From contig MKWE01000014.1 in assembly GCA_001899585.1 (NCBI GenBank), forward strand, positions 62,001-126,000: a stretch of 64,000 nucleotides of DNA, read 5' to 3'. Of this stretch, positions 1 to 64,000 are shown in pieces. Numbering within the stretch: position 1 is the stretch's first letter; every line of letters begins with the position of its first letter. The position numbers and the translations under genes are program-made. This DNA comes from Rhodospirillales bacterium 70-18 (GTDB taxonomy: Bacteria > Pseudomonadota > Alphaproteobacteria > Acetobacterales > Acetobacteraceae). The notes under the pieces were generated by a model, which ran no database searches, was not told where the DNA came from, and saw nothing but the letters and a program-made list of their open reading frames with translations.

Positions 1-1
1 C

Positions 2-415
2 GCCGCCAACGTCGCCTGGGCCGCCGAGCAGGCCCTCGCCGCCGGCGTGAAGCTGGCGCTGGAGCCGATCAACCACCGCGACATGCCCGGCTACCACCTC
101 AACACCATGCAGCAGGGCGCCGACGTCATCGCCGCCATCGGCGCCGACCGCGTCGGCCTGCAATTCGACCTTTACCACTGCCAGACCACCGAGGGCGACA
201 TCACCAAGCGCATGGAAAAGCTCATGCCGGTGATCGCGCACATGCAGCTCGCCGACGTGCCCGACCGGCACGAGCCCGGCACCGGCGAGATCGGCTGGGA
301 CTACGTGCTGCGCCGGATCGACGCGCTGGGCTACCAGGGCTGGATCGGTTGCGAATACCGCCCCGCCGGCGACACCGTGGCCGGGCTGGCATGGCGCACC
401 CGCTTCGGCGTCTGA
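2..415 (+). CDS. hyi: hydroxypyruvate isomerase, C-terminal part (gene enters from left edge)
   Basis: The frame is open from base 2, so the 5' part lies outside the window; about 137 C-terminal residues are present. They carry the conserved blocks of the Hyi family of xylose-isomerase-like TIM barrels: EPINHRDMPGY, FDLYHCQ, HMQLADVPDRHEPGTGEI and GWIGCEYRPAG. The Glu, His and Asp residues in these blocks are the expected metal and catalytic ligands. The enzyme interconverts hydroxypyruvate and tartronate semialdehyde. The next gene, 26 bases downstream, encodes a tartronate-semialdehyde reductase-type enzyme, so the pair forms a glyoxylate/glycerate route and is probably one operon. Confidence 0.9.
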   Translation, partial: AANVAWAAEQALAAGVKLALEPINHRDMPGYHLNTMQQGADVIAAIGADRVGLQFDLYHCQTTEGDITKRMEKLMPVIAHMQLADVPDRHEPGTGEIGWDYVLRRIDALGYQGWIGCEYRPAGDTVAGLAWRTRFGV

Positions 416-441
416 CGCATTCAGTTTAAAGGAGACTCACC

Positions 442-1320
442 ATGAAAATCGGATTCATCGGCCTCGGCATCATGGGCACCCCCATGGCCATGAACCTGCG
501 CGCCGCCGGCCACGAGATCATCGTCCCCGACCGCCGCAGCCTGACCCAGGAGATGCGCGCCGCCGCCCAGGTGGTGGCCGACCCCGCCGCGGTGGCCGAG
601 GCCGCCGAGACCATCATCCTGATGGTGCCCGACACCCCCGACGTGGAGGCCGTGCTGTTCGGCGCCCACGGCGTCGCCGAGGGCCTGTCCGCCGGCAAGC
701 TTGTCATCGACATGTCCTCGATCAGCCCGATCGCCACCAAGGACTACGCCGCCCGCGTCAACGCCATGGGCTGCGACTATCTCGACGCCCCGGTCTCCGG
801 CGGCGAGGTCGGCGCCAGGCAGGCCACGCTCACCATCATGGTCGGCGGGCCGGACGCCGCCTTCGCCCGCGCCCAGCCGCTGTTCCAGCTCCTGGGCAAG
901 AACATCACCCATGTCGGCGCGGAAAACGGCGCCGGCCAGACCTGCAAGGTCTGCAACCAGATCATCGTGGCGCTGAACATCCAGGCGGTGGCCGAGGCGC
1001 TCACCTTCGCCCGCAAGGCCGGCGCCGACCCGGCGAAGGTCCGCCAGGCCCTGATGGGCGGCTTCGCCTCCTCGCGCATCCTGGAGGTGCATGCCGAGCG
1101 CATGATCAACCGCACCTTCGCCCCCGGCTTCCGCATCCGCCTGCACCAGAAAGACCTCAACCTCGCCCTCACCGCGGCGCGCGCGATGGACATGGCGCTG
1201 CCCAACACCGCCATCGCCCAGCAGATGTTCTCGGTGGTGGCGGCGCGCGAAGGCGGCGCGGAACAGGATCATTCCGCCCTCGTCCAGGCGATCGAGACGA
1301 TGGCGGCGGTGAATCCCTAA
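442..1320 (+). CDS. garR: 2-hydroxy-3-oxopropionate (tartronate semialdehyde) reductase
   Basis: 292 residues, normal length for the beta-hydroxyacid dehydrogenase family. The N-terminus has the Rossmann signature GLGIMG near residues 7-12, then DAPVSGGEVGA near 115-125 and the catalytic lysine K169 in GQTCKVCNQI. It should reduce tartronate semialdehyde to glycerate with NAD(P)H. An AAGGAG ribosome-binding site precedes the ATG at the right distance. Placement directly behind hyi supports garR/glxR over other members of this family (3-hydroxyisobutyrate dehydrogenase), although sequence alone cannot fix the substrate. Confidence 0.88.
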   Translation: MKIGFIGLGIMGTPMAMNLRAAGHEIIVPDRRSLTQEMRAAAQVVADPAAVAEAAETIILMVPDTPDVEAVLFGAHGVAEGLSAGKLVIDMSSISPIATKDYAARVNAMGCDYLDAPVSGGEVGARQATLTIMVGGPDAAFARAQPLFQLLGKNITHVGAENGAGQTCKVCNQIIVALNIQAVAEALTFARKAGADPAKVRQALMGGFASSRILEVHAERMINRTFAPGFRIRLHQKDLNLALTAARAMDMALPNTAIAQQMFSVVAAREGGAEQDHSALVQAIETMAAVNP

Positions 1321-1405
1321 CACGCGACAATTCCCGCCCATGTGACGTCGCTTCCTTATTGAATTCACGGCTTCGTGAGGATATGCCTGTCCGGCGCCTC
1401 GATTC

Positions 1406-1439
1406 TGAGACACCGGACGGCAAACCGTCCCGTGTCTCA
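1406..1439. promoter_or_regulatory. 15-bp inverted repeat upstream of the XRE regulator
   Basis: Arms 1406-1420 and 1425-1439 pair at 14 of 15 positions around the loop CAAA. The element ends about 31 bases before the start of the regulator gene at 1471. There is no T-run after it, so a simple terminator is unlikely; an autoregulatory operator or an attenuating hairpin in the leader fits better. This is inference from position and symmetry. Confidence 0.5.
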
Positions 1440-1470
1440 CTTCTGCCGAGGCCACGGGGGTAGGACAGGC

Positions 1471-2349
1471 ATGCGCTTCACCGAAATCGGCCAGCAATTG
1501 CGGGCCTACCGCCTCGAATCCGGCCTGCGTGCCGAGGAGATCGCCGCCCGCCTCGGCGTCTCCCGCGCGGCGCTCTACCGCTACGAAAAAGGCGAGGTAA
1601 TCAAGCTCGACACCATCAACCGCCTCGCCGAACTGCTGAAAATCTCCCCGCTTTCGCTGCTCGGCATCGGCGTGGAATATTACAGCCGCCCGGTCGGCTA
1701 CCAGGAACGCATCCGCCAGATCGAGGAAACCGCCGACCAGATCCTCCAGGTGGACGGCCCGCTCTGCTACCTCACCACCTCGGACGCCTACGACCGCGCC
1801 CTCGCCACGGCCTTCGAGGAGGCCGCCAGCCAGGCCGCCGAACCCACCGTCGCCCGCGCCACCGCCGAGCAGGTGCTGGGCATCCTGGCCGCCCGCAAGC
1901 GCATGTTCGGCATCCGCAAGCCCGGCATCATCGCCATCGTCTCGCTGCACCGCCTGCACGCCTTCCTCGCTGGCGGCATCGCCGCCGGCATGGCCCTGTC
2001 CGAGCGCACCATCCGCCTGTGCCGCGAGGTCGCCGCCGCCGAGGTGGCGCATATCGCCGCCCTGATGGAGGCCGAGCCGATGGGCCTGCAATTCGGCCTG
2101 CTTCTGGCCACCGAGCCGACCGCCCGCTTCAAGATCCTGCGCGCCCGCGACCGCGCCAGCCTGGCCGCCAATCCCTTCCCCACCGACACCCCGCCCGGCG
2201 CCGCCCCCGGCGTCGCCATGATCACCGCCGCCGACGAGGCCATCGCCGTTCACCAGCGCGCCGCCGAAACCTTGTGGCGCGAGGCCATCAAGGGCCCCGC
2301 CGCCGCCGCCCGCGTCCGCCAGGCCCTCGCCGCCGCCCAACCCGCCTGA
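1471..2349 (+). CDS. XRE-family transcriptional regulator
   Basis: 292 residues from the ATG at 1471, which has a purine-rich GGGGGTAGG stretch upstream; an in-frame start at 1375 would add 32 unconvincing residues and run through the hairpin. Residues about 5-60 form a Cro/CI-type helix-turn-helix (GQQLRAYRLESGL, AEEIAARLGVSRAALYRYEKG, then TINRLAELL). The remaining 230 residues are alpha-helical with no domain that I recognise; regulators of this layout usually sense a ligand or dimerise through that part. The target is unknown; the inverted repeat just upstream suggests autoregulation. Confidence 0.8.
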   Translation: MRFTEIGQQLRAYRLESGLRAEEIAARLGVSRAALYRYEKGEVIKLDTINRLAELLKISPLSLLGIGVEYYSRPVGYQERIRQIEETADQILQVDGPLCYLTTSDAYDRALATAFEEAASQAAEPTVARATAEQVLGILAARKRMFGIRKPGIIAIVSLHRLHAFLAGGIAAGMALSERTIRLCREVAAAEVAHIAALMEAEPMGLQFGLLLATEPTARFKILRARDRASLAANPFPTDTPPGAAPGVAMITAADEAIAVHQRAAETLWREAIKGPAAAARVRQALAAAQPA

Positions 2350-2422
2350 CCGCGTTCGTCCCCCGGGGTGGGCATCCGCCCGCCGCTGCCCTAGGCTGCC
2401 CGCACGCAGCAGAGGACCGCGC

Positions 2423-3136
2423 ATGACCGAACGCCTGTTTCTCGACGCCCCCCGGCAGGACCGCGCCACCGCCACCGTGCAGAGCGCCGACCCGACCGGC
2501 ATCGTGCTCGACCGCACCGTCTTCTACGCCCGCTCCGGCGGCCAGCCTGGCGATGTCGGCGCCCTGCGCTGGCAAGGCGGCGAATGCGCCATCGCCGACA
2601 CGCTGAAGGGCGAGGGCGAGGCCATCCTCCACGTCCCCGCCGAGGGCGCCGCCCTCCCCCCCGTCGGCGCCACCGTCGAGGCGGTGCTGGACTGGCCCGC
2701 CCGCCAGCGCCTCATGCGCATGCACTCCGCCCTGCACCTGCTCTGCGCCGTCCTCCCGGGTGCCGCCGTCACCGGCGGCCAGATCGGCGCCGACCGCTCG
2801 CGGCTGGACTTCAACCTCTCCGAATCGCCCGACAAGCAGGCGATCGAGGACAGCCTCAACGCCCTCATCGCGGCCGACCACCCCATCACCACCGAATGGG
2901 TGGACGAATCGGTGCTCGACACCAACCCCGACCTGGTCCGCACCCTCTCGGTCAAGCCCCCGCGCGGCACCGGCCGCCTGCGCCTGGTGCGCATCGGCGC
3001 CGGCCCCACCCCGGTGGACCTGCAGCCCTGCGGTGGCACCCACGTCGCCCGCACTGGCGAGATCGGCCGCATGGCCGTCGCCAAGATCGAGAACAAGGGC
3101 AAGATGAACCGCCGCATCGTCCTCGTCCCCGCCTGA
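2423..3136 (+). CDS. alaX: alanyl-tRNA editing protein (AlaX type)
   Basis: 237 residues related to the editing and C-terminal regions of alanyl-tRNA synthetase. A Zn-binding HxxxH is seen in MHSALHLL (residues about 94-101) and the second pair in QPCGGTHVA (near 203-211). Free-standing AlaX proteins hydrolyse Ser-tRNA(Ala), and sometimes Gly-tRNA(Ala), in trans. The N-terminal beta-barrel (RTVFYARSGGQPGD) corresponds to AlaRS residues before the editing core. The stop is 11 bases before the next gene, so it may be cotranscribed with the sulfurtransferase. Confidence 0.88.
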   Translation: MTERLFLDAPRQDRATATVQSADPTGIVLDRTVFYARSGGQPGDVGALRWQGGECAIADTLKGEGEAILHVPAEGAALPPVGATVEAVLDWPARQRLMRMHSALHLLCAVLPGAAVTGGQIGADRSRLDFNLSESPDKQAIEDSLNALIAADHPITTEWVDESVLDTNPDLVRTLSVKPPRGTGRLRLVRIGAGPTPVDLQPCGGTHVARTGEIGRMAVAKIENKGKMNRRIVLVPA

Positions 3137-3147
3137 AGGAGCGCGCC

Positions 3148-3990
3148 ATGCCCCCCTCCCCGCTCGTCTCCACCGCCTGGCTCGCCGACCACCTGGGCGA
3201 CCCCGGCATCGTCGTGTTCGACACCACCAAATACCTGCCCAACGAACCGAAGGACGGCCTCGGCGAATTCCGCGCCGCCCACATCCCCGGCGCCCGCTTC
3301 TTCGACATCGACGACGTCGCCGACCCCGAGACCGACCTGCCGCATATGGTCCCCACCCCCGGCCGCTTCGCCGCGAAAATGGCCGCCCTCGGCGTCTCCA
3401 ACGCCAGTTTCTGCGTGTTCTACGACCAGAAGGGCCTGTCCTCGGCCGCCCGCGGCTGGTGGATGATGGGCCTGTTCGGCCACGACGCCGCCGCCATCCT
3501 GGACGGCGGCCTGCCGAAATGGCGCGCCGAGGGCCGCCCCACCGCCGAAGGCGACCCCGCCCCCGCCACGCCCGCCACCTTCCGCCCGGACTGGCGCCCC
3601 ACCCGCGTGCGCGGCGTCGGCGACATCCTCGCCAACCTCGCCACCGGCGCCGAACTGGTGCTGGACGCCCGCGCCGCCGCCCGCTTCCGCGCCCAGGCCC
3701 CCGAGCCGCGCGCCGGCATGCGCGCCGGCCATATCCCCGGCAGCGCCAACCTGCCCTATACCGAACTGCTCGCCCCCGACCAGACCCTGCTGCCGCCCGA
3801 CCAGCTCCGCGCCCGCCTCGCCGCCGCCGGCGTGGACGGCAGCCGCCCGGTCGTCACCTCCTGCGGCACCGGCGTCACCGCCACCATCCTCACCCTCGCC
3901 ATGACCCTCGCCGGCCTGCCCGCCGGCGCGGTCTACGACGGCTCGTGGACCGAATGGGGCGGCCGCCCCGACACCCCTGTGGAGACCTGA
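3148..3990 (+). CDS. sseA: 3-mercaptopyruvate/thiosulfate sulfurtransferase (tandem rhodanese)
   Basis: 280 residues, two rhodanese domains (about 5-135 and 155-278). The first, inactive domain carries the family block NEPKDGLGEFRAAHIPGARFFDID; the second has the active-site loop VTSCGTGVTA with catalytic Cys239. The CG(S/T)GVTA loop is typical of SseA-type 3-mercaptopyruvate sulfurtransferases. An AAGGAG site precedes the ATG at 3148. The neighbour 5 bases downstream is cystathionine beta-lyase, so the pair concerns sulfur amino acid metabolism. Confidence 0.9.
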   Translation: MPPSPLVSTAWLADHLGDPGIVVFDTTKYLPNEPKDGLGEFRAAHIPGARFFDIDDVADPETDLPHMVPTPGRFAAKMAALGVSNASFCVFYDQKGLSSAARGWWMMGLFGHDAAAILDGGLPKWRAEGRPTAEGDPAPATPATFRPDWRPTRVRGVGDILANLATGAELVLDARAAARFRAQAPEPRAGMRAGHIPGSANLPYTELLAPDQTLLPPDQLRARLAAAGVDGSRPVVTSCGTGVTATILTLAMTLAGLPAGAVYDGSWTEWGGRPDTPVET

Positions 3991-3995
3991 TTCCA

Positions 3996-5207
3996 ATGGC
4001 CGACGACACTTCGCAACCCCACGCCAAGATGGGCTTCTACACCCGCCTGTCCCACGCCGGACGCGCCGGCACCAACGTGCGCGGCTTCGTCAACCCTGCG
4101 GTCCACCGCGGCTCCACCATGCTCTATGCCAAAATGGCCGACCGCGTCGCCGCGGCCAGCGAGCGCCTGGAACAGAAGCCCCATTACGGCACCGGCGGCG
4201 GCCCCACCCACTGGCCGCTGGAAAACGTCATCGCCGAGATCGAGGGCGGCACGCGCTGCCAGATCGTCTCCACCGGGCTGGCCGCCGTCACCGTCCCCCT
4301 CCAGGCCTACCTGAAGGCCGGCGACCACGTGCTGATGCCCGACAGCGTCTACGGCCCCGCCCGCAATTTCTGCGACAACTTCCTCTCCCGCTTCGGCGTG
4401 CAGACCACCTACTACAACCCCTGCATCACCGCCGCCGAGATCGAGCCGCTGTTCCAGCCCAACACCACCGTGCTCTACACCGAGAGCCCCGGCAGCCACA
4501 CCTTCGAGGTCCAGGACATCCCCGCCCTCGCCGCCGTCGCCCACGCCAAGGGGGCGAAGGTGCTGATGGACAACACCTGGGGCATCCATTTCTTCCAGCC
4601 CTTCCGGCACGGCGTCGATGTCTCCATCCAGGCGCTGACCAAATACGTGGTCGGCCACTCGGATGTCCTGCTCGGCAGCATCACCGTGAACTCGAATGAG
4701 GACTGGGCGCGCGTGCGCGGCACCGCCAGCGTGCTCGGCCAATACGCCAGCCCCGACGATTGCTGGCTGGCGCTGCGCGGCGTCCGCACCATGGCCGTCC
4801 GCCTCGACCGCCAGATGGCCTCCGCCCTGGAAGTCGCCCGCTGGCTCGCCGCCCGGCACGAAATCGCCCAGGTGCTCCACCCGGCCCTACCCGGCGCCCC
4901 CGGCCACGCCATCTGGAAACGCGACTTCACCGGCGCCTGCTCGCTGTTCGGCATCGTCTTCAAACCCGGCATCACCCAGCCGCAGGTCCACGCCATGGCC
5001 GACGCCCTGCAACTCTTCGGCAAGGGCGCCTCCTGGGGCGGCTACGAAAGCCTGGCTTTGCCCACCAGCGGCTTCATCACCCGAACCGCCAACAGCGGCG
5101 ACTTCGGCGGCCAGATGATGCGCCTGCATATCGGCCTGGAAGACCCGACCGACCTGATCGCCGACCTCGCGCAGGGGTTGGACGTTCTGCGGGCCACGAA
5201 GCCGTAA
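3996..5207 (+). CDS. metC: cystathionine beta-lyase
   Basis: 403 residues of the Cys/Met-metabolism PLP-dependent family. The PLP lysine is K216 in the motif QALTKYVVGHSDVLLG; the N-terminal region has the paired YGTGGGPTHWPLE substrate/PLP-phosphate segment. The MetC group is suggested by TKYVVGHSD and the C-terminal WGGYESLALP block. It would cleave cystathionine to homocysteine, pyruvate and ammonia. The start at 3996 follows the sulfurtransferase stop by 5 bases, so translation is probably coupled. Confidence 0.9.
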   Translation: MADDTSQPHAKMGFYTRLSHAGRAGTNVRGFVNPAVHRGSTMLYAKMADRVAAASERLEQKPHYGTGGGPTHWPLENVIAEIEGGTRCQIVSTGLAAVTVPLQAYLKAGDHVLMPDSVYGPARNFCDNFLSRFGVQTTYYNPCITAAEIEPLFQPNTTVLYTESPGSHTFEVQDIPALAAVAHAKGAKVLMDNTWGIHFFQPFRHGVDVSIQALTKYVVGHSDVLLGSITVNSNEDWARVRGTASVLGQYASPDDCWLALRGVRTMAVRLDRQMASALEVARWLAARHEIAQVLHPALPGAPGHAIWKRDFTGACSLFGIVFKPGITQPQVHAMADALQLFGKGASWGGYESLALPTSGFITRTANSGDFGGQMMRLHIGLEDPTDLIADLAQGLDVLRATKP

Positions 5208-5222
5208 GAAAGAAAGGCGAGT

Positions 5223-5239
5223 GCGGGGCGCTGCCCCGC
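5223..5239. terminator. GC-rich hairpin between convergent genes
   Basis: GCGGGGC/GCCCCGC pair perfectly around a 3-base loop, in the 62-base gap between the stops of metC (+) and the DUF1989 gene (-). No T-run follows on either strand, so it is a weak or bidirectional stop at best. Confidence 0.4.
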
Positions 5240-5269
5240 CTCGCCGCCCACCCTCGCGCGCCCGCCGCC

Positions 5270-6118
5270 CTACCCCACCCCATGCGTGCGCGAATACCCG
5301 CTCGCCGGCGCCGGCCGCCACCCCGGCAGGCTGCCGGCGGCCGGCTGGAACACCTCCACCTTCAATGGGAAGCACGCCGCCGCGTCGCTTGAATGCGTCG
5401 TCCCGCAATCCCCGCCCGGGCAGGCCGACAGCGCCCCCAGCAGGTCGATTTCCGCGAAGAACTCGATGAAGTCGCCAGGCCGCACCGGGCTGGCCTTCAT
5501 GAAATACTGGTGGGTGTCGCGGGTGAAGCCGGTGCACATGAACACGTTCAGCACGTCGTGCACCAGCAGTTCGGCCTCGCGCACCGGCATCCCCCGCGCC
5601 GCCGCCAGCGCGCGCGAAAGGTTGGAGTGGCAGCAATGATGGTATTCGCCGCCGGACAGCAGCCGGTGCGTATAGGGGTCGCAGCGGGTGCCGATCACGT
5701 CGTGCACCCCCGCGCCGTCGGCGTCCCAGCCGTACCACCCCAGCGTGTCCCAGGTGATCGTGGCCATCGGCCGCAACTGCGGCAGCGTGCTCCACAGCCG
5801 GTCGCCCTTGCCCAGATGGGTCGCGTGCAGCGCACGGGTCTTGCCGCTGAAGAACCGCTCCGTCAGGTCGGCGGCGTTCCATAGATTGAGGTCGCCCACC
5901 TGCGCCCCCTCGATGCTGGTGATGCGGAAAAAGCACCCCGCCGGCACCGAAAACGCCCGCGCATCGCGCGGCGGCACGATCACCTCGGAAACCTTGGCGA
6001 GCGCGTCCCGCGCCGCCTCCAGCATCGCCATGTCGGCCCCCGGCAGGCTCCCCACTGGATAGACCACCACCGGCGGCCGGCCACGCCGCCCGGCGGCGTC
6101 AGGCGGCTCTGGCATCAT
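5270..6118 (-). CDS. DUF1989 / urea carboxylase-associated family protein
   Basis: 282 residues. The family blocks are clear: SVPAGCFFRI and DLNLWNAADLTERF near the N-terminus, DVIGTRCDPYTHRLLSGGEYHHCCHSN in the middle and SACPGGDCGTTHSSD near the end. The His and Cys residues suggest a metal site. Members often sit beside urea carboxylase genes as UCA1/UCA2; no urea carboxylase is seen here. Its start overlaps the end of the upstream Zur-like gene by 4 bases (6115-6118), so the two are cotranscribed and translationally coupled, which may place this protein in the metal response. Confidence 0.8.
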   Translation of the reverse strand: MMPEPPDAAGRRGRPPVVVYPVGSLPGADMAMLEAARDALAKVSEVIVPPRDARAFSVPAGCFFRITSIEGAQVGDLNLWNAADLTERFFSGKTRALHATHLGKGDRLWSTLPQLRPMATITWDTLGWYGWDADGAGVHDVIGTRCDPYTHRLLSGGEYHHCCHSNLSRALAAARGMPVREAELLVHDVLNVFMCTGFTRDTHQYFMKASPVRPGDFIEFFAEIDLLGALSACPGGDCGTTHSSDAAACFPLKVEVFQPAAGSLPGWRPAPASGYSRTHGVG

Positions 6119-6651
6119 CGATGCGGCCCGGCGACCCGGCCCCCGCTGTTCGGGATTTGGGCGGGCTCCGGGGCCGCGCCCCGCCTGCCCTCCTTCTGGC
6201 AGGCCCGGCAGACCCCCACCGCCTCGATCGTCGCCTCCGCCACCGCGAACCCCACCCGCGCCGCCGCCGCCGCCAGGGCATGGGCCAGTTCGTGGTCCTC
6301 GATTTCCGTCACCTGGCCGCAGCCGCGGCAGATCAGGAACTGCGCGGCATGCCGGTGCCCATGCTCCTCCACGCAGCCCACGAACGCCGCAAGGCTTTGA
6401 ATACGGTGCACAAGTCCTTGTTCCTGCAAGAAATCGAGCGCCCGGTAGACGGTCGGCGGCGCCGCCGTGCCGCGGCGGGCGCGCAGCCGGTCCAGCAGGT
6501 CGTAGGCCCCGGTGGGGCCGGGCGCATCGAGGATCAGCCCCAGCACCTCGCGCCGCAACTCGGTCAGCTTGGCGCCGCGCGCGTCGCAGGTGGCCTCGGC
6601 CTGCGCCAGCAGGGTTGCGGTGTGTGCGGAGAACGCTTCGCTCATCGCCAT
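6115..6651 (-). CDS. zur: Fur-family regulator, Zur-like
   Basis: 178 residues. Winged helix in residues about 20-90 ([32 protein letters not shown]), dimerisation domain after. Two CxxC pairs (CRGCG and CRAC) and several His ([11 protein letters not shown]) match the structural and regulatory Zn sites of Zur. The divergent neighbours hisI and a COG0523 GTPase are a recurrent Zur-controlled set, which favours Zur over Fur or PerR. The extra C-terminal tail after CQKEG is rich in Pro and Arg. Two in-frame ATGs lie at the start, 6651 and 6645. Confidence 0.82.
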
Positions 6652-6687
6652 GCTATTCTGTGCCCGGTCATCTTCTCAGGATAGCAT
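6650..6687. promoter_or_regulatory. inverted repeat in the zur-hisI divergent region, candidate Zur operator
   Basis: ATGCTATTCTG (6650-6660) and CAGGATAGCAT (6677-6687) are inverted copies matching at 10 of 11 positions, 16 bases apart. They sit exactly at the two divergent translation starts, which leaves only 37 bases between the genes. Symmetry and position suggest a shared operator for both directions. The classical Zur box is a single AT-rich palindrome without this spacer, so the identity of the binding protein is inference. Confidence 0.5.
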
Positions 6688-6688
6688 C

Positions 6689-7087
6689 ATGGACGCCCGG
6701 CACATACTCGCCGCCATCGCCTTCGACGAGCGCGGCCTCGTCCCCGCCATCGCCCAGCAGCACGACACCGGCGAGGTGCTGATGATGGCCTGGATGAACC
6801 GCGAGGCGGTGGAGGAAACGCTGGCCACCGGCCGCGTCTGCTATTTCTCCCGCAGCCGCAACAAGTTGTGGCGCAAGGGTGAGACATCGGGTCAGCAACA
6901 GACCCTGCACGAACTGCGCGTGGACTGCGACGGCGACACCTTGCTGCTGCTGGTGGACCAACAGGGCGTGGCCTGCCACACCGGCCGGCGAGACTGCTTC
7001 TTCCGTGCCGCCCGCGACGGCCAACTGGTTGAAATCGCGGCCCCCCTCATCGACCCCGAGAAACTCTACGGCCACACGCATGGCTGA
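6689..7087 (+). CDS. hisI: phosphoribosyl-AMP cyclohydrolase (HisI)
   Basis: 132 residues, normal length of the stand-alone enzyme of histidine synthesis. The core [32 protein letters not shown] and [11 protein letters not shown] carries the Asp triad for Mg and the three Cys that bind catalytic Zn between subunits. The gene is divergent from zur and overlaps the COG0523 gene by 8 bases. Paralogues of HisI next to COG0523 and Zur are known zinc-starvation genes, so this may be a second copy rather than the main hisI; no other his genes are present in the window. All Zn ligands are kept, so sequence gives no sign of Zn independence. Confidence 0.88.
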
Positions 7088-8078
7088 TCCCGTCGCCGTC
7101 ACGCTGCTCACCGGTTTCCTCGGCGCCGGCAAGACCACGCTGCTGAATGCCCTGCTGAAGCGCACGGAGATGGCCGGCACGGCGGTGCTGGTCAACGAAT
7201 TCGGCGAGATCGGGCTGGACCACCTGCTGGTGGACGCCATCCGCGACGAATCGCCCGACACCGTGCTCCTCCCCTCCGGCTGCCTGTGCTGCGCCGTGCG
7301 CGGCGATCTGGTGCGGGCGCTGCGCGATCTGGTGCCGCGCGTGCTGGCCGGCGAGGTCCGCCGCGTGGTGGTGGAGACCACCGGCCTGGCCGACCCCGCC
7401 CCGGTGATCCAGTCGCTGATGGGCGACCTGTCGATCGTCCGCCATTTCCGCCTGGACGGCCTGGTGACCGTGGTCGACGCCGTCCACGCGGCCGCCACGC
7501 TGGACGCGCACGAGGCAGCGCGCCGGCAGGTGGCGATGGCCGACCGGATAGTTATGACCAAGACAGATCTCGCACCCGGAACATTGCCGCTTATCGCGAA
7601 AATCCGCCTGCTGAACCCCGCCGCCCCCATCCTGGAAGCCGTGCGCGGGGCGCTCGATCCCGAAAAAATCCTCGATTGCGGCCTTTTTGACCCCTCAGGG
7701 AAGCTTTCCGACGTGCAAAACTGGCTCGATTCGGCGGCTTTCGGGGGCGATTCCACCCGCCACCAGGGCATCGAATCCTTCTGCCTCACCTACGACCAGC
7801 CCCTCCACTGGCAGGGCGTCGGCACCTGCCTGGAAATGCTGATCGGCACCCGCGGCGAAAGCCTGTTGCGGGTGAAGGGCATCCTGAACCTGGTCGGCCA
7901 GGACCGTCCGGTGGCCATCCACGGCGTGCAGCACATGTTCCACGAGCCCGTCCTGCTCCCCGCCTGGCCCGCGGGCGACCCGCGCACCAGCCGCATCGTG
8001 TTCATCACCATCGGCCTGGACCGCGCCACAATCGAACAGGGCCTGGCCGCTTTCGAGGCCGCGGCGGCGAACATATGA
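7080..8078 (+). CDS. COG0523 (CobW/ZigA-type) GTPase, candidate zinc metallochaperone
   Basis: 332 residues. Walker A GFLGAGKT at residues 12-19, the metal motif [11 protein letters not shown] with Cys68/70/71, Walker B region [11 protein letters not shown] and guanine motif TKTD. The C-terminal CobW_C domain covers about 235-325. COG0523 GTPases deliver metals to client enzymes. The setting (8-base overlap with hisI, divergent zur) points to zinc rather than cobalt, with HisI itself as a plausible client. There is no His-rich loop. Confidence 0.87.
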
Positions 8079-8164
8079 CCCTCAGTTAATTCATATTTTC
8101 GCCACGGGAGGGACGGCACGCTAGGCGCGAAGTGAAGCGATGAGACAGCCGAGGGGGCTCCACC

Positions 8165-8434
8165 ATGTGCGCCGACACCAACGACCTGACCTACGAGGCC
8201 ATGCTGACCGACCCTCTCATCCGCCTGATGATGGCAAGCGACGGCGTGACCGAGGAACAACTGGTCGCCGTGCTGCGCGAAGCCGCCGCCGCCGTGGAGG
8301 CCCGTGCCGAGTTGCTGCCGATGAAGCCGCCGCCGCCCCGCCTCACCCTGGTCCATTCCGCCCCGGCCCAACCCATCGCCTGCACGCCGGCGCCGGCCTC
8401 GGTGGTGCGGAGCCTGCGCTGCACCGGCACCTGA
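8165..8434 (+). CDS. small conserved-looking hypothetical protein
   Basis: 89 residues starting at an ATG preceded by GAGGGGG at normal spacing. The N-terminal half (TYEAMLTDPLIRLMMASDGV, then EEQLVAVLREAA) looks like a short helical domain; the rest is Pro/Ala-rich and probably disordered. It lies in the gap between the COG0523 gene and lpxB on the same strand. I do not recognise a function. Confidence 0.55.
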   Translation: MCADTNDLTYEAMLTDPLIRLMMASDGVTEEQLVAVLREAAAAVEARAELLPMKPPPPRLTLVHSAPAQPIACTPAPASVVRSLRCTGT

Positions 8435-8468
8435 TTGCGCCAGCGGCAGGCGCCGCCTATCAGGGGGG

Positions 8469-9617
8469 ATGGTCGCGCCCCTCATCTATGTCGTCGCCGG
8501 CGAGCAGAGTGGCGACGTGCTAGGCGCCCGGCTGATCGCCGCCCTGCGCGCCGCCCGGCCGGAGCTGGACTTCGCCGGCATCGGCGGCCCGCGCATGGCC
8601 GAGCAGGGCGTGGAAAGCCTGTTCCCTATCAATGAATTGGCGGTGATGGGGTTGCTGGAGGTGCTGCCGCGCCTCTGGTGGCTGCGCCGCCTGCTGCACG
8701 CCGCCGCGGCCGATATCCGCGCTCGCCGCCCGGCCGTGCTGGTCACCATCGACAGCCCCGGCTTCACGCTGCGCCTGCTGCGCCTGGCCGGCGGCGGGGT
8801 GAAGCGGGTGCAGTACGTGGCGCCGCAGGTCTGGGCCTGGCGGGAGCGGCGGGTGCGCCACTTTCCCGGCCTGTGGGACCGGCTGCTGTGCCTGCTGCCG
8901 TTCGAGCCGGCGTTTTTCGCCCGGCACGGGCTGGCGGCCAGCTTCGTCGGCCATCCGGTGCTGGAATCCGGCGCCGATACCGGCGATGCCGCCCGCTTCC
9001 GCGCCGCCCATGGCATCGCGCCCGGGGCGCCGGTGCTGGTCCTGATGCCTGGCAGCCGGCGCAGCGAGGTGGGGCGGCTGCTGCCGGTGCTCGGCCGCAC
9101 GCTGGCGCTGCTGGCCGCGCGGGTGCCGGGGCTGGTGGCGGTGGTGCCGGTGGCCTCGGCGGTGGCGGCCACGGTGCGCGCGCAGACCGCCGCTTGGCCG
9201 GTCCGCCCGGTGGTGGTGACCGAGCTGGCCGACAAGCACGACGCCTTCGCCGCCGCCGGGGCGGCGCTGACCAAATCGGGCACCTCCACGCTGGAACTGG
9301 CGCTGGCCGGGGTGCCGATGGTGGTGACCTACCGGGTGAACCCGCTGACGGCGGCGATCGCGCGGCGGCTGATCAAGGTGCCCTATGCCGCCATGGTCAA
9401 CCTGCTGGCCGGGCGGGAGGTGGTGCCGGAGCTCCTGCAGCAGGACAGCACGCCCGAAAAGCTCGCCGAGGCAATGCTGCGCCTGCTGGCCGACCCGCAG
9501 GCGGCGGCCCGCCAGCGCGCCGCCCTACGCGAGGTGATCGCCAGCCTCGCCCCGCCGCGCGGCCTGCCCTCCGAGGCGGCGGCGGCCGAGGTGCTGGCGC
9601 TGCTGGGCACGCCATAG
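8469..9617 (+). CDS. lpxB: lipid-A-disaccharide synthase
   Basis: 382 residues of glycosyltransferase family 19. Conserved blocks are VVAGEQSGDVLGARL at the N-terminus, NELAVMGLLEVLPRLWW, VTIDSPGF, QYVAPQVWAW, FVGHPVLE, LMPGSRRSEV and SGTSTLELAL, in family order. It joins UDP-2,3-diacylglucosamine and lipid X to make the disaccharide of lipid A at the inner membrane. The ATG has only a G-run directly before it, so the start could be slightly downstream. Unusually, lpxA and lpxD are not adjacent on this side. Confidence 0.93.
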   Translation: MVAPLIYVVAGEQSGDVLGARLIAALRAARPELDFAGIGGPRMAEQGVESLFPINELAVMGLLEVLPRLWWLRRLLHAAAADIRARRPAVLVTIDSPGFTLRLLRLAGGGVKRVQYVAPQVWAWRERRVRHFPGLWDRLLCLLPFEPAFFARHGLAASFVGHPVLESGADTGDAARFRAAHGIAPGAPVLVLMPGSRRSEVGRLLPVLGRTLALLAARVPGLVAVVPVASAVAATVRAQTAAWPVRPVVVTELADKHDAFAAAGAALTKSGTSTLELALAGVPMVVTYRVNPLTAAIARRLIKVPYAAMVNLLAGREVVPELLQQDSTPEKLAEAMLRLLADPQAAARQRAALREVIASLAPPRGLPSEAAAAEVLALLGTP

Positions 9618-9652
9618 AGCTGGATGCCGGGAGCGGGGAACCGGCCCCGTCT

Positions 9653-10636
9653 TCAAGCCTGGATCAGGCCGGACGCCTTGGCCTTGGCGCGCGAATCGGC
9701 CAGCGCCGCCATCACCGCCAGAGCGGCCGCCAGCGCCCGCCGGCCGGCGGCGGCGTCCACCGCTACCGGCGCGCCATCCAGCACGGCGGCGACGAAGGCG
9801 GCATGCTCGGCGGCCAGGGCATCGTGGTCGGTCCACGACACCTCCTCCATCACCGCGCCCGGCATGCCCGGCACCGGCATGCCGGCGCCCGGCTCGCGGC
9901 CGATCATGGTCAGGCGGCGGGTGGTGAAATCCACCGTCATGTAGCCCTCCTGGCTGAACAGCCGCATCTTGCGCTCGGTGCGCAGCGAGATCCGGCTGGC
10001 GGTGATGCTGACCACGCAGCCGTTGCGAAAGCGCAGGCGGGCATTGGCGATGTCGTCCAGCGGGCTGGCCACCGCCATGCCCATGGCGTCCACCCCGTCC
10101 AGCTCGCTGTCGACCAGCAGCAGCGCCAGGTCGAGGTCGTGGATCATCAGGTCCAGGATCACCGAGACATCGGTGCCGCGCGGCTTGAACGGGGCGATGC
10201 GCACGCATTCGATATAGACGGGCCGGCGCATGCGCGCGGTGATCGCCTGGTACTCGGCGGTGTAGCGCAGCAGGTGGCCCACCTGCAGCACCCGCCCGGC
10301 GGCGGCGGCGCGGGCGGCCAGGCGGTCGGCTTGGTCGAGCGTGGCGGCGATCGGCTTTTCCACCAGCACGTGGCGGCCGGCGGCCAGGGCGGCGTCGGCA
10401 AGCTCGAAATGCGCTTCCGCCGGGGCGGCCACCACGATGGCGTCGCTGGCGGCCAGCAGCGCCTGCCACCCCAGCGCCGGGGCGCCGGCCTCCTGCGCCA
10501 GCGCGGCGGCGCGGGCCGGATCGGGGTCGGTGATGCCGGACAGCACGGCGCGCGGCGAGGCCGCCACCTTCAGGGCGTGGAAGCGGCCGAAATACCCGGC
10601 GCCGGCGACGCCGATGCGCAAGCGCGCTGCTGTCAT
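9653..10636 (-). CDS. Gfo/Idh/MocA-family NAD(P)-dependent oxidoreductase
   Basis: 327 residues. Rossmann motif GVAGAGYFGRFHA at residues 9-21, then the family block HVLVEKPIAATLDQADRL with the EKP lysine, and the C-terminal alpha/beta domain with DLMIHDLDLALLL, which supplies the catalytic His/Asp. It is convergent with lpxB. In several alphaproteobacteria a member of this family sits in the lipid A cluster, so a sugar-nucleotide role is possible, but the substrate cannot be read from sequence. Confidence 0.85.
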   Translation of the reverse strand: MTAARLRIGVAGAGYFGRFHALKVAASPRAVLSGITDPDPARAAALAQEAGAPALGWQALLAASDAIVVAAPAEAHFELADAALAAGRHVLVEKPIAATLDQADRLAARAAAAGRVLQVGHLLRYTAEYQAITARMRRPVYIECVRIAPFKPRGTDVSVILDLMIHDLDLALLLVDSELDGVDAMGMAVASPLDDIANARLRFRNGCVVSITASRISLRTERKMRLFSQEGYMTVDFTTRRLTMIGREPGAGMPVPGMPGAVMEEVSWTDHDALAAEHAAFVAAVLDGAPVAVDAAAGRRALAAALAVMAALADSRAKAKASGLIQA

Positions 10637-10867
10637 GGACGATGGTCCTCCTGGCCCGCAGATAGCAGCCGCGCACCGTTTCGGCCACAGGCACGCGCGG
10701 CACGGGCATGGACGGATGCGACATGAACGCGAGAGTCTGTTGCGTCGCGTGGGGGGCTGTGGTCAATCTCCGCGCCGTTCGCAACCCCGGCCACGCCCCT
10801 GTGGCCGGCGCGCGCGGCCTCGCCGCCGTGCAGGATGGAGCCGCGCCTTTTTCATGATGTGCCCGAC

Positions 10868-12445
10868 ATGATGTATTTCAGCCGCCTCAAGACCTGGTTG
10901 GTGCTGGGCGCCTGCGCGCTGGGCGTGCTGTTCAGCCTGCCCAACCTGATGCCCGCGCCGGCGCCGTGGATGCCGTGGCGCACCATCCATCTGGGCCTGG
11001 ACCTGAAGGGCGGCAGCTACCTGCTGATGGAGGTCGATATGGCCGCCGTCATCAAGGAGCGGCTGGGCAGCCTGGCCGACTCGGCGCGCCAGGCGCTGCG
11101 CCGCGGGGGCGTGGAGCGCTTCGTGGTGACCGCCCAGCCGGCCGACAACCGGCTGCTGGTGCGCCTGGGCGACGCCACCCAGCAGGACAAGGCCGATGCC
11201 GCGCTGAACGGGCTGATCACCAGCGAGGCCGGCACCGCAGGCAAGCCGGACCTGGAGCTGGGGCGTAGCGCCGACGGGCAGACCAGCGTCACGCTGTCGC
11301 CGGTGGCGCTGAAGGAGCGCGCGTCGCTGGCGGTGCAGCAATCCATCGAGATCGTCCGCCGCCGCATCGACGAGACCGGCGTGGTGGACCCGCTGATCAC
11401 CCGCCAGGGCGACAACCGCATCGTGGTTCAGCTGCCGGGCGTGGAAGACCCCAACCGGATCAAGCAGTTGCTGGGCAAGACCGCCCGCATGACCTTCCGG
11501 CTGACCGATGAGAACGCCAACCTGGGCGCCACCGTGCCGCCGCCGGGCGTGGATTTCCTGCCGCTGGAGGGCCACCCCGGCCAGAAGGTGGCGGTGCGCC
11601 GGCGCATCGAGGTGGACGGCGCCAACCTGACCGACGCGCGCGCCGGGCAGAACCCGCAGACCGGGGAATGGGTGGTGAACTTCACCTTCGATTCCATCGG
11701 CACCCGCCGCTTCGCCGAGATCAGCCGCGCCAATGTGGGCCACCCCTTCGCCATCGTGCTGGACGACAAGGTGATCAGCGCGCCGGTGATCCGCGAGGCG
11801 ATCACCGCCGGGCGTGGCCAGATCAGCGGCAATTTCACCGCCCAGAGCGCGCAGGACCTGGCGGTGCTGCTGCGCGCCGGCGCGCTGCCGGCGCCGCTGA
11901 CGGTGGTGGAGGAGCGCAGCGTGGGACCCGAGCTGGGGGCGGACGCGATCCGCGCCGGGGCGATCGCGCTGGCCGCCGGCTTCGTGCTGGTGATCGCCTT
12001 CATGGGCACGTTCTACGGACTGTTCGGCTGGTTCGCGAACATCGCGCTGGTGTTCAACCTGATATTGATGATGGCCATCCTGTCGCTGCTGGAGGCGACG
12101 CTGACGCTGCCGGGCATGGCCGGCATCCTGCTGACGCTCGGTATGGCGGTGGACTACAACATCCTGATCAACGAGCGCATCCGCGAGGAGGTGCAGAACG
12201 GCCGCACGCCGCTGAACGCCATGGAGACGGGGGTGAAGCGCGCCTACGCCACCATCATCGACAGCAGCGCCACCGGCTTCCTGGCGCATGTGATGCTGTT
12301 CGCCTTCGGCGCCGGGCCTGTGCGGGGCTTCGCGGTGACCATCACCGTGGGCATCGTCACCTCGCTGTTCACCGCCACCATGCTGGCGCGGCTGTTCATG
12401 GTGCGCTGGTATGCGCGCACCCGGCCCGCGGCACTCCCGGTTTAG
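10868..12445 (+). CDS. secD: protein translocase subunit SecD
   Basis: About 525 residues; two adjacent ATGs at 10868 and 10871 are the likely starts. One N-terminal membrane segment (LVLGACALGVLFSLPNLM), the GLDLKGGSYLLMEVD block, a large periplasmic P1/P4 region, then five membrane segments with the GMAVDYNILINERIREE motif. SecD works with SecF to use the proton-motive force in the late steps of protein export. The next gene, 10 bases away, is secF. yajC, often upstream, is not seen here. Confidence 0.95.
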   Translation: MMYFSRLKTWLVLGACALGVLFSLPNLMPAPAPWMPWRTIHLGLDLKGGSYLLMEVDMAAVIKERLGSLADSARQALRRGGVERFVVTAQPADNRLLVRLGDATQQDKADAALNGLITSEAGTAGKPDLELGRSADGQTSVTLSPVALKERASLAVQQSIEIVRRRIDETGVVDPLITRQGDNRIVVQLPGVEDPNRIKQLLGKTARMTFRLTDENANLGATVPPPGVDFLPLEGHPGQKVAVRRRIEVDGANLTDARAGQNPQTGEWVVNFTFDSIGTRRFAEISRANVGHPFAIVLDDKVISAPVIREAITAGRGQISGNFTAQSAQDLAVLLRAGALPAPLTVVEERSVGPELGADAIRAGAIALAAGFVLVIAFMGTFYGLFGWFANIALVFNLILMMAILSLLEATLTLPGMAGILLTLGMAVDYNILINERIREEVQNGRTPLNAMETGVKRAYATIIDSSATGFLAHVMLFAFGAGPVRGFAVTITVGIVTSLFTATMLARLFMVRWYARTRPAALPV

Positions 12446-12455
12446 GATTCGGCCG

Positions 12456-13460
12456 ATGTTCTACCGCCCGCTGTTCCGCCTGGTGCCCGACGGCACGCGC
12501 ATCAACTTCATGCGCGGCCGCTTCATGGGGCTGATCGTCTCGGCCGTGCTGTCCACCGCCTCGATAGCGCTGTTCTTCCACCCCGGCCTGACCCTCGGGA
12601 TCGACTTCAAGGGCGGGCTGGTGATGGAGGCGCGCACGCCGCAGCCGGCCGACTTCGCCAAGATCCGCGCCGCCATGGCCAGCCAGGGGGTGCGCGAGGC
12701 GGGCGTGCAGCGCTTCGGCGCCGATGACAGCGTGCTGATCAAGCTGGACGCCCAGCCGAACCAGGACGCCACCCAGCAGATGGTGGGCCATGTGCGCGCC
12801 GCGCTGGAGGCGGCGCAGCCGGGGACGAAGATATTGCGCACCGACGCGGTGGGCGCCTCGGTCTCCGCCGAACTGTTCCGCAACGGCATGTTGGCGCTGG
12901 GCATCAGCCTGCTGATGATCCTGGTGTATATCTGGTTCCGCTTCGAGTGGCAGTTCGCGGTGGGCGCGGTGGCGACCCTGGTGCTGGACCTGACCAAGGC
13001 GATCGGCTTCCTGGTGCTGACGCATCTGGAGTTCGACCTGGTGATGGTCGGCGCGATCCTGACCATCCTGGGCTACTCCACCAACGACAAGGTGGTGGTG
13101 TACGACCGGATGCGTGAGAATTTGCGCAAATACAAGACGATGCCGCTGCGCCAGCTGATCGACCTGTCGATCAACGAGACACTGAACCGCACGCTCGGCA
13201 CCTCGGTGACGCTGTTCCTGGCGGCGCTGCCGCTGGCGCTGTGGGGTGGGGCGACCCTGTCGGCGTTCGCCTGGGTGATGCTGTTCGGCATCGTGGTCGG
13301 CACCTCGTCCTCGATCTTCATCGCGGCGCCGATCCTGCTGTTCCTGGGCGAGAACCGGCTGCGGCGGGACAGCCAGGCGCCGGCCGCCGCGAAGCCGGCC
13401 GTGGCCCAGCCGGGTGCAGGCAAGCCGGGTACGGGCAAGCCGGCCGCCGGCGCCCAATGA
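12456..13460 (+). CDS. secF: protein translocase subunit SecF
   Basis: 334 residues. N-terminal membrane helix, GIDFKGGLVMEAR block near residue 48, then five membrane segments with GYSTNDKVVVYDRMREN. It forms the SecDF complex with the gene before it. The last 27 residues are a Pro/Ala/Gly/Lys tail built from short PG.GK repeats, beyond the normal SecF end; the DNA here is a run of 12-base near repeats. The start at 12456 gives the expected N-terminus (MFYRPLFRLVPDGT). Confidence 0.94.
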   Translation: MFYRPLFRLVPDGTRINFMRGRFMGLIVSAVLSTASIALFFHPGLTLGIDFKGGLVMEARTPQPADFAKIRAAMASQGVREAGVQRFGADDSVLIKLDAQPNQDATQQMVGHVRAALEAAQPGTKILRTDAVGASVSAELFRNGMLALGISLLMILVYIWFRFEWQFAVGAVATLVLDLTKAIGFLVLTHLEFDLVMVGAILTILGYSTNDKVVVYDRMRENLRKYKTMPLRQLIDLSINETLNRTLGTSVTLFLAALPLALWGGATLSAFAWVMLFGIVVGTSSSIFIAAPILLFLGENRLRRDSQAPAAAKPAVAQPGAGKPGTGKPAAGAQ

Positions 13461-13478
13461 GCGCCGCGTGACCGCGTC

Positions 13479-14501
13479 GTGAGCACGGGCGGCTCGCGGC
13501 GGCGTCTGTTGGCCGCCGGGTTGGCGGGTTGCGGGCTGGCGCTGGCCGGCGGGCGGCGCGCCCAGGCCAGGCAGACCCAGGCCAGGCAGCCCCAGGCCAG
13601 GCAGACAGTAACGCTGGTGGTGGGGGCGGCGGCCGGCAGCGGCGCCGACCAGCATGCCCGGGCCTTCGTGCCGTTCCTCGAACGGCATCTGCCGCATGCC
13701 AACCTGACGGTGGAGAACCTGCCGGGCGAGGCCGGGCTGGCGGCGCTGCGCCGGCTGGCCGATGCGCAGGGCGATGGCAGCGTGCTGGGCTGGGTGGCGA
13801 CGCCCGCCCTGCCCGCCCGCGCGGTGGACACCGTGGGCGCCGGCGCGTTGCTGAAGCGGCTGGTGCTGGTCGGCGCGATGCAGCAGGAGCCGCTGGTGTT
13901 CACCGCGGCACCGCCGGATGCCCCCGCTTCGATCGGCGCCGTGCTGCGCCGCACCGTCGCCGACGGCGCCGCGCGGGCGCTCGGCACGCCGCCGGCCGGC
14001 AGCCCGGCGCATCTGACGGCGCTGCAATTGCAGGCGCAGGCGGGGATGCGGCTGAACATCGTGGCGTTCCCCTCGGCGGCGGCGGCGCGGCAGGCGGCGC
14101 TGGACGGCACGCTGGGCGCGGCGGTACTGGGCCTCGGCGACGTGCTGGCGGCATTGCGGGTGGACGAGTTGGCCGGGTTCGCGCTGGCGGCGCCCGGCCA
14201 GGACATGGCAGAGCCAGGCGGGATGCCGCCGGTGGTGCATGCGCCTGGGCTCGCGCTGTCGGCGGCGGTGCATCGCGGGCTGGCGGTGCCGGCCTCCGCC
14301 GGGGCGGCGCTGGTGGAACGGTTGCAGGCGGCGCTGCGCGCGGTGGTGGCCGACCCGGAATGCCACGACCAGGCCGCCGCCGACGGCTTCCTGCCGCGCT
14401 ACCTCGACGGGCCGGACTGGCGCGCGCTGGCGAGCGGGCAGCGCGCGGCGCTGGCGCGCCTGTGGCTCGCCACGCCCTGGCGCGGCACCGGAATCGGCTG
14501 A
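13479..14501 (+). CDS. Bug/TctC-type tripartite tricarboxylate transporter binding protein-like
   Basis: 340 residues from a GTG at 13479. The N-terminus has twin arginine-type residues (GGSRRRLLAAGLAGCGLALAGG) and reads as a Tat or Sec signal. The mature part follows the Bug fold: TVTLVVGAAAGSGADQHARAF, then NLTVENLPGEAGLAALRRLAD. No TctA/TctB membrane genes are nearby, which is common for Bug proteins. The signal is followed by three copies of a QARQ(T/P) repeat. Ligand unknown; the family binds small carboxylates and related molecules in the periplasm. Confidence 0.7.
   Translation: MSTGGSRRRLLAAGLAGCGLALAGGRRAQARQTQARQPQARQTVTLVVGAAAGSGADQHARAFVPFLERHLPHANLTVENLPGEAGLAALRRLADAQGDGSVLGWVATPALPARAVDTVGAGALLKRLVLVGAMQQEPLVFTAAPPDAPASIGAVLRRTVADGAARALGTPPAGSPAHLTALQLQAQAGMRLNIVAFPSAAAARQAALDGTLGAAVLGLGDVLAALRVDELAGFALAAPGQDMAEPGGMPPVVHAPGLALSAAVHRGLAVPASAGAALVERLQAALRAVVADPECHDQAAADGFLPRYLDGPDWRALASGQRAALARLWLATPWRGTGIG
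13563..13607 (+). repeat. three 15-bp tandem repeats inside the Bug-like gene
   Basis: Units CAGGCCAGGCAGACC, CAGGCCAGGCAGCCC and CAGGCCAGGCAGACA lie head to tail and encode QARQT-QARQP-QARQT between the signal peptide and the mature domain. In-frame unit length means copy number could vary without breaking the gene. Confidence 0.85.
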
Positions 14502-14504
14502 ACC

Positions 14505-14549
14505 GAGGTTGGCGGGTCAGAAGTTGGCGGACCAGGGTTGGCGGGGCGG
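14505..14549 (+). repeat. three degenerate 15-bp repeats after the Bug-like gene
   Basis: Three 15-base units share the core GTTGGCGG at period 15, starting 4 bases after the stop at 14501. Non-coding as far as I can see; the rest of the 134-base gap to the EAL gene holds an AT-rich patch that may contain that gene's promoter. Confidence 0.6.
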
Positions 14550-14635
14550 CAGGATGCGCGTTAATTACCGTTTTATTTGCGGGTGTTCGGCATCCTCGAT
14601 GATTAGATTACCGCGATCGTAACCTGAGGTCTCGC

Positions 14636-15883
14636 ATGGCCGCGCCTGCCCTCGCTCCACCGAACCTGGAAGCTCACATCATCCTGGTGTGCGCGGACGA
14701 GTCGTGGGCCGCGGCAGTGCGGCAGGAAGCGGCACGGGACGACGCCCGGGTGGCCGGCCTGGTGGTGACCACCTCGCCGCAGGAGGCGATGGCCAGGCTC
14801 GCGGCCGGCACCCCGGCATTCTCCCATCTCCTGCTCCAGGCCGAGGCGGCCGGTGGCCTGCTCGGCGAGTTGGTCAGTCTGAGCAGCGGCGAGGCCGGGC
14901 CGGCCAGCGCGCTGGTGCTGCTGGGCGCTGCCGGGCTGCCACCGGCAATGGCCGCGCGGGTGGCGGTGACGGTGGCCGCCCCTGTGCCAGGCTGGCTGGC
15001 CCGCGCGCTGCGGCCCCGCACGGCCGCACGGCCGGGAGCACATTCGCTGACCACCGAGGACGAGTTGCGCCGCGCGCTGGCGGGCGGGGCGGTGCGGGTG
15101 CTCTATCAGCCGGTGGTGCGGCTGTCCGACCGCCGGCCGGTCGGCATGGAGGCGCTGGCGCGAATCGAGCATCCGGTGTGGGGCACGCTGCCGCCGGAGG
15201 CGTTCCTGCCCGGGATGGAAGCCGCCGGGCTGCTGCGCGAACTGACCATCGCGGTGACCGAGCAGGCCCTGGCCGACTGGAATGGCGACCGGCTGGCAGA
15301 GCTGGACTTGCGGCTCGGCCTGAACCTGCCGCTGGACATCCTGTCGCTGAGCTGCCTGCCGGACTGGCTTGACGCGCAATGCGCCGCCGCCGATGTGCCG
15401 CCGGCGCGGGTGGTGCTGGAACTGACGGAGACGCAGGAGGTGACCGATCCGGCGGCGCTGGGGCGGGCCGCCGGGGTGCTGCGGGCGCGCGGCTACCGGC
15501 TGGCGATCGACGATGCCGGACCGGCGCAGCGGGACCCGACGGAGCTGATCAACCTGCCATTCAGCGTGCTGAAGCTGGACAAGTCGGTGGTGCGCGAGGC
15601 CGCCGACAACGCGGGCGCCCGTGCCTTCCTGCGTCGCAGCATCGCCGATGCGCACGCCGCCGGGCTGACTGTGGTGGCCGAGGGCGTGGAGGATGCGGAA
15701 ATCTGGGCACGCATGCGTTGCCTGGGCGCCGACCACGGTCAGGGCTACTGTATCGCCCGCCCGCTACCGGCCGCCGCGGTGCCGCTGTGGCACCGGGCCT
15801 GGTGCGCCGGCATCCCCGACGCGCCGCCCCTGGACGCGCCGCATGGGGCGATGCAGCGCGCCTCCCTCGGGTCAGGAACCTAG
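14636..15883 (+). CDS. EAL-domain protein (c-di-GMP phosphodiesterase-like, altered loop 6)
   Basis: 415 residues. Residues about 15-120 look like a response-regulator-like or other alpha/beta sensor fold without a clear phospho-acceptor. Residues 140-400 are an EAL domain: the EAL motif is E172-A-L, followed by N230, ELTE around 262-265, D292-D293, K313 and E349 in the EGVED motif, all expected metal and catalytic positions. However, the loop that normally reads DDFGTGYSS is DDAGPAQRD here, which could weaken metal binding and dimer-dependent activation. It may be a slow phosphodiesterase or a c-di-GMP sensor. No GGDEF domain. Confidence 0.85.
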   Translation: MAAPALAPPNLEAHIILVCADESWAAAVRQEAARDDARVAGLVVTTSPQEAMARLAAGTPAFSHLLLQAEAAGGLLGELVSLSSGEAGPASALVLLGAAGLPPAMAARVAVTVAAPVPGWLARALRPRTAARPGAHSLTTEDELRRALAGGAVRVLYQPVVRLSDRRPVGMEALARIEHPVWGTLPPEAFLPGMEAAGLLRELTIAVTEQALADWNGDRLAELDLRLGLNLPLDILSLSCLPDWLDAQCAAADVPPARVVLELTETQEVTDPAALGRAAGVLRARGYRLAIDDAGPAQRDPTELINLPFSVLKLDKSVVREAADNAGARAFLRRSIADAHAAGLTVVAEGVEDAEIWARMRCLGADHGQGYCIARPLPAAAVPLWHRAWCAGIPDAPPLDAPHGAMQRASLGSGT

Positions 15884-16435
15884 GCGGCTGACCTGCACGC
15901 GGCGGTTGATCGCCGCGTCGGGTGCGGCGGCATTATACAAATGCGTGCTGCCGAAGCCGACCGCGGTCAGCCGCGACGCCTCGATGCCGGCGTGGCTCAC
16001 CAGATAGTTCAGCGCCGCCTCGGCCCGCTGCTGGGACAGCACCATGTTGTGCTCGGCCGTGCCGGTCGCATCGGTGTGGCCACCGATCTGGAAGCGCGCG
16101 CCGGACAGGGCGGGGTCGTTCAGGGCGCTGGCCAACGCATCCAGCGCGGCGCGGCCGGGGACGGTGAGGGCAGCGGAATCCAGGTCGAACGGCACCAGCA
16201 GGTTCACGGTGGGCATCTGCGTCTCGGCGGCGGCGGCCGGCGGCTGGGTGGTGCCGGATTTCGCGGGCGCGCGGATGCCGCGGGTGGCGCCGGCCAGGCC
16301 GTCAGGCTTGAGGCAGTCCACGATGCGGGCGGCGGCCAGCCCGCCGGCGCAGGGGTCGGCAGCGCGTGCGGCGGGGGCGGCGGCAAGAACGGTCAGGGCC
16401 GACGCGGCGGCCATCAGCATGTGCATGCGGCGCAT
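15872..16435 (-). CDS. OmpA-family outer-membrane/peptidoglycan-associated protein
   Basis: 187 residues. Signal peptide at 1-26 (hydrophobic LMAAASALTVLAAAP, cleavage after ARA). The C-terminal OmpA domain (about 80-187) shows LVPFDLDSAAL, GGHTDATGTAEHN, LSQQRAEAALNYLV, GFGS and NRRVQV, the peptidoglycan-binding motif set. The middle part is Pro-rich. An AGGAG site precedes the ATG. Its 3' end overlaps the end of the convergent EAL gene by 12 bases. There is no beta-barrel, so it is a periplasmic wall-binding protein rather than a porin. Confidence 0.85.
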   Translation of the reverse strand: MRRMHMLMAAASALTVLAAAPAARAADPCAGGLAAARIVDCLKPDGLAGATRGIRAPAKSGTTQPPAAAAETQMPTVNLLVPFDLDSAALTVPGRAALDALASALNDPALSGARFQIGGHTDATGTAEHNMVLSQQRAEAALNYLVSHAGIEASRLTAVGFGSTHLYNAAAPDAAINRRVQVSRLGS

Positions 16436-16651
16436 GGCACTCTCCTGTATATTCAGGAAGGTAGTGGTCCATAACCGACGCTGCCGCGCAAGTACCGACT
16501 GCGTGGGCCGGGCCGGGCCAGTGTCACAACTCTGCGACTCCGTGGCCCTGGCGGCGCCGATTCTTCGAGCGTTCGGCGGATGAACTCCGCTAGCATCCCC
16601 GCCAAGGCGCCGGGCGCCCCGCGGTCGAGCGCCATCGCAGGGGGGAACGTG

Positions 16652-18628
16652 ATGTCGGCTGTATCTCCGCAAGACCCGCAAAACCGGGCCGGCCACCGCT
16701 CCGTGGCGCTGGTCGGGCCATATGGCAGCGGCAAATCCACCTTGTTCGAGGCACTCCTGGCCGCCGCCGGCCAGCCGGTCCGCCGCGCCGCCGACCCCCG
16801 TGCGCGCCGCGCCGGCAGCGAATTGCGGCTGGCCCATTGCAGCTACCTGGACGATCCATGGTCGCTGGTGGATTGCCCCGGCTCGGTGGAATTCGCCTAC
16901 GAGGCGCAGTGCGCGCTGGCGGTGGTGGATGCGGCGGTGGTGGTGTGCGACCCCGATCCGGCGCGGGCGCTGACGGTGGCGCCGATCCTGCGGCTGCTGG
17001 AAACAATGCAGGTGCCGCATCTCGTCTTCGTCAACCGCATCGACACGCTGGCCGGGCGGGTGCGCGACACGCTGGCGGCGCTGCAGGCATATTCGCGCGC
17101 GCCGCTGGTGCTGCGCCAGGTGCCGATCCGCAGCGGCGAGACCGTGAGCGGCTATGTCGATGTGGTCAGCGAGCGGGCCTATCGCTACCGGCGCGGCCAG
17201 GAATCCGAGATGATCCAGCTTCCCGCCGCCATGCGCGACCGCGAGGTGGAGGCGCGCGACGTGCTGCTGGAGGTGCTGGCCGACCACGACGACGCCTTGA
17301 TGGAAAAGATCCTGGAGGACATCGCCCCCAGCACCGCCGAAATCTACGCCCAGTTGCGCCGCGACCTCGCCGAGGACCGGGTGGTGGAGGTGCTGCTGGG
17401 CGCGGCCGAGCACGCGCACGGGGTACGTCGGCTGTGGAAGGCGCTGCGCCACGACGTGCCGGCCGCGGCCGCCACCGCCGCCCGGCACGGCATCGCGCCG
17501 GAGGGCGAGGCGCTGGGCCAGGTGTTCAAGTCCAGCCATGTCGGCCATGCCGGCAAGCAGTCGCTGGCGCGGGTCTGGCGCGGCACGCTCACCGACGGCA
17601 TGACGCTGAACGGCACGCGGCTCGGCGGCATCCTGCGGCTGCCCGGCGGCGAGCCGGCCAAGGCGGCCCAGGCGGAGGCCGGCGAACTGGTGGCGCTGGG
17701 CCGGCTGGACGGCGTGCCGACCGGCGCCACGCTCTCGGCCAGCGGGGCCGCCCCTGCCCTGCCCTGGCCGATGCCGCCCGCGCCCGTGCACGCGCTGGCG
17801 ATCGCCACCGAGCAGCGCAGCGACGACGTGAAGCTGTCCGGCGCGCTGCAGAAGCTGCTGGAGGAAGACCCCGCCCTGGCCCTGACCCACGACGCGCAGA
17901 CCGGCGAGACGGTGCTGCACGGCCAGGGCGAAATGCACCTCAACGCCGCCGTGGAGCGGCTGACCCGCGGCTACGCCCTCAAGCTGGCCACCGCCCGCCC
18001 GGCGGTGCCGTTCAAGGAGACCATCCGCCAGAAGGTGCAGCAGCACGCCCGCCTGAAGCGGCAGACCGGCGGCCACGGCCAGTTCGCCGACGTGACGCTG
18101 GACATCGCGCCGCGCGCCCGTGGCGAGGGCTTCCTGTTCACCGACCGCATCACCGGCGGCGTGGTGCCCAAGCAGTATATCCCGGCCGTCGGCGAGGCGG
18201 CCGAGGAGGCGGCGCGCAAGGGGCCGCTGGGCAACCCGGTGGTGGATATCGTGGTGACGCTGGTGGACGGCACCTTCCACAGCGTCGACAGTTCCGACAT
18301 GGCCTTCCGCACCGCCGCCCGCATGGCCATGCAGGAGGGGCTGGCGCGCGCCGAGCCGGTGCTGCTGGAGCCGGTCGACCATGTGACCGTGACGGTGCCG
18401 AACGCCTACACCGCCAGCGCCCAACGCCTGCTCTCCGGCCGGCGCGGGCGCATCCTGGGCTATGCCGAGAACCCGGCCGCCCCCGGCTGGGACGACGTGG
18501 AGGCGCAGGTGCCGCAGGCCGAGTTGCAGGACCTGATCATCGAGCTGCGATCGCAGACCATGGGGCTGGGCAGCTATCGGCGGCGGTTCGACCATCTGGC
18601 GGAGTCGAATGGGCGGGCCAAGGGATAA
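16652..18628 (+). CDS. elongation factor G-like GTPase (EF-G paralogue)
   Basis: 658 residues, somewhat shorter than canonical EF-G. P-loop GPYGSGKST near residue 23, DCPGSVEF as the switch-II DxxG region, FVNRIDT as the NKxD equivalent (degenerate), then domains II-V with GQGEMHLNAAVERL, a domain IV block GGHGQFADV and a C-terminal SYRRRFDHLAE. The altered NKxD and the lack of str-operon context point to the EF-G-like group (COG0480 paralogues), not the main translocase. The ATG at 16652 has a G-rich site; an earlier in-frame ATG at 16580 is less likely. Confidence 0.83.
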   Translation: MSAVSPQDPQNRAGHRSVALVGPYGSGKSTLFEALLAAAGQPVRRAADPRARRAGSELRLAHCSYLDDPWSLVDCPGSVEFAYEAQCALAVVDAAVVVCDPDPARALTVAPILRLLETMQVPHLVFVNRIDTLAGRVRDTLAALQAYSRAPLVLRQVPIRSGETVSGYVDVVSERAYRYRRGQESEMIQLPAAMRDREVEARDVLLEVLADHDDALMEKILEDIAPSTAEIYAQLRRDLAEDRVVEVLLGAAEHAHGVRRLWKALRHDVPAAAATAARHGIAPEGEALGQVFKSSHVGHAGKQSLARVWRGTLTDGMTLNGTRLGGILRLPGGEPAKAAQAEAGELVALGRLDGVPTGATLSASGAAPALPWPMPPAPVHALAIATEQRSDDVKLSGALQKLLEEDPALALTHDAQTGETVLHGQGEMHLNAAVERLTRGYALKLATARPAVPFKETIRQKVQQHARLKRQTGGHGQFADVTLDIAPRARGEGFLFTDRITGGVVPKQYIPAVGEAAEEAARKGPLGNPVVDIVVTLVDGTFHSVDSSDMAFRTAARMAMQEGLARAEPVLLEPVDHVTVTVPNAYTASAQRLLSGRRGRILGYAENPAAPGWDDVEAQVPQAELQDLIIELRSQTMGLGSYRRRFDHLAESNGRAKG

Positions 18629-18633
18629 GGAAG

Positions 18634-18740
18634 TCTTCTTTTTGTGAACAAAAAGAAGAAAAAAACTTTTATTCGCTGGAGTCCCACCACCGAGACTCCA
18701 GCGAATAAAAGTTTTTTGGTTCTTTTTTCAAAAAAGAACC
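18634..18740. terminator. three consecutive perfect hairpins, bidirectional terminator cluster
   Basis: Between convergent EF-G-like and otsA genes: (1) 12-bp arms 18634-18645/18648-18659; (2) 24-bp arms 18660-18683/18694-18717 with a 10-base loop and A/T runs at both ends; (3) 11-bp arms 18718-18728/18730-18740 around a single C, with central T6/A6. All three are perfectly paired. The T-runs are correctly placed to end transcription from both sides. The AT-rich design contrasts sharply with the surrounding GC-rich sequence. Confidence 0.85.
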
Positions 18741-18749
18741 CTTGCTCCC

Positions 18750-20075
18750 TTACCTCTCCAAATCGCCCAGAAACCGCCGCGCCCAGTCCGCCGCGGTATT
18801 GCCCAGCACGGCGGCGTTCATCCGCTGCCACCCGCGGATGCGTTCGGCCGCCCCCATGGTCAGCGCCAGATGCAGCGCCTCGGCGATCTCGTCGGGGTCG
18901 TAGGGGTTGATCAGGATCGCGTCGGAAAGCTCCTGCGCCGCGCCGGCGAAGCGGGAGAGCACCAGCGCGCCGGGGTTTTCCGGGTCCTGCGCCGCCACGT
19001 ATTCCTTGGCCACCAGGTTCATGCCGTCGCGCAGCGGCGTCACCAGCCCGACGCGGGCCAGCCGCAGATAGCCGGCCAGCGTGGCGCGGCTGACCGTGCG
19101 GGTGAGGAAGCGCAGCGGCATCCAGTCCACATCGGCGTGCTCGCCGTTGATCCGCCCGGCCATCTCGTACAGCTCGCGCCGCAGCGTGCGGTATTGCGAT
19201 ACGTCGCCGCGCGAGACCGGGGCGATCTGCAGCATGGTCACCCGGGCGTGGTGCTCGGGAAAGCGGCGCAGCAGGCGCTCATAGCCGGCCAGCCGCTCGG
19301 GCAGGCCCTTGGAATAGTCCAGCCGGTCCACGCCGAGGATCAGGGCCCGCCCCGCCAGGCTGTCAAGCAGGCGCCGCGCCTCCGGCCCCGCGGCGGCGCG
19401 GCGGGCGGCGGCGGCGAATGCGACCGGATCGATGCCGATCGGGTAGGCGCGCGCCCGCACGGCGACGCCCTGGGCCGACAGCATGGCGTTGAGATTGTCC
19501 GCGTCGGTCTGCGTCTGCATGCCGATCACGTCGTAGCAGCCGAGATCGGCCAGCAATTCGCCGGCCTGCGGCAGGCAGTCGAACAGTTGCGGCGCCGGGA
19601 ACGGCACATGCAGGAAAAACCCGATGCGCCGCGTCACCCCCCGGTCGCGCAGCATGCGGCCGAGCGGGATGAGCTGGTAGTCGTGCACCCAGATGGTGTC
19701 GTCCGGCCGCAGCAGCCCCACCAGCGCATCGGCGAACTGGGCGTTGACGGCGCGATAGGCGGCCTGGTCCTCGCGGCGGAACAGCGTCAGCCCGACGCGC
19801 GAATGCAGCAGCGGCCACAGCGTGCTGTTGGAATAGCCCTCGTAATAGCCCCGGAAGGCGGTGGCCGGGATGTCGATGGTGGCGAAGGTGACGTTGCCCT
19901 GGGTGACGACCTGCGGCCCCGGCCCGGCCGCCCCGTCATGCGCGCCGGACCAGCCGAACCACATGGTCTCGCGGGTGCGAATGGCCTCGTTGAGGGCGAT
20001 GGCCAGGCCGCCGGCCGGCTGGGTGCGTTCGCGCGGCCTGGGAACTCGGTTCGATACGATAATCAATCGCGACAT
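18750..20075 (-). CDS. otsA: trehalose-6-phosphate synthase
   Basis: 441 residues of glycosyltransferase family 20, close to the usual 450-480. Start chosen at the ATG giving [12 protein letters not shown]; the following [38 protein letters not shown] and GMNLVAKEY blocks are diagnostic for UDP-glucose and glucose-6-phosphate binding. It makes trehalose-6-phosphate in the cytoplasm. No otsB phosphatase gene lies next to it within the window. Confidence 0.93.
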
Positions 20076-20216
20076 GATACAGGATCGCCCGTGACGAAAG
20101 TCTACAGGGGCACTACGCGCCAACGCGGCGCATAATGCGGCGAAGCTTGTATCATATCATGGCGCGGCGTGGTTTGGCCAATACACGCGGTTTGGCGAGG
20201 GTTCCGCCGTGGATGT

Positions 20217-21719
20217 CTAGCCGCCCGCCTGCCAGCCGCCGCCCAATGCCTTGTACAGCGCCACCATGTTGGTGGAGACGGTGGTGGTGCTGTCGGTCAG
20301 GTCCTGCTCGGCCGCCAGCAAGGCGCGCTGGGCGGTCAGCACCTGCAGGAAGTCGGTCACCCCCTGCGCGTAGCGGTCGCGCGCCAGGGCCAGCGCGCGG
20401 CGGTTCTGCTGCACCGCGATTTCCAGCTGCGCGCGCCGGCGCTGCTCCGCGCCATAGGCGGTCAGCGCGTTGTCCACTTCGTGCAGCGCGCCCAGCACGG
20501 TGCGCTGGTACAGGATCGCCGCCTCCTGCTGCTGCGCCTCGCGCAGTTCCAGCGTGCGGGTGCGCCGCCCGCCGTCGAAGATCGGCAGGCTGACGGTGGG
20601 CCCGATCGAGTAGGCCAGCGCCGCCCACTGGCCGAGATTCGCCACCTGCAACCCCTGGATCATGCCGTTGCCGCCCAGCGTGATGCGCGGATAGAAATCC
20701 GCAGTGGCGACGCCGATGCCGGCGGTGGCGGCATGCAGCACCGCCTCGGCGCGGCGGATGTCGGGGCGGCGGCGGGCCAGTTCGCTGGGCACGCCCACCG
20801 GCACGCGCGGCGGCACTGGCGGCACCGCGCGGGGGGCCGCCAGTTCCACCGTCAGCGCCTGCGGCGCCTCGCCCAGCAGCAGCCCCAGCGCGTTGCCGAA
20901 CTCGCTCTGCTGCTGCTCCAGCCCCGGGATCTCGGCCTGGATGGTGGCCACCTGCGCGGCGGCGTTGGCCACGTCCAGGTCGGTGGTCAGGCCGCCGGCG
21001 GCGCGCGCCTGGGTGAGTTGCAGGCTCTGGCGCGAGCTTTCCAGGTTCTGGCGGGTGATCTGCAGCTTGCGCTGCACGCCGCGCAGCCGGACATAGGCGC
21101 GCGCTAGCTCGGCCTCGGCGGTGACCATCACATCGCGGCCGGATTCCTCGGTGGCGGTCAGCTGCGCCGCCGACTGCTCCACGCCGCGGCGCACATGGCC
21201 CCAGAAATCCAGCTCCCAGGTGGCGTCGAAGCCGTACTGGAACAGGTCGTACGGCTCGCGCAGCCGGGTGGGCGAGGTCAGCGACTGGGTGCCCTTGCGG
21301 CTCTGCTGCACGCGCGCGTAGCTGGCGTCGGCATTCACCGCCGGCAGCCCGCCCGCCTGGGTCACGCCGAGTTCGGCCCGCGCCTCGGTCACCCGCAGCG
21401 CGGCGACGCGCACATCCAGGTTCGCCTTGGCCAGCCGCTCCTCCATCGCGGTCAGCAGCGGGTCGCCCAGCAGCTTCCACCATTGCGGATCGACCGGCTC
21501 GGCCACCGTCACGCTGGGCTGGGCGGGTGCCGCCTCGGTGAAGGATTTCGGCGACCACCAGGCGGTGGGGGAGGTGAAATTCGGTCCCAGCGCGGCGCAG
21601 CCGGACAGCAGGATGGCCAGGAGCGGAACGGGCAGCAGCGCGGTGGCGCGACGGACGGGGCGGGGCAAGGTCACGCCTGGAACTCCTCGGATGCGACTCC
21701 AGCCTAGCGTAGCCCGCAT
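20217..21719 (-). CDS. outer-membrane efflux lipoprotein, NodT/OprM (TolC-like) family
   Basis: 500 residues. Signal and lipobox LLAILLSGCAALGPNF place the lipidated Cys near residue 41; the in-frame start used may be too early and a GTG about 15 residues on is possible. The two OEP repeats (helical, about 60-260 and 270-480) carry the typical PxVNADASY, RRPDIRRAEA and AYSIGPTVSLPIFDGGRR blocks. It would be the outer channel of an RND tripartite pump, but no pump or membrane-fusion gene is adjacent, so the partner is encoded elsewhere. Confidence 0.88.
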   Translation of the reverse strand: MRATLGWSRIRGVPGVTLPRPVRRATALLPVPLLAILLSGCAALGPNFTSPTAWWSPKSFTEAAPAQPSVTVAEPVDPQWWKLLGDPLLTAMEERLAKANLDVRVAALRVTEARAELGVTQAGGLPAVNADASYARVQQSRKGTQSLTSPTRLREPYDLFQYGFDATWELDFWGHVRRGVEQSAAQLTATEESGRDVMVTAEAELARAYVRLRGVQRKLQITRQNLESSRQSLQLTQARAAGGLTTDLDVANAAAQVATIQAEIPGLEQQQSEFGNALGLLLGEAPQALTVELAAPRAVPPVPPRVPVGVPSELARRRPDIRRAEAVLHAATAGIGVATADFYPRITLGGNGMIQGLQVANLGQWAALAYSIGPTVSLPIFDGGRRTRTLELREAQQQEAAILYQRTVLGALHEVDNALTAYGAEQRRRAQLEIAVQQNRRALALARDRYAQGVTDFLQVLTAQRALLAAEQDLTDSTTTVSTNMVALYKALGGGWQAGG

Positions 21720-21822
21720 CGGCGGGGGGTCAACGCGCGGCGGCGCGGCCGGGGGCGGCCATGCAGTCAGCGCAGGGATACAACTGGAGGTTTTGTGCTA
21801 CGTCCGACGTGTCGTAAATTCG

Positions 21823-21887
21823 ATCCTATGTAGGATAAATTCGAATTTTCGACTCAATGGAGCAAACTTAATACGTTGGTACGTATT
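21823..21887. promoter_or_regulatory. two AT-rich palindromes upstream of the PEP-CTERM gene
   Basis: ATCCTATGTAGGAT (21823-21836) is a perfect palindrome. A 7-bp perfect inverted repeat AATACGT/ACGTATT (21870-21876, 21881-21887) follows. Both lie in a 263-base, unusually AT-rich gap between two divergent genes, where promoters for both would sit. Regulator binding is inference. Confidence 0.4.
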
Positions 21888-21982
21888 TTCCGCTAGCTGG
21901 ACACCATGAGCACCACGCATCGCCGTCCCACGCCTCCGTCGCGCCGCATCGCGGCCCCTCCCGCCCGCCCGGAGCGGCTGAC

Positions 21983-22696
21983 GTGACCGGCTGCACCCCG
22001 ATACCGCCGGTCCTGCACGCGGCCGCGCCAGTGGTGCGGCAGGCGGCACGCAGGCACGTGCATTATGCGGTGAGCCACCGGGCCGGCGCGGTGGCCGGGC
22101 ATCACCCGGTCACCGGCCATGCCGTGCCGCATGTGCCGGTGGCGCGGCGGTTCCACCCCAGGCCGCATGCCCCCGCCCACCCGGCGGTCGATACCGGCGG
22201 CTGCCCCGTCAACACGGCGACCAGCCAGTTGCGCGCCGCCCCCGCCGGCCTGCCCGACGCGCCGGGAACCACCTCGCCCCCGCTCGAAACCAGCCAATTG
22301 GGGACCAATGCGCTAGGGCCCACCGCGCTGGGGCCGGGCGGCACGCGGCTGGCGGTGCTCGGGTTGGGCGGCGCCGGGGTCGGGGTGGCGTTCGCAACGG
22401 CGCTCGGCACGTCCCATCCCGGCCCGTCCCATCCCGGCTCGTCCCATCCCGGCTCGTCCCATCCCGGCTCATCCGTCCCCGGCTCCTTCACGCCCGGCGA
22501 GCTCGACCCCGGCGGCCCCTATCCCGGCAGCGGGGGGCCAGGGGGCGGGGGGCCAGGCGGTGGCGCACCAACGCTGGTGGTCAACGACCAGCCTCCCGGC
22601 CAGGTCAGGGTGCCGGAACCCTCGGCCATGCTGGTGCTGGCGACCGCCCTGCTCGCCCTGGCGCTGGCCCGCTGGCGCGCCCGCCGGCGGGGCTGA
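21983..22696 (+). CDS. PEP-CTERM sorting-signal protein with Ser-His-Pro-Gly repeats
   Basis: 237 residues from a GTG; I see no better start and no signal peptide, so the true N-terminus is uncertain. The C-terminus is a clear PEP-CTERM tag: VPEPSAM, then a hydrophobic run LVLATALLALALA and a basic end RWRARRRG. Such proteins are handled by exosortase for export or surface sorting, usually with exopolysaccharide. The middle has five PGS/SHPG repeats and a glycine-rich stretch; the N-terminal half is His/Pro/Ala-rich. No exosortase gene in the window. A 26-codon ORF ends on top of the GTG, which could reflect coupling or chance. Confidence 0.65.
   Translation: MTGCTPIPPVLHAAAPVVRQAARRHVHYAVSHRAGAVAGHHPVTGHAVPHVPVARRFHPRPHAPAHPAVDTGGCPVNTATSQLRAAPAGLPDAPGTTSPPLETSQLGTNALGPTALGPGGTRLAVLGLGGAGVGVAFATALGTSHPGPSHPGSSHPGSSHPGSSVPGSFTPGELDPGGPYPGSGGPGGGGPGGGAPTLVVNDQPPGQVRVPEPSAMLVLATALLALALARWRARRRG
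22411..22485 (+). repeat. five 15-bp tandem repeats in the PEP-CTERM gene
   Basis: Four near-identical GTCCCATCCCGGCTC units (the first ends CCC) plus a fifth degenerate unit. They keep the frame and encode the SHPGS repeats. The pattern suggests recent slippage or unequal exchange. Confidence 0.85.
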
Positions 22697-22757
22697 CCGC
22701 CCCCGCGATTGCGCCGGCGCCCCGGAGCGGCTGAAATAGCCGCCTGGAGGGCCACAC

Positions 22758-24203
22758 ATGTCCGACGAGCTGATCCGGCTGACCGCCACCGAGGCGGTGG
22801 CCCGCCTGAAACGCGGCGAGATCTCGCCGCTGGAGCTGGTCGAGGCCGCGGCCGCGCGGATCGCCGCCGTCGACGGCGCGGTGAACGCCCTGCCGACCTT
22901 GTGCCTGGACCGCGCCCGCGCCCATGCGCGCGAGCTGATGGCCGGGCGGCGGCGGGAGGCCGAGGGCGAGCCCGGCTGGCTCGCCGGCCTGCCGGTAGCG
23001 ATCAAGGACCTGGCCGACGTGGCCGGCGTGCGCACCACCTACGGCTCGCCGATCTTCCGCGACCATGTGCCGGAGCGCTCGCACCCGCTGGTGGAGCGGA
23101 TCGAGCGCAAGGGCGGCATCGTCATCGGCAAGTCCAACACGCCGGAATTCGGCGCCGGCGGCAATACCTTCAATGAGGTGTTCGGCCGCACCCTCAACCC
23201 CTGGAACACCGCGCTCACCTGCGGCGGCAGCACCGGCGGCGGCGCGGTGGCGCTGGCCACCGGGCAGGTTTGGCTGGCGCATGGCTCGGACCACGGCGGC
23301 AGCCTGCGCGGGCCGGCGACGCTCTGCTCGGTGGTGGGCCTGCGCGCCTCGCCGGGGCGGGTGACGCGCGGCACCAGCAACAACCTGTTCTCGCCGCTGT
23401 CGGTGCAGGGGCCGATGGCGCGCACCATCCCCGACCTCGCGCTGGCGCTGGACACCATGGCCGGCCACGACCCGCTCGACCCGCTGACCTTCGACGCACC
23501 GGCCCAGAGCTTCACCCAGGCGGTGGCGCAGGCGCGCGGCGGGCTGCGGGTGGCGTTCACCGCCAATTATGGCGGCCGCCTGCCGGTGGACCGCGAGACG
23601 CGCGAGATCTGCGCCCGCGAGGTGCGCAGGTTCGAGGCCGCCGGCTGCACGGTGACCGAGGATTTCCCCGAGCTGGGGCCGGTGGAGGACGTGTTCCTGG
23701 CCCTGCGCAGCCAGCATTTCGTGGTCGATCGCGAATTGCAGATCCAGGCCCATCGCGCGCAGTTCAAGCCGGACATCATCTGGAACACCGAGCAGGGGCT
23801 GGCGCAGTCCGCCAGCCGGCTGGCCTGGGCGGAGCGCGAGCGGGCCGCGCTGTACCGGCGCTTCGCGGCCTTCTTCCAGCGCTACGACGTGCTGGTGACG
23901 CCCGGCTCCGCCACCCCCGCGTGGGACGTGGCGCTGCGGGCGCGCGACGTGGTGGACGGGGTGAAGCTCACCAACTATATCGCCGGCAGCGCGCTGACCT
24001 CGGCGATCACGCTGACATCCTGCCCGGCCGTGGCGGTGCCCTGCGGGTTCGACCGGTTCGGCCGGCCGGTGGGGCTGCAGATCGTCGCCCCGGCGCGCGG
24101 CGAGGCGGCGGCGCTGGCGGCGGCGGCGCTGTTCGAACAGGCGATCGGGCTGGACCGGCTGCTGCCGATCGACCCGCGCGCGGGGGAGGTTCCACCCGAA
24201 TGA
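22758..24203 (+). CDS. amidase (amidase signature family)
   Basis: 481 residues. The Ser-cisSer-Lys triad is visible: K83 in PVAIKDLADV, S158 in CGGSTGGGAV and nucleophile S182 in DHGGSLRGPA, with the normal 24-residue spacing of the two serines. It hydrolyses an amide to acid and ammonia; the substrate is not evident. It is the first gene of a five-gene unit in which each gene overlaps the next (4-base ATGA with the aldolase gene), so these products probably share one pathway. The gatCAB genes are absent, so GatA is unlikely. Confidence 0.9.
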   Translation: MSDELIRLTATEAVARLKRGEISPLELVEAAAARIAAVDGAVNALPTLCLDRARAHARELMAGRRREAEGEPGWLAGLPVAIKDLADVAGVRTTYGSPIFRDHVPERSHPLVERIERKGGIVIGKSNTPEFGAGGNTFNEVFGRTLNPWNTALTCGGSTGGGAVALATGQVWLAHGSDHGGSLRGPATLCSVVGLRASPGRVTRGTSNNLFSPLSVQGPMARTIPDLALALDTMAGHDPLDPLTFDAPAQSFTQAVAQARGGLRVAFTANYGGRLPVDRETREICAREVRRFEAAGCTVTEDFPELGPVEDVFLALRSQHFVVDRELQIQAHRAQFKPDIIWNTEQGLAQSASRLAWAERERAALYRRFAAFFQRYDVLVTPGSATPAWDVALRARDVVDGVKLTNYIAGSALTSAITLTSCPAVAVPCGFDRFGRPVGLQIVAPARGEAAALAAAALFEQAIGLDRLLPIDPRAGEVPPE

Positions 24204-24862
24204 GCACGATCCGGCGGCAATTGGCGGCGCTTTACAAGGATGTGGCGGCGCGCGGGCTGAACGAGGGCTCGTCGGGCAATGTCAGCGCCCGCGCCGGGCG
24301 CGGCATGCTGATCACCCCCACCGGCTGCACCGCCGCGACGGTCACGCCGAAATCGCTGGTGACGATGGGGCTGGACGGCACGTTCAAGGGACGGACCCGC
24401 CCCTCTTCGGAATGGGAGATGCACGCGGCGATCTACCGGGCGGCGCCGGAGGCGATGGTTATAGTGCATACGCATTCCGACCACGCAACAGCCCTGGCCT
24501 GCCTGAACCAGCCCCTGCCCGCCTTCCATTACGCCGTGCTGGCATTCGGCGGCGCCGAGGTGCGGGTGGCGCCCTACGTCACCTTCGGCACCGCGGCCCT
24601 GGCCGAGGCGGCGACCGAGGCGATCGCCGGGCGCACCGCCTGCCTGCTGGCCAATCACGGCATGATCTGCCATGGACGCAACGTCGCCGGGGCGCTGGCG
24701 GCCGCCCTGCTGCTGGAGACGCTGGCGCGGCAATACCTGATCGCGCGCGCCGCCGGCACGCCCCGGCTGTTGAGCGAGGACGAGATGGCGCAGGCTCGCC
24801 TGCGCTTTCGCAGCTACGGGCAGCAGCCCGAACGAGACAGGAAGAACGATGAACAAGACTGA
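24200..24862 (+). CDS. class II aldolase/adducin-family protein
   Basis: 220 residues. GSSGNVSAR near residue 22 (phosphate loop), PSSEWEMHAAIYRA, metal ligands HTHSDHA (near 92-98) and NHGMICHG mark the fuculose-1-phosphate aldolase-like zinc fold. The class includes aldolases, epimerases and decarboxylases, and the reaction here is not determined. Start ATG overlaps the amidase stop by 4 bases; the end overlaps the M20 gene by 14. Confidence 0.85.
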   Translation: MSTIRRQLAALYKDVAARGLNEGSSGNVSARAGRGMLITPTGCTAATVTPKSLVTMGLDGTFKGRTRPSSEWEMHAAIYRAAPEAMVIVHTHSDHATALACLNQPLPAFHYAVLAFGGAEVRVAPYVTFGTAALAEAATEAIAGRTACLLANHGMICHGRNVAGALAAALLLETLARQYLIARAAGTPRLLSEDEMAQARLRFRSYGQQPERDRKNDEQD

Positions 24863-26237
24863 GCAGGTGCTGGCCCATCTCGATGCCGGCTTCCCGGCCG
24901 CGCAGGCGCGCTGGATGGACTGGCTGCGCATTCCCAGCATCAGCGCCCAGCCGGCGCATGCGCCCGATTGCCGGCGCGCCGCCGAGCATGTGCGCGCCGA
25001 GCTGGAATCGCTCGGCTTCACCGCCACGCTGCGCGAGACGGCCGGGCATCCGGCGGTGGTGGCGCATCACCCGGGGCCGGGCGGCAACGCGCCGCACCTG
25101 CTGTATTATGGGCACTATGACGTCCAACCGGCTGATCCTGTTGAATTGTGGACGCACCCCCCGTTCGAGCCGACCGAGGTGGACGGCCCGCATGGCAAGC
25201 GCGTCTATGCGCGCGGCGCGGTGGACGACAAGGGCCAGGTATCGATGTGGCTGACCGCCTTCCGCGCCTGGGTGGAACAGGCCGGCACCCTGCCCTGCCG
25301 CGTGAGCGTGGTGATCGAGGGCGAGGAGGAGACCGGCAGCGTCAACTTCAAGCCCTTCGTGGTGGCCAACCGCGACGAGCTGCGCGCCGATGCCTGCATC
25401 ATCTCCGACACCGGCATGTGGGACATCGACACCCCGGCGATCAGCGCCAGCCTGCGCGGCATGACCTACATGGAAGTGACGCTGAAGGCCGCCAGCCGGG
25501 ACCTGCATTCGGGCATGTACGGCGGCTCGGCGCTGAACCCGATCAACGCGCTCACCCGCGCGCTGGGGCAGTTGAAGGACGACCAGGGCCGCATCCAGGT
25601 GCCGGGCTTCTACGACGGGGTGCAGGACATCGCCGCCGGCAAGGCCAACCAATGGGCCAGCCTGGGCTTCGACGAAAGCCGCTACCTGGGCGATATCGGC
25701 CTCTCGGTGCCCTCCGGCGAGGCCGGGCGCGGCCCGCTGGAGCGGCTATGGGCGCGGCCGACCGCCGATATCTGCGGCATCTGGGGCGGCTATACCGGGC
25801 CGGGCACCAAGACGGTGATCGCCGCCGAGGCCTCGGCCAAGGTGTCGTTCCGGCTGGTGCCGGGGCAGGACCCCGATGCCGTGGCCGAGGGGTTCAAGGC
25901 CTTCATGGCCGCCCGCGTGCCGGCCGACGCCAAGCTGGAATTCACCCTGTTCGGCGCCAGCCCGGGGCTGGAAATGGCCACCGACAGCCCGTTCATGCGC
26001 GCGGCCCAGGCGGCGCTGGCCGAGGAATACGGCAAGCCGGCGGTGCTGATCGGTTGCGGCGGGTCGATCCCGGTGGTGGACACCATCCGCAACGAGCTGG
26101 GCATGGACTGCGTGCTGATGGGCTTCGGCCTCGATGACGACCAGGTGCACAGCCCGAACGAGAAGTTCGAGGTGCGCTGCTTCCACCAGGGGGCCCGCAG
26201 CCACGCGCGGCTGCTGGGCAAGCTCGGCGGCGGGTGA
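24849..26237 (+). CDS. M20-family metallopeptidase (dipeptidase-like)
   Basis: 462 residues. Dinuclear Zn motifs: YYGHYDVQP (His), AVDDKGQ (bridging Asp), EGEEETGS (Glu pair), SDTGMW (Asp) and a C-terminal His in DDQVHSPNEKF. A dimerisation lid domain lies at about 205-320. The family includes carnosinases, carboxypeptidases and N-acyl-amino-acid hydrolases. With amidase and aldolase genes fused in one overlapping unit, catabolism of an amide-bearing small molecule is plausible but not proven. Confidence 0.9.
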   Translation: MNKTEQVLAHLDAGFPAAQARWMDWLRIPSISAQPAHAPDCRRAAEHVRAELESLGFTATLRETAGHPAVVAHHPGPGGNAPHLLYYGHYDVQPADPVELWTHPPFEPTEVDGPHGKRVYARGAVDDKGQVSMWLTAFRAWVEQAGTLPCRVSVVIEGEEETGSVNFKPFVVANRDELRADACIISDTGMWDIDTPAISASLRGMTYMEVTLKAASRDLHSGMYGGSALNPINALTRALGQLKDDQGRIQVPGFYDGVQDIAAGKANQWASLGFDESRYLGDIGLSVPSGEAGRGPLERLWARPTADICGIWGGYTGPGTKTVIAAEASAKVSFRLVPGQDPDAVAEGFKAFMAARVPADAKLEFTLFGASPGLEMATDSPFMRAAQAALAEEYGKPAVLIGCGGSIPVVDTIRNELGMDCVLMGFGLDDDQVHSPNEKFEVRCFHQGARSHARLLGKLGGG

Positions 26238-26851
26238 GCGAACCCCGGCTCCGGCTGGAGGGGCTGCGCAGCCGGCTGGTCGGGCCGTTCAGCCTCGCGG
26301 CCGGCGCCGGGGAGTGCATCGCCATCACCGGCGCCTCCGGCTCCGGCAAGAGCCTGTTCCTGCGGCTGGTCGCCGACCTCGACCCCGGCGAGGGCCGGGC
26401 CTGGCTGGACGGCCAGCCGCGCGAGGCGATGCCCGCCCCGGCCTGGCGGCGGCAGGTGGCCTATGTGCCCGCCGAGTCCGGCTGGTGGGGCGAGACTGTG
26501 GCCGAGCACTTCCCTGACCTGCCGGCCGCGCGCGCCCTGGCGGCGCGGCTGGGCCTGAAGGCGGAGGTGCTGGACGGCGCGGTGCTGCGCCTGTCCACCG
26601 GCGAGCGGCAGCGGCTGGCGCTGGCGCGCACGCTGCTGGGGGCGCCGCCGGTGCTGCTGCTGGACGAGCCCACCGGGGCGCTGGACGGCGCCGCCGAGCA
26701 GATGGTGGAGGCGGTGCTGCGCGAGCGGCTGGCCGCCGGCACGGCGATGCTGCTGGTCACGCACGACCCGGCGCAGGCGACCCGGCTGGGCGGGCGCCAC
26801 ATGGTGATGGCGGCCGGGCGCCTGGCCCCGGTGGAGGACCCGCCCGGATGA
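26234..26851 (+). CDS. fetA: ABC transporter ATP-binding protein, FetA/YbbL-like
   Basis: 205 residues, a single nucleotide-binding domain. Walker A GASGSGKS at about 33-40, signature LSTGERQRLALA, Walker B VLLLDEP, H-loop VTHDPAQ. Short length and pairing with a TIGR00245-type permease match FetA of the FetAB metal/iron exporter (YbbLM). It overlaps the M20 stop by 4 bases, so it is in the same transcription unit. Confidence 0.8.
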   Translation: MSEPRLRLEGLRSRLVGPFSLAAGAGECIAITGASGSGKSLFLRLVADLDPGEGRAWLDGQPREAMPAPAWRRQVAYVPAESGWWGETVAEHFPDLPAARALAARLGLKAEVLDGAVLRLSTGERQRLALARTLLGAPPVLLLDEPTGALDGAAEQMVEAVLRERLAAGTAMLLVTHDPAQATRLGGRHMVMAAGRLAPVEDPPG

Positions 26852-27648
26852 CGCCCACCATCGTCCTCGCCCCCGGCGACCTGGCGATCGCCGCCTTCCT
26901 GATCGTGCTGGATGCCGTGCTCTCGGTGGTGCTGCGGCTGCGGCTGCACTGGCAGCTGGGCGTGGCGGCCGCGCGCATGGTGGCGCAGCTGCTGCTGATC
27001 GGCGTGGTGCTGCGCGCGGTATTCGCGCTGGCCTCGCCCTGGGTGACGCTGCTGCTGGTGCTGCTGATGGTCGGCGTGGCCGGGCGGGAGGTGGGGGCAC
27101 GGCCGGAGCAGCGACTGATCCGGCTGGGCAATTTCGCCGTGGGCGGCATCGCGGTTGCCTTCGCCACCGGGCTCACCAGCGTGCTGGCGCTGACCACCGC
27201 CCTGCGGCCGGACCCGTGGTTCGATGCGCATTACGCCATCCCGCTGGTCGGCATCGTGCTGGGCAACGTGCTGAACGCGGCGAGCCTGTCGCTGGACGCG
27301 CTGCTCGGCGGCGTGGTGCGCGAGCGCGCGGCGATCGAGGCGCGGCTGTGCCTGGGCGCGACCAGCCGGCAGGCGATGGCCGGGCTGGTGCGCGCGGCGA
27401 TCCGGCGCGGCATGCTGCCGGTGATCAACCAGATGTCGGCGGCCGGGCTGGTGACGCTGCCAGGCATCATGACCGGGCAGATTCTGGCCGGAATCGACCC
27501 GATGGAGGCGGTAAAATACCAGATTCTGCTGATGTTCCTGCTGTCCGGCGGCGCCGGGCTGGCGGCGGCGGGGGTGGTGTTCCTGGCGGCGCGGCGGCTG
27601 ACCGATCCGCGCCACCGGCTGCGGCTGGACCGGCTGGCGGCGAAGTAG
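26848..27648 (+). CDS. fetB: ABC transporter permease, FetB/YbbM-like
   Basis: 266 residues with about seven hydrophobic segments. The core block YAIPLVGIVLGNVLNAASL, then GAT/RQAM and PGIMTGQILAGIDPMEAVKYQI, is diagnostic for the TIGR00245 permease family. In E. coli FetAB lowers oxidative stress by exporting iron. Whether the substrate is iron here is unproven. Overlaps fetA by 4 bases. Confidence 0.82.
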   Translation: MTPTIVLAPGDLAIAAFLIVLDAVLSVVLRLRLHWQLGVAAARMVAQLLLIGVVLRAVFALASPWVTLLLVLLMVGVAGREVGARPEQRLIRLGNFAVGGIAVAFATGLTSVLALTTALRPDPWFDAHYAIPLVGIVLGNVLNAASLSLDALLGGVVRERAAIEARLCLGATSRQAMAGLVRAAIRRGMLPVINQMSAAGLVTLPGIMTGQILAGIDPMEAVKYQILLMFLLSGGAGLAAAGVVFLAARRLTDPRHRLRLDRLAAK

Positions 27649-27721
27649 CCAGCGCAGCGAACGGATGGCGGCGCCGGCCGCCGGCATGGCTGATGGCGGC
27701 CTCACACCCGGAGCCGCCGCC

Positions 27722-28957
27722 ATGCCGATATCTCCCCTCCCCCTCGCGATCCGCCGCCTCGCCTGGTCCAACCTCGCCGCCCAGAGCGCCGAGCAGGTGG
27801 CGCTGGCCGCCGCCCCCATCCTGGCGGTGACGGCGCTTGGCGCCGGGCCGGGGGAGACCGGGCTGCTGGCGATGGCGCAGACCCTGCCCTTCCTGCTGCT
27901 GTCCATGCCGGCGGGGCTGCTGGCCGACCGGGTGGCGCGGCGGCGGCTGATGGTGCTGGCCGAATTGCTGCGCGCCGGCGGGCTGGCGGCGCTGCCGCTG
28001 CTGCTGGCGGCGGGGCTGCTGGCGACGCCGGCCACCGGGCTGGCGCTGCTGGGGCTGGTCGGCGCGCTGGCGGCCACCGGCACGGTGGTGTTTAGCGTGG
28101 CCGCTCCCGCGCTGGTGCCGGGGCTGGTGGCGCGGGCCGATCTGGCGCGGGCCAACACCCGGCTGGAACTGGTGCGCAGCCTGGCCTTCGCGGCCGGGCC
28201 GGCGCTGGCGGGGGCGGTGGTGGCGGTCTCGGGCGGCGGGCCGGCCTTCGCGCTGGCGGCCGGGCTGTCGGTGCTGGCGGCGGCGCTGCTGGGCGGGCTG
28301 CCGGAGGCGCCGCGCGCCCCGGTGGCACATCGGCGGGTGCTGGCCGACGTGGCGGCCGGGCTGCGCTTCGTGTCCGACCACGCGCTGCTGCGGCCGATCA
28401 TGCTGACGGGGATCGGCTGGAGCACCGGCTGGTTCGTGCTGCAGGCGGCCTTCGTGCCCTATGCGGTGCACCATCTGGGCTTGGGCGCCGGGGCGGTGGG
28501 GGCGACCCTGGCGTGCTACGGCGCCGGCATGATGACGGGCGCGCTGCTGGCGCCGGCGGTGGGGCGGCGGGTGCGCTTCGGCATGGTGATCGCGCTCGGG
28601 CCGCTCTCCTCGGTGCTGGCGGCCGGGTGCATGCTGGCCAGCCTGAGCACCGCCGGGGCGGCGCTGCCGGCATGCGGCTTTTTCCTGTTCGGCGCCGGGC
28701 CGATCCTGTGGACGATCGGCCAGACCACGTTGCGCCAGGCGGTGACGCCGGCCGCCATGCTGGGGCGGGTGTCGGCGCTGACCATGATGGCCACCGCCGG
28801 GGCGCGGCCGCTGGGGGCGGCGATCGGCGGGCTGGTGGGCACGCTGGCCGGCACGCAGGCGGCGATCGTGGTGGCGGCGCTGCTGTTCGTGGTGCAGGCG
28901 GCCGTGATCATGGCCAGCCCGGTGCCGCGGCTGGTCGCGATCCCGGTGGAGGCCTGA
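27722..28957 (+). CDS. major facilitator superfamily transporter
   Basis: 411 residues, about 12 hydrophobic segments in two halves with a cytoplasmic loop near 190-210. The first half has the MFS loop GLLADRVARRRLM (conserved motif A) between helices 2 and 3. Drug/metabolite efflux families of this sort have no substrate readable from sequence. The ATG at 27722 starts just before the first segment; an in-frame ATG 57 bases earlier is possible. It lies 73 bases after fetB. Confidence 0.8.
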   Translation: MPISPLPLAIRRLAWSNLAAQSAEQVALAAAPILAVTALGAGPGETGLLAMAQTLPFLLLSMPAGLLADRVARRRLMVLAELLRAGGLAALPLLLAAGLLATPATGLALLGLVGALAATGTVVFSVAAPALVPGLVARADLARANTRLELVRSLAFAAGPALAGAVVAVSGGGPAFALAAGLSVLAAALLGGLPEAPRAPVAHRRVLADVAAGLRFVSDHALLRPIMLTGIGWSTGWFVLQAAFVPYAVHHLGLGAGAVGATLACYGAGMMTGALLAPAVGRRVRFGMVIALGPLSSVLAAGCMLASLSTAGAALPACGFFLFGAGPILWTIGQTTLRQAVTPAAMLGRVSALTMMATAGARPLGAAIGGLVGTLAGTQAAIVVAALLFVVQAAVIMASPVPRLVAIPVEA

Positions 28958-29048
28958 ACCCGCCGGTGGAAGCCTGAGCGCGCCTGGGGCTGAGCGCGGT
29001 TGACGGCCGGGCGGGCGGCGGGCGAGGCTGGCGGCAGGGAGAGCCGCC

Positions 29049-29639
29049 ATGTCGCACACCGCCACGCTTGCCGCCCAACTGACCGACGACGCGCCGGGGA
29101 TCGACCTGCGCAACCTCGGCTGGGTCGCGCTGTCGTTCGCGGTGCTGGCCGGAGCGGTGTGGGTGGACAACATCTGGCTGCTGAACTTCATCCACGTGAT
29201 GGCCGGGGTGCTGTGGACCGGCATCGACCTGTTCATGGGCTTCGTGATGGGGCCGATCATGCGCCGGCTGCCCCTGCCCGCCCGCCGCGCGGTGGTGCTG
29301 CGGCTGATGCCCAGGACGCTGTTCCTGTTGCCGACGCTCTCGGTGCTGACCGGCGTGGCGGGATGGTACCACGCCCGCCAGCTCGGCTTCCTGGACATGC
29401 CCTGGCCGGCCTATGGCTGGGTGCTGGCCGCGCTGGTGATCGTGACCATCCTGACCATCCAGGGCCTGGGCGTGCTGCTGCCGACCAACCTGCTGGTCTA
29501 TCTGGAAATGCGCAAGGCGCAGCCGGACGGCGCGCGGATCGGCCGGCTGATGCGCCGCTACGTCTACGCCGTGGGCTTCCAGGGCGTGCTGCAGATGGCC
29601 ATCATCGTGGTGATGGCCCGCTTCGTGACCGGGTTCTAG
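29049..29639 (+). CDS. small integral membrane protein (four to five helices)
   Basis: 196 residues, about four to five hydrophobic segments. The motif NFIHVMAGVLWTGIDLF resembles the heme-ligand helix of CopD/PuuD-type membrane proteins, where the His would bind heme; I am not certain of family membership. Conserved-looking pair LMPRTLFLLPTLSVL and GLGVLLPTNLLVYLEM. A GGGAGAG site precedes the ATG. Function not assigned. Confidence 0.65.
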   Translation: MSHTATLAAQLTDDAPGIDLRNLGWVALSFAVLAGAVWVDNIWLLNFIHVMAGVLWTGIDLFMGFVMGPIMRRLPLPARRAVVLRLMPRTLFLLPTLSVLTGVAGWYHARQLGFLDMPWPAYGWVLAALVIVTILTIQGLGVLLPTNLLVYLEMRKAQPDGARIGRLMRRYVYAVGFQGVLQMAIIVVMARFVTGF

Positions 29640-29684
29640 AGCAACATCCGATCAAACGGAATCGTTTGATCGGATAAAGTTGCT
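29640..29684. repeat. intergenic palindromic repeat 1
   Basis: Thirteen-base perfect arms (29646-29658 and 29663-29675, loop GAAT), extended by AGCAAC/GTTGCT across a 3-base bulge. It starts immediately after the stop of the membrane-protein gene. It has the form of alphaproteobacterial intergenic mobile repeats. Confidence 0.7.
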
Positions 29685-29699
29685 CGCCAAAACAATGAG

Positions 29700-29743
29700 C
29701 TAGAGCATTCTCCGCGCGCCTTTCAGCGCGGAAAATGCTCTAG
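29700..29743. repeat. intergenic palindromic repeat 2
   Basis: Arms 29700-29717 and 29726-29743 pair at 17 of 18 positions around an 8-base loop; the ends read CTAGAGCATT and AATGCTCTAG. With repeat 1 it fills the 131-base gap between two convergent genes and may end transcription from both. Confidence 0.7.
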
Positions 29744-29770
29744 CGCCGCCTGCCGCCACCACGCTCCGGC

Positions 29771-31480
<1,710 letters not shown>

Positions 31481-31599
31481 ATGCCTCGGTTCCGTGAAAA
31501 TCGGTGGATGCGGCGGCGCAGCACGCCGCCGCATCAGCGCGTTTAGCGCGCCGGGGGCCGCACCGCAAAGGGCGCGGCCGCATGGCAGGCGTGGGAGGC

Positions 31600-32664
31600 T
31601 CAGGCGAGCAGGCGGCGGGCCTCCTCCCACAACCGGCGCACCGCCTCGCCGGCCGGCTCGGCGCGGCCCAGCGCGGCCGCCTGCCCGGCCCAGGCCTGCA
31701 TGCGTTGCAGGTCGCCCGCCTGCTGGCCGGCCGCGCGCATGGCGGCGGTCAGGCCCCGCTGCACCGGGTAGGGCGCGGGGGCGGGCCCGGCGGCGGCGGC
31801 CTCGGTATAGACCGTGGCGATGCTGCGGCCGGCCCGGCCGCTGAAGGCGCGGGTCACCACCGTGTCCTCCGGCCGCGCGGCAGCGAGGGCATCGGCCCAG
31901 GCGGGGTGGGTGCCGGCCTCGGGCGCGCGCAGCAGGCCGCTGCCGATCTGCGCCGCGCTGGCGCCCAGCAGCAATGCCGCGGCCACCCCGCGCCCGTCGG
32001 CGATGCCCCCGGTGGCCACCACCGGCACGCGCACCGCGTCGGCCACCGCCGGCAGCAAGGCGAACAGGCCGACCGACCGGCGCTCGGCCGCCGCGGCATC
32101 GAAGGCGCCGCGATGGCCGCCGGCCTCGCTGCCCTGGGCGACGATCACATCCGCCCCCGCCGCCTCGGCGGCCAGCGCCTCGGCCACGGTGGAGACGGTG
32201 GCGAACCAGGCGATGCCCCGTTCCTTCAGCCGGGCGACGAAGCCGGGCGGGTAGACGCCCATGATGGAGGAGACCACCGCCGGCCCGGCGGCCAGCAGCG
32301 CCTCGCACTGGGCGGCGAAATCAGGCGGCGCGGCGTCGGCGGCGTTCTCCGCCACGGCGGGGCCCCACTGGCCGAGGAAGCCGCGCAACTCGGCCTCGTG
32401 CGCGGCGTCGCGGGCGGGCGGCGGATCGGGGATCCACAGGTTGAGCTGGAAGGCGCCGTTGCTGTGCGTGCGCACCTGGCTGGCCCAGGCGGCGATGGCG
32501 TCCGGCTGCATCAGCAGCGCGCCGCAGGCCCCCATGCCGCCCGCCCCGGCCACCGCGATGGACAGCGCCGGCGGGCAGGCGCCGGCCATGGGCGCCAGCA
32601 GGATGGGCAGCCGCAGGCCGAAGCGGCGGCAGAACTGGTCGGCGCGGTCGAGCGGGGTGGTCAT
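31600..32664 (-). CDS. nitronate monooxygenase (2-nitropropane dioxygenase family)
   Basis: 354 residues, FMN-binding TIM barrel. PILLAPMAG at the N-terminus, [23 protein letters not shown] with the catalytic-type His, then [17 protein letters not shown] and [10 protein letters not shown]. These flavoenzymes oxidise alkyl nitronates with O2; related members act on other substrates. The ATG at 32664 ([12 protein letters not shown]) is taken; the upstream frame extension is not supported. Confidence 0.87.
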
Positions 32665-32731
32665 GTGCGGGGCCTCCGGCTGGCGCGGTGCCGGTCTACC
32701 GCGCCGGGCCGAAGGGCGCCACTCACCCCCC

Positions 32732-34435
32732 TCAGGCCGCCGCCTCGGCCGGCAGGTCGGCATGGAACAGGCGGCCGGCGGTGGTTTCCTGCACATGCTC
32801 GGCGCGGATCACGAAATCGCCGAAACGCTCGCCCGGGGCGCGGCCGGCGGCATAGGCGTCGAACAGCCCGCCGAGCACCGCCACGATGGCGTCGTGCCCC
32901 AGGTCGCGGCGGTACAGCTTGTTCAGCCGCGTGCCCTGGAAGGCGCCGCCGAGGTAGAGGTTGTAGGTGCCGGGGGCGCGGCCGACCAACGCGATCTCGG
33001 CCAGGTAGGGCCGGGCGCAGCCGTTCGGGCAGCCGGTCATGCGGATGGTGATCTCGTCCTCCGCCAGCCCGGCCCGCACCATACGCGCCTCCAGCGCGGT
33101 GACCAGCTCGGGCAGATAGCGCTCGCTCTCGGCCAGCGCCAGGCCGCAGGTCGGCAGCGCGACGCAGGCGATGGCGTTGCGGCGCAGCGGGCCGGCCGGG
33201 GTGTCCAGTCCGTGCGCGGCCAGCAGCGCGGCCACCGTCGCCCGGCGCCCGGGCGGGATGTCGGCGATCACCAGGTTCTGGTTGGGGGTGAGCACGAAGC
33301 GGCCGATGCCGAGGCCGGCGACCGCCTCCAGCCCGGCCAGCACGGCGCGGCCGGGGCGGTCGACCAGCCGGCCGTTCTCGATGAACAGGGTGACATGGGC
33401 GGTGCCGTCCGGCTCCGCCGCCCAGCCCGGCCGGTCGCCGGTGGCGGTGAAAACGTAGGGCCGGGCCGGCGCGAGCGGGGTGGCGAGGCGGGCGTTCAGC
33501 AGGGCGCGAACATGATCCAGGCCCAGCCGCTCGACGGTGTATTTCAGCCGCGCATGCTTGCGGCTGGCGCGATCGCCGTGGTCGCGCTGCAGGATCACCA
33601 CCTGCTCGGCCACCGCTACCGCCTGCCCGGGCGGGCAGAAGCCGATCACGTCGCCGGCGCGCGGGAAGGTGTCGGGCTCGCCATGGGTCATCCCCATGCC
33701 GCCGCCGATGACAACGTTGTAGCCGGCGATCCGCCCGTCCTCGACGATGCCGATGAAACCGAGGTCGTGGGCGAACACATCCACGTCGTTGTGCGGCGGC
33801 AGGGCGATGGCGATCTTGAACTTGCGCGGCAGGTAGGTGCGGCCATAGATCGGCTCGGGCTCCGGCTCCGCCGCATGCAGGGGCGCGCCGTCGATCCATA
33901 TCTCGTGCCAGGCGCGGCTGGCCGGCAGCAGGTGGCTGGCGATGGCGTCGGCCAGGGCGGCGGCCTCGGCGTGCAGCGCGCGCCGCCACGGGTCGGCGGT
34001 GGCGATGACGTTGCGGTTCACGTCGCCGCAGGCCGCGATGCTGTCCAGCAGCTCGGCATGCAGCGCCTGCAACGCCGGGCGCAGATTGCCCTTCAGGATG
34101 CCATGGAACTGGATGGTCTGGCGGGTGGTCAGGCGCAGCGTGCCGTTGGCGCGCTGGCGGCCCACCCGCGCCGCGGCCAGGAACTGCGCTGGCGTCAGCA
34201 CCCCGCCCGGCACGCGCAGCCGGGCCATGAAGCTGAACGCCTTCTCCATCTTCTGCCGGCCGCGCTCGGCGCGCAGGTCGCGGTCGTCCTGCTGGTAGAT
34301 GCCGTGGAACTTGGTGAGCTGGGTGTCGTCCTCGGCCAGCGCGCCGGTCTCGGGCCGGCGCAGGCCCTCGGCGATGCCGCCGCGCAGGGCACGGCTGTTG
34401 GCCTTGATGGTCTCGTTCGGGTGCGGCTTGGTCAT
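32732..34435 (-). CDS. cysI: sulfite reductase, hemoprotein beta subunit
   Basis: 567 residues of the nitrite/sulfite reductase family. Start MTKPHPNETIKANSRAL; then FHGIYQQDDRDLRAER, RTTRQTIQFHGI-type block (LRLTTRQTIQFHG) and the Cys cluster ACVALPTCGLALAESER plus MTGCPNGCARPY, which bind the [4Fe-4S] cluster next to siroheme. It reduces sulfite to sulfide with electrons from CysJ. The start overlaps the preceding 63-codon ORF by 4 bases, so the operon order on this strand is precorrin-2 dehydrogenase, SUMT, cysJ, small ORF, cysI. Confidence 0.94.
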   Translation of the reverse strand: MTKPHPNETIKANSRALRGGIAEGLRRPETGALAEDDTQLTKFHGIYQQDDRDLRAERGRQKMEKAFSFMARLRVPGGVLTPAQFLAAARVGRQRANGTLRLTTRQTIQFHGILKGNLRPALQALHAELLDSIAACGDVNRNVIATADPWRRALHAEAAALADAIASHLLPASRAWHEIWIDGAPLHAAEPEPEPIYGRTYLPRKFKIAIALPPHNDVDVFAHDLGFIGIVEDGRIAGYNVVIGGGMGMTHGEPDTFPRAGDVIGFCPPGQAVAVAEQVVILQRDHGDRASRKHARLKYTVERLGLDHVRALLNARLATPLAPARPYVFTATGDRPGWAAEPDGTAHVTLFIENGRLVDRPGRAVLAGLEAVAGLGIGRFVLTPNQNLVIADIPPGRRATVAALLAAHGLDTPAGPLRRNAIACVALPTCGLALAESERYLPELVTALEARMVRAGLAEDEITIRMTGCPNGCARPYLAEIALVGRAPGTYNLYLGGAFQGTRLNKLYRRDLGHDAIVAVLGGLFDAYAAGRAPGERFGDFVIRAEHVQETTAGRLFHADLPAEAAA

Positions 34436-34623
34436 GGCGTCGGGCTCCCAGGGGGGGTGGGCGTGTGGGCGCGGGTGTGGATGCCGCCTTCGGTCTTGCC
34501 CGTGCCCGCCCAGCGGCCGGCGCGCGGCGGCGCTCCGGCGGCGATGGCGTGGGTGCGGGGGGCGCAGCCGATCGAGCGGTAGCCGCGCGCCATCAGCGGA
34601 TGGCGCGCCGCCTCGGCCGGCAT
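34432..34623 (-). CDS. 63-residue ORF resembling the C-terminal tail of CysH (APS/PAPS reductase)
   Basis: The ORF reads like the end of an assimilatory APS reductase: HPLMARGYRSIGCAPRTHAI, then RAGRWAGTGKTEGGIHT. In the full enzyme this region carries CAPC (two [4Fe-4S] ligands) and ECGLH (catalytic Cys). Here only the first Cys (C20) remains; the second ligand is Arg (R23) and the catalytic Cys is Gly (G47). The reductase core is missing. Its ATG overlaps the cysJ stop (TGATG) and its TGA overlaps the cysI ATG (ATGA), so it is translated in line if it is translated. It could be a decayed cysH or a kept small peptide. Confidence 0.6.
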   Translation of the reverse strand: MPAEAARHPLMARGYRSIGCAPRTHAIAAGAPPRAGRWAGTGKTEGGIHTRAHTPTPPGSPTP

Positions 34624-36374
34624 CAGTAGACATCCCGCTTGTAGCGGCCGTCGCGGCGCAGGCCGGCCAGCGCGGCGGCGGCGGCGGCCTCGTCCAGCCC
34701 GCCCTGGTCGGCCAGGATGCGCAGCAGCGTGGCGTGCACGTCGCGGGCCATCGCGGTGGCGTCGCCGCACACGTACAGCGCCGCGCCGTCCTGCAGCCAG
34801 GCGTAGAGGTCGCGCCTTGCGTCCCACAGGCTATGCTGCACGTAGCGCCTGTCCGGCTGGTCGCGCGAGAAGGCGACATCCAGCCGGCTGAGCGTGCCGG
34901 CGCGCAGCAGGTCCTGCCATTCCAGTTGGTAGAGGAAGTCGTGGGTGTAGGCGCGATGGCCGAACACCAGCCAGGAGCGGCCGCGCGCGCCGGTGGCCTC
35001 GCGCTCCTGCATGAAGGCGCGGAACGGGGCGACGCCGGTGCCGGGGCCGATCATCACCACCGGGCGGTCGGGGTCGGCCGGCAGGCGAAAATGCGGGTTG
35101 GGCTTGAGGAACACCCCCACCCGCCCGCCCGCCCGGCGCCGCTGCGTGAGGTCCACCGAGGCGACGCCCTGGCGGTCGCGGCCATGCGCGGTGTAGCGCA
35201 GGGCGGCCACCAGCAGATGCGCCGCCTCGCCCACCGCCTTGCGGCTGGAGGCGATGGAGTAGCTGCGCGGCGGCAGCGGGCGGAGCAGGGCGGTGAGCTG
35301 CCCGGCGTCCAGCCGGGCGGGGGCGGCTTCCAGCAGGTCGAGCAGGTGGCGGCCGGGGGCGGCCTCCAGCACCGGGGCGTCGCGGCCCAGCAGGGCGGCG
35401 TGGCGGGCGGCCTGCGGCGGCGTGAGGGTGGTGATGTCGTAGCGGCCGATCAGCGCCTCCCGCAGGGCAGCGTCGCCGGACAGGCCGGCGGCGGCCAGCA
35501 CGGCGTCGGCCAGCGCCGGGTCGTTCTCCGGCAGCACCGACAGCGCGTCGCCCGGCTCGTAGGCGATGGCCGCGCCCTCCAGGTCCAGCTCCAGATGCCA
35601 GGTGTCGGCGGTGGAGCGGCTGCCGCTGAGGCGCTGGCGGGTGGCGATGGCGGCGGCGAAGGGCTGCTCGCGGCTCCAGGCGGCCGGCGCGTCGGCGGCC
35701 GGGTCCGGCTGGGCGAAGGCGAGATGCACCGCCGGGGCGGCCTCCTCGGCGGCGCGGGCAGCCAGGGTGGCCAGGGCGGCCTCGGTCCAGGCGGCGGCGG
35801 GGGCGGCGTAGTCCAGGTCGCACTCGGCGCGCTCGGCCACCTGCGTCGCGCCCAGTTCGGCCAGCCGCGCGTCGATGCGCCGCCCGGTCTCGCAGAACCT
35901 CGCGTAGGCGCGGTCCCCGAGGGCCAGCACGCTGTAGCGCAGCTCCGGCAGGCGGGGGGCGTCGGCAGCGAACAGCGCGGCGTAGAAATCCGCCGCCCGC
36001 TGCGGCGGGTCGCCCTCGCCCCAGGTGCTGGCGATCACCAGCAGGTTGCGCAGGCCGGCAAGCTGGGCCGGGGTGGTGTCGGCCATGTCGCGCAGCTCCG
36101 GTGCGAAGCCGAGGCGGGCGGCGGCCTTGCGGGTCTGCATCGCCAGCGCCTCGGCATTGCCGGATTCGGTGGCGAACAGGATCGTCAACGGCACCCGCCG
36201 GCCCGGCGGGGCGGCCGGCGCCGCGGCGGGGGCGTTGGCGACCTGGTAGCCGGCGAGGAAGCCGGACAGCCATGCGCGCTGTTCGGCGCTGCTGGCGGCG
36301 ATCACGCTGTTCAGGGCGGCGATCTCCCCGGCGGCGAAGGGGGCGGTGCTGGGCAGCACGGACAGGCTTGGCAT
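34623..36374 (-). CDS. cysJ: sulfite reductase, flavoprotein alpha subunit
   Basis: 583 residues. N-terminal flavodoxin domain (about 62-200: [40 protein letters not shown]), connecting domain, then FAD-binding RSYSIASS (as [13 protein letters not shown]) and NADPH-binding [17 protein letters not shown], ending in the aromatic KRDVY. It passes electrons from NADPH to CysI. Preceded on the operon by siroheme-synthesis genes, which make the cofactor of its partner. Confidence 0.94.
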
Positions 36375-36385
36375 GGCGGATTCCT

Positions 36386-37204
36386 TCAGGCCGTGGCGAG
36401 GCTGGGGACGGCGGCGGCGTGCGCGGGGGGGGCCTGCTGCCAGGCGGCGATGCAGGGGCGCAGCGCCACCACCTCGCCGATCACGATCAGCGTCGGGCTG
36501 GCGGCCGGGATGGCGGCGGCGATGCGCTCGGCCTCCTCCAGCGTGCCGGTGCGCACGCGCTGGCGCGGCGTGGTGGCGTCGCTGATGAAGGCGAGCCTGG
36601 TGCCGGCCGGGCGGCCGGCGGCGCGCAGCCGGGCGGCGATGGCGCCGATCTGGCGCAGGCCCATGTAGAGCACCAGCACGTCCGCCCCGCGCGACAGCGC
36701 CTGCCAGTCCACGCTGTCCGGCAGCCCACCCGTCGAGTCGTGGCCGGTGACGAAGGCGACGCTGCGGGCGAGGCCGCGATGGGTCAGCGGGATGCCGGCT
36801 GCGGCGGTGCCGCCGATGCCGGCGCTGATGCCGGGCACGATGCGCAGCGCGATGCCGGCGGCGGCCAGGGCCAGCGCCTCCTCCGAGCCACGGCCGAACA
36901 CCAGCGGGTCGCCCCCCTTCAGCCGCACCACCCGCAGCCCGGCGCGGGCGAGCTGCACCAGGCGCTCGTTGATGCGCATCTGCGCGGTCCGCCGGCCGCC
37001 GGCACGCTTGCCCACCGGCTCCAGCCGGGCGCCGGCGGCCAGCGCCAGGATCTCGGGCGAGACCAGCGCGTCGTGCAGCACCACGTCGGCGCGGGCCAGG
37101 GCGTGGGCGGCGTGCAGGGTCAGCAGGCCGGGGTCGCCGGGGCCGGCGCCGACCAGCCAGACAGTGCCGGGGTCGAAGCCGGGCGGCTGGAATGCGGCGG
37201 TCAT
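36386..37204 (-). CDS. cobA: uroporphyrinogen-III C-methyltransferase (SUMT)
   Basis: 272 residues, SAM-dependent tetrapyrrole methylase. [15 protein letters not shown] at the N-terminus, [30 protein letters not shown] and [10 protein letters not shown] are the family signatures. It makes precorrin-2 for siroheme. It corresponds to the C-terminal half of CysG, which in this organism is split; its ATG overlaps the stop of the dehydrogenase gene by 4 bases. Confidence 0.93.
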
Positions 37205-37752
37205 GCGAGCCATCCCTGGGTTTCCAACAATTCGTCGGTCAACCGCGCCAGCGTGCCGAGGTCGCGGGTGCCCCGGCGCCAGGCGTCGCGGCTGGCGGCG
37301 AGCAGGGCAAGGCGTCCGGCCCATTCCGGCCCGTATTCGGCCGCCAGCCGCCCGCGGATGCGCTGCGCCAGGCCCGGGCTGGCGCCGCCGGTGGAGACGG
37401 TGAGCAGCAGGTCGCCGCGCCGCAGCTCGGCCACGCTGTGGAAGGCGCAGAGGCTGCGGCGGTCTTCCACGTTGACCAGCACGCGGGCGGATTCGGCCGC
37501 TTCGGCCAGCGTCGCGGCATGGGCGTCGGGCAGGCCGGTGATCCAGAGGACGCGCAGGGCGGCGAGGTCGGCCGCGTCCGGCAGGCGGTTTCGCAGGGCG
37601 GCTGTGGCCATTTCAAGGGTCGGATTCGGACAGAAAAGCAGCGCGTTTCGGGCTCCGGCGGCCCGCAAAGCCTGGAATCTGCGCCAGGCGAGCGGCCCCT
37701 GCCCCGCCACCGCGACCGCCAGCCTGGTGGGGTCCAGCGCGATCGGGATCAT
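37201..37752 (-). CDS. precorrin-2 dehydrogenase/sirohydrochlorin ferrochelatase-like (CysG N-terminal half)
   Basis: About 183 residues from the ATG at 37752, where homology-like sequence begins ([17 protein letters not shown]). Rossmann-like start, then [42 protein letters not shown], the SirB/CysG_N block that binds NAD. Upstream in-frame starts exist (ATG at 37830, TTG at 37848) but add a Pro-rich, low-complexity leader. It would oxidise precorrin-2 to sirohydrochlorin and insert iron. First gene of the cys unit. Confidence 0.8.
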
Positions 37753-37957
37753 CGGCGGGGGCTGTGGCGGGATGGGTTGCGGCGGGTGGGCATGTGGGCG
37801 CTCCGGCAATGTGCGAATGATGATGCGCATTACATACTTTAAACGCAAGAAGACGGTATTAATTTAATTAAACACATTTTTGAATCGTGTTTTGGCGGCG
37901 ACAGGCCGCCTGCTATGCAGGCCCCCCCCGGAACCGGGCGCAAAACGGAGTGCGTGG
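37753..37957. promoter_or_regulatory. divergent region between the cys unit and nrtR
   Basis: An AT-rich island around 37830-37890 (with TTAATTTAATTAAA) sits in otherwise GC-rich DNA and should hold the promoters of both divergent units. I see no clear consensus -35/-10 pair or riboswitch. Downstream of it a short GGCGGC/GCCGCC hairpin precedes nrtR. Confidence 0.35.
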
Positions 37958-38929
37958 ATGCCACGACCCGAGACGAACGCGGCGGACCATGCGATGGGCG
38001 CCGACCTGATCGCCGTCGTGGTCGCGGTGACGGCGGGGGAGCCGCGCGTGCTGACCGTGGCGGACGGCAATACCGGGCTGCCCTCGGGGCCGTTCGAGCT
38101 GGGCCACCGCTCGCTGCAATCCGGGCTGCGCGCCTGGGTGGAGCGGCAGACCCACCATCCGCTGGGCTATGTGGAACAGCTCTACACCTTCGCCGACCGC
38201 GACCGGACCGGCGGCGAAAGCGGGCGAAACATCATTTCCATCAGCTATCTGGGCCTGACGCGCGAGGTGCGGGCGCCGGGCGGGCAGGAGGTGGCGGGGT
38301 GGCAGGGCTGGTACCGCTACCTGCCGTGGGAGGACCGGCGCGGCGGCGTGCCGGCGCTGATCGACGGTGCGATCGCCCCGCGCCTGCGCGCCTGGGCGGA
38401 GGCCGCAGCGGAGCGGGGGGAGCGGGGGGAGCGGCGCGACCGGCTGCACCGGGCGGCGATCACCTTCGGGCTGGACGGCCAGGCGTGGAACGACGAGCTG
38501 GTGCTGCAACGCTACGAGCTGCTGTTCGAGGCCGGGCTGGTGGCCGAGGCGCGGCGCGGCGCGGCTTGCGACATGCCGCCGACCGGCGTGCCGATGCGCC
38601 ACGACCATCGCCGCATCCTGGCCACCGGCATCGCCCGGTTGCGCGCCAAGATACGCTATCGCCCGGTGGTATTCGAGCTGATGCCGCCAGGCTTCACCCT
38701 GTTGCAGTTGCAGCGCGCGGTGGAGGCGCTGGCCGGGCAGCTTGTCCATAAGCAGAATTTCCGCCGCCTGGTGGAGCAGCAGGACCTGGTGGAGGAGACC
38801 GGGCGGATGACGGCCGAGACCGGCGGGCGGCCGGCCAAGCTGTTCCGCTTCCGCCGCGCCGTGTTGCAGGAGCGCGCGGTGGCCGGCACCAAGCCGCCGG
38901 TGGCGCGAGGCCCGGCGGCCGGGTCGTGA
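37958..38929 (+). CDS. nrtR: NrtR-type Nudix-related regulator of NAD synthesis
   Basis: 323 residues from the ATG at 37958, preceded by CGGAG. N-terminal Nudix-like domain (about 10-165) without a full Nudix box, so hydrolase activity is unlikely; C-terminal winged-helix part (FTLLQLQRAVEALAG, then QNFRRLVEQQDLVEETGR and GGRPAKLFRFR). This is the architecture of the NrtR regulators, which respond to ADP-ribose-type metabolites. It sits just upstream of nadA-nadC, the expected target. Confidence 0.8.
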   Translation: MPRPETNAADHAMGADLIAVVVAVTAGEPRVLTVADGNTGLPSGPFELGHRSLQSGLRAWVERQTHHPLGYVEQLYTFADRDRTGGESGRNIISISYLGLTREVRAPGGQEVAGWQGWYRYLPWEDRRGGVPALIDGAIAPRLRAWAEAAAERGERGERRDRLHRAAITFGLDGQAWNDELVLQRYELLFEAGLVAEARRGAACDMPPTGVPMRHDHRRILATGIARLRAKIRYRPVVFELMPPGFTLLQLQRAVEALAGQLVHKQNFRRLVEQQDLVEETGRMTAETGGRPAKLFRFRRAVLQERAVAGTKPPVARGPAAGS

Positions 38930-39000
38930 CTGGGCCGGGTCGTGACTGGGCCGGGTCGTGACTGGGCCGGGTCGTGACTGGGCCGGGTCGTGACTGGGCG
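38921..39000 (+). repeat. five 16-bp tandem repeats crossing the nrtR stop codon
   Basis: Unit GGGTCGTGACTGGGCC is repeated five times at period 16; only the last base of the fifth unit differs. The first unit contains the nrtR stop (TGA at 38927-38929), so every copy carries a TGA. The array lies between nrtR and the candidate nad operators. Confidence 0.9.
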
Positions 39001-39015
39001 GGCGGATTGACTCCA

Positions 39016-39039
39016 CCTTATACTCAGATTTAGCATTTC
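39016..39039. promoter_or_regulatory. candidate NrtR operator 1 upstream of nadA
   Basis: A 24-base element containing TTATACTCAGATT, inverted copy of the element at 39074-39097 (21 of 24 positions equal). Inside it an imperfect palindrome ATACTC-N5-TAGCAT is visible. Placement before nadA next to nrtR makes it a good candidate binding site; the motif should be compared with curated NrtR sites. Confidence 0.6.
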
Positions 39040-39073
39040 CGGTGAGGGCGCCGGCCCTCTTTCGCGGGCCGGT

Positions 39074-39097
39074 GAAATGCTCAATTTGGGTATAAGG
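39074..39097. promoter_or_regulatory. candidate NrtR operator 2, next to the nadA start
   Basis: Second, inverted copy, with ATGCTC-N5-GGGTAT as its internal palindrome; it ends 9 bases before the nadA ATG and includes its AAGG ribosome-binding site, so a bound repressor would also cover the leader. Between the two elements lies a GC-rich stem (CCGGCCC/GGGCCGG). Confidence 0.6.
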
Positions 39098-39106
39098 AAA
39101 CACCCC

Positions 39107-40087
39107 ATGATCGCCGCCGACATCCAGGCCCGCACGGCGCCGCTGTACGAGCGCGTGCGCCGCGTTATCCCGCCGGTTGAATGGCCCGCCTTCGCCGAGG
39201 ACATCGACGCCATCCTGACGCTGAAGCGCGAGCGTCGCGCGGTGATCCTGGCGCATAACTACCAGACGCCGGAGATATTCCACTGCGTGGCCGACATCGT
39301 GGGCGACAGCCTCGCTTTGGCGCGGCAGGCGATGGCGGTGGAGGCGGAGGTGATCGTGCTGGCCGGCGTACACTTCATGGCCGAGACCGCCAAGCTGCTG
39401 AACCCGGAGAAGACCGTGCTGATCCCGGACACCGCGGCCGGCTGCTCGCTCGCCGCCTCGATCACCGCGGCCGACGTGCGGGCGTTGCGGCGGCGCCATC
39501 CGGGGGTGCCGGTGATGACCTATGTGAACACCTCGGCGGCGGTGAAGGCTGAGTCCGACATCTGCTGCACTTCGGGCAATGCGCGCAAGGTGGTGGAATC
39601 GCTCGGCGTGCCGCGGGTGATCATGCTTCCCGACGAATACCTGGCGCGCAACGTGGCGGCCGAGACCCAGGTGGAAATCATCCCCTGGACCGGCCGCTGC
39701 GAGGTGCATGAGCGGTTCAGCCCGGGCGACCTGCGCCAGTTGCGCGCGGACCATCCCGGCGTGGTGGTGCTGGCGCATCCGGAATGCCCGCCGGAGGTGG
39801 TGGCCGAGGCGGATTACGCCGGCTCGACCGCCGACATGTCGGCCTATGTGGCCCGGCATGCGCCGCCGCGCGTGGCGCTGCTGACCGAGTGCTCGATGAG
39901 CGACAACGTGGCCATGCAGCACCCGGCGCTGGAGTTCATCCGGCCGTGCAACCTGTGCCCGCACATGAAGCGGATCACGCTGGGCAATATCCGCACGGCG
40001 CTGGAGCGGATGCGCCACGCGGTGGAGATCGACCCCGCCATCGCCGCCCCGGCGCGGCGCGCGGTTGAGCGGATGCTGGCAGTATGA
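39107..40087 (+). CDS. nadA: quinolinate synthase
   Basis: 326 residues, normal length. [10 protein letters not shown] at residue 46 on, [21 protein letters not shown] (in DICCTSGNA), [10 protein letters not shown] and the C-terminal CNLCPHMK; three of these Cys bind the [4Fe-4S] cluster. The enzyme condenses iminoaspartate with dihydroxyacetone phosphate. AAGGA precedes the ATG at 39107. Followed directly by nadC; nadB (aspartate oxidase) is not in between, so iminoaspartate must come from another gene elsewhere. Confidence 0.94.
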
Positions 40088-40998
40088 GCGCGGCTGCGAC
40101 CCCTCCCCCGCCTTCGGTGATGCCCCCGCCTTCCGTAATGCCCCCGCCTTCCGTAATGCCCCTGCCTTCGGTAATTATCGAGCCGCTGGTGCGGGCGGCG
40201 CTGCTGGAGGATCTCGGCCGCGCCGGCGACATCACCACCGATGCCATCGTGCCGGCCGGGCTGGTGGCCGAGACGGCGCTGGTGGCGCGCCAGGCCGGGG
40301 TGGTGGCGGGGCTGGACCTCGCGGCGATGGCGTTCCGGCTGATCGACCCGGCCATCGTGGTGGAGGTGGCGCGCCCGGACGGCAGCCGGCTGGCCCCGGG
40401 CGACGTGATCGCCACCCTGCGCGGGCCGGCGCGCGGGCTGCTGACGGCGGAGCGGACGGCGCTGAACTTCCTGTGCCACCTGAGCGGCATCGCCTCGGCC
40501 ACCGCCGCCGTGGTGGCTGCGGTGCGCGGGCACCGGGCGCGGATCACCTGCACGCGCAAGACCATGCCGGGGCTGCGGGCGGTGGAGAAATACGCGCTGC
40601 GGGTGGGCGGTGGCAGCAACCACCGCTTCGGGCTGGATGACGCGGTGCTGATCAAGGACAACCATGTCGCCATCGCCGGCGGCGTGCGCGCGGCGCTGGA
40701 GCGGGCCCGCGCGGGCGTCGGCCACCTGGTGAAGATCGAGCTTGAGGTGGACACGCTGGCGCAGCTTGAGGAGGCGCTGGCGCTGGGGGTGGACGCGGTG
40801 CTGCTGGACAACATGACGCCGGCGCAACTGGCCGAGGCGGTGGCCATGGTCGGCGGGCGGGCGATCACCGAGGCGTCCGGCCGGATCACGCCTGCGACCG
40901 CGCCCGCGGTGGCAGCCAGCGGGGTGGACCTGATTTCAATCGGCTGGCTGACCCATAGCGTGGCGGTGCTGGATATCGGGCTGGATTACCGCGGATAA
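40084..40998 (+). CDS. nadC: quinolinate phosphoribosyltransferase (decarboxylating)
   Basis: 304 residues; the family core starts near residue 35 ([20 protein letters not shown]) with [51 protein letters not shown] and the C-terminal EASGRITP and [13 protein letters not shown]. It makes nicotinate mononucleotide. The first 31 residues are extra: four copies of a PPPSVM-type hexapeptide from an 18-bp DNA repeat. Start overlaps the nadA stop (ATGA). Confidence 0.93.
40105..40176 (+). repeat. four 18-bp in-frame tandem repeats at the 5' end of nadC
   Basis: Units CCCCCGCCTTCGGTGATG, CCCCCGCCTTCCGTAATG (twice) and CCCCTGCCTTCGGTAATT encode [24 protein letters not shown]. They extend the N-terminus of NadC ahead of its conserved fold. 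Several units contain an ATG, each a possible alternative start. Confidence 0.9.
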
Positions 40999-41093
40999 GC
41001 GGAACGGATCGGCGGGGGGTGGTGGGTTGCGTGGCGGCGCTTTCCACTCCTACGCTCCCACCCTTGCCAGTTCGCAGAGGGGCGTTGCCAGCC

Positions 41094-44000
41094 ATGTCCG
41101 ACCCATCCCGCATTGCCGCCCCGATGACCCTGGATGCCTTGAAGTGGCGCTGCATCGGCCCCTCACGCGGCGGCCGCGTGGTAGCCGTGGCGGGCGACGC
41201 CAACGACCCGATGGTGGCCTATTTCGGCGCCTGCGCGGGCGGGGTGTGGAAGACGATCGATGGCGGGGTGTACTGGCGCTGCGTGAGCGACGGGTTCTTC
41301 AACACCGCCGCCGTGGGCGCGATCGCGGTGGCGCGGTCTGACTCGAACGTCGTCTATGCCGGGATGGGCGAGACGACGATCCGGCTGGACGTGTCGTATG
41401 GCGACGGCGTCTACAAATCGACCGATGCCGGGCTGACCTGGGCGCATATGGGGCTGGGCGAGACCAGGCATATCGGGCGCATCCTGGTGCACCCGGCCAA
41501 CCCCGACCTGGTCTATGTCGCGGCGCTGGGCGACATCTTCGGGCCGAACGAAGCGCGCGGCGTGTACCGCTCGCGCGACGGCGGGGCAAACTGGGAGAAG
41601 GTGCTGCACCGCGACGCCGACACCGGGGCGGTGGAACTGTCGATGGATGCCGCCAACCCGCGCATCCTGTTCGCCAGCTTCTGGCAGACGCGGCGCAATT
41701 TCTGGAACATCTCCAGCGGCGGGCCGGGCAGCGGGCTGTTCCGCTCCACCGATGGCGGCGACACCTGGCAGGAGATCTCGCGCAATCCCGGCCTGCCGGA
41801 CGGCATGCTGGGCAAGATCGGCGTCGCCGTTTCGCCGGTGCGGGCCGGGCGGGTGTGGGCGCTGGTGGAGGCCGAGGGGGAGAAGACCGGGCTGTACCGC
41901 TCGGAGGATTACGGGGCGCGCTGGGTGCAGGTGTCCTCGCACCGCGACCTGATGCACCGGCCCTGGTACTACACGCATGTGTTCGCCGATACCGGCCATG
42001 CCGACACGGTCTACGTGACCAACCTGGGCATGTGGAAGTCCACCGACGGCGGCAGCAGCTTCACTGAGATCATGACGCCGCATGGCGACAACCACGACCT
42101 GTGGATCGACCCCGCCAACCCGAAGCGGATGGTGGAGGGCAATGACGGCGGCGCCTGCGTGACGTTCAACGGCGGCGAAACCTGGTCGTCGATCTACAAC
42201 CAACTGACCGGGCAGTTCTACCGGATCGACATCGACGACGAGTATCCGTACCGCGTCTATGGCACGCAGCAGGACAACACGGCGATCTGCACGCCCAGCG
42301 CCGGGGTGTGGGGCGCGATCTCGCTGGGGGATTGCAGCTATCCGGGCACCGGCGAGAGCGGCTTCATCGCGGTGCATCCGGAGAATTCCAACATCGTCTA
42401 TTGCGGCGCCGTGGGCTCCAGCCCCGGCGGCGCGGGCGCGTTGCAGCGCTATGACCGGCGGACCGACCAGATTCAGCTGGTGAATGTCTGGCCGGAAGAA
42501 TCCACCGGCGTGGCGCCGAAGGACCTGAAATACCGCTTCGCCTGGACCTATCCGATCGTGTTCTCGCCGCATGACAGCGGCGTGCTCTACGCCGGCGGCA
42601 ACCACGTGTTCCGCACCCGCGACGAGGGCATGAGCTGGGAGGAGATATCGCCGGACCTCAGCCTGAACGACATCTCGCGGCAGGGGCATTCCGGCGGCGA
42701 CATCACCCGCGAGAGCGCCGGGGCGGAGGTGCACGCGAGCTGCGCCTGCGTGGTGGAATCGCCGCATCGCAAGGGCGAGATCTGGGCCTCCACCGATGAC
42801 GGGCTGGTGCATGTGACGCGCGACGACGGCGGCAGCTGGCAGAACGTGACGCCGCCGGGCATGCCGGAACTGGCCTATGTCGGCTGCGTCGAGGTTTCGG
42901 CCCACGATGCCGATACGGTGTATGTGGCCGCGACGCGCTACAAGCTTTCCGACTACAAGCCGTATCTGTTCCGCACCAGGGATGGCGGGCGGAGCTGGCA
43001 GGCGATCAACGGCGACCTGCCGGGCGGGGAGATCACCCGCGTGGTGCGGGCCGATCCGGCGGCGGCCGGGCTGTTGTTCGTGGGGACGGAAACCGGCATC
43101 TTCTTCAGCCTGGACGACGGCGCGCACTGGGCGCGGATGCCGGGCGGGCTGCCGGTGGTGCCGGTGTACGACATGAAGATCAAGGGCAGCGACCTGGTGG
43201 CGGGCACGCATGGGCGCGCCTTCTGGGTGCTGGACGACATCACTCCGCTGCGCGCGCTGGCGGCCGGGGGCGGCGGCACGCGGCTGTTCGCGGCGCGGAC
43301 CGCCGTGCGCGGCAAGCTGCATTTCAGCGCGCTGCGCGGGCTGAAGCCGGGCACCTCCTTCGCCATCGCCTTCGGCATCGCCGGCGGCATCCGCACGGTG
43401 GAACTGGCAGACGGCACGAAGAAGCGCGAGCACCTGGATGTCGGCGAGAACCCGCCGGCCGGGGCGATCATCCATTACTGGCTCGACGGTGCCGAGGTGG
43501 GGCCGGTGACGCTGACCTTCCGCGATGCCGCGGGCGCCGAGCTGGCGAGCTTCACCAGCGGCAATGGCGCCGGGGGGCCGACCGCGCGGCCGGGGCTCAA
43601 CCGGTTCGTGTGGGACATGAAGGTGAAGGCGCCGGCGAAGCTGGATGCCTCGCTGGCGGTGCTGAAGAACAAGCCGCTGGTCGGCGATGGCGACGCGCAG
43701 CCGGGGCCGACGGTGGTGCCGGGGGCCTACCAGGTGGAGTTCTCGGCCGGCGCCACGCGCCAGACGGCGCCGCTGTCGATCGTCAGGGACAAGCGGCTGG
43801 GCACGACGGCGGAGGATTACGCGCGGCAGTTCGGGCTGCTCAGCGAGCTTTCGGACTCGCTGTCGGCGCTCAACCTCGCGGTGAACCGCATCCGGCGGAT
43901 GAAGCGGCAGCTGGCGGTGCTGGGCGAGCGGGATGCCGGACTGGCGGGCAAGGCCGCCGACTGCGCCGGCATGCTCGCGGCGATCGAGGCGGTGCTGGTG

Positions 44001-44243
44001 GACGTGAACCGCCAGTCCTCGCGCGACGTGCTGCGCAACCCGGCCGGGCTGAACGACACGCTGGTGGACCTGATCAACACCGTGTCGATCTCCGACACGG
44101 CGCCGACCGCCCAGGCCGAGGCGGTGTCGCGCGCGTTGATGGCGGCGGTGGCGAGCCAGCTTGCCCGGCTGGATGCGGTGGTGGCCGGCGAGGTGGCGGA
44201 GGTGAACCGCCTGGCGGCGCCGGTGGCCAGCGTGGTGGGGTAA
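41094..44243 (+). CDS. large Asp-box (BNR/VPS10-like) beta-propeller protein
   Basis: 1049 residues from the ATG at 41094. About ten Asp-box signatures are seen along residues 50-700 (STDAGLTW, SRDGGANW, STDGGDTW, SEDYGARW, TRDEGMSW, TRDDGGSW, TRDGGRSW, SLDDGAHW), which form two seven-bladed propellers as in sortilin/xyloglucanase-like proteins. The last 350 residues are a beta-rich domain and a helical tail. No signal peptide is seen, unlike most secreted relatives. Annotated relatives are often called glycosyl hydrolases, but no catalytic residues can be named here. Confidence 0.75.
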   Translation: MSDPSRIAAPMTLDALKWRCIGPSRGGRVVAVAGDANDPMVAYFGACAGGVWKTIDGGVYWRCVSDGFFNTAAVGAIAVARSDSNVVYAGMGETTIRLDVSYGDGVYKSTDAGLTWAHMGLGETRHIGRILVHPANPDLVYVAALGDIFGPNEARGVYRSRDGGANWEKVLHRDADTGAVELSMDAANPRILFASFWQTRRNFWNISSGGPGSGLFRSTDGGDTWQEISRNPGLPDGMLGKIGVAVSPVRAGRVWALVEAEGEKTGLYRSEDYGARWVQVSSHRDLMHRPWYYTHVFADTGHADTVYVTNLGMWKSTDGGSSFTEIMTPHGDNHDLWIDPANPKRMVEGNDGGACVTFNGGETWSSIYNQLTGQFYRIDIDDEYPYRVYGTQQDNTAICTPSAGVWGAISLGDCSYPGTGESGFIAVHPENSNIVYCGAVGSSPGGAGALQRYDRRTDQIQLVNVWPEESTGVAPKDLKYRFAWTYPIVFSPHDSGVLYAGGNHVFRTRDEGMSWEEISPDLSLNDISRQGHSGGDITRESAGAEVHASCACVVESPHRKGEIWASTDDGLVHVTRDDGGSWQNVTPPGMPELAYVGCVEVSAHDADTVYVAATRYKLSDYKPYLFRTRDGGRSWQAINGDLPGGEITRVVRADPAAAGLLFVGTETGIFFSLDDGAHWARMPGGLPVVPVYDMKIKGSDLVAGTHGRAFWVLDDITPLRALAAGGGGTRLFAARTAVRGKLHFSALRGLKPGTSFAIAFGIAGGIRTVELADGTKKREHLDVGENPPAGAIIHYWLDGAEVGPVTLTFRDAAGAELASFTSGNGAGGPTARPGLNRFVWDMKVKAPAKLDASLAVLKNKPLVGDGDAQPGPTVVPGAYQVEFSAGATRQTAPLSIVRDKRLGTTAEDYARQFGLLSELSDSLSALNLAVNRIRRMKRQLAVLGERDAGLAGKAADCAGMLAAIEAVLVDVNRQSSRDVLRNPAGLNDTLVDLINTVSISDTAPTAQAEAVSRALMAAVASQLARLDAVVAGEVAEVNRLAAPVASVVG

Positions 44244-44277
44244 TCGGCCCGGGCAGCCGGGGGTGTTGCCCGGCTGC

Positions 44278-46223
<1,946 letters not shown>

Positions 46224-46236
46224 TCCCGCTCCGGGT

Positions 46237-47196
46237 CTACAGCACGCGGCGCGGGTCGAGCGCGTCGCGCAGGCCGTCGCCGATGAAATTGATGGTCAGC
46301 ACCGCCAGGAAGATCGCGCCGCCGGGGAACAGCGCCCAATGTGGCGCGGTGTCGAGCTGGTCCTTGGCGTCGAACAGCACCCGGCCCCAGGTGGGAATGT
46401 CGGGCGGAAAGCCGAGGCCGAGGAAAGACAGGGTGGATTCGGCGATGATCGCGTTGGCAACCTCGATGGTGCCGGCGACGATCACCGGCCCCAGGGCGTT
46501 CGGCAGGATGTGCCGCACCACCAGGCGCATCCGCGAGGCGCCGAGCGCGCGTGCCGCCTCGACGAACTCCTTTTCGCGCAGCGACAGAAACTGCGCCCGC
46601 ACCAACCGGGCGACCGGCATCCAGCGCAGTCCGCCGATCACCACCACGATGAGCACGAACACGCCGCCCTCCGGCCCCAGCGCGGATTTCAGCCCCTCGC
46701 GGAACAGGTAGATCACCAGCAGCAGCAGCGGCAATTGCGGCAGCGACAGGAACAGGTCGGTCACCCACATCAAGGCGGCGTCCACCCGCCCGCTGGCCAT
46801 GCCGGATATCGCGCCGATGGTGACGCCGACCACCACGGCGACGAACATCGCCGCCAGGCCGACGGCCAGCGAGATGCGCCCGCCATAGATCATCCGCGCG
46901 AGGATATCCTGCCCGAGGTCGTCGGTGCCGAACGGGTGGGCCATGCTCGGGCCCTGCAGCATCGAGCTGAAGTCGATATCGTTGATTGCGAGCGGCCAGA
47001 ACAGCGTGCCGAACGCCACGCAGAAAACAATCAGCGTCAACACCACGAGGCTGGCCACCGCCAGCTTGTGTTTGCGGAACCGCCGCCACGCCTCGCGCGA
47101 GGGCGAGAGCGGGGGAGCGGCGGCGAGCGCCGCCGGCGGCTTCCCGTCAGCGGAAAGCGATGCGGGGGTCGAGGAAACCATACAGGAGATCTGCAA
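46237..47196 (-). CDS. dppC: dipeptide ABC transporter permease DppC-like
   Basis: 319 residues, about six membrane segments. The OppC_N block ([16 protein letters not shown]) is followed by [24 protein letters not shown] and the EAA loop ([23 protein letters not shown]). The N-terminus overlaps the end of dppB by 35 bases if the second ATG (47181) is used, 50 if the first; a real overlap of this size is unusual. Confidence 0.9.
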
Positions 47197-48109
47197 TCAG
47201 GTTGAAGAGGATGACGAGGCCGGCGAAGACGAAGGTGACACCCATCACGACCGGCGTGTCATTGGACAGGATCGACGAGATCAGCAGGGAGCCGATGCCA
47301 GGCACGCGGAAGATCTGCTCGGTGATGATGGCGCCGCCGAACACTACCGGCATCTGCAATGCCACCAGCGTCACCACCGGGATCAGCGCGTTGCGCACCA
47401 CGTGGCGCACCAGCACCCGGCGCTCGCCGATGCCCTTGGAGCGGGCGGTGGTGACATAGTCCAGCCGGATCACGTCCAGCACTGCCGATCGCACGAAACG
47501 CACCAGCGAGGCGCCCTGGAACAGGCCGAGCACCGCGATCGGCATGATCGATTGCCGGATTTCGTCCACCCACCATTGCCATCCGGTCGAACTGAGGTCG
47601 CTCTGAAACACGAAAGGCAGCCACTCGAGCCGGATGCTGAACACCATGATGAGCAGCAGACCGGTGAAGAAGGTCGGCAGCGAGAAGCCGATGAAGGCCA
47701 GGGTGTTGGCGATTTGGTCGAACAACGAATAGGGCCGCGCCGCGCCGAGCACGCCAACCGGGATCGCCACCAGGACCGCCAGCAACTGCGAGGCGCCGAT
47801 CACAGCAAGGGTCACCGGCAGGCGCTGCATGATGAGGATGTCCACATTCATGCGGCTGACGAAGGAGAACCCCCAGTCGCCGTGCAGCATCGCCATGAGC
47901 CAATGGACGTATCGGATGTAGACGGGATCATCGAGGCCGAACTTCGCCCGCAGCGCCAACTGCACCGAGGCGGGCACGTTCGGGTTGGTCATCAACTCGC
48001 CGAACGGGTCCCCGGGCGCCAGAGCGAGCACGGTGAACAGCACCACGCTGATGCCGAACAGGCTCGGAATGGCCAGGAGAATGCGTCGCAGCACATAGGC
48101 TGGGGACAT
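47147..48109 (-). CDS. dppB: dipeptide ABC transporter permease DppB-like
   Basis: 320 residues, six membrane segments. YVLRRILLAIPSLFGIS at the N-terminus, periplasmic loop with GDPFGELMTNP, and the EAA motif YVTTARSKGIGERRVLVRHVVRN. It forms the channel with DppC. Confidence 0.92.
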   Translation of the reverse strand: MSPAYVLRRILLAIPSLFGISVVLFTVLALAPGDPFGELMTNPNVPASVQLALRAKFGLDDPVYIRYVHWLMAMLHGDWGFSFVSRMNVDILIMQRLPVTLAVIGASQLLAVLVAIPVGVLGAARPYSLFDQIANTLAFIGFSLPTFFTGLLLIMVFSIRLEWLPFVFQSDLSSTGWQWWVDEIRQSIMPIAVLGLFQGASLVRFVRSAVLDVIRLDYVTTARSKGIGERRVLVRHVVRNALIPVVTLVALQMPVVFGGAIITEQIFRVPGIGSLLISSILSNDTPVVMGVTFVFAGLVILFNLIADLLYGFLDPRIAFR

Positions 48110-48193
48110 GGGCGGTTCCGGAACAGCGGGGCCGCCACCGGGGGCGGCGCAGTGCCGCGCCCCGGTGGCAGGAAATATGGACGCGCCGCGCTA

Positions 48194-49981
48194 TCAGGCG
48201 GTGTGCCACTCTCGCAGGTTCGCCGTGTCGCTGTCCCAGCCGCTCAGCGTCACGTTCAGATTCTTCGCGGCGGCCGACACGCTCATGCGGAACAACTCGG
48301 GGATCACCACGTTATTTTTGATCACCAGGTCGTTGAGCTTGATCAGCAGCGCGACGCGCTTCACCGGGTCCATCTCGTTCTCCGAGGCGTTCCAGGTGTC
48401 GTCGTATTCCTTGTTCTGCCAGCGGGTGATGTTACGCCCCTGCCATTTATTGGACTTCTGCGACACCTCCTCGGACAGGAAGGAGCGCATCCACTGGGCC
48501 GGGTCGGGGCGGCCTGGCCCGGTCGTATACATCTGCAGGTCGGCATAGAAATGCGGATAGGTATCCGGGTTGGCCACATCGGACGAGAAATACACCGACG
48601 CCACCACCGACTTGATCTCGATCCCGATGCCGGCCTTCTCGCAGGACTGCTTGACAATCGCCTGGTTCTTCTGGCGCGGCTGGTTGATCGAGGTCTGGAA
48701 CAGGTATTTCAGCTTTACGTCCCCCTTGGCACGGATGCCGTCCGGGCCGGGCTTCCAGCCTGCCTTGTCGAGAAGGTCGATCGCCTTCTTGATGTTGAAC
48801 TCGTACGACGTGTTCTTCGACACCATCCGCGGCGGGCCGTTCACGTAATTCGAGGTCGCCTTGGCGGTGCGGCCATAGATGTAGTCCTGCACCGCCTTGC
48901 GGTCGATCAACAGCGCCAGCGCCTCGCGCACCGCCGGGTCGCTGAGCGACGGATGCTTGGTCTTGATGCTGGAGCGCTCGCCGTCCACTTCCTTGTTCGG
49001 GTCGGTGTTGTTGAGCTGGATATGCTCGATATTGGCGCCGGGGGTCAGGTTGACCTTGCCCTTGCCAGAAGCTTCCAGCTTCTTGAGGATCTCATCCTCG
49101 ACCTGCAGGTTCCAGGCATAGTGGTATTCGCCGGTCTGCAGCACCGCCCGCGCGGCCGATACCGCATCGCCGCCGCCCTTCATCTCCACGGCGTCGAAGA
49201 AAGGCTGGTTGGCGACGTGGTAGTCCGCATTGATCTCGCCGGTCACCAGGTCGCCCGGGTTGAACGACTTGAACTTGAACGGCCCTGTGCCCACCGGTTT
49301 CAGGTTGGTCGGAGCGTCGCGCGACTTGCTGCCGCTGTACTCCCCGAACAGGTGCTTGGGAATGATCATGCCGTTGAAGCCGACGAAGGCATCCGCCCAG
49401 AACGGTGTCGGCTTGGCGAAGATCACCTTGATGGTATGGTCGTCGATCTTCTCGACCTTGACGTTGATATAGCTGCCGGAGGTGACCGCGGCGGTCGCGG
49501 GATCCTTGCAGTATTCCCAGTTGAACACGAGATCGTCGGCCGTGAGCGGCTGGCCGTCGTGGAACTTCACTCCCTGCTTGATCTTCCAGGTCACCGAGGT
49601 GCCATCGGCCGCCAGGCCGCCGTTCTCAACGGACGGGATCTCGGCGGCCAGCACCGGCACTAGGTTTCCCTCCTGGTTCCAATTCGCCAGTGGCTCGTAG
49701 AAAACACGCGAGCCGTCCTGGTCCTTGGTGCCGGTGGCGAAATGCGGGTTGAGCAGCGTCGGCGCCTGCCACCACAGCAGCTTCAACGTGCCGCCGCCGC
49801 CACGCTTTGTGGCAGCGTACGCGCGCGGCGCGGCGGCGATCGACACCCCGCCGATCGCCAGGACCTGCGCCGCCATCGGCACGGTCAGCCCCGCCGCCAC
49901 CATGCGCTGTACGAAGCCGCGCCGCGACAAGCCCCCTCGCCTCACCCGGTCGATCATACCCTGAAGGTCACGTGCATCCAT
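48194..49981 (-). CDS. dppA: peptide ABC transporter substrate-binding protein DppA-like
   Basis: 595 residues, SBP family 5. A Tat-type signal starts GGLSRRGFVQRMVAAGL at about residue 16, so export folded is likely; mature part begins after APRAYAA. Family blocks are LLWWQAPTLLNPHFATGT, WKIKQGVKFHDGQPLTADD and DPAVREALALLIDRKAV. First gene of the dpp unit (dppA-B-C-D-F), 84 bases upstream of dppB. Confidence 0.92.
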   Translation of the reverse strand: MDARDLQGMIDRVRRGGLSRRGFVQRMVAAGLTVPMAAQVLAIGGVSIAAAPRAYAATKRGGGGTLKLLWWQAPTLLNPHFATGTKDQDGSRVFYEPLANWNQEGNLVPVLAAEIPSVENGGLAADGTSVTWKIKQGVKFHDGQPLTADDLVFNWEYCKDPATAAVTSGSYINVKVEKIDDHTIKVIFAKPTPFWADAFVGFNGMIIPKHLFGEYSGSKSRDAPTNLKPVGTGPFKFKSFNPGDLVTGEINADYHVANQPFFDAVEMKGGGDAVSAARAVLQTGEYHYAWNLQVEDEILKKLEASGKGKVNLTPGANIEHIQLNNTDPNKEVDGERSSIKTKHPSLSDPAVREALALLIDRKAVQDYIYGRTAKATSNYVNGPPRMVSKNTSYEFNIKKAIDLLDKAGWKPGPDGIRAKGDVKLKYLFQTSINQPRQKNQAIVKQSCEKAGIGIEIKSVVASVYFSSDVANPDTYPHFYADLQMYTTGPGRPDPAQWMRSFLSEEVSQKSNKWQGRNITRWQNKEYDDTWNASENEMDPVKRVALLIKLNDLVIKNNVVIPELFRMSVSAAAKNLNVTLSGWDSDTANLREWHTA

Positions 49982-50289
49982 TTTTTAGCCCCCTGCGGCA
50001 GTATTAGGCGCGTCCTGGTTCATTCGGATCGCTGCCTGAAGTCCTTGACTGGATGCAACGCGAACACATCCCCGCGTTGCCGTCAATGCTCATGTGCGTA
50101 CAGAACAACGCCTTTGCAACGGTCGCGCGCCGGTTCGTTAATGGTTTGGTCGCGATGGCGCGGCCGGGCGCAAGGGTCGACGGCGGCGCTGGACACTTCG
50201 CGCCCGCGCGGCGACACTCTACCGGCGGCACGCAGCCATTGCCGTCAATTTCCCGAATCGGGCGCTGTCAAGAAGCTGAGGAGACTGGG
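49982..50289. other. 308-base gap between dppA and a small membrane gene
   Basis: This stretch should hold the promoter of the dpp unit. I see no hairpin with a T-run, no tRNA and no ORF with a convincing ribosome-binding site; the long + frame through it is only open because of base composition. Confidence 0.4.
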
Positions 50290-50448
50290 ATGGATTTCAT
50301 CGAGAGCTGGTTCGGCGTCTCGCCGGATGGTGGCGATGGCTCGCTGGAGATCATGTGGCTCGCCGCCATCGTGGTGGTCGTGGCAGCCATCACCTTCCGC
50401 CGCCGCATCGGCGCCTGGCTGTCGTCACGCTCGTCCGATCAGCGCTGA
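50290..50448 (+). CDS. 52-residue single-span membrane protein
   Basis: The ATG at 50290 follows GAGGAG at normal spacing. The protein has an acidic N-terminus (MDFIESWFGVSPDGGDGSLE), one hydrophobic helix (IMWLAAIVVVVAAITF) and a short basic tail ending SSDQR. It is the last host gene before the prophage boundary. I do not recognise a family. Confidence 0.6.
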   Translation: MDFIESWFGVSPDGGDGSLEIMWLAAIVVVVAAITFRRRIGAWLSSRSSDQR

Positions 50449-50538
50449 GCCGGACAGCCGCGCCAATCCGGACGGCCGGATGCAGGCTCAGCGGGGTTCG
50501 ATTCCCCGCCGGCAGCCCGGAGGCCATTGAAAGGAAAC

Positions 50539-50585
50539 GCGCCCTGGTGGACTCGAACCACCGACCGACAGCTTAGAAGGCTGTC
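50539..50585 (-). tRNA. 3' half of tRNA-Arg(UCU), candidate prophage attL
   Basis: On the minus strand: anticodon stem ACAGC/GCTGT with loop CTTCTAA (anticodon UCU), variable loop, perfect T arm (GGTGG-TTCGAGT-CCACC) and the acceptor 3' strand AGGGCGC. No D arm or 5' acceptor strand lies upstream, and the next bases are AT-rich. A lone tRNA 3' half at a composition change is the classic trace of tyrosine-recombinase integration; the complete gene should sit at the far end of the element. No CCA follows. Confidence 0.7.
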
Positions 50586-50651
50586 AGTTTTTTAACATAA
50601 CTAATTGATTTATCTTACTTCATGGAAATTTTTATCCCGCCTTTGTCCCGC

Positions 50652-50728
50652 TGGCGACCCCGGAGGGACTCGAACCCCCAACCAACGGAGTAGAAATCCG
50701 TTGCTCTATCCAGTTGAGCTACGGGGCC
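50652..50728 (-). tRNA. tRNA-Arg(UCU)
   Basis: A complete 77-base cloverleaf on the minus strand: acceptor GGCCCCG/CGGGGTC with one G-U pair, D arm GCTC..GAGC, anticodon stem ACGGA/TCCGT with loop TTTCTAC (anticodon UCU at positions 34-36), T arm GGGGG-TTCGAGT-CCCTC and an encoded CCA. It lies only 66 bases from the tRNA-Arg half and differs from it, so it is not the same gene. It may be a host gene trapped at the boundary or phage-borne. Confidence 0.93.
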
Positions 50729-50823
50729 TGCGGTCGATATATGCCATGGCTACGTGGTTAGCGAAAAGCGGGAGACAGTCTGGCCTTGCCTCGATTGACC
50801 GGCAGAGTCGCAAAAATGAAAGA

Positions 50824-50839
50824 GGCGACCGAAGTCGCC
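50824..50839 (-). terminator. terminator after the DUF1640-like gene
   Basis: GGCGAC/GTCGCC around a TTCG tetraloop when read on the minus strand, followed by TCTTTCATTTTT. It ends the two-gene minus unit 51684-50867. Confidence 0.75.
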
Positions 50840-50866
50840 CCTTGGACTCGACACCATGAGTATGGG

Positions 50867-51208
50867 TCAAAGTTTGATGATGGTCGCCAGTGCGGCCACC
50901 CCGATGGCTACGATGCCGCCGAGGCGGACAGTAAGCCGGAGCGTTTGCCGGTCGATCGCAGACTCCGTGTCGCGGCGCGCCGCGGCGATTGAGGTGTCCA
51001 ACTCGCGACGTGTGGTATCGAGGTCGCCGCGCACGGCAGCGATCGAAGTGTCCAGCTCGCGCCGGACAACCTCCAGGTCATGCCTCGTCACCAACTCACC
51101 CATCACGAAGTCCCGTGCCGATTCGGCGTGAGCTTCCGCCTGCTTGGCATCCACGCCTGCATCCCGCAGGCGCTTAGCATACGCCAAACTGTCGAACGCG
51201 TAGACCAT
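50867..51208 (-). CDS. DUF1640-like coiled-coil protein with C-terminal anchor
   Basis: 113 residues. N-terminal block AFDSLAYAKRLRDAGVDAKQAEAHAESAR is typical of DUF1640 (CCDC90-like) proteins; the centre is a coiled coil with twofold repeated RRELDTSIAA segments, and the C-terminus is a membrane helix (VRLGGIVAIGVAALATII). Such genes are common in prophages and in host chromosomes; role unknown. A GGCAGG-type site precedes the ATG. Gap to the upstream gene is 2 bases. Confidence 0.75.
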   Translation of the reverse strand: MVYAFDSLAYAKRLRDAGVDAKQAEAHAESARDFVMGELVTRHDLEVVRRELDTSIAAVRGDLDTTRRELDTSIAAARRDTESAIDRQTLRLTVRLGGIVAIGVAALATIIKL

Positions 51209-51210
51209 TC

Positions 51211-51684
51211 TTAGCCTGCCTTCCCGGTCCTACCCTTGAGGGAAGCGGAGCGCTTCTTCTGAAGGTCGCCAATCACGCCATCCATCTCGCCGCCCGCGAT
51301 GCTTGCTTTCACGGCATCGTAGAACGCCTGAAGCTCCGCGGCGGTGCCAATGAGAAGCCCCGGCGCATCTCCGATCGGGATGGGGAGTTGCCCATAACGA
51401 ATGCCCGTCCAGTACCCCTCCCCTGTCTTCGTGAACCAGGTCGAGACACCCTTCTTCCCGCCCTTGGTCTTCGGCAGCGCGTCGCCCTTCTCGAACGCAG
51501 AGAGGTAACCCTTCTGCTGGTCGAGCGCCTTCAGAATCGCGGTCTTCGCGATTGCAAGCGGATCACCGGTCCTGGTGCTGCCCTTGGAGGGCAGTTCACC
51601 CGACTTCTTGACCAGCTTCATGAATGAGAACGTCACGTGCGGAGCCTCCGTTGCAGAAGGCTTAGTGCTAGCAGGTTTTGCCAC
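51211..51684 (-). CDS. phage hypothetical protein, 157 residues
   Basis: I start at a GTG at 51684 because AAGGAG lies 9 bases before it; a TTG six codons upstream is also in frame. The N-terminus is Ser/Thr/Pro-rich, the middle has KGGKKGVSTWFTKTGEGYWTGIRYGQLPIPI, and the C-terminus is basic (DLQKKRSASLKGRTGKAG). Basic ends suggest nucleic-acid contact, but I recognise no family. Confidence 0.65.
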   Translation of the reverse strand: MAKPASTKPSATEAPHVTFSFMKLVKKSGELPSKGSTRTGDPLAIAKTAILKALDQQKGYLSAFEKGDALPKTKGGKKGVSTWFTKTGEGYWTGIRYGQLPIPIGDAPGLLIGTAAELQAFYDAVKASIAGGEMDGVIGDLQKKRSASLKGRTGKAG

Positions 51685-51775
51685 TTCGAGATACTCCTTC
51701 AAGGTTTCTCATACATCCTCCTAGAGGATACCACGGCAATGCGCAATTTAACTTATAAGCCGTTTGGCCTCACAC

Positions 51776-51916
51776 CTACTTCTTAAATTGATGATCAAAC
51801 GCCTGGTGAAGCTTCACCTGCTTGCCGCTCTCTGCTGCCATCTTCTCCGCTAAAGCACGGGCTTTTGACCGAACTGATCTCCGCACTCGCACGGATACAA
51901 ATGGGTCTTTTGTCAT
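51776..51916 (-). CDS. 46-residue ribbon-helix-helix-like protein
   Basis: Short ORF MTKDPFVSVRVRRSVRSKAR... with an N-terminal beta-strand pattern (PFVSVRVRRS), helix A (VRSKARALAEKMAAES) and helix B (VKLHQAFDHQF), as in CopG/Arc-type RHH regulators. It is read away from a candidate early promoter at 51974-52002, so it could be a regulator of the phage left arm. Too short for statistical gene calling; assignment is by pattern. Confidence 0.5.
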   Translation of the reverse strand: MTKDPFVSVRVRRSVRSKARALAEKMAAESGKQVKLHQAFDHQFKK

Positions 51917-52232
51917 GCGCTGATAGTAGCACACCTACTGTCGCAGTGCGGCGAGTTATCCACACCGTCACGTTTGCAGCACTGCTGCACCTAAGCTATG
52001 ATAAAGACAGAGGACAGGAGCGGAACAGCGACTTCTCGGCCGAGATTTCTCAGAGCCCTGAGCTTGGCGGGGAATATCGCCAGACCGCTCCGCAGCGTCC
52101 TTGTAAGTCCCAAGATGGTTCGTTGAGAGGGGGAGAAAACGCCGAGTAGCGAAGTGTTAACCAGTAGCGAAACCGCCTGAGTATCTCCCACTCCCAGCGA
52201 ACCATCGCATTATTAGCTAACCTAACACCCTC
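51917..52232. other. 316-base regulatory gap in the left arm
   Basis: Contains the candidate early promoter; a 42-codon ATG ORF starting at 51998 has no ribosome-binding site and lies on the promoter's -10, so I do not call it. Nothing else convincing is present. Confidence 0.4.
51974..52002 (+). promoter_or_regulatory. candidate sigma-70 early promoter
   Basis: TTGCAG (51974-51979), 17-base spacer, TATGAT (51997-52002). Good match with optimal spacing, oriented toward the rightward genes 52233-55642, with the RHH-like gene on the other side. Inference from consensus. Confidence 0.55.
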
Positions 52233-52385
52233 ATGGAATACAAAACCATCGACGGAGTGACCTACTACAGGCTCTCCAGCAGGAAGTCGCACACGTCGGT
52301 CGTCTGGCTCGTTGTTCTCTTTATCGCGTTCGGACTGATTGCCACCGTTGTAGGTTCGGCATTCGGATACGCAGCGCTCGGGTAA
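52233..52385 (+). CDS. 50-residue single-span membrane protein
   Basis: ORF MEYKTIDGVTYYRLSSRKSH followed by one strongly hydrophobic helix (VVWLVVLFIAFGLIATVVG). Polar first half and one span suggest an inner-membrane peptide. The ribosome-binding site is weak. First of the rightward genes; could be a superinfection-related peptide, but that is only a guess. Confidence 0.5.
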   Translation: MEYKTIDGVTYYRLSSRKSHTSVVWLVVLFIAFGLIATVVGSAFGYAALG

Positions 52386-52461
52386 TTTATCAAGGTTCAA
52401 TAACTCACGCCTCTCGTTCTGCCGGTGCTCGTGAGTGCCGGCGGAGCCAGGGGAAACTCAA

Positions 52462-52704
52462 ATGCAACAACCATCAGAGAAACTTCGATTAGTAGCACTC
52501 CTCCTTGCCATTCTGTTCGGAGGTTTCGGCGTCCACCGCTTCTATGTCGGCAAGGTCGGCACCGGCATCGTCCAGCTCCTGCTGACATGCTCTGTGGTCG
52601 GCATCCTCATCAATATGTGGTGGGTGCTGATCGACTGGATCATGATCGCCGCCGGCAGCTTTGAGGACAAGCAGGGCAACCCGCTCACGGTATGGACGCG
52701 GTAG
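52462..52704 (+). CDS. TM2-domain protein
   Basis: 80 residues from the ATG at 52462 with AGGGGAA upstream. TM2 signature: two membrane helices joined by a short loop, with ALLLAILFGGFGVHRFYVGK (first helix and GxHRFYxG motif) and LINMWWVLIDWIMI (second). TM2 proteins are common in bacteria and sometimes phages; function unclear. Confidence 0.8.
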   Translation: MQQPSEKLRLVALLLAILFGGFGVHRFYVGKVGTGIVQLLLTCSVVGILINMWWVLIDWIMIAAGSFEDKQGNPLTVWTR

Positions 52705-52916
52705 CCGTTGCTCGGAAGCTTGGCTGGCCCCTCACAGCACAGGACATTATCCAAGAGAGGGTAGAGTTCGAAGACCGCATCCTGCACCGGCACATCGCCG
52801 TCGAGTGCGATCCGGACGTGATGCGTAAGGAGTTGCCACCGCAGACATGGTCCCCGGCAGCAAGCCACGCCTTCGGAAACGGAATTATGAGGTTCGCTAT
52901 ATCCCTGCTGCCATAG
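52692..52916 (+). CDS. small phage ORF, 74 residues
   Basis: Overlaps the TM2 gene by 13 bases in a different frame. Sequence MDAVAVARKLGWPLTAQDII... has no recognisable domain. The next ORF begins 17 bases after its stop. Coding is likely from packing but not certain. Confidence 0.45.
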   Translation: MDAVAVARKLGWPLTAQDIIQERVEFEDRILHRHIAVECDPDVMRKELPPQTWSPAASHAFGNGIMRFAISLLP

Positions 52917-52933
52917 GCAGCGACAAGCAACAT

Positions 52934-53959
52934 ATGAAAAAAATCATTCGAGATGTCGACACAAAGAGAGGAATTCTCCAAGTAACCTGCTCCGATGAGC
53001 GCTGGTATCTAAAGGCCACCACTGATCCGACAACCGAACTACCCATCTACAAAGCGGTCCCATCTGCCACCTGGATCGCCGGACATTATCCAAAGGGGAT
53101 CGAGTTCTACAAATGGCTTGCAAACACCGGCTGGGACGAAAGCCAAGCCATCAAAGAGGCCGCGGGTGACAAGGGTTCCAAGGTCCACCTTGCCATCGAG
53201 ATGATCTTGAAGGGCGAGGAGTTCCGGATTGACACGCCGGTCTACGACAGGATGAAGAGCAGCGAAGCTGAGACCGCTTTCAGCGAGTTGAACTTTGAAG
53301 AGCTGTTATGCGTCAAATCATTCATCGACTGGCGGGCGGAGTTCGAACAGGACTACATCGTCGAGACCCTAGCAAACGAGACGACGGTCTTCTCTGATAT
53401 TCACGACTTTGCCGGCACGGTTGACTGGGTCGTCCGGCTTACTCCAAAGCCGGAGGGCAAGAACCCGCTCAAGCTGTCCGGTCCCACGCCGTTCGTCATC
53501 GACTTCAAAACCAGCAAATACATCTGGCGCGAGTATGAGCTACAGGTCAGTTCGTATCGCACCGCTTTGGAGAACGGCGAAAACCCGATCATGGAGCTAA
53601 ATGCCAACGGCACCGAGACGGGTAAGGTGGTCGATCTCTCGGGGCTGAAAACCGCCATCCTCCAAGTAGGGTACACCCGCAACAAGGCGGGGTGGAAGTT
53701 CACCGAGATAGAGGATGCCTTCCCTCTCTTCCTGGTCGCGAAGCAGATATGGCAGCGCGAGGCCGGTACCCAGGAAATCAAGCAGTACCAGTTCCCGATC
53801 GTGCTTTCTGCCGGAAACCCAAAGGTGACGGGCGAGGAGGTCTCGGTTGAAGAGGCCATGCCGGCGCCGTCTGAGGCGGTCGAACCCGAGGCGACGGCCG
53901 CGGAGGAACAGCCCGAATTACCAACTAAAAAGCGCAACAGAAAATATGCAAACGAGTAG
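52934..53959 (+). CDS. RecB-type PD-(D/E)XK nuclease
   Basis: 341 residues from the ATG at 52934 (MKKIIRDVDT); an ATG 87 bases upstream is also in frame. The catalytic pattern of RecB/Cas4-family nucleases is visible: H85 in GSKVHLAIE, D164 in GTVDWVV, D190-F-K192 in VIDFKTSK and Q204..Y208 in LQVSSYRT. The C-terminal 60 residues are acidic and Pro-rich. It is probably an exonuclease for phage recombination or end processing. No Fe-S cysteines are visible. Confidence 0.8.
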   Translation: MKKIIRDVDTKRGILQVTCSDERWYLKATTDPTTELPIYKAVPSATWIAGHYPKGIEFYKWLANTGWDESQAIKEAAGDKGSKVHLAIEMILKGEEFRIDTPVYDRMKSSEAETAFSELNFEELLCVKSFIDWRAEFEQDYIVETLANETTVFSDIHDFAGTVDWVVRLTPKPEGKNPLKLSGPTPFVIDFKTSKYIWREYELQVSSYRTALENGENPIMELNANGTETGKVVDLSGLKTAILQVGYTRNKAGWKFTEIEDAFPLFLVAKQIWQREAGTQEIKQYQFPIVLSAGNPKVTGEEVSVEEAMPAPSEAVEPEATAAEEQPELPTKKRNRKYANE

Positions 53960-53966
53960 GGAAATC

Positions 53967-54377
53967 ATGAACAAGGCAGGGCTTCTCCCCAAGCTCCGCC
54001 TCGGGATCAAGAATGGCGGGCGCGTCACGCCTACCGGTCCACACAAGGTCAAGATCGTGGAGGACAAGCTCGTCAAAAAACTCAACACCGAGGGCGTCGA
54101 GGAGTTCTTCGTCCGCTACGTGTTCGAGGAAAACGGCCAACGCATGCAGTACGACTGCCACATGAAGGCGAAGGTCGGCAACGATCCCCACTACCTGGTC
54201 CAGGCACTGGCCGAGGTCGAACCGGGCGAAGAACTCATTTTGGAGATGAAGAAGGCGGGCGTGAAATCCTACATCGAAGTCACGCGCGTTGCTCTTGGGC
54301 AGAAAGAGACTGTTGAGGCCGATGATGACGGCTCACCCGGCGAGATGACGTTCCAGGACGAGCCTAACCTAGAATAG
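53967..54377 (+). CDS. small beta-rich protein, candidate ssDNA-binding partner of the nuclease
   Basis: 136 residues. Starts MNKAGLLPKLRLGIKNGG; then strands TGPHKVKIVEDK and FFVRYVFEENGQRMQYDC in a pattern like an OB fold, and an acidic tail (ADDDGSPGEMTFQDEPNLE), the kind seen in SSB proteins. It follows the nuclease gene by 7 bases. SSB-like function is inference from fold pattern, tail and context. Confidence 0.5.
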   Translation: MNKAGLLPKLRLGIKNGGRVTPTGPHKVKIVEDKLVKKLNTEGVEEFFVRYVFEENGQRMQYDCHMKAKVGNDPHYLVQALAEVEPGEELILEMKKAGVKSYIEVTRVALGQKETVEADDDGSPGEMTFQDEPNLE

Positions 54378-54380
54378 CGC

Positions 54381-54611
54381 ATGGAGACGAAACCGAACCC
54401 AGGTTCCAAAGACGCAGTCAACCGCCTCAAGCAATATCGCCCAGCTTTCCTACGTGGCGCACTGCTATCGTCTGATGCCTTGGAGCCTCGCTTCTGCCGG
54501 AAATGCCCCACCCGGCTCCCACCGAATGTGAAGTACTATTGCTGCGGGGACCACCTGCTGATGGCGAAGCTTGACGGCTCCTACGGAAACGAGGAGGCCA
54601 CTCCCCTCTAA
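54381..54611 (+). CDS. small zinc-ribbon-like phage protein
   Basis: 76 residues. Cys pattern RFCRKCPTRLPPNVKYYCCGDH has a CxxC plus CC/H knuckle that could bind Zn. The first residues METKPNPGSKDAV resemble the ends of other phage hypotheticals. It lies 3 bases after the previous gene. Confidence 0.55.
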   Translation: METKPNPGSKDAVNRLKQYRPAFLRGALLSSDALEPRFCRKCPTRLPPNVKYYCCGDHLLMAKLDGSYGNEEATPL

Positions 54612-54615
54612 AGAT

Positions 54616-55107
54616 ATGGAATTCCTCGGACGCATCAAACCAGGCGGGGGCCTCGACTTCGGGGAGCGCAATAGCGTCATTTTCAAACGCTACCTTGTCG
54701 AGAACCCCGGCATTGTGCTGCGAATCACACCGGTGCTGCCGGAAAGTGCCAAGCAGCGTCGCTACCTGGAAGGCGCGGTCATTCCGCTGATCACCTACTA
54801 TCAGGATGGGATGGATCACCACAGTGCGGACGATCGGCAGAGAGTCCGGGAGTGGCTCAAGCAGGAGTTCAACAGCGAGACGGTGATTATCGGCGGGGAA
54901 GTGCGCCGGGTGCCCAAGTCCACCAAGGGCAGGGACGCGCTCCAGCCCTTCCTTGAGCGCGTCATGGACTGGCTCACAGAGAACTATCAGCCTCCAGCCG
55001 AGGCGTTGGACCCCAAAGGGTTCAAGGTTTGGCAAGACACGGTGTTTCCGAACGGCGGGCCTGACTCGTATATCGACTGGCTGCGTGAGACGCGCGCGCT
55101 GCGATAG
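54616..55107 (+). CDS. conserved-looking phage protein, 163 residues
   Basis: From the ATG at 54616. The block PESAKQRRYLEGAVIPLITYYQDG, followed by VREWLKQEFN and VPKSTKGRDALQPFLERVMDWLTENY, recalls proteins found near phage recombination genes, but no function is recorded for them that I can name. The region just after it (to 55261) has no clear gene. Confidence 0.6.
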   Translation: MEFLGRIKPGGGLDFGERNSVIFKRYLVENPGIVLRITPVLPESAKQRRYLEGAVIPLITYYQDGMDHHSADDRQRVREWLKQEFNSETVIIGGEVRRVPKSTKGRDALQPFLERVMDWLTENYQPPAEALDPKGFKVWQDTVFPNGGPDSYIDWLRETRALR

Positions 55108-55261
55108 CAAGGCGACCGCTTCGCGGCTGAGGCGCTGGTGCAGCTACCCAATCCGGCCGATGCGGGGTATTTCGTTGGACAAGAGTGTCAAAAGCTGGGA
55201 GGCGATTATGCCCTTCTCAGATCGTCATGACCGTGCAAGAATTTTGATAAAGGAGATACCG

Positions 55262-55642
55262 ATGGACAATGCGGAAAAGGCCCAACTGCTACTAAGCCTG
55301 GCAGCACTCATTGAGAGTGGCAACAGGGGTACTGTCATCGGCAGCAGCGTCAGTTTGGACATCTCCGGTCCTGTCCACGGCACAGTCATAGGCGAACAGG
55401 TGTCAGTGTCAGTAGGGCCTGGCTTCCAAGGAGGTACGGTGATTGGTAAAAGCGTATCAGTCTCAGTTGGCGGCCCAGAAGAAGTGTCTTTGATTGCAGA
55501 GTTACGCGAAGCTGCGCAACTAGCTACTGAAGGTAAAGCCCCTGAAAGTTGGGTCAGAGGGCTCCTTGCCAAGGCAGGCAACCTTGGTGGCGACATATTG
55601 AAGGCGGCAGCAGTTGCCGCAGCGACGAACTACTTCAAATAG
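55262..55642 (+). CDS. 126-residue protein with GTVIG beta repeats
   Basis: The ATG follows a strong AAGGAGAT site. Residues about 20-75 contain three copies of a G-T-V-I-G-x-x-V-S-V motif (GTVIGSSVSLDI, GTVIGEQVSVSV, GTVIGKSVSVSV), spaced as for a small parallel beta-helix. Residues 75-126 are helical (SLIAELREAAQLA, then GLLAKAGNLGGDILKAA). I do not recognise a family. It is the last gene before the cargo block. Confidence 0.7.
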   Translation: MDNAEKAQLLLSLAALIESGNRGTVIGSSVSLDISGPVHGTVIGEQVSVSVGPGFQGGTVIGKSVSVSVGGPEEVSLIAELREAAQLATEGKAPESWVRGLLAKAGNLGGDILKAAAVAAATNYFK

Positions 55643-55697
55643 TTATCAACACCCTGCAACCGTTACCCGAACAAGTGATGGGTGTATGATTGTGGTA

Positions 55698-55757
55698 TGT
55701 CCAAACTACGAACCACTCTGCGCGTAACTCCGTGTTATACTCAGTATGGTTTGGACA
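55698..55757. other. 9-bp inverted repeat with 42-base loop
   Basis: TGTCCAAAC (55698-55706) and GTTTGGACA (55749-55757) pair perfectly; a hairpin-terminator follows at 55767. This could be a small structured RNA, but only the stem supports that. Confidence 0.35.
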
Positions 55758-55766
55758 CCGTAGAAG

Positions 55767-55794
55767 CCCTCGCTGTAACAGGCGGGGGTTTTCT
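55767..55794 (+). terminator. intrinsic terminator after the left arm
   Basis: CCCTCGC/GCGGGGG stem (one G-T pair) followed by TTTTCT. It closes the rightward transcript 52233-55642. Confidence 0.7.
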
Positions 55795-55850
55795 GCGTTC
55801 GAAATCTCAGTAAAAGGCTTGGTAGATTGCCGTTTGAAAGTTTGCGGACT

Positions 55851-55930
55851 GCTGGGACAGAGGGCTTGGTTAGCCCGCTCATATACTTAATATGAGCAAA
55901 ACTGGTTCGATTCCACCGCGGTGTCCCAGC
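55851..55930 (+). tRNA. degenerate tRNA-like element
   Basis: Ends GCTGGGACA/TGTCCCAGC pair over nine bases; a D-like arm GGGC-TTGGTTA-GCCC, an anticodon-like stem and a T-loop TTCGATT follow in order. Defects: position 33 is A instead of U if the loop is TACTTAA, the T stem has only three pairs, and there is no CCA. It is either a decayed phage tRNA or a tRNA mimic. Amino acid identity (perhaps Lys, CTT) is not certain. Confidence 0.45.
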
Positions 55931-56167
55931 CGCCCGCAAATTTTCCACGAGCGTTATCCCTGAAACCTATTCGTGTCCTCTCAGGAAGTCCTGCTCTGTC
56001 CGCCCCCCTGACAACAGGCAACCCCATGAGGACGTGAGTGCGAGGTAGCGGTTCTGGTAGCCAGGAGACTATGCAGCGCCGCCAACTCTACTGACCACAC
56101 AACCGACAGCGTGCTCCAACGGAAGGGTTGGGGGAGAAGAGGGGGGAGGTGTGGCCGGTGTTAAGGA
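55931..56167. other. 237-base gap without recognised features
   Basis: Moderate GC, no ORF with a ribosome-binding site; it separates the rightward left arm from the leftward cargo genes, so both transcripts end here. Confidence 0.4.
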
Positions 56168-56665
56168 TTAGGTGGAGCGCAAGACAACTTGCTCGTCGAA
56201 GCCCGGTTGCTGGACGACTATTTCCCATTTGAGGGCGTAGGCTCCGGTTCCCGGCGGCCGATTGAAATGTACGTTCCCGTTTGAAGCCTCGATCCAGCAT
56301 TCTATGGCGCGCACGGAATGGACAAAACTCGCACGAAAATACGGCTTATCGTCCACCATTAGAATGCTGGACACTTCGATTACTGGCGCCTGTGAACTCC
56401 AATGTTCCGGCTTTGTAGGCAATTTAAGAACGTAGTTCTTCCCGAATTTAATAGCCGTTGCGGCACTTTCCAAAAATAACCTCGGCAAAGGTTCCGGGTC
56501 GTTCGGAACCTTCGGGCCAAGCACGAGCATCATGCGCTCGCCGCCTTGTGCGGGGTCGAAGCTCAGGAGCGCAACGCACTGCTTGCCACCGTCGACGAGG
56601 ATAAACAAGTCACCCGGCTCAAGCTTCGCTACCCTGTCGATGTTTACCTGTGGAAATACCTGCAT
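56168..56665 (-). CDS. 165-residue partner of the TIR gene
   Basis: Starts 21 bases after the TIR stop on the same strand. Mostly beta (KLEPGDLFILVDGGKQCVALLSFDP, then SSILMVDDKPYFRASFVHSVRAIECWIE). It has no signal peptide or membrane helix. I do not recognise a family; the tight spacing suggests it works with the TIR protein, for example as immunity or sensor factor. That role is inference. Confidence 0.65.
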   Translation of the reverse strand: MQVFPQVNIDRVAKLEPGDLFILVDGGKQCVALLSFDPAQGGERMMLVLGPKVPNDPEPLPRLFLESAATAIKFGKNYVLKLPTKPEHWSSQAPVIEVSSILMVDDKPYFRASFVHSVRAIECWIEASNGNVHFNRPPGTGAYALKWEIVVQQPGFDEQVVLRST

Positions 56666-56686
56666 GTGTCTGGTTGTCCCGGCGAT

Positions 56687-57637
56687 TTATTGTTCTAGCG
56701 AGGATGAGAAGCGGCGCCAAAGATATTCGCCCGCCTCCTCTATGGTCAGTCGATTCAGGTCCATACCGCCTTGAGAACGGCCAACCATAGCGCCCATTGT
56801 CGTATGCAACCGAAGCTCGCCGTCAACCTCTATTGGACTCAGGGAGTCATTAAGACTGTTGGAGATGAAGCTCGTACTTCCCTCGGCATAAGCGATATCG
56901 TCACGGCCCATCATGCCGCCGATCCATATTTTGCAGTTCGCGCGACGTTTGCCTGAGACAAATACCTCCGCGGTGAATTTTGTCGCGTCGATCTTTTCGA
57001 AGTCAATTTCGATGGTAGTGCTTTGTTGTTTCAACTCCGCCAGAGACCGTTCAAACCTCTCCTGAATTTGGGCGAACGCGCTCCGAGTGAAACGCCTGCG
57101 ATCGGCGTCAGTGATCGTTCCTTTGATTCGGGGCATAAATCGCTCGAGCGCGCCTGCCTCCCGAGTCGCAGAAGACGCAGGCGGAGCTGGTCTAGGTGAA
57201 ACAGCGCCGGGAAATGACGGCGGGGTTTTAGGCTTGCGGCGCTCTCCCTTTACGTAATCTAGGAGACGCTCCTTCGCTTCCATCGGCTCCAGGCCAACAA
57301 GGTCAACATAGACGATGCTCTTAAGCAGCCCGTCAGCTGTGCATTTCTCGATGCGCACGGGAATCAGGGTACGCGACAGTCCATCGGGGTCCTTAGCGAA
57401 CGCCGCAGCCCATTCGGCGGCACCGAAACGCGATGAGTCCAGGTATGCCTGCGATAAAACGGCGATGGTCCGCCTAGCGGTCGCGGCGGCCCGCTGCATC
57501 TCGATAACAAAATTGCTGCCGGCAGCAAAATCCCACTTCTGAAGGACAACTTTGAAGCCCGCCTCCTCAAGTGTCCAACTGATCCACTCTGCCCACTGCT
57601 CATCTGCTTCGGTATAGCTTATGAAAAAATCCGGCAT
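56687..57637 (-). CDS. TIR-domain protein with conserved C-terminal domain (candidate NADase effector)
   Basis: 316 residues. Residues 3-130 are a TIR fold: DFFISYTEADEQWAEWI (strand A and BB-loop start), then AVLSQAYLDSSRFGAAEW with Glu75 at the position of the catalytic glutamate of TIR NADases, then LIPVRIEKC. After a Pro-rich linker, residues about 170-316 form a second, beta-rich domain (ANCKIWIGGMMGRDDIAYAE, then EEAGEYLWRRF) seen with other TIR proteins as far as I can recall. Such proteins deplete NAD+ on infection. Here it sits in a prophage beside a DUF4365 protein. Confidence 0.8.
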   Translation of the reverse strand: MPDFFISYTEADEQWAEWISWTLEEAGFKVVLQKWDFAAGSNFVIEMQRAAATARRTIAVLSQAYLDSSRFGAAEWAAAFAKDPDGLSRTLIPVRIEKCTADGLLKSIVYVDLVGLEPMEAKERLLDYVKGERRKPKTPPSFPGAVSPRPAPPASSATREAGALERFMPRIKGTITDADRRRFTRSAFAQIQERFERSLAELKQQSTTIEIDFEKIDATKFTAEVFVSGKRRANCKIWIGGMMGRDDIAYAEGSTSFISNSLNDSLSPIEVDGELRLHTTMGAMVGRSQGGMDLNRLTIEEAGEYLWRRFSSSLEQ

Positions 57638-57774
57638 CTTATATCAACCAGTTGGAACGTGTTACATATGGCGATATATCACACGTGGTCACCGTGTTCA
57701 AAGGAGCCAAGGCCACAACCTACAAGCGACGGCCGCCCCCCTGTCGCTACCGGACCAAAAAGGGAGAGGTGTAT

Positions 57775-58701
57775 CTATTGGTCGGTGTCGTCTTCTTCCT
57801 GGTGGTAAGATTCGTCGTTGAGCCATTCCTCGTATGAGGATTCGTGCAGGATGCGCTCGCGTTCTTCTTCCTCGCTTAGGGGAGGCTGTGGATCGGCCTG
57901 CTCGTCTGGTCCATCGCGGAAATAGGACTCAAGGTCCAGAAATGCCTTGGCGCGGTCACTTAACGAGACATAGAGAACGTGCCCTTCCACCTCGCCGCTG
58001 CCATCTTGAATTTCTTCCGCGTAATAGTAAGTCAACCAAGGGAAATATCCGTGCATGATCGCGTGTACGGAAGTTCGCACGGCAACTATGTCAAACTCCA
58101 GGTCCGCCTCAGGTTTGTCTGGATCATCGTAATACGCCGCTACTCTTCGAATATTGATACTCTTATTTACCCAGTCTTCGATCACTATGTATACATCTTT
58201 GTCCTTCCACTCCTCCATGAGAGCCTGGTCTGACGCGAAACGGAATCTTCTAATTGCCTCGACATCAGATGCTATGCCAGCCTCGAAGTAATCCTTGTGG
58301 CGAGCATCCAACGTATTCTCGGTGGGAATCGGGATCGACCACCTGTGGCCTCTTATTGTAACTAGTCGCCGTTCGATCCGCTGCCAGAGCGTTTCACCGG
58401 TATCTGGGTTGTGCAAAATAAGAAACACTGGCAAGGAGTGATTGGTCCAGTAGTTCAGGTGTCTTATTTCTCCATAGTAAATATATTCTTCTCCTTTCCG
58501 ACGAAAATACGACGGACCTGATTTAACCTGAAGGGCAATTAACTTGCCGGTAGGCATATTCTTTTCATCAAGCACTTCCACCTGGGCGTCTATTCCAAAA
58601 TCTTTCTCGTGCTGCTCACGAAAAAACCACCCGAAATCGCGGGAGAAAATTAGACCGACCGCGTGAATACCTACACGGTCTGTGGTTGGCTCTTCTGCCA
58701 T
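57775..58701 (-). CDS. DUF4365-domain protein (PD-(D/E)XK-like)
   Basis: 308 residues with a GGAGAG site before the ATG. The first 110 residues are DUF4365: GIHAVGLIFSRDFGWFFREQ, then DFGIDAQVEV with D38 and KLIALQVKSG with Q58-V-K60, the degenerate nuclease core, and RHLNYWTNHSLPVFLIL. Residues 150-250 are a helical/beta region, and the last 40 are very acidic. DUF4365 domains occur in defence-associated genes. It is 137 bases upstream of the TIR gene in the same direction. Confidence 0.75.
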   Translation of the reverse strand: MAEEPTTDRVGIHAVGLIFSRDFGWFFREQHEKDFGIDAQVEVLDEKNMPTGKLIALQVKSGPSYFRRKGEEYIYYGEIRHLNYWTNHSLPVFLILHNPDTGETLWQRIERRLVTIRGHRWSIPIPTENTLDARHKDYFEAGIASDVEAIRRFRFASDQALMEEWKDKDVYIVIEDWVNKSINIRRVAAYYDDPDKPEADLEFDIVAVRTSVHAIMHGYFPWLTYYYAEEIQDGSGEVEGHVLYVSLSDRAKAFLDLESYFRDGPDEQADPQPPLSEEEERERILHESSYEEWLNDESYHQEEDDTDQ

Positions 58702-59030
58702 CGAACTCTCCAGTCAGCACGACGATAGCCACTCATCGATCGACCATCAAGGAAGCGAACCGCTACTTAGCAACGCCTTCCGCCTACCCCCACTCTCCAC
58801 CGGACAGATACAGGGACGCGTCCCGTAAGGTTGCTGCGTTCCCTGCTCGGCCGTCGATAGCATCCCCTCACTCGGCGGAGAACAACGCACAGGGGCATCG
58901 TCCCTTTATGCCGCTTTGGAACGTCTCGCCGGGGTCGATACCGTGAGACGCGGCATGCACTCGGGCCGTCGTCACTCGTGGGCCGGGGTGCAATGTGTTG
59001 CTCGCCTGCGAGCGAGGGCATGTCGGAGAG
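58702..59030. other. 329-base gap upstream of the cargo block
   Basis: The promoter of the DUF4365-TIR unit should be here. No clear consensus elements, hairpin or ORF with ribosome-binding site. A + frame 58686-58946 is open but looks spurious. Confidence 0.4.
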
Positions 59031-59336
59031 CTATTGCTGCGCTGCGGCAGGGTGTGCCCATCGGCCGAGGTAGATTTTGCGGATCAACCCAAATACGCCT
59101 TGACCGGCTCCCCACACGATGAGGACGCCATAGGCGATGGTGCCGATAAGGTCCGCGGCGTCGTTCAACCACGACAGGTCACCAAAGGCGCACGCGACGC
59201 CGAAGGAGCAAGCCAGGACGCCTATGTAGATGATCTTCGCGATGACGATCTTGAGCACGCCCTTGAGCGTGGCCGACGTCTTCGCCGGGTCGGCGGAAGA
59301 GGTTGTGAGCCACGTCAGTAAGTTTCTGATATTCAT
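59031..59336 (-). CDS. holin-like membrane protein
   Basis: 101 residues from the ATG at 59336. Two to three hydrophobic segments: LKIVIAKIIYIGVLACSFGVACAF, then AADLIGTIAYGVLIVWGAG. Small, with charged ends and placed directly downstream of the endolysin gene, as holins are. No strong ribosome-binding site is seen, which is common for controlled lysis genes. Confidence 0.65.
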   Translation of the reverse strand: MNIRNLLTWLTTSSADPAKTSATLKGVLKIVIAKIIYIGVLACSFGVACAFGDLSWLNDAADLIGTIAYGVLIVWGAGQGVFGLIRKIYLGRWAHPAAAQQ

Positions 59337-59383
59337 AGGTTTAGTATACCGCACGCCACCGGAGCAACGCCGGATATCAACAC

Positions 59384-60181
59384 CTACTGCTGGCTGAGGT
59401 CTGGGAGCGCCGCCAACTCCTGTGAGAGGGCGGCGCGGGTTGCAGGGCCGGCAAAGCCGACAGGGGCCAAGCTCTTTGCCACCTGGTAGCCCACGAGAGC
59501 CGCCATGGTCATCAAACCGAAGTAACCGGTGCAATCGGCCTTAAGAAGCCCGTAGCGCCTCAAAATGCGCTGTAAGACGTAGACGTCATACCCAGATGTA
59601 CCTGTCCCCAGTAGGCGATTGAACACCGGCAGGGTTGGGTCCACGCAACCATGAAACCCGTTTAGGTAGTTCCATACCTCGTAGTAGTTGCCCTGTGGGT
59701 CACGGTAAGAGCCGCTGGCATCGCTGACGGACGAAAGGCCGTACAACGGCAGCTTGGTCACCGGGTGGACTGGACGCTTCTGGTAGTGCCGGTGGTGGCC
59801 GCGCTGGTCACCCGCCGCCTGCATGGCGAGCGTTATCTCGATGTTGCCGGAGTAGACGGTGCCGTGGTTGGCTTCGTAGCCGATAAGATCACCCTTCTGC
59901 ACTCGCTGGCCTGCCGTCACCGTTGGATCGCAGTGTCCCACCAGCCATTCGAAGCACTCAAATCCGTCATCTACGAGCATAAACACGCCAGTAAAGCCGG
60001 AGCCGTCGTTTGATGGCTGTTTGGCAGTCAGAACCTTATACACGAGGCCGTCATAGTGGTTGTAGATGGGCGATTGCCAACCGCAGCCCCAATCTTGCCC
60101 TGTGTGACCAACCAGACTAGCGGTTTTGTATGATGGGTTAGCGTTCTCGCTAAAGCCCTGACCTTCGGAGCATGTGTTCAT
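59384..60181 (-). CDS. endolysin: M23 peptidase with C-terminal peptidoglycan-binding domain
   Basis: 265 residues from the ATG at 60181 (MNTCSEGQGF). The M23/LytM zinc site is visible: H26 and D30 in GHTGQDWGCGWQ, H132 in GHHRHYQKRP, and the family block GHCDPTVTAGQRVQKGDLIG at 82-101. Residues about 200-260 form a PG_binding_1-like three-helix domain (DVYVLQRILRRYGLL..FGLMTMAAL). It would cut peptide cross-links. The start is uncertain: a longer frame reaches 60241 and no good ribosome-binding site precedes either. Confidence 0.85.
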   Translation of the reverse strand: MNTCSEGQGFSENANPSYKTASLVGHTGQDWGCGWQSPIYNHYDGLVYKVLTAKQPSNDGSGFTGVFMLVDDGFECFEWLVGHCDPTVTAGQRVQKGDLIGYEANHGTVYSGNIEITLAMQAAGDQRGHHRHYQKRPVHPVTKLPLYGLSSVSDASGSYRDPQGNYYEVWNYLNGFHGCVDPTLPVFNRLLGTGTSGYDVYVLQRILRRYGLLKADCTGYFGLMTMAALVGYQVAKSLAPVGFAGPATRAALSQELAALPDLSQQ

Positions 60182-60185
60182 ATGC

Positions 60186-60455
60186 TTATTTAAAAAATAC
60201 TTGTAATAGCACCTCCCCAAGGCCCAACAGAAGAATCGCAACCGACCCCCACGTCCTAACTACGGTGATACCCTTTTCCGTATCCCGCATGCGGGTCTCG
60301 TGATCATCGAATTGTCTCCGGCTAACCGAGTTCGATTCTAAGTTGAGCACTCGCGCCGTCAGGCCGGTGCGCATGTCCGACAGATCAGAACGAATACCGC
60401 GCATTTCTGTGCGTAGTTCTATAAGAAGGTCGTGGTCGTTGAATGTGTCGGGCAT
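60186..60455 (-). CDS. XhlA-like coiled-coil, tail-anchored protein
   Basis: 89 residues. A coiled coil (ELRTEMRGIRSDLSDMRTGL, then NLESNSVSRRQFDDHETRM) and a C-terminal membrane span (WGSVAILLLGLGEVLLQVFF). Shape and place (just before the endolysin) match XhlA/gp-type lysis helper proteins, which anchor or time endolysin release. Confidence 0.6.
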   Translation of the reverse strand: MPDTFNDHDLLIELRTEMRGIRSDLSDMRTGLTARVLNLESNSVSRRQFDDHETRMRDTEKGITVVRTWGSVAILLLGLGEVLLQVFFK

Positions 60456-60464
60456 GTTGGTTCA

Positions 60465-61319
60465 TTAAAGCACCCACACGCGGACCTCTCCGCGCGCACC
60501 GCCGCCGCCTGTTATTTCACCACCGCCCCCACCACCACCCGGTGCAGTGCCCGCGACTCCTGTTGTTATGGTCGCGGCACCTCCGGCACCACCAAGAGCT
60601 GAACTACCACCTCCGCCAACGCCCCAAGAAGCACTTGAGCCTCCACCGCCTCCGCCGCCGAACGTAGAGGCACCACCGTCACTACCGCCCGAACCCGTCG
60701 TACCACCGCCGCCGCCGCCTCCGCCGCCCTGAATCGCTGTACCGCCGCCAGTTGGTGTAGCGCCTCCGGTACCACCACCACCGCCGCCGAAAGTGGAATC
60801 CCCACCCGCGGAGGCACCACCAATCGGTGTGCCACCCACCCCTCCCGTATTCGACGCAACGTCTGCTCCCTTCCCAGAGTGGCCGCCGCCACCACCACCT
60901 CCGCCCCCAGTGGCTCGGCCACCTCCGTAGGCTGTCTTCCACGACCCGAAGGAGGTGTTGTTTCCTGTGGTTTCCGCAGCAGTTGCTGCTCCAACAACCA
61001 CCGCCTCTGTGGCTCCAAGAAGGCCCACTCTTATAAAGAGTTCAACAAACGCACCTCCACCACCACCACCGGAACCCGAACCACTGCCGCCTCCTGCACC
61101 ACTTCCCCAAAGTTGAATAACTGCCAACTCATTCCCGGAAAGTCCGGTCGGCTTCGTCCAGGTGCCGTTTGCTGTGAAGGCTTGGTAGTCCCGGTACGAA
61201 AATCCGTTCGGAATTTTGCCCTGAGCATCGAGTTTGGCGACTTTTCCACTGTCCCCAGCGCCGCTCGGTGTGTCGACGAAGTCAGAGGCGAGGATATTTG
61301 ATCCAGCAGCGATACTCAT
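60465..61319 (-). CDS. glycine-rich tail fibre/adhesin tip protein
   Basis: 284 residues. The N-terminal 75 residues are a structural adaptor (DFVDTPSGAGDSGKVAKLDAQGKIPNG; FTANGTWTKP). From about residue 75 to the end runs of Gly (GGGGGG) alternate with short polar loops, as in the polyglycine sandwich of phage receptor-binding tips; variable loops between Gly runs would set host specificity. Coding on this strand is supported by gene order. Confidence 0.8.
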   Translation of the reverse strand: MSIAAGSNILASDFVDTPSGAGDSGKVAKLDAQGKIPNGFSYRDYQAFTANGTWTKPTGLSGNELAVIQLWGSGAGGGSGSGSGGGGGGAFVELFIRVGLLGATEAVVVGAATAAETTGNNTSFGSWKTAYGGGRATGGGGGGGGGHSGKGADVASNTGGVGGTPIGGASAGGDSTFGGGGGGTGGATPTGGGTAIQGGGGGGGGGTTGSGGSDGGASTFGGGGGGGSSASWGVGGGGSSALGGAGGAATITTGVAGTAPGGGGGGGEITGGGGARGEVRVWVL

Positions 61320-61320
61320 A

Positions 61321-61893
61321 TTAGACAGCGCTAAAGTTAATTTGCACCGACACGGTCATGCCTTCTAGCGATGACTTCACCCATCCTCCGGTAAGCGCAC
61401 GGTTAAACATGAGCCCGGTATCGGCCGAGGCAGTTCCGTCGATGAAAAGGGCAAACTCTTCGAACGTACCACTCGCGCTCGCCTTGTTGAAATAGAAGTC
61501 GACGTTGATCTGATCGCCTGTCTGCGTCGCGGTTGCGACCTGGACCCGTGCGGCCTCGGTGTCGAGCACCGTGTCCGTGTCGGCTACAGCGGTCGAACCG
61601 GTCCCGATCGCCCCATAATTGACCGTTCCAGTAAAAGCCTGGGTGCCGATCAGGCGCTTGGCCATTTCACTACGCGCGGCGAGGACCACGCGGTTGTGCA
61701 CGACAAGCTCGCGCGTGGTGCAGGAGCGGCGCAGCTCCGCGATCCACTCGTCATACTCTTCTCTGGCCATGTTAGGGGTGGCACGCAGGTACTCGTCGAT
61801 CGCTCGGGCGCGGTTTGTAGAAAGGACGAAGTTTGTGAACGTGACGATCCCGGTGACGAGGCTGGCCTCCCGGAATTTTCTGTCAACAGTCAT
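61321..61893 (-). CDS. tail/baseplate-associated protein, 190 residues
   Basis: Start MTVDRKFREASLVTG. The second half has the phage structural pattern AIGTGSTAVADTDTVLDTEAAR, common to proteins next to tail fibres, and ends in a beta-rich MTVSVQINFSAV. Two bases from the fibre gene. No enzymatic motif. Confidence 0.65.
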   Translation of the reverse strand: MTVDRKFREASLVTGIVTFTNFVLSTNRARAIDEYLRATPNMAREEYDEWIAELRRSCTTRELVVHNRVVLAARSEMAKRLIGTQAFTGTVNYGAIGTGSTAVADTDTVLDTEAARVQVATATQTGDQINVDFYFNKASASGTFEEFALFIDGTASADTGLMFNRALTGGWVKSSLEGMTVSVQINFSAV

Positions 61894-61908
61894 ATCCTCA
61901 AGTATATA

Positions 61909-63378
61909 TCAGGACCATTCAGAAAGGCCCCACACTCCTTGTGGAGAACCCGCGGGGCCATATTGAAATGGTGGGGTGAAGTTGGCATGGGTCGGTGTAT
62001 CGTCGACCACGGCGGCCGCATCGGCTATTTGCTTCAGGGTGAGTATCTGAGTCACGTCTTGCACCTCGCTCGTCTCCGATGCCAGGGACTCAAGGAACTC
62101 CCGAACGCCGGTCAGCTTCCCGCCAAAGCGCACCTGGTAGATGTATTCGGTGGCTCCGCTGTTCTCCTCCAAGGTGACGTTCACCTCCTGGATCAGGAAG
62201 GCCGAGTCAGTGTCGATGTCGTAGGTGGGTAGGTTTACCGTCAGATATTGGCCGGCCATGAAGATGGAGCCGCCAGACAGCAACGACGTGCGAGTGGTGA
62301 ATTGCCCGTTCACCAAGGGCATGGAAAACTCGTCCAACTCCTGCACGGCACGCACAGCGGCCGAGGCTTTGGAGGTTACCGAGGTTTCCTTGACCGTATA
62401 CTGGTACACCCCGTCACCGCCGTCCTTCGCGGCAAAGAACGCGATGCTCGCAGCATCTTCGCTCTGAGCGATGATCGGGATGCGGGGATAGTAGGTGATG
62501 ACGACAGTGTCGCTGCCTGTCGGCGTCGGCTGAGCGTCGGTGAGCCGGAGGCTTGATCCACTGAATGAGTAGACGAACACGTCGGTATCCCGCTCGTTCA
62601 CGTCGAGCGAAAACTGTTTCGTCACACCGTTGAGCTGGATGGATAGGACGCTCGATGGCTTGTCGTTCAGTTCCCAAGCGCGAGTTTCGCCATCTCCTGT
62701 AAATGTTTCAGCCACCGTGGTTGCGGATTGCTCGCCGTCGTCCGAGCCGATGACCGTCACCGAATTGCGAACCTGGGATGTATCGTAGGCGATGGAAATA
62801 TCTTGGAAATTCGCGCTGCTGTCGGTGATCTGCTCGGGCGCGGCGTCGGCGCTGGGGAGTTGAAAGTAGAGGTTCTTTTGGTAATCGACGAGCCACACAT
62901 AGCCGGTGAGCTTTTGCAATTTCTCCAGGCATTTCCGGATACTGATGTGGTCAAAGGTGATCGAGTCGATCATGGGACCAGTTGCCACGTTGGTTACAGT
63001 GAAGCCGTAGCTGGCGTCGACGTATGTGCCCATAAGGTCTGCCACGATGTAGGCGAGCGTCTGATTGGTGTAGGCGCGGGCGGCAACCTTGTTGTTAAAG
63101 ATGTAGCTGTAGTCGGACGCCTCGATCGCGTAGATAAATAACTGCCCCTCGCCGACTTCCTCGGGCTGGATACGCGAGATGTACCCGCCGAAAAGGAAGC
63201 GTGAGCCGTCTTTGAAGATGATCTCCGAACCCTCACGGGGTGTATTTTGACCTGGCTTCACCGTGAAGTTCAAGTTCATCACATTGGATTTGTTCTGTAC
63301 GGTCTCGCGGATGCGGGCTGAGCCAGTCTGGTACTGCGGTAGGAAATCCGACCCCGCCACTGTGAGGATTTTCGCCAT
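61909..63378 (-). CDS. phage tail hub / baseplate protein (Tal/gp27-like)
   Basis: 489 residues. N-terminal beta region VAGSDFLPQYQTGSARIRETVQNKSN and GSRFLFGGYISRI; then RKCLEKLQKLTGYVWLVDYQKNLYF and FQDISIAYDTSQVRNSVTVIG, the pattern of tail-hub domains I-IV in siphoviruses. It follows the tape-measure gene on the same strand, as expected for the tail cluster. Exact class (Tal or other hub) not resolved. Confidence 0.75.
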   Translation of the reverse strand: MAKILTVAGSDFLPQYQTGSARIRETVQNKSNVMNLNFTVKPGQNTPREGSEIIFKDGSRFLFGGYISRIQPEEVGEGQLFIYAIEASDYSYIFNNKVAARAYTNQTLAYIVADLMGTYVDASYGFTVTNVATGPMIDSITFDHISIRKCLEKLQKLTGYVWLVDYQKNLYFQLPSADAAPEQITDSSANFQDISIAYDTSQVRNSVTVIGSDDGEQSATTVAETFTGDGETRAWELNDKPSSVLSIQLNGVTKQFSLDVNERDTDVFVYSFSGSSLRLTDAQPTPTGSDTVVITYYPRIPIIAQSEDAASIAFFAAKDGGDGVYQYTVKETSVTSKASAAVRAVQELDEFSMPLVNGQFTTRTSLLSGGSIFMAGQYLTVNLPTYDIDTDSAFLIQEVNVTLEENSGATEYIYQVRFGGKLTGVREFLESLASETSEVQDVTQILTLKQIADAAAVVDDTPTHANFTPPFQYGPAGSPQGVWGLSEWS

Positions 63379-63380
63379 GG

Positions 63381-64000
63381 CTAAATAGTTGCGAGCTTAT
63401 GTCCCCGAGATACGTCGCGGAGGGCTTCCTCGATCTCCTGCCGGAGTATGTCGATATCAGCCCGGCTACGGACCTGTGGGTTGCTGATATTGATCGTGTA
63501 TGAAATGTCACCGCCCCCCGAGCTGGCCGCGCCAGCGGGCATGACGGTCTCCTGGCCGTGAGCGATGATCGGCACCGCGGTGCCAACCGCGCCGGGGACA
63601 ACGCCTCCCTGTTCGAAGTGGGGCAGACTAGAGAGGGCGTTGGAGACGAAGTTGCCGACGCTGGACGCGGCGTTGGTCACAATCTTGATAGGCTTCGAGA
63701 CGATCTCGACCATGCGGTTATACGCGTCAATCACGGCCTGAATCTTCGCCATCACAAAGTCTTCGATGCCCTGAAATGCTCCCTGGATCGTGGAGGTAAT
63801 TGCACCCCACACGGCTGCCGCCTTCGCCTTCAGCATGTCCCAGTTTTGCACGATCCACACAATGCCGGCGACGATGCCGCCGATGATCGCACCGCCAATG
63901 ATAAAGGGTGCCAAGGTGACCATGAGAGCACCGAACGCGACTACGGCGGCCCATATCGCAGGGACCAGGGCGCCAACGATCGCACCGGCGACGATGTAGA
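63381..64000 (-). CDS. tail tape measure protein, C-terminal part
   Basis: The frame stays open to the edge of the window (the ATG at 63923 is internal), so the main part lies to the right. Visible are hydrophobic Ile/Ala/Val-rich segments (FIIGGAIIGGIVAGIVWIVQ) and the C-terminal block PHFEQGGVVPGAVGTAVPII, HGQETVMPAG, typical of tape measure C-termini that are cut or bound by the hub. Confidence 0.85.
   Translation of the reverse strand, partial: YIVAGAIVGALVPAIWAAVVAFGALMVTLAPFIIGGAIIGGIVAGIVWIVQNWDMLKAKAAAVWGAITSTIQGAFQGIEDFVMAKIQAVIDAYNRMVEIVSKPIKIVTNAASSVGNFVSNALSSLPHFEQGGVVPGAVGTAVPIIAHGQETVMPAGAASSGGGDISYTINISNPQVRSRADIDILRQEIEEALRDVSRGHKLATI

Follow-up and report, generated by a model that had tools for sequence, protein, structure and literature searches.

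The two inverted elements directly before nadA in a 64,000-nucleotide stretch of Rhodospirillales bacterium 70-18 (hereafter the window) are very probably operators through which NadQ, encoded directly upstream, would control a nadA-nadC operon. The features on which this prediction is built are as follows.

37958-38929, + strand: nadQ, a NadQ-family (COG4111) repressor gene whose product has an N-terminal effector domain and a C-terminal NrtR-type winged helix (phmmer to PDB 7q91; Pfam NrtR_WHD).
39007-39012, + strand: -35 element TTGACT of the nadA promoter P1 (promoter scan; one site found, 0.2 expected).
39018-39038, + strand: predicted NadQ operator site 1, TTATACTCAGATTTAGCATTT, with one core mismatch to the published NadQ consensus, conserved in relatives and overlapping the promoter spacer and -10 element.
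39031-39036, + strand: -10 element TAGCAT, after an 18-bp spacer, embedded in site 1 (promoter scan; commonest -10 hexamer in relatives).
39045-39065, + strand: leader hairpin GAGGGC-GCCG-GCCCTC, then TTTCG (-12.5 kcal/mol, z -2.3), a weak counterpart of the hairpin and T-run of relatives.
39049-39074, + strand: hairpin CGCCGGCCC...GGGCCGGTG between the two sites, a competing alternative (-20.1 kcal/mol when folded alone, with a non-significant z of -1.45).
39075-39095, + strand: predicted NadQ operator site 2, AAATGCTCAATTTGGGTATAA, with one core mismatch to the NadQ consensus and the base G14 that is kept in 102/103 pairs.
39094-39098, + strand: nadA ribosome-binding site AAGGA, overlapping site 2 (read from the sequence).
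39107-40087, + strand: nadA, quinolinate synthase, the predicted target gene, with its ATG at 39107 (TIGR00550, 297 bits, above cut-off).
40084-40998, + strand: nadC, quinolinate phosphoribosyltransferase, overlapping nadA by 4 bp (TIGR00078, 322 bits, above cut-off).

The sequence-only reading had named the upstream gene nrtR and the elements NrtR operators, an assignment that the protein itself overturns. By homology, the 37958-38929 product is NadQ (COG4111; PDB 7q91 family) and not NrtR: it is related to NadQ over its full length, with residues 14-317 aligned by phmmer to PDB 7q91, “NADQ transcription factor”, at E 5.9e-120, while the NCBIfam NrtR model (NF050029) reached 54.6 bits against a cut-off of 400 and covered only residues 213-299, i.e., the C-terminal winged helix. 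A search of the same protein for Pfam NUDIX gave no match even at E 10, and comparison with published motifs showed that the elements fit the NadQ consensus ttATRCTCannntGAGYATaa (PMC5343134). A Nudix-type NrtR binding both elements and released by ADP-ribose would be in keeping with the NrtR type of the DNA-binding domain (Pfam NrtR_WHD, PF21906, 75.4 bits) and with the control of nad genes by NrtR as well, mentioned in PMC5343134; set against the whole-length match, the low NrtR score, the lack of a NUDIX match, and the motif, this reading is extremely unlikely. Since the regulator is NadQ, ADP-ribose is probably the wrong effector to test. From the end of nadQ towards the nadA promoter (38917-38999), the 16-mer GGCCGGGTCGTGACTG occurs in five perfect tandem copies, the first of which includes the nadQ stop TGA.

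Next, we evaluated the elements themselves. A repeat search of the window reproduced the inverted 24-nt arms before nadA at 39016-39039 and 39074-39097 (21/24 positions or 88% complementary, 34 nt between them), and arm 2 does touch the nadA ribosome-binding site, its end at 39097 lying within AAGGA. The internal ATRCTC-N5-like motif described earlier is also present, but as a full dyad rather than half a palindrome, with one 21-bp ATRCTCA-N3-TGAGYAT per arm (39018-39038 and 39075-39095). Both sites match the NadQ consensus, with no match expected by chance in the window. Allowing up to two mismatches, WWATRCTCANNNTGAGYATWW was found three times in the window compared to 0.00 times in 100 shuffles, and in a pattern scan of the whole 5.05-Mb assembly, sites 1 and 2 were the only matches with at most one mismatch. 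Because each carries one core mismatch, the two sites may be weaker than average. The third match in the window, at 55881, was rejected: it has two mismatches, lies within a tRNA-like fold, and has no nad gene downstream. The fold is a tRNA-like cloverleaf at 55849-55932 (fold z -4.8), uncalled by ARAGORN, whose 8-bp “anticodon” stem mimics a NadQ site.

On the target side, nadA and nadC would form one operon, judging from their overlap. The genome scan detected no NadQ site at the best nadB homologue (G000:C5:67749-69365, L144), which scores below the family cut-off and lies apart from nadA-nadC; nadB was thus rejected as a target, and NadQ control here is probably limited to nadA and nadC. 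The start of nadC holds an 18-bp tandem repeat (40105-40175, 3.9 copies), encoding a repetitive PPPSVM stretch ahead of the conserved domain.

Conservation in relatives followed the nad genes closely. In a set of 80 NadQ loci, from which all betaproteobacterial loci were drawn, 65 had nadA or nadC alongside, and 63 of these 65 carried a site pair upstream of nadA or nadC, a count taken over related genomes that are not fully independent. The other two (L037 and L040) have one recognisable site each, as is also the case for L116 and L117, and one further pair was observed at a contig end (L017). No good site was detected at any of 14 NadQ loci without a nad neighbour. Of 11 same-family relatives in which nadQ is not beside nadA, nine have nadA at another place. 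In each of these nine, exact matches to the motif across the whole genome were confined to the DNA directly upstream of nadA, and eight of the nine display a site pair with the same promoter layout; in the two without a nadA hit, no match was found genome-wide. Because matches sit at nadA even where nadQ is elsewhere, the sites travel with nadA, as expected of operators. A phylum-wide pattern search added only one locus. The proposal of paired operators for the adjacent regulator of NAD biosynthesis is therefore supported, with NadQ as that regulator, and the position of conserved sites before genes of de novo NAD synthesis is what is seen in members of the NadQ regulon.

The placement of site 1 relative to the promoter is equally regular. 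In the window, TTGACT-18-TAGCAT (39007-39036) is the only promoter-like hit in 1.6 kb. Across relatives, a TTGACN -35 element starts 9-11 bp before site 1 in 84 of 103 oriented pairs, and in these 84 in-register pairs the spacer is 16-18 bp and the -10 hexamer falls on site 1 positions 14-19, mostly as TAGCAT, AAGCAT, or CAGCAT, with TAGCAT the commonest (32 times). Base 14 is not G in site 1 of 94/103 pairs, while site 2 keeps G14 in 102/103. Specifically, G14 in site 1 was observed in 0/84 pairs with the -35 element in register vs 9/19 with this element elsewhere or absent (Fisher p 3.7e-8, a value that overstates independence given related genomes, the exceptions nonetheless stemming from several separate lineages). 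These counts are most simply explained if base 14 of site 1 doubles as the first base of the -10 element, with the operator sequence yielding to the promoter. Separately, in several Hyphomicrobiales (Mesorhizobium-type loci, e.g., L007:3925-3937), the nad promoter apparently has the nadQ stop TGA inside its -35 box, TTGACA.

Over all 103 pairs, spacing falls into two classes measured start to start, a short class of 22-36 bp (58 loci) and a long class of 45-90 bp (45 loci); the window pair, at 57 bp centre to centre as well as start to start, belongs to the latter. The sequence-only reading had held that paired sites would allow looped or cooperative repression. In the looped form, NadQ at sites 1 and 2 would bridge, with the inter-site DNA looped out. 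While the conservation of two sites per promoter would agree with this, the suggestion found no support in the spacings: helical phasing is absent from the long class (R=0.04, p~0.94), a point against looping, the 57 bp in the window are well under the DNA persistence length, and starts 22-36 bp apart in the short class leave no DNA to loop. We thus consider looping highly improbable. The inverted relation of the arms could instead act in RNA, a transcript with both arms forming one long hairpin that hides the nadA ribosome-binding site and blocks translation of nadQ read-through. In the window, RNA containing both arms does fold strongly (-48.2 kcal/mol, z -5.3) with the ribosome-binding site paired, and its 21/24 inverted identity is the highest among the 103 pairs. 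However, these pairs average 15-16/24, and for long-class loci the complementarity of site 1 and site 2 within a locus is no greater than across loci (14.36 vs 14.24 of 21), so that a long two-arm hairpin is unlikely as a conserved function; moreover, transcription is predicted to start beyond site 1, so that the main transcript would hold arm 2 only. This RNA reading was accordingly set aside as improbable. The inverted relation of the arms is mostly palindromy and coincidence, and the 21/24 match is an outlier of this genome.

The DNA between the sites shows a pattern of its own. In the window, the GC-rich stretch folds into a hairpin, as had been read, and strict terminator scans called no terminator there, only TTT preceding a C after the stem. 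Among long-class pairs, a hairpin with a T-run stands between the sites in 26/45 cases vs 4.6 expected from shuffles. After removal of similar spacers, 27 of 36 had a T-run of at least 4, and in 26 of these 27 the run ended 6-12 nt before site 2, compared to a mean of 5.8 and a maximum of 15 in 20,000 draws of random placement. In L089, whose NadQ is the closest among the relatives, GATGGC-AAGG-GCCATC-TCTTTTT stands at this position. We infer that P1 transcripts would run into an element resembling a terminator, with its release point towards site 2; the long-class element may function as a terminator of the leader, coupled with site 2, and the window carries only a weak version of it. A riboswitch was rejected, as searches of the leader for an NAD+ riboswitch or another relevant Rfam family gave no match up to E 1. 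In several alphaproteobacteria (L121, L125, L126, L127, L130, and L131), the leader hairpins share a TTGA-type loop, e.g., CCGGCTTGAAAGCCGG, a likeness that exceeds what terminator hairpins need.

Given this arrangement, the hairpin and T-run of the long class may simply be the terminator of the upstream gene, usually nadQ, with no part in nadA control, a reading that is possible though somewhat doubtful. Its appeal is that 42/45 long pairs have no hairpin and T-run upstream of the promoter, so that the inter-site one may serve nadQ, and that in L109 the T-run precedes P1 instead of lying between the sites. Yet the element is retained at L130, L152, and L126 (a strong hairpin with a short T-run), all three with a minus-strand gene as the nearest Pfam-supported neighbour upstream, the T-run is tied to site 2 in 26/27 cases, and any terminator at this position should act on P1 transcripts too. 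The fixed gap between T-run and site 2, together with this persistence beside divergent genes, fits repressor-assisted attenuation, in which site 1 would shut the promoter and NadQ at site 2 would stall polymerase over the T-run, making a weak terminator efficient; we put this forward tentatively for the long class, and rate it rather unlikely. The main alternative to such attenuation is a second promoter whose -35 element overlaps the end of the T-run. A -35-like hexamer (TTGACC-like) with at least 4/6 matches does precede site 2 in 56% of cases, compared to 12% in shuffles, but site 2 nearly always retains G14, the base that site 1 gives up to its -10 element.

Within known systems, a pair of NadQ operators represents an established type of regulation. 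NadQ is a COG4111 protein with an NrtR-like HTH and an effector domain differing from that of NrtR, and the part of PMC5343134 available describes, along with RegPrecise, a regulon with 67 sites spread over 30 genomes, an average of about 2.2, in which paired sites are implicit. The system described here shares with that regulon the regulator family, the motif, the targets nadA and nadC, and a nadQ gene adjoining nad genes; the same part of the source gives the consensus and the site count, and has nothing on a -10 trade-off, on a hairpin with T-run, or on two sites in a set order. With NrtR, NadQ has in common a homologous C-terminal winged helix and the repression of NAD genes, whereas its N-terminal domain is unmatched by the NrtR model or Pfam NUDIX, and its motif and effector are others (PMC5343134). 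NadR and NiaR likewise repress genes of NAD biosynthesis or salvage according to pyridine-nucleotide status (PMC12421817). As to its ligand, NadQ is an ATP-responsive regulator according to the title of Minazzato et al. 2022 (J Struct Biol 214:107917), as cited by later papers, with structures in PDB 7q91-7q94. A literature search, whose reach ended short of the text of Minazzato et al. 2022 (which may report two sites), returned no description of the -10 trade-off or the leader element, and these two parts may thus be new.

The proteins and operators of NadR and NiaR differ from those of NadQ, and in the NadQ family NAD also affects binding. By analogy with what is reported for the family, ATP and NAD would tune NadQ binding in this organism, where NadQ is predicted from the conserved sites to bind both operators and repress. 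Since site 1 overlaps the nadA promoter at its -10 box and spacer, NadQ bound there would exclude RNA polymerase. Site 2 lies in the leader, 57 bp further downstream and at the ribosome-binding site of nadA; NadQ bound to it could block elongating polymerase, which would make site 2 a roadblock and not a partner in cooperative binding. The change of regulator from NrtR to NadQ means that a different effector is to be tested. Site 1 also provides an unusually clear case in which an operator and a -10 box share one base and the operator gives way, and through the conserved leader element between the operators, attenuation of NAD biosynthesis would become open to direct test in alpha- and betaproteobacteria.
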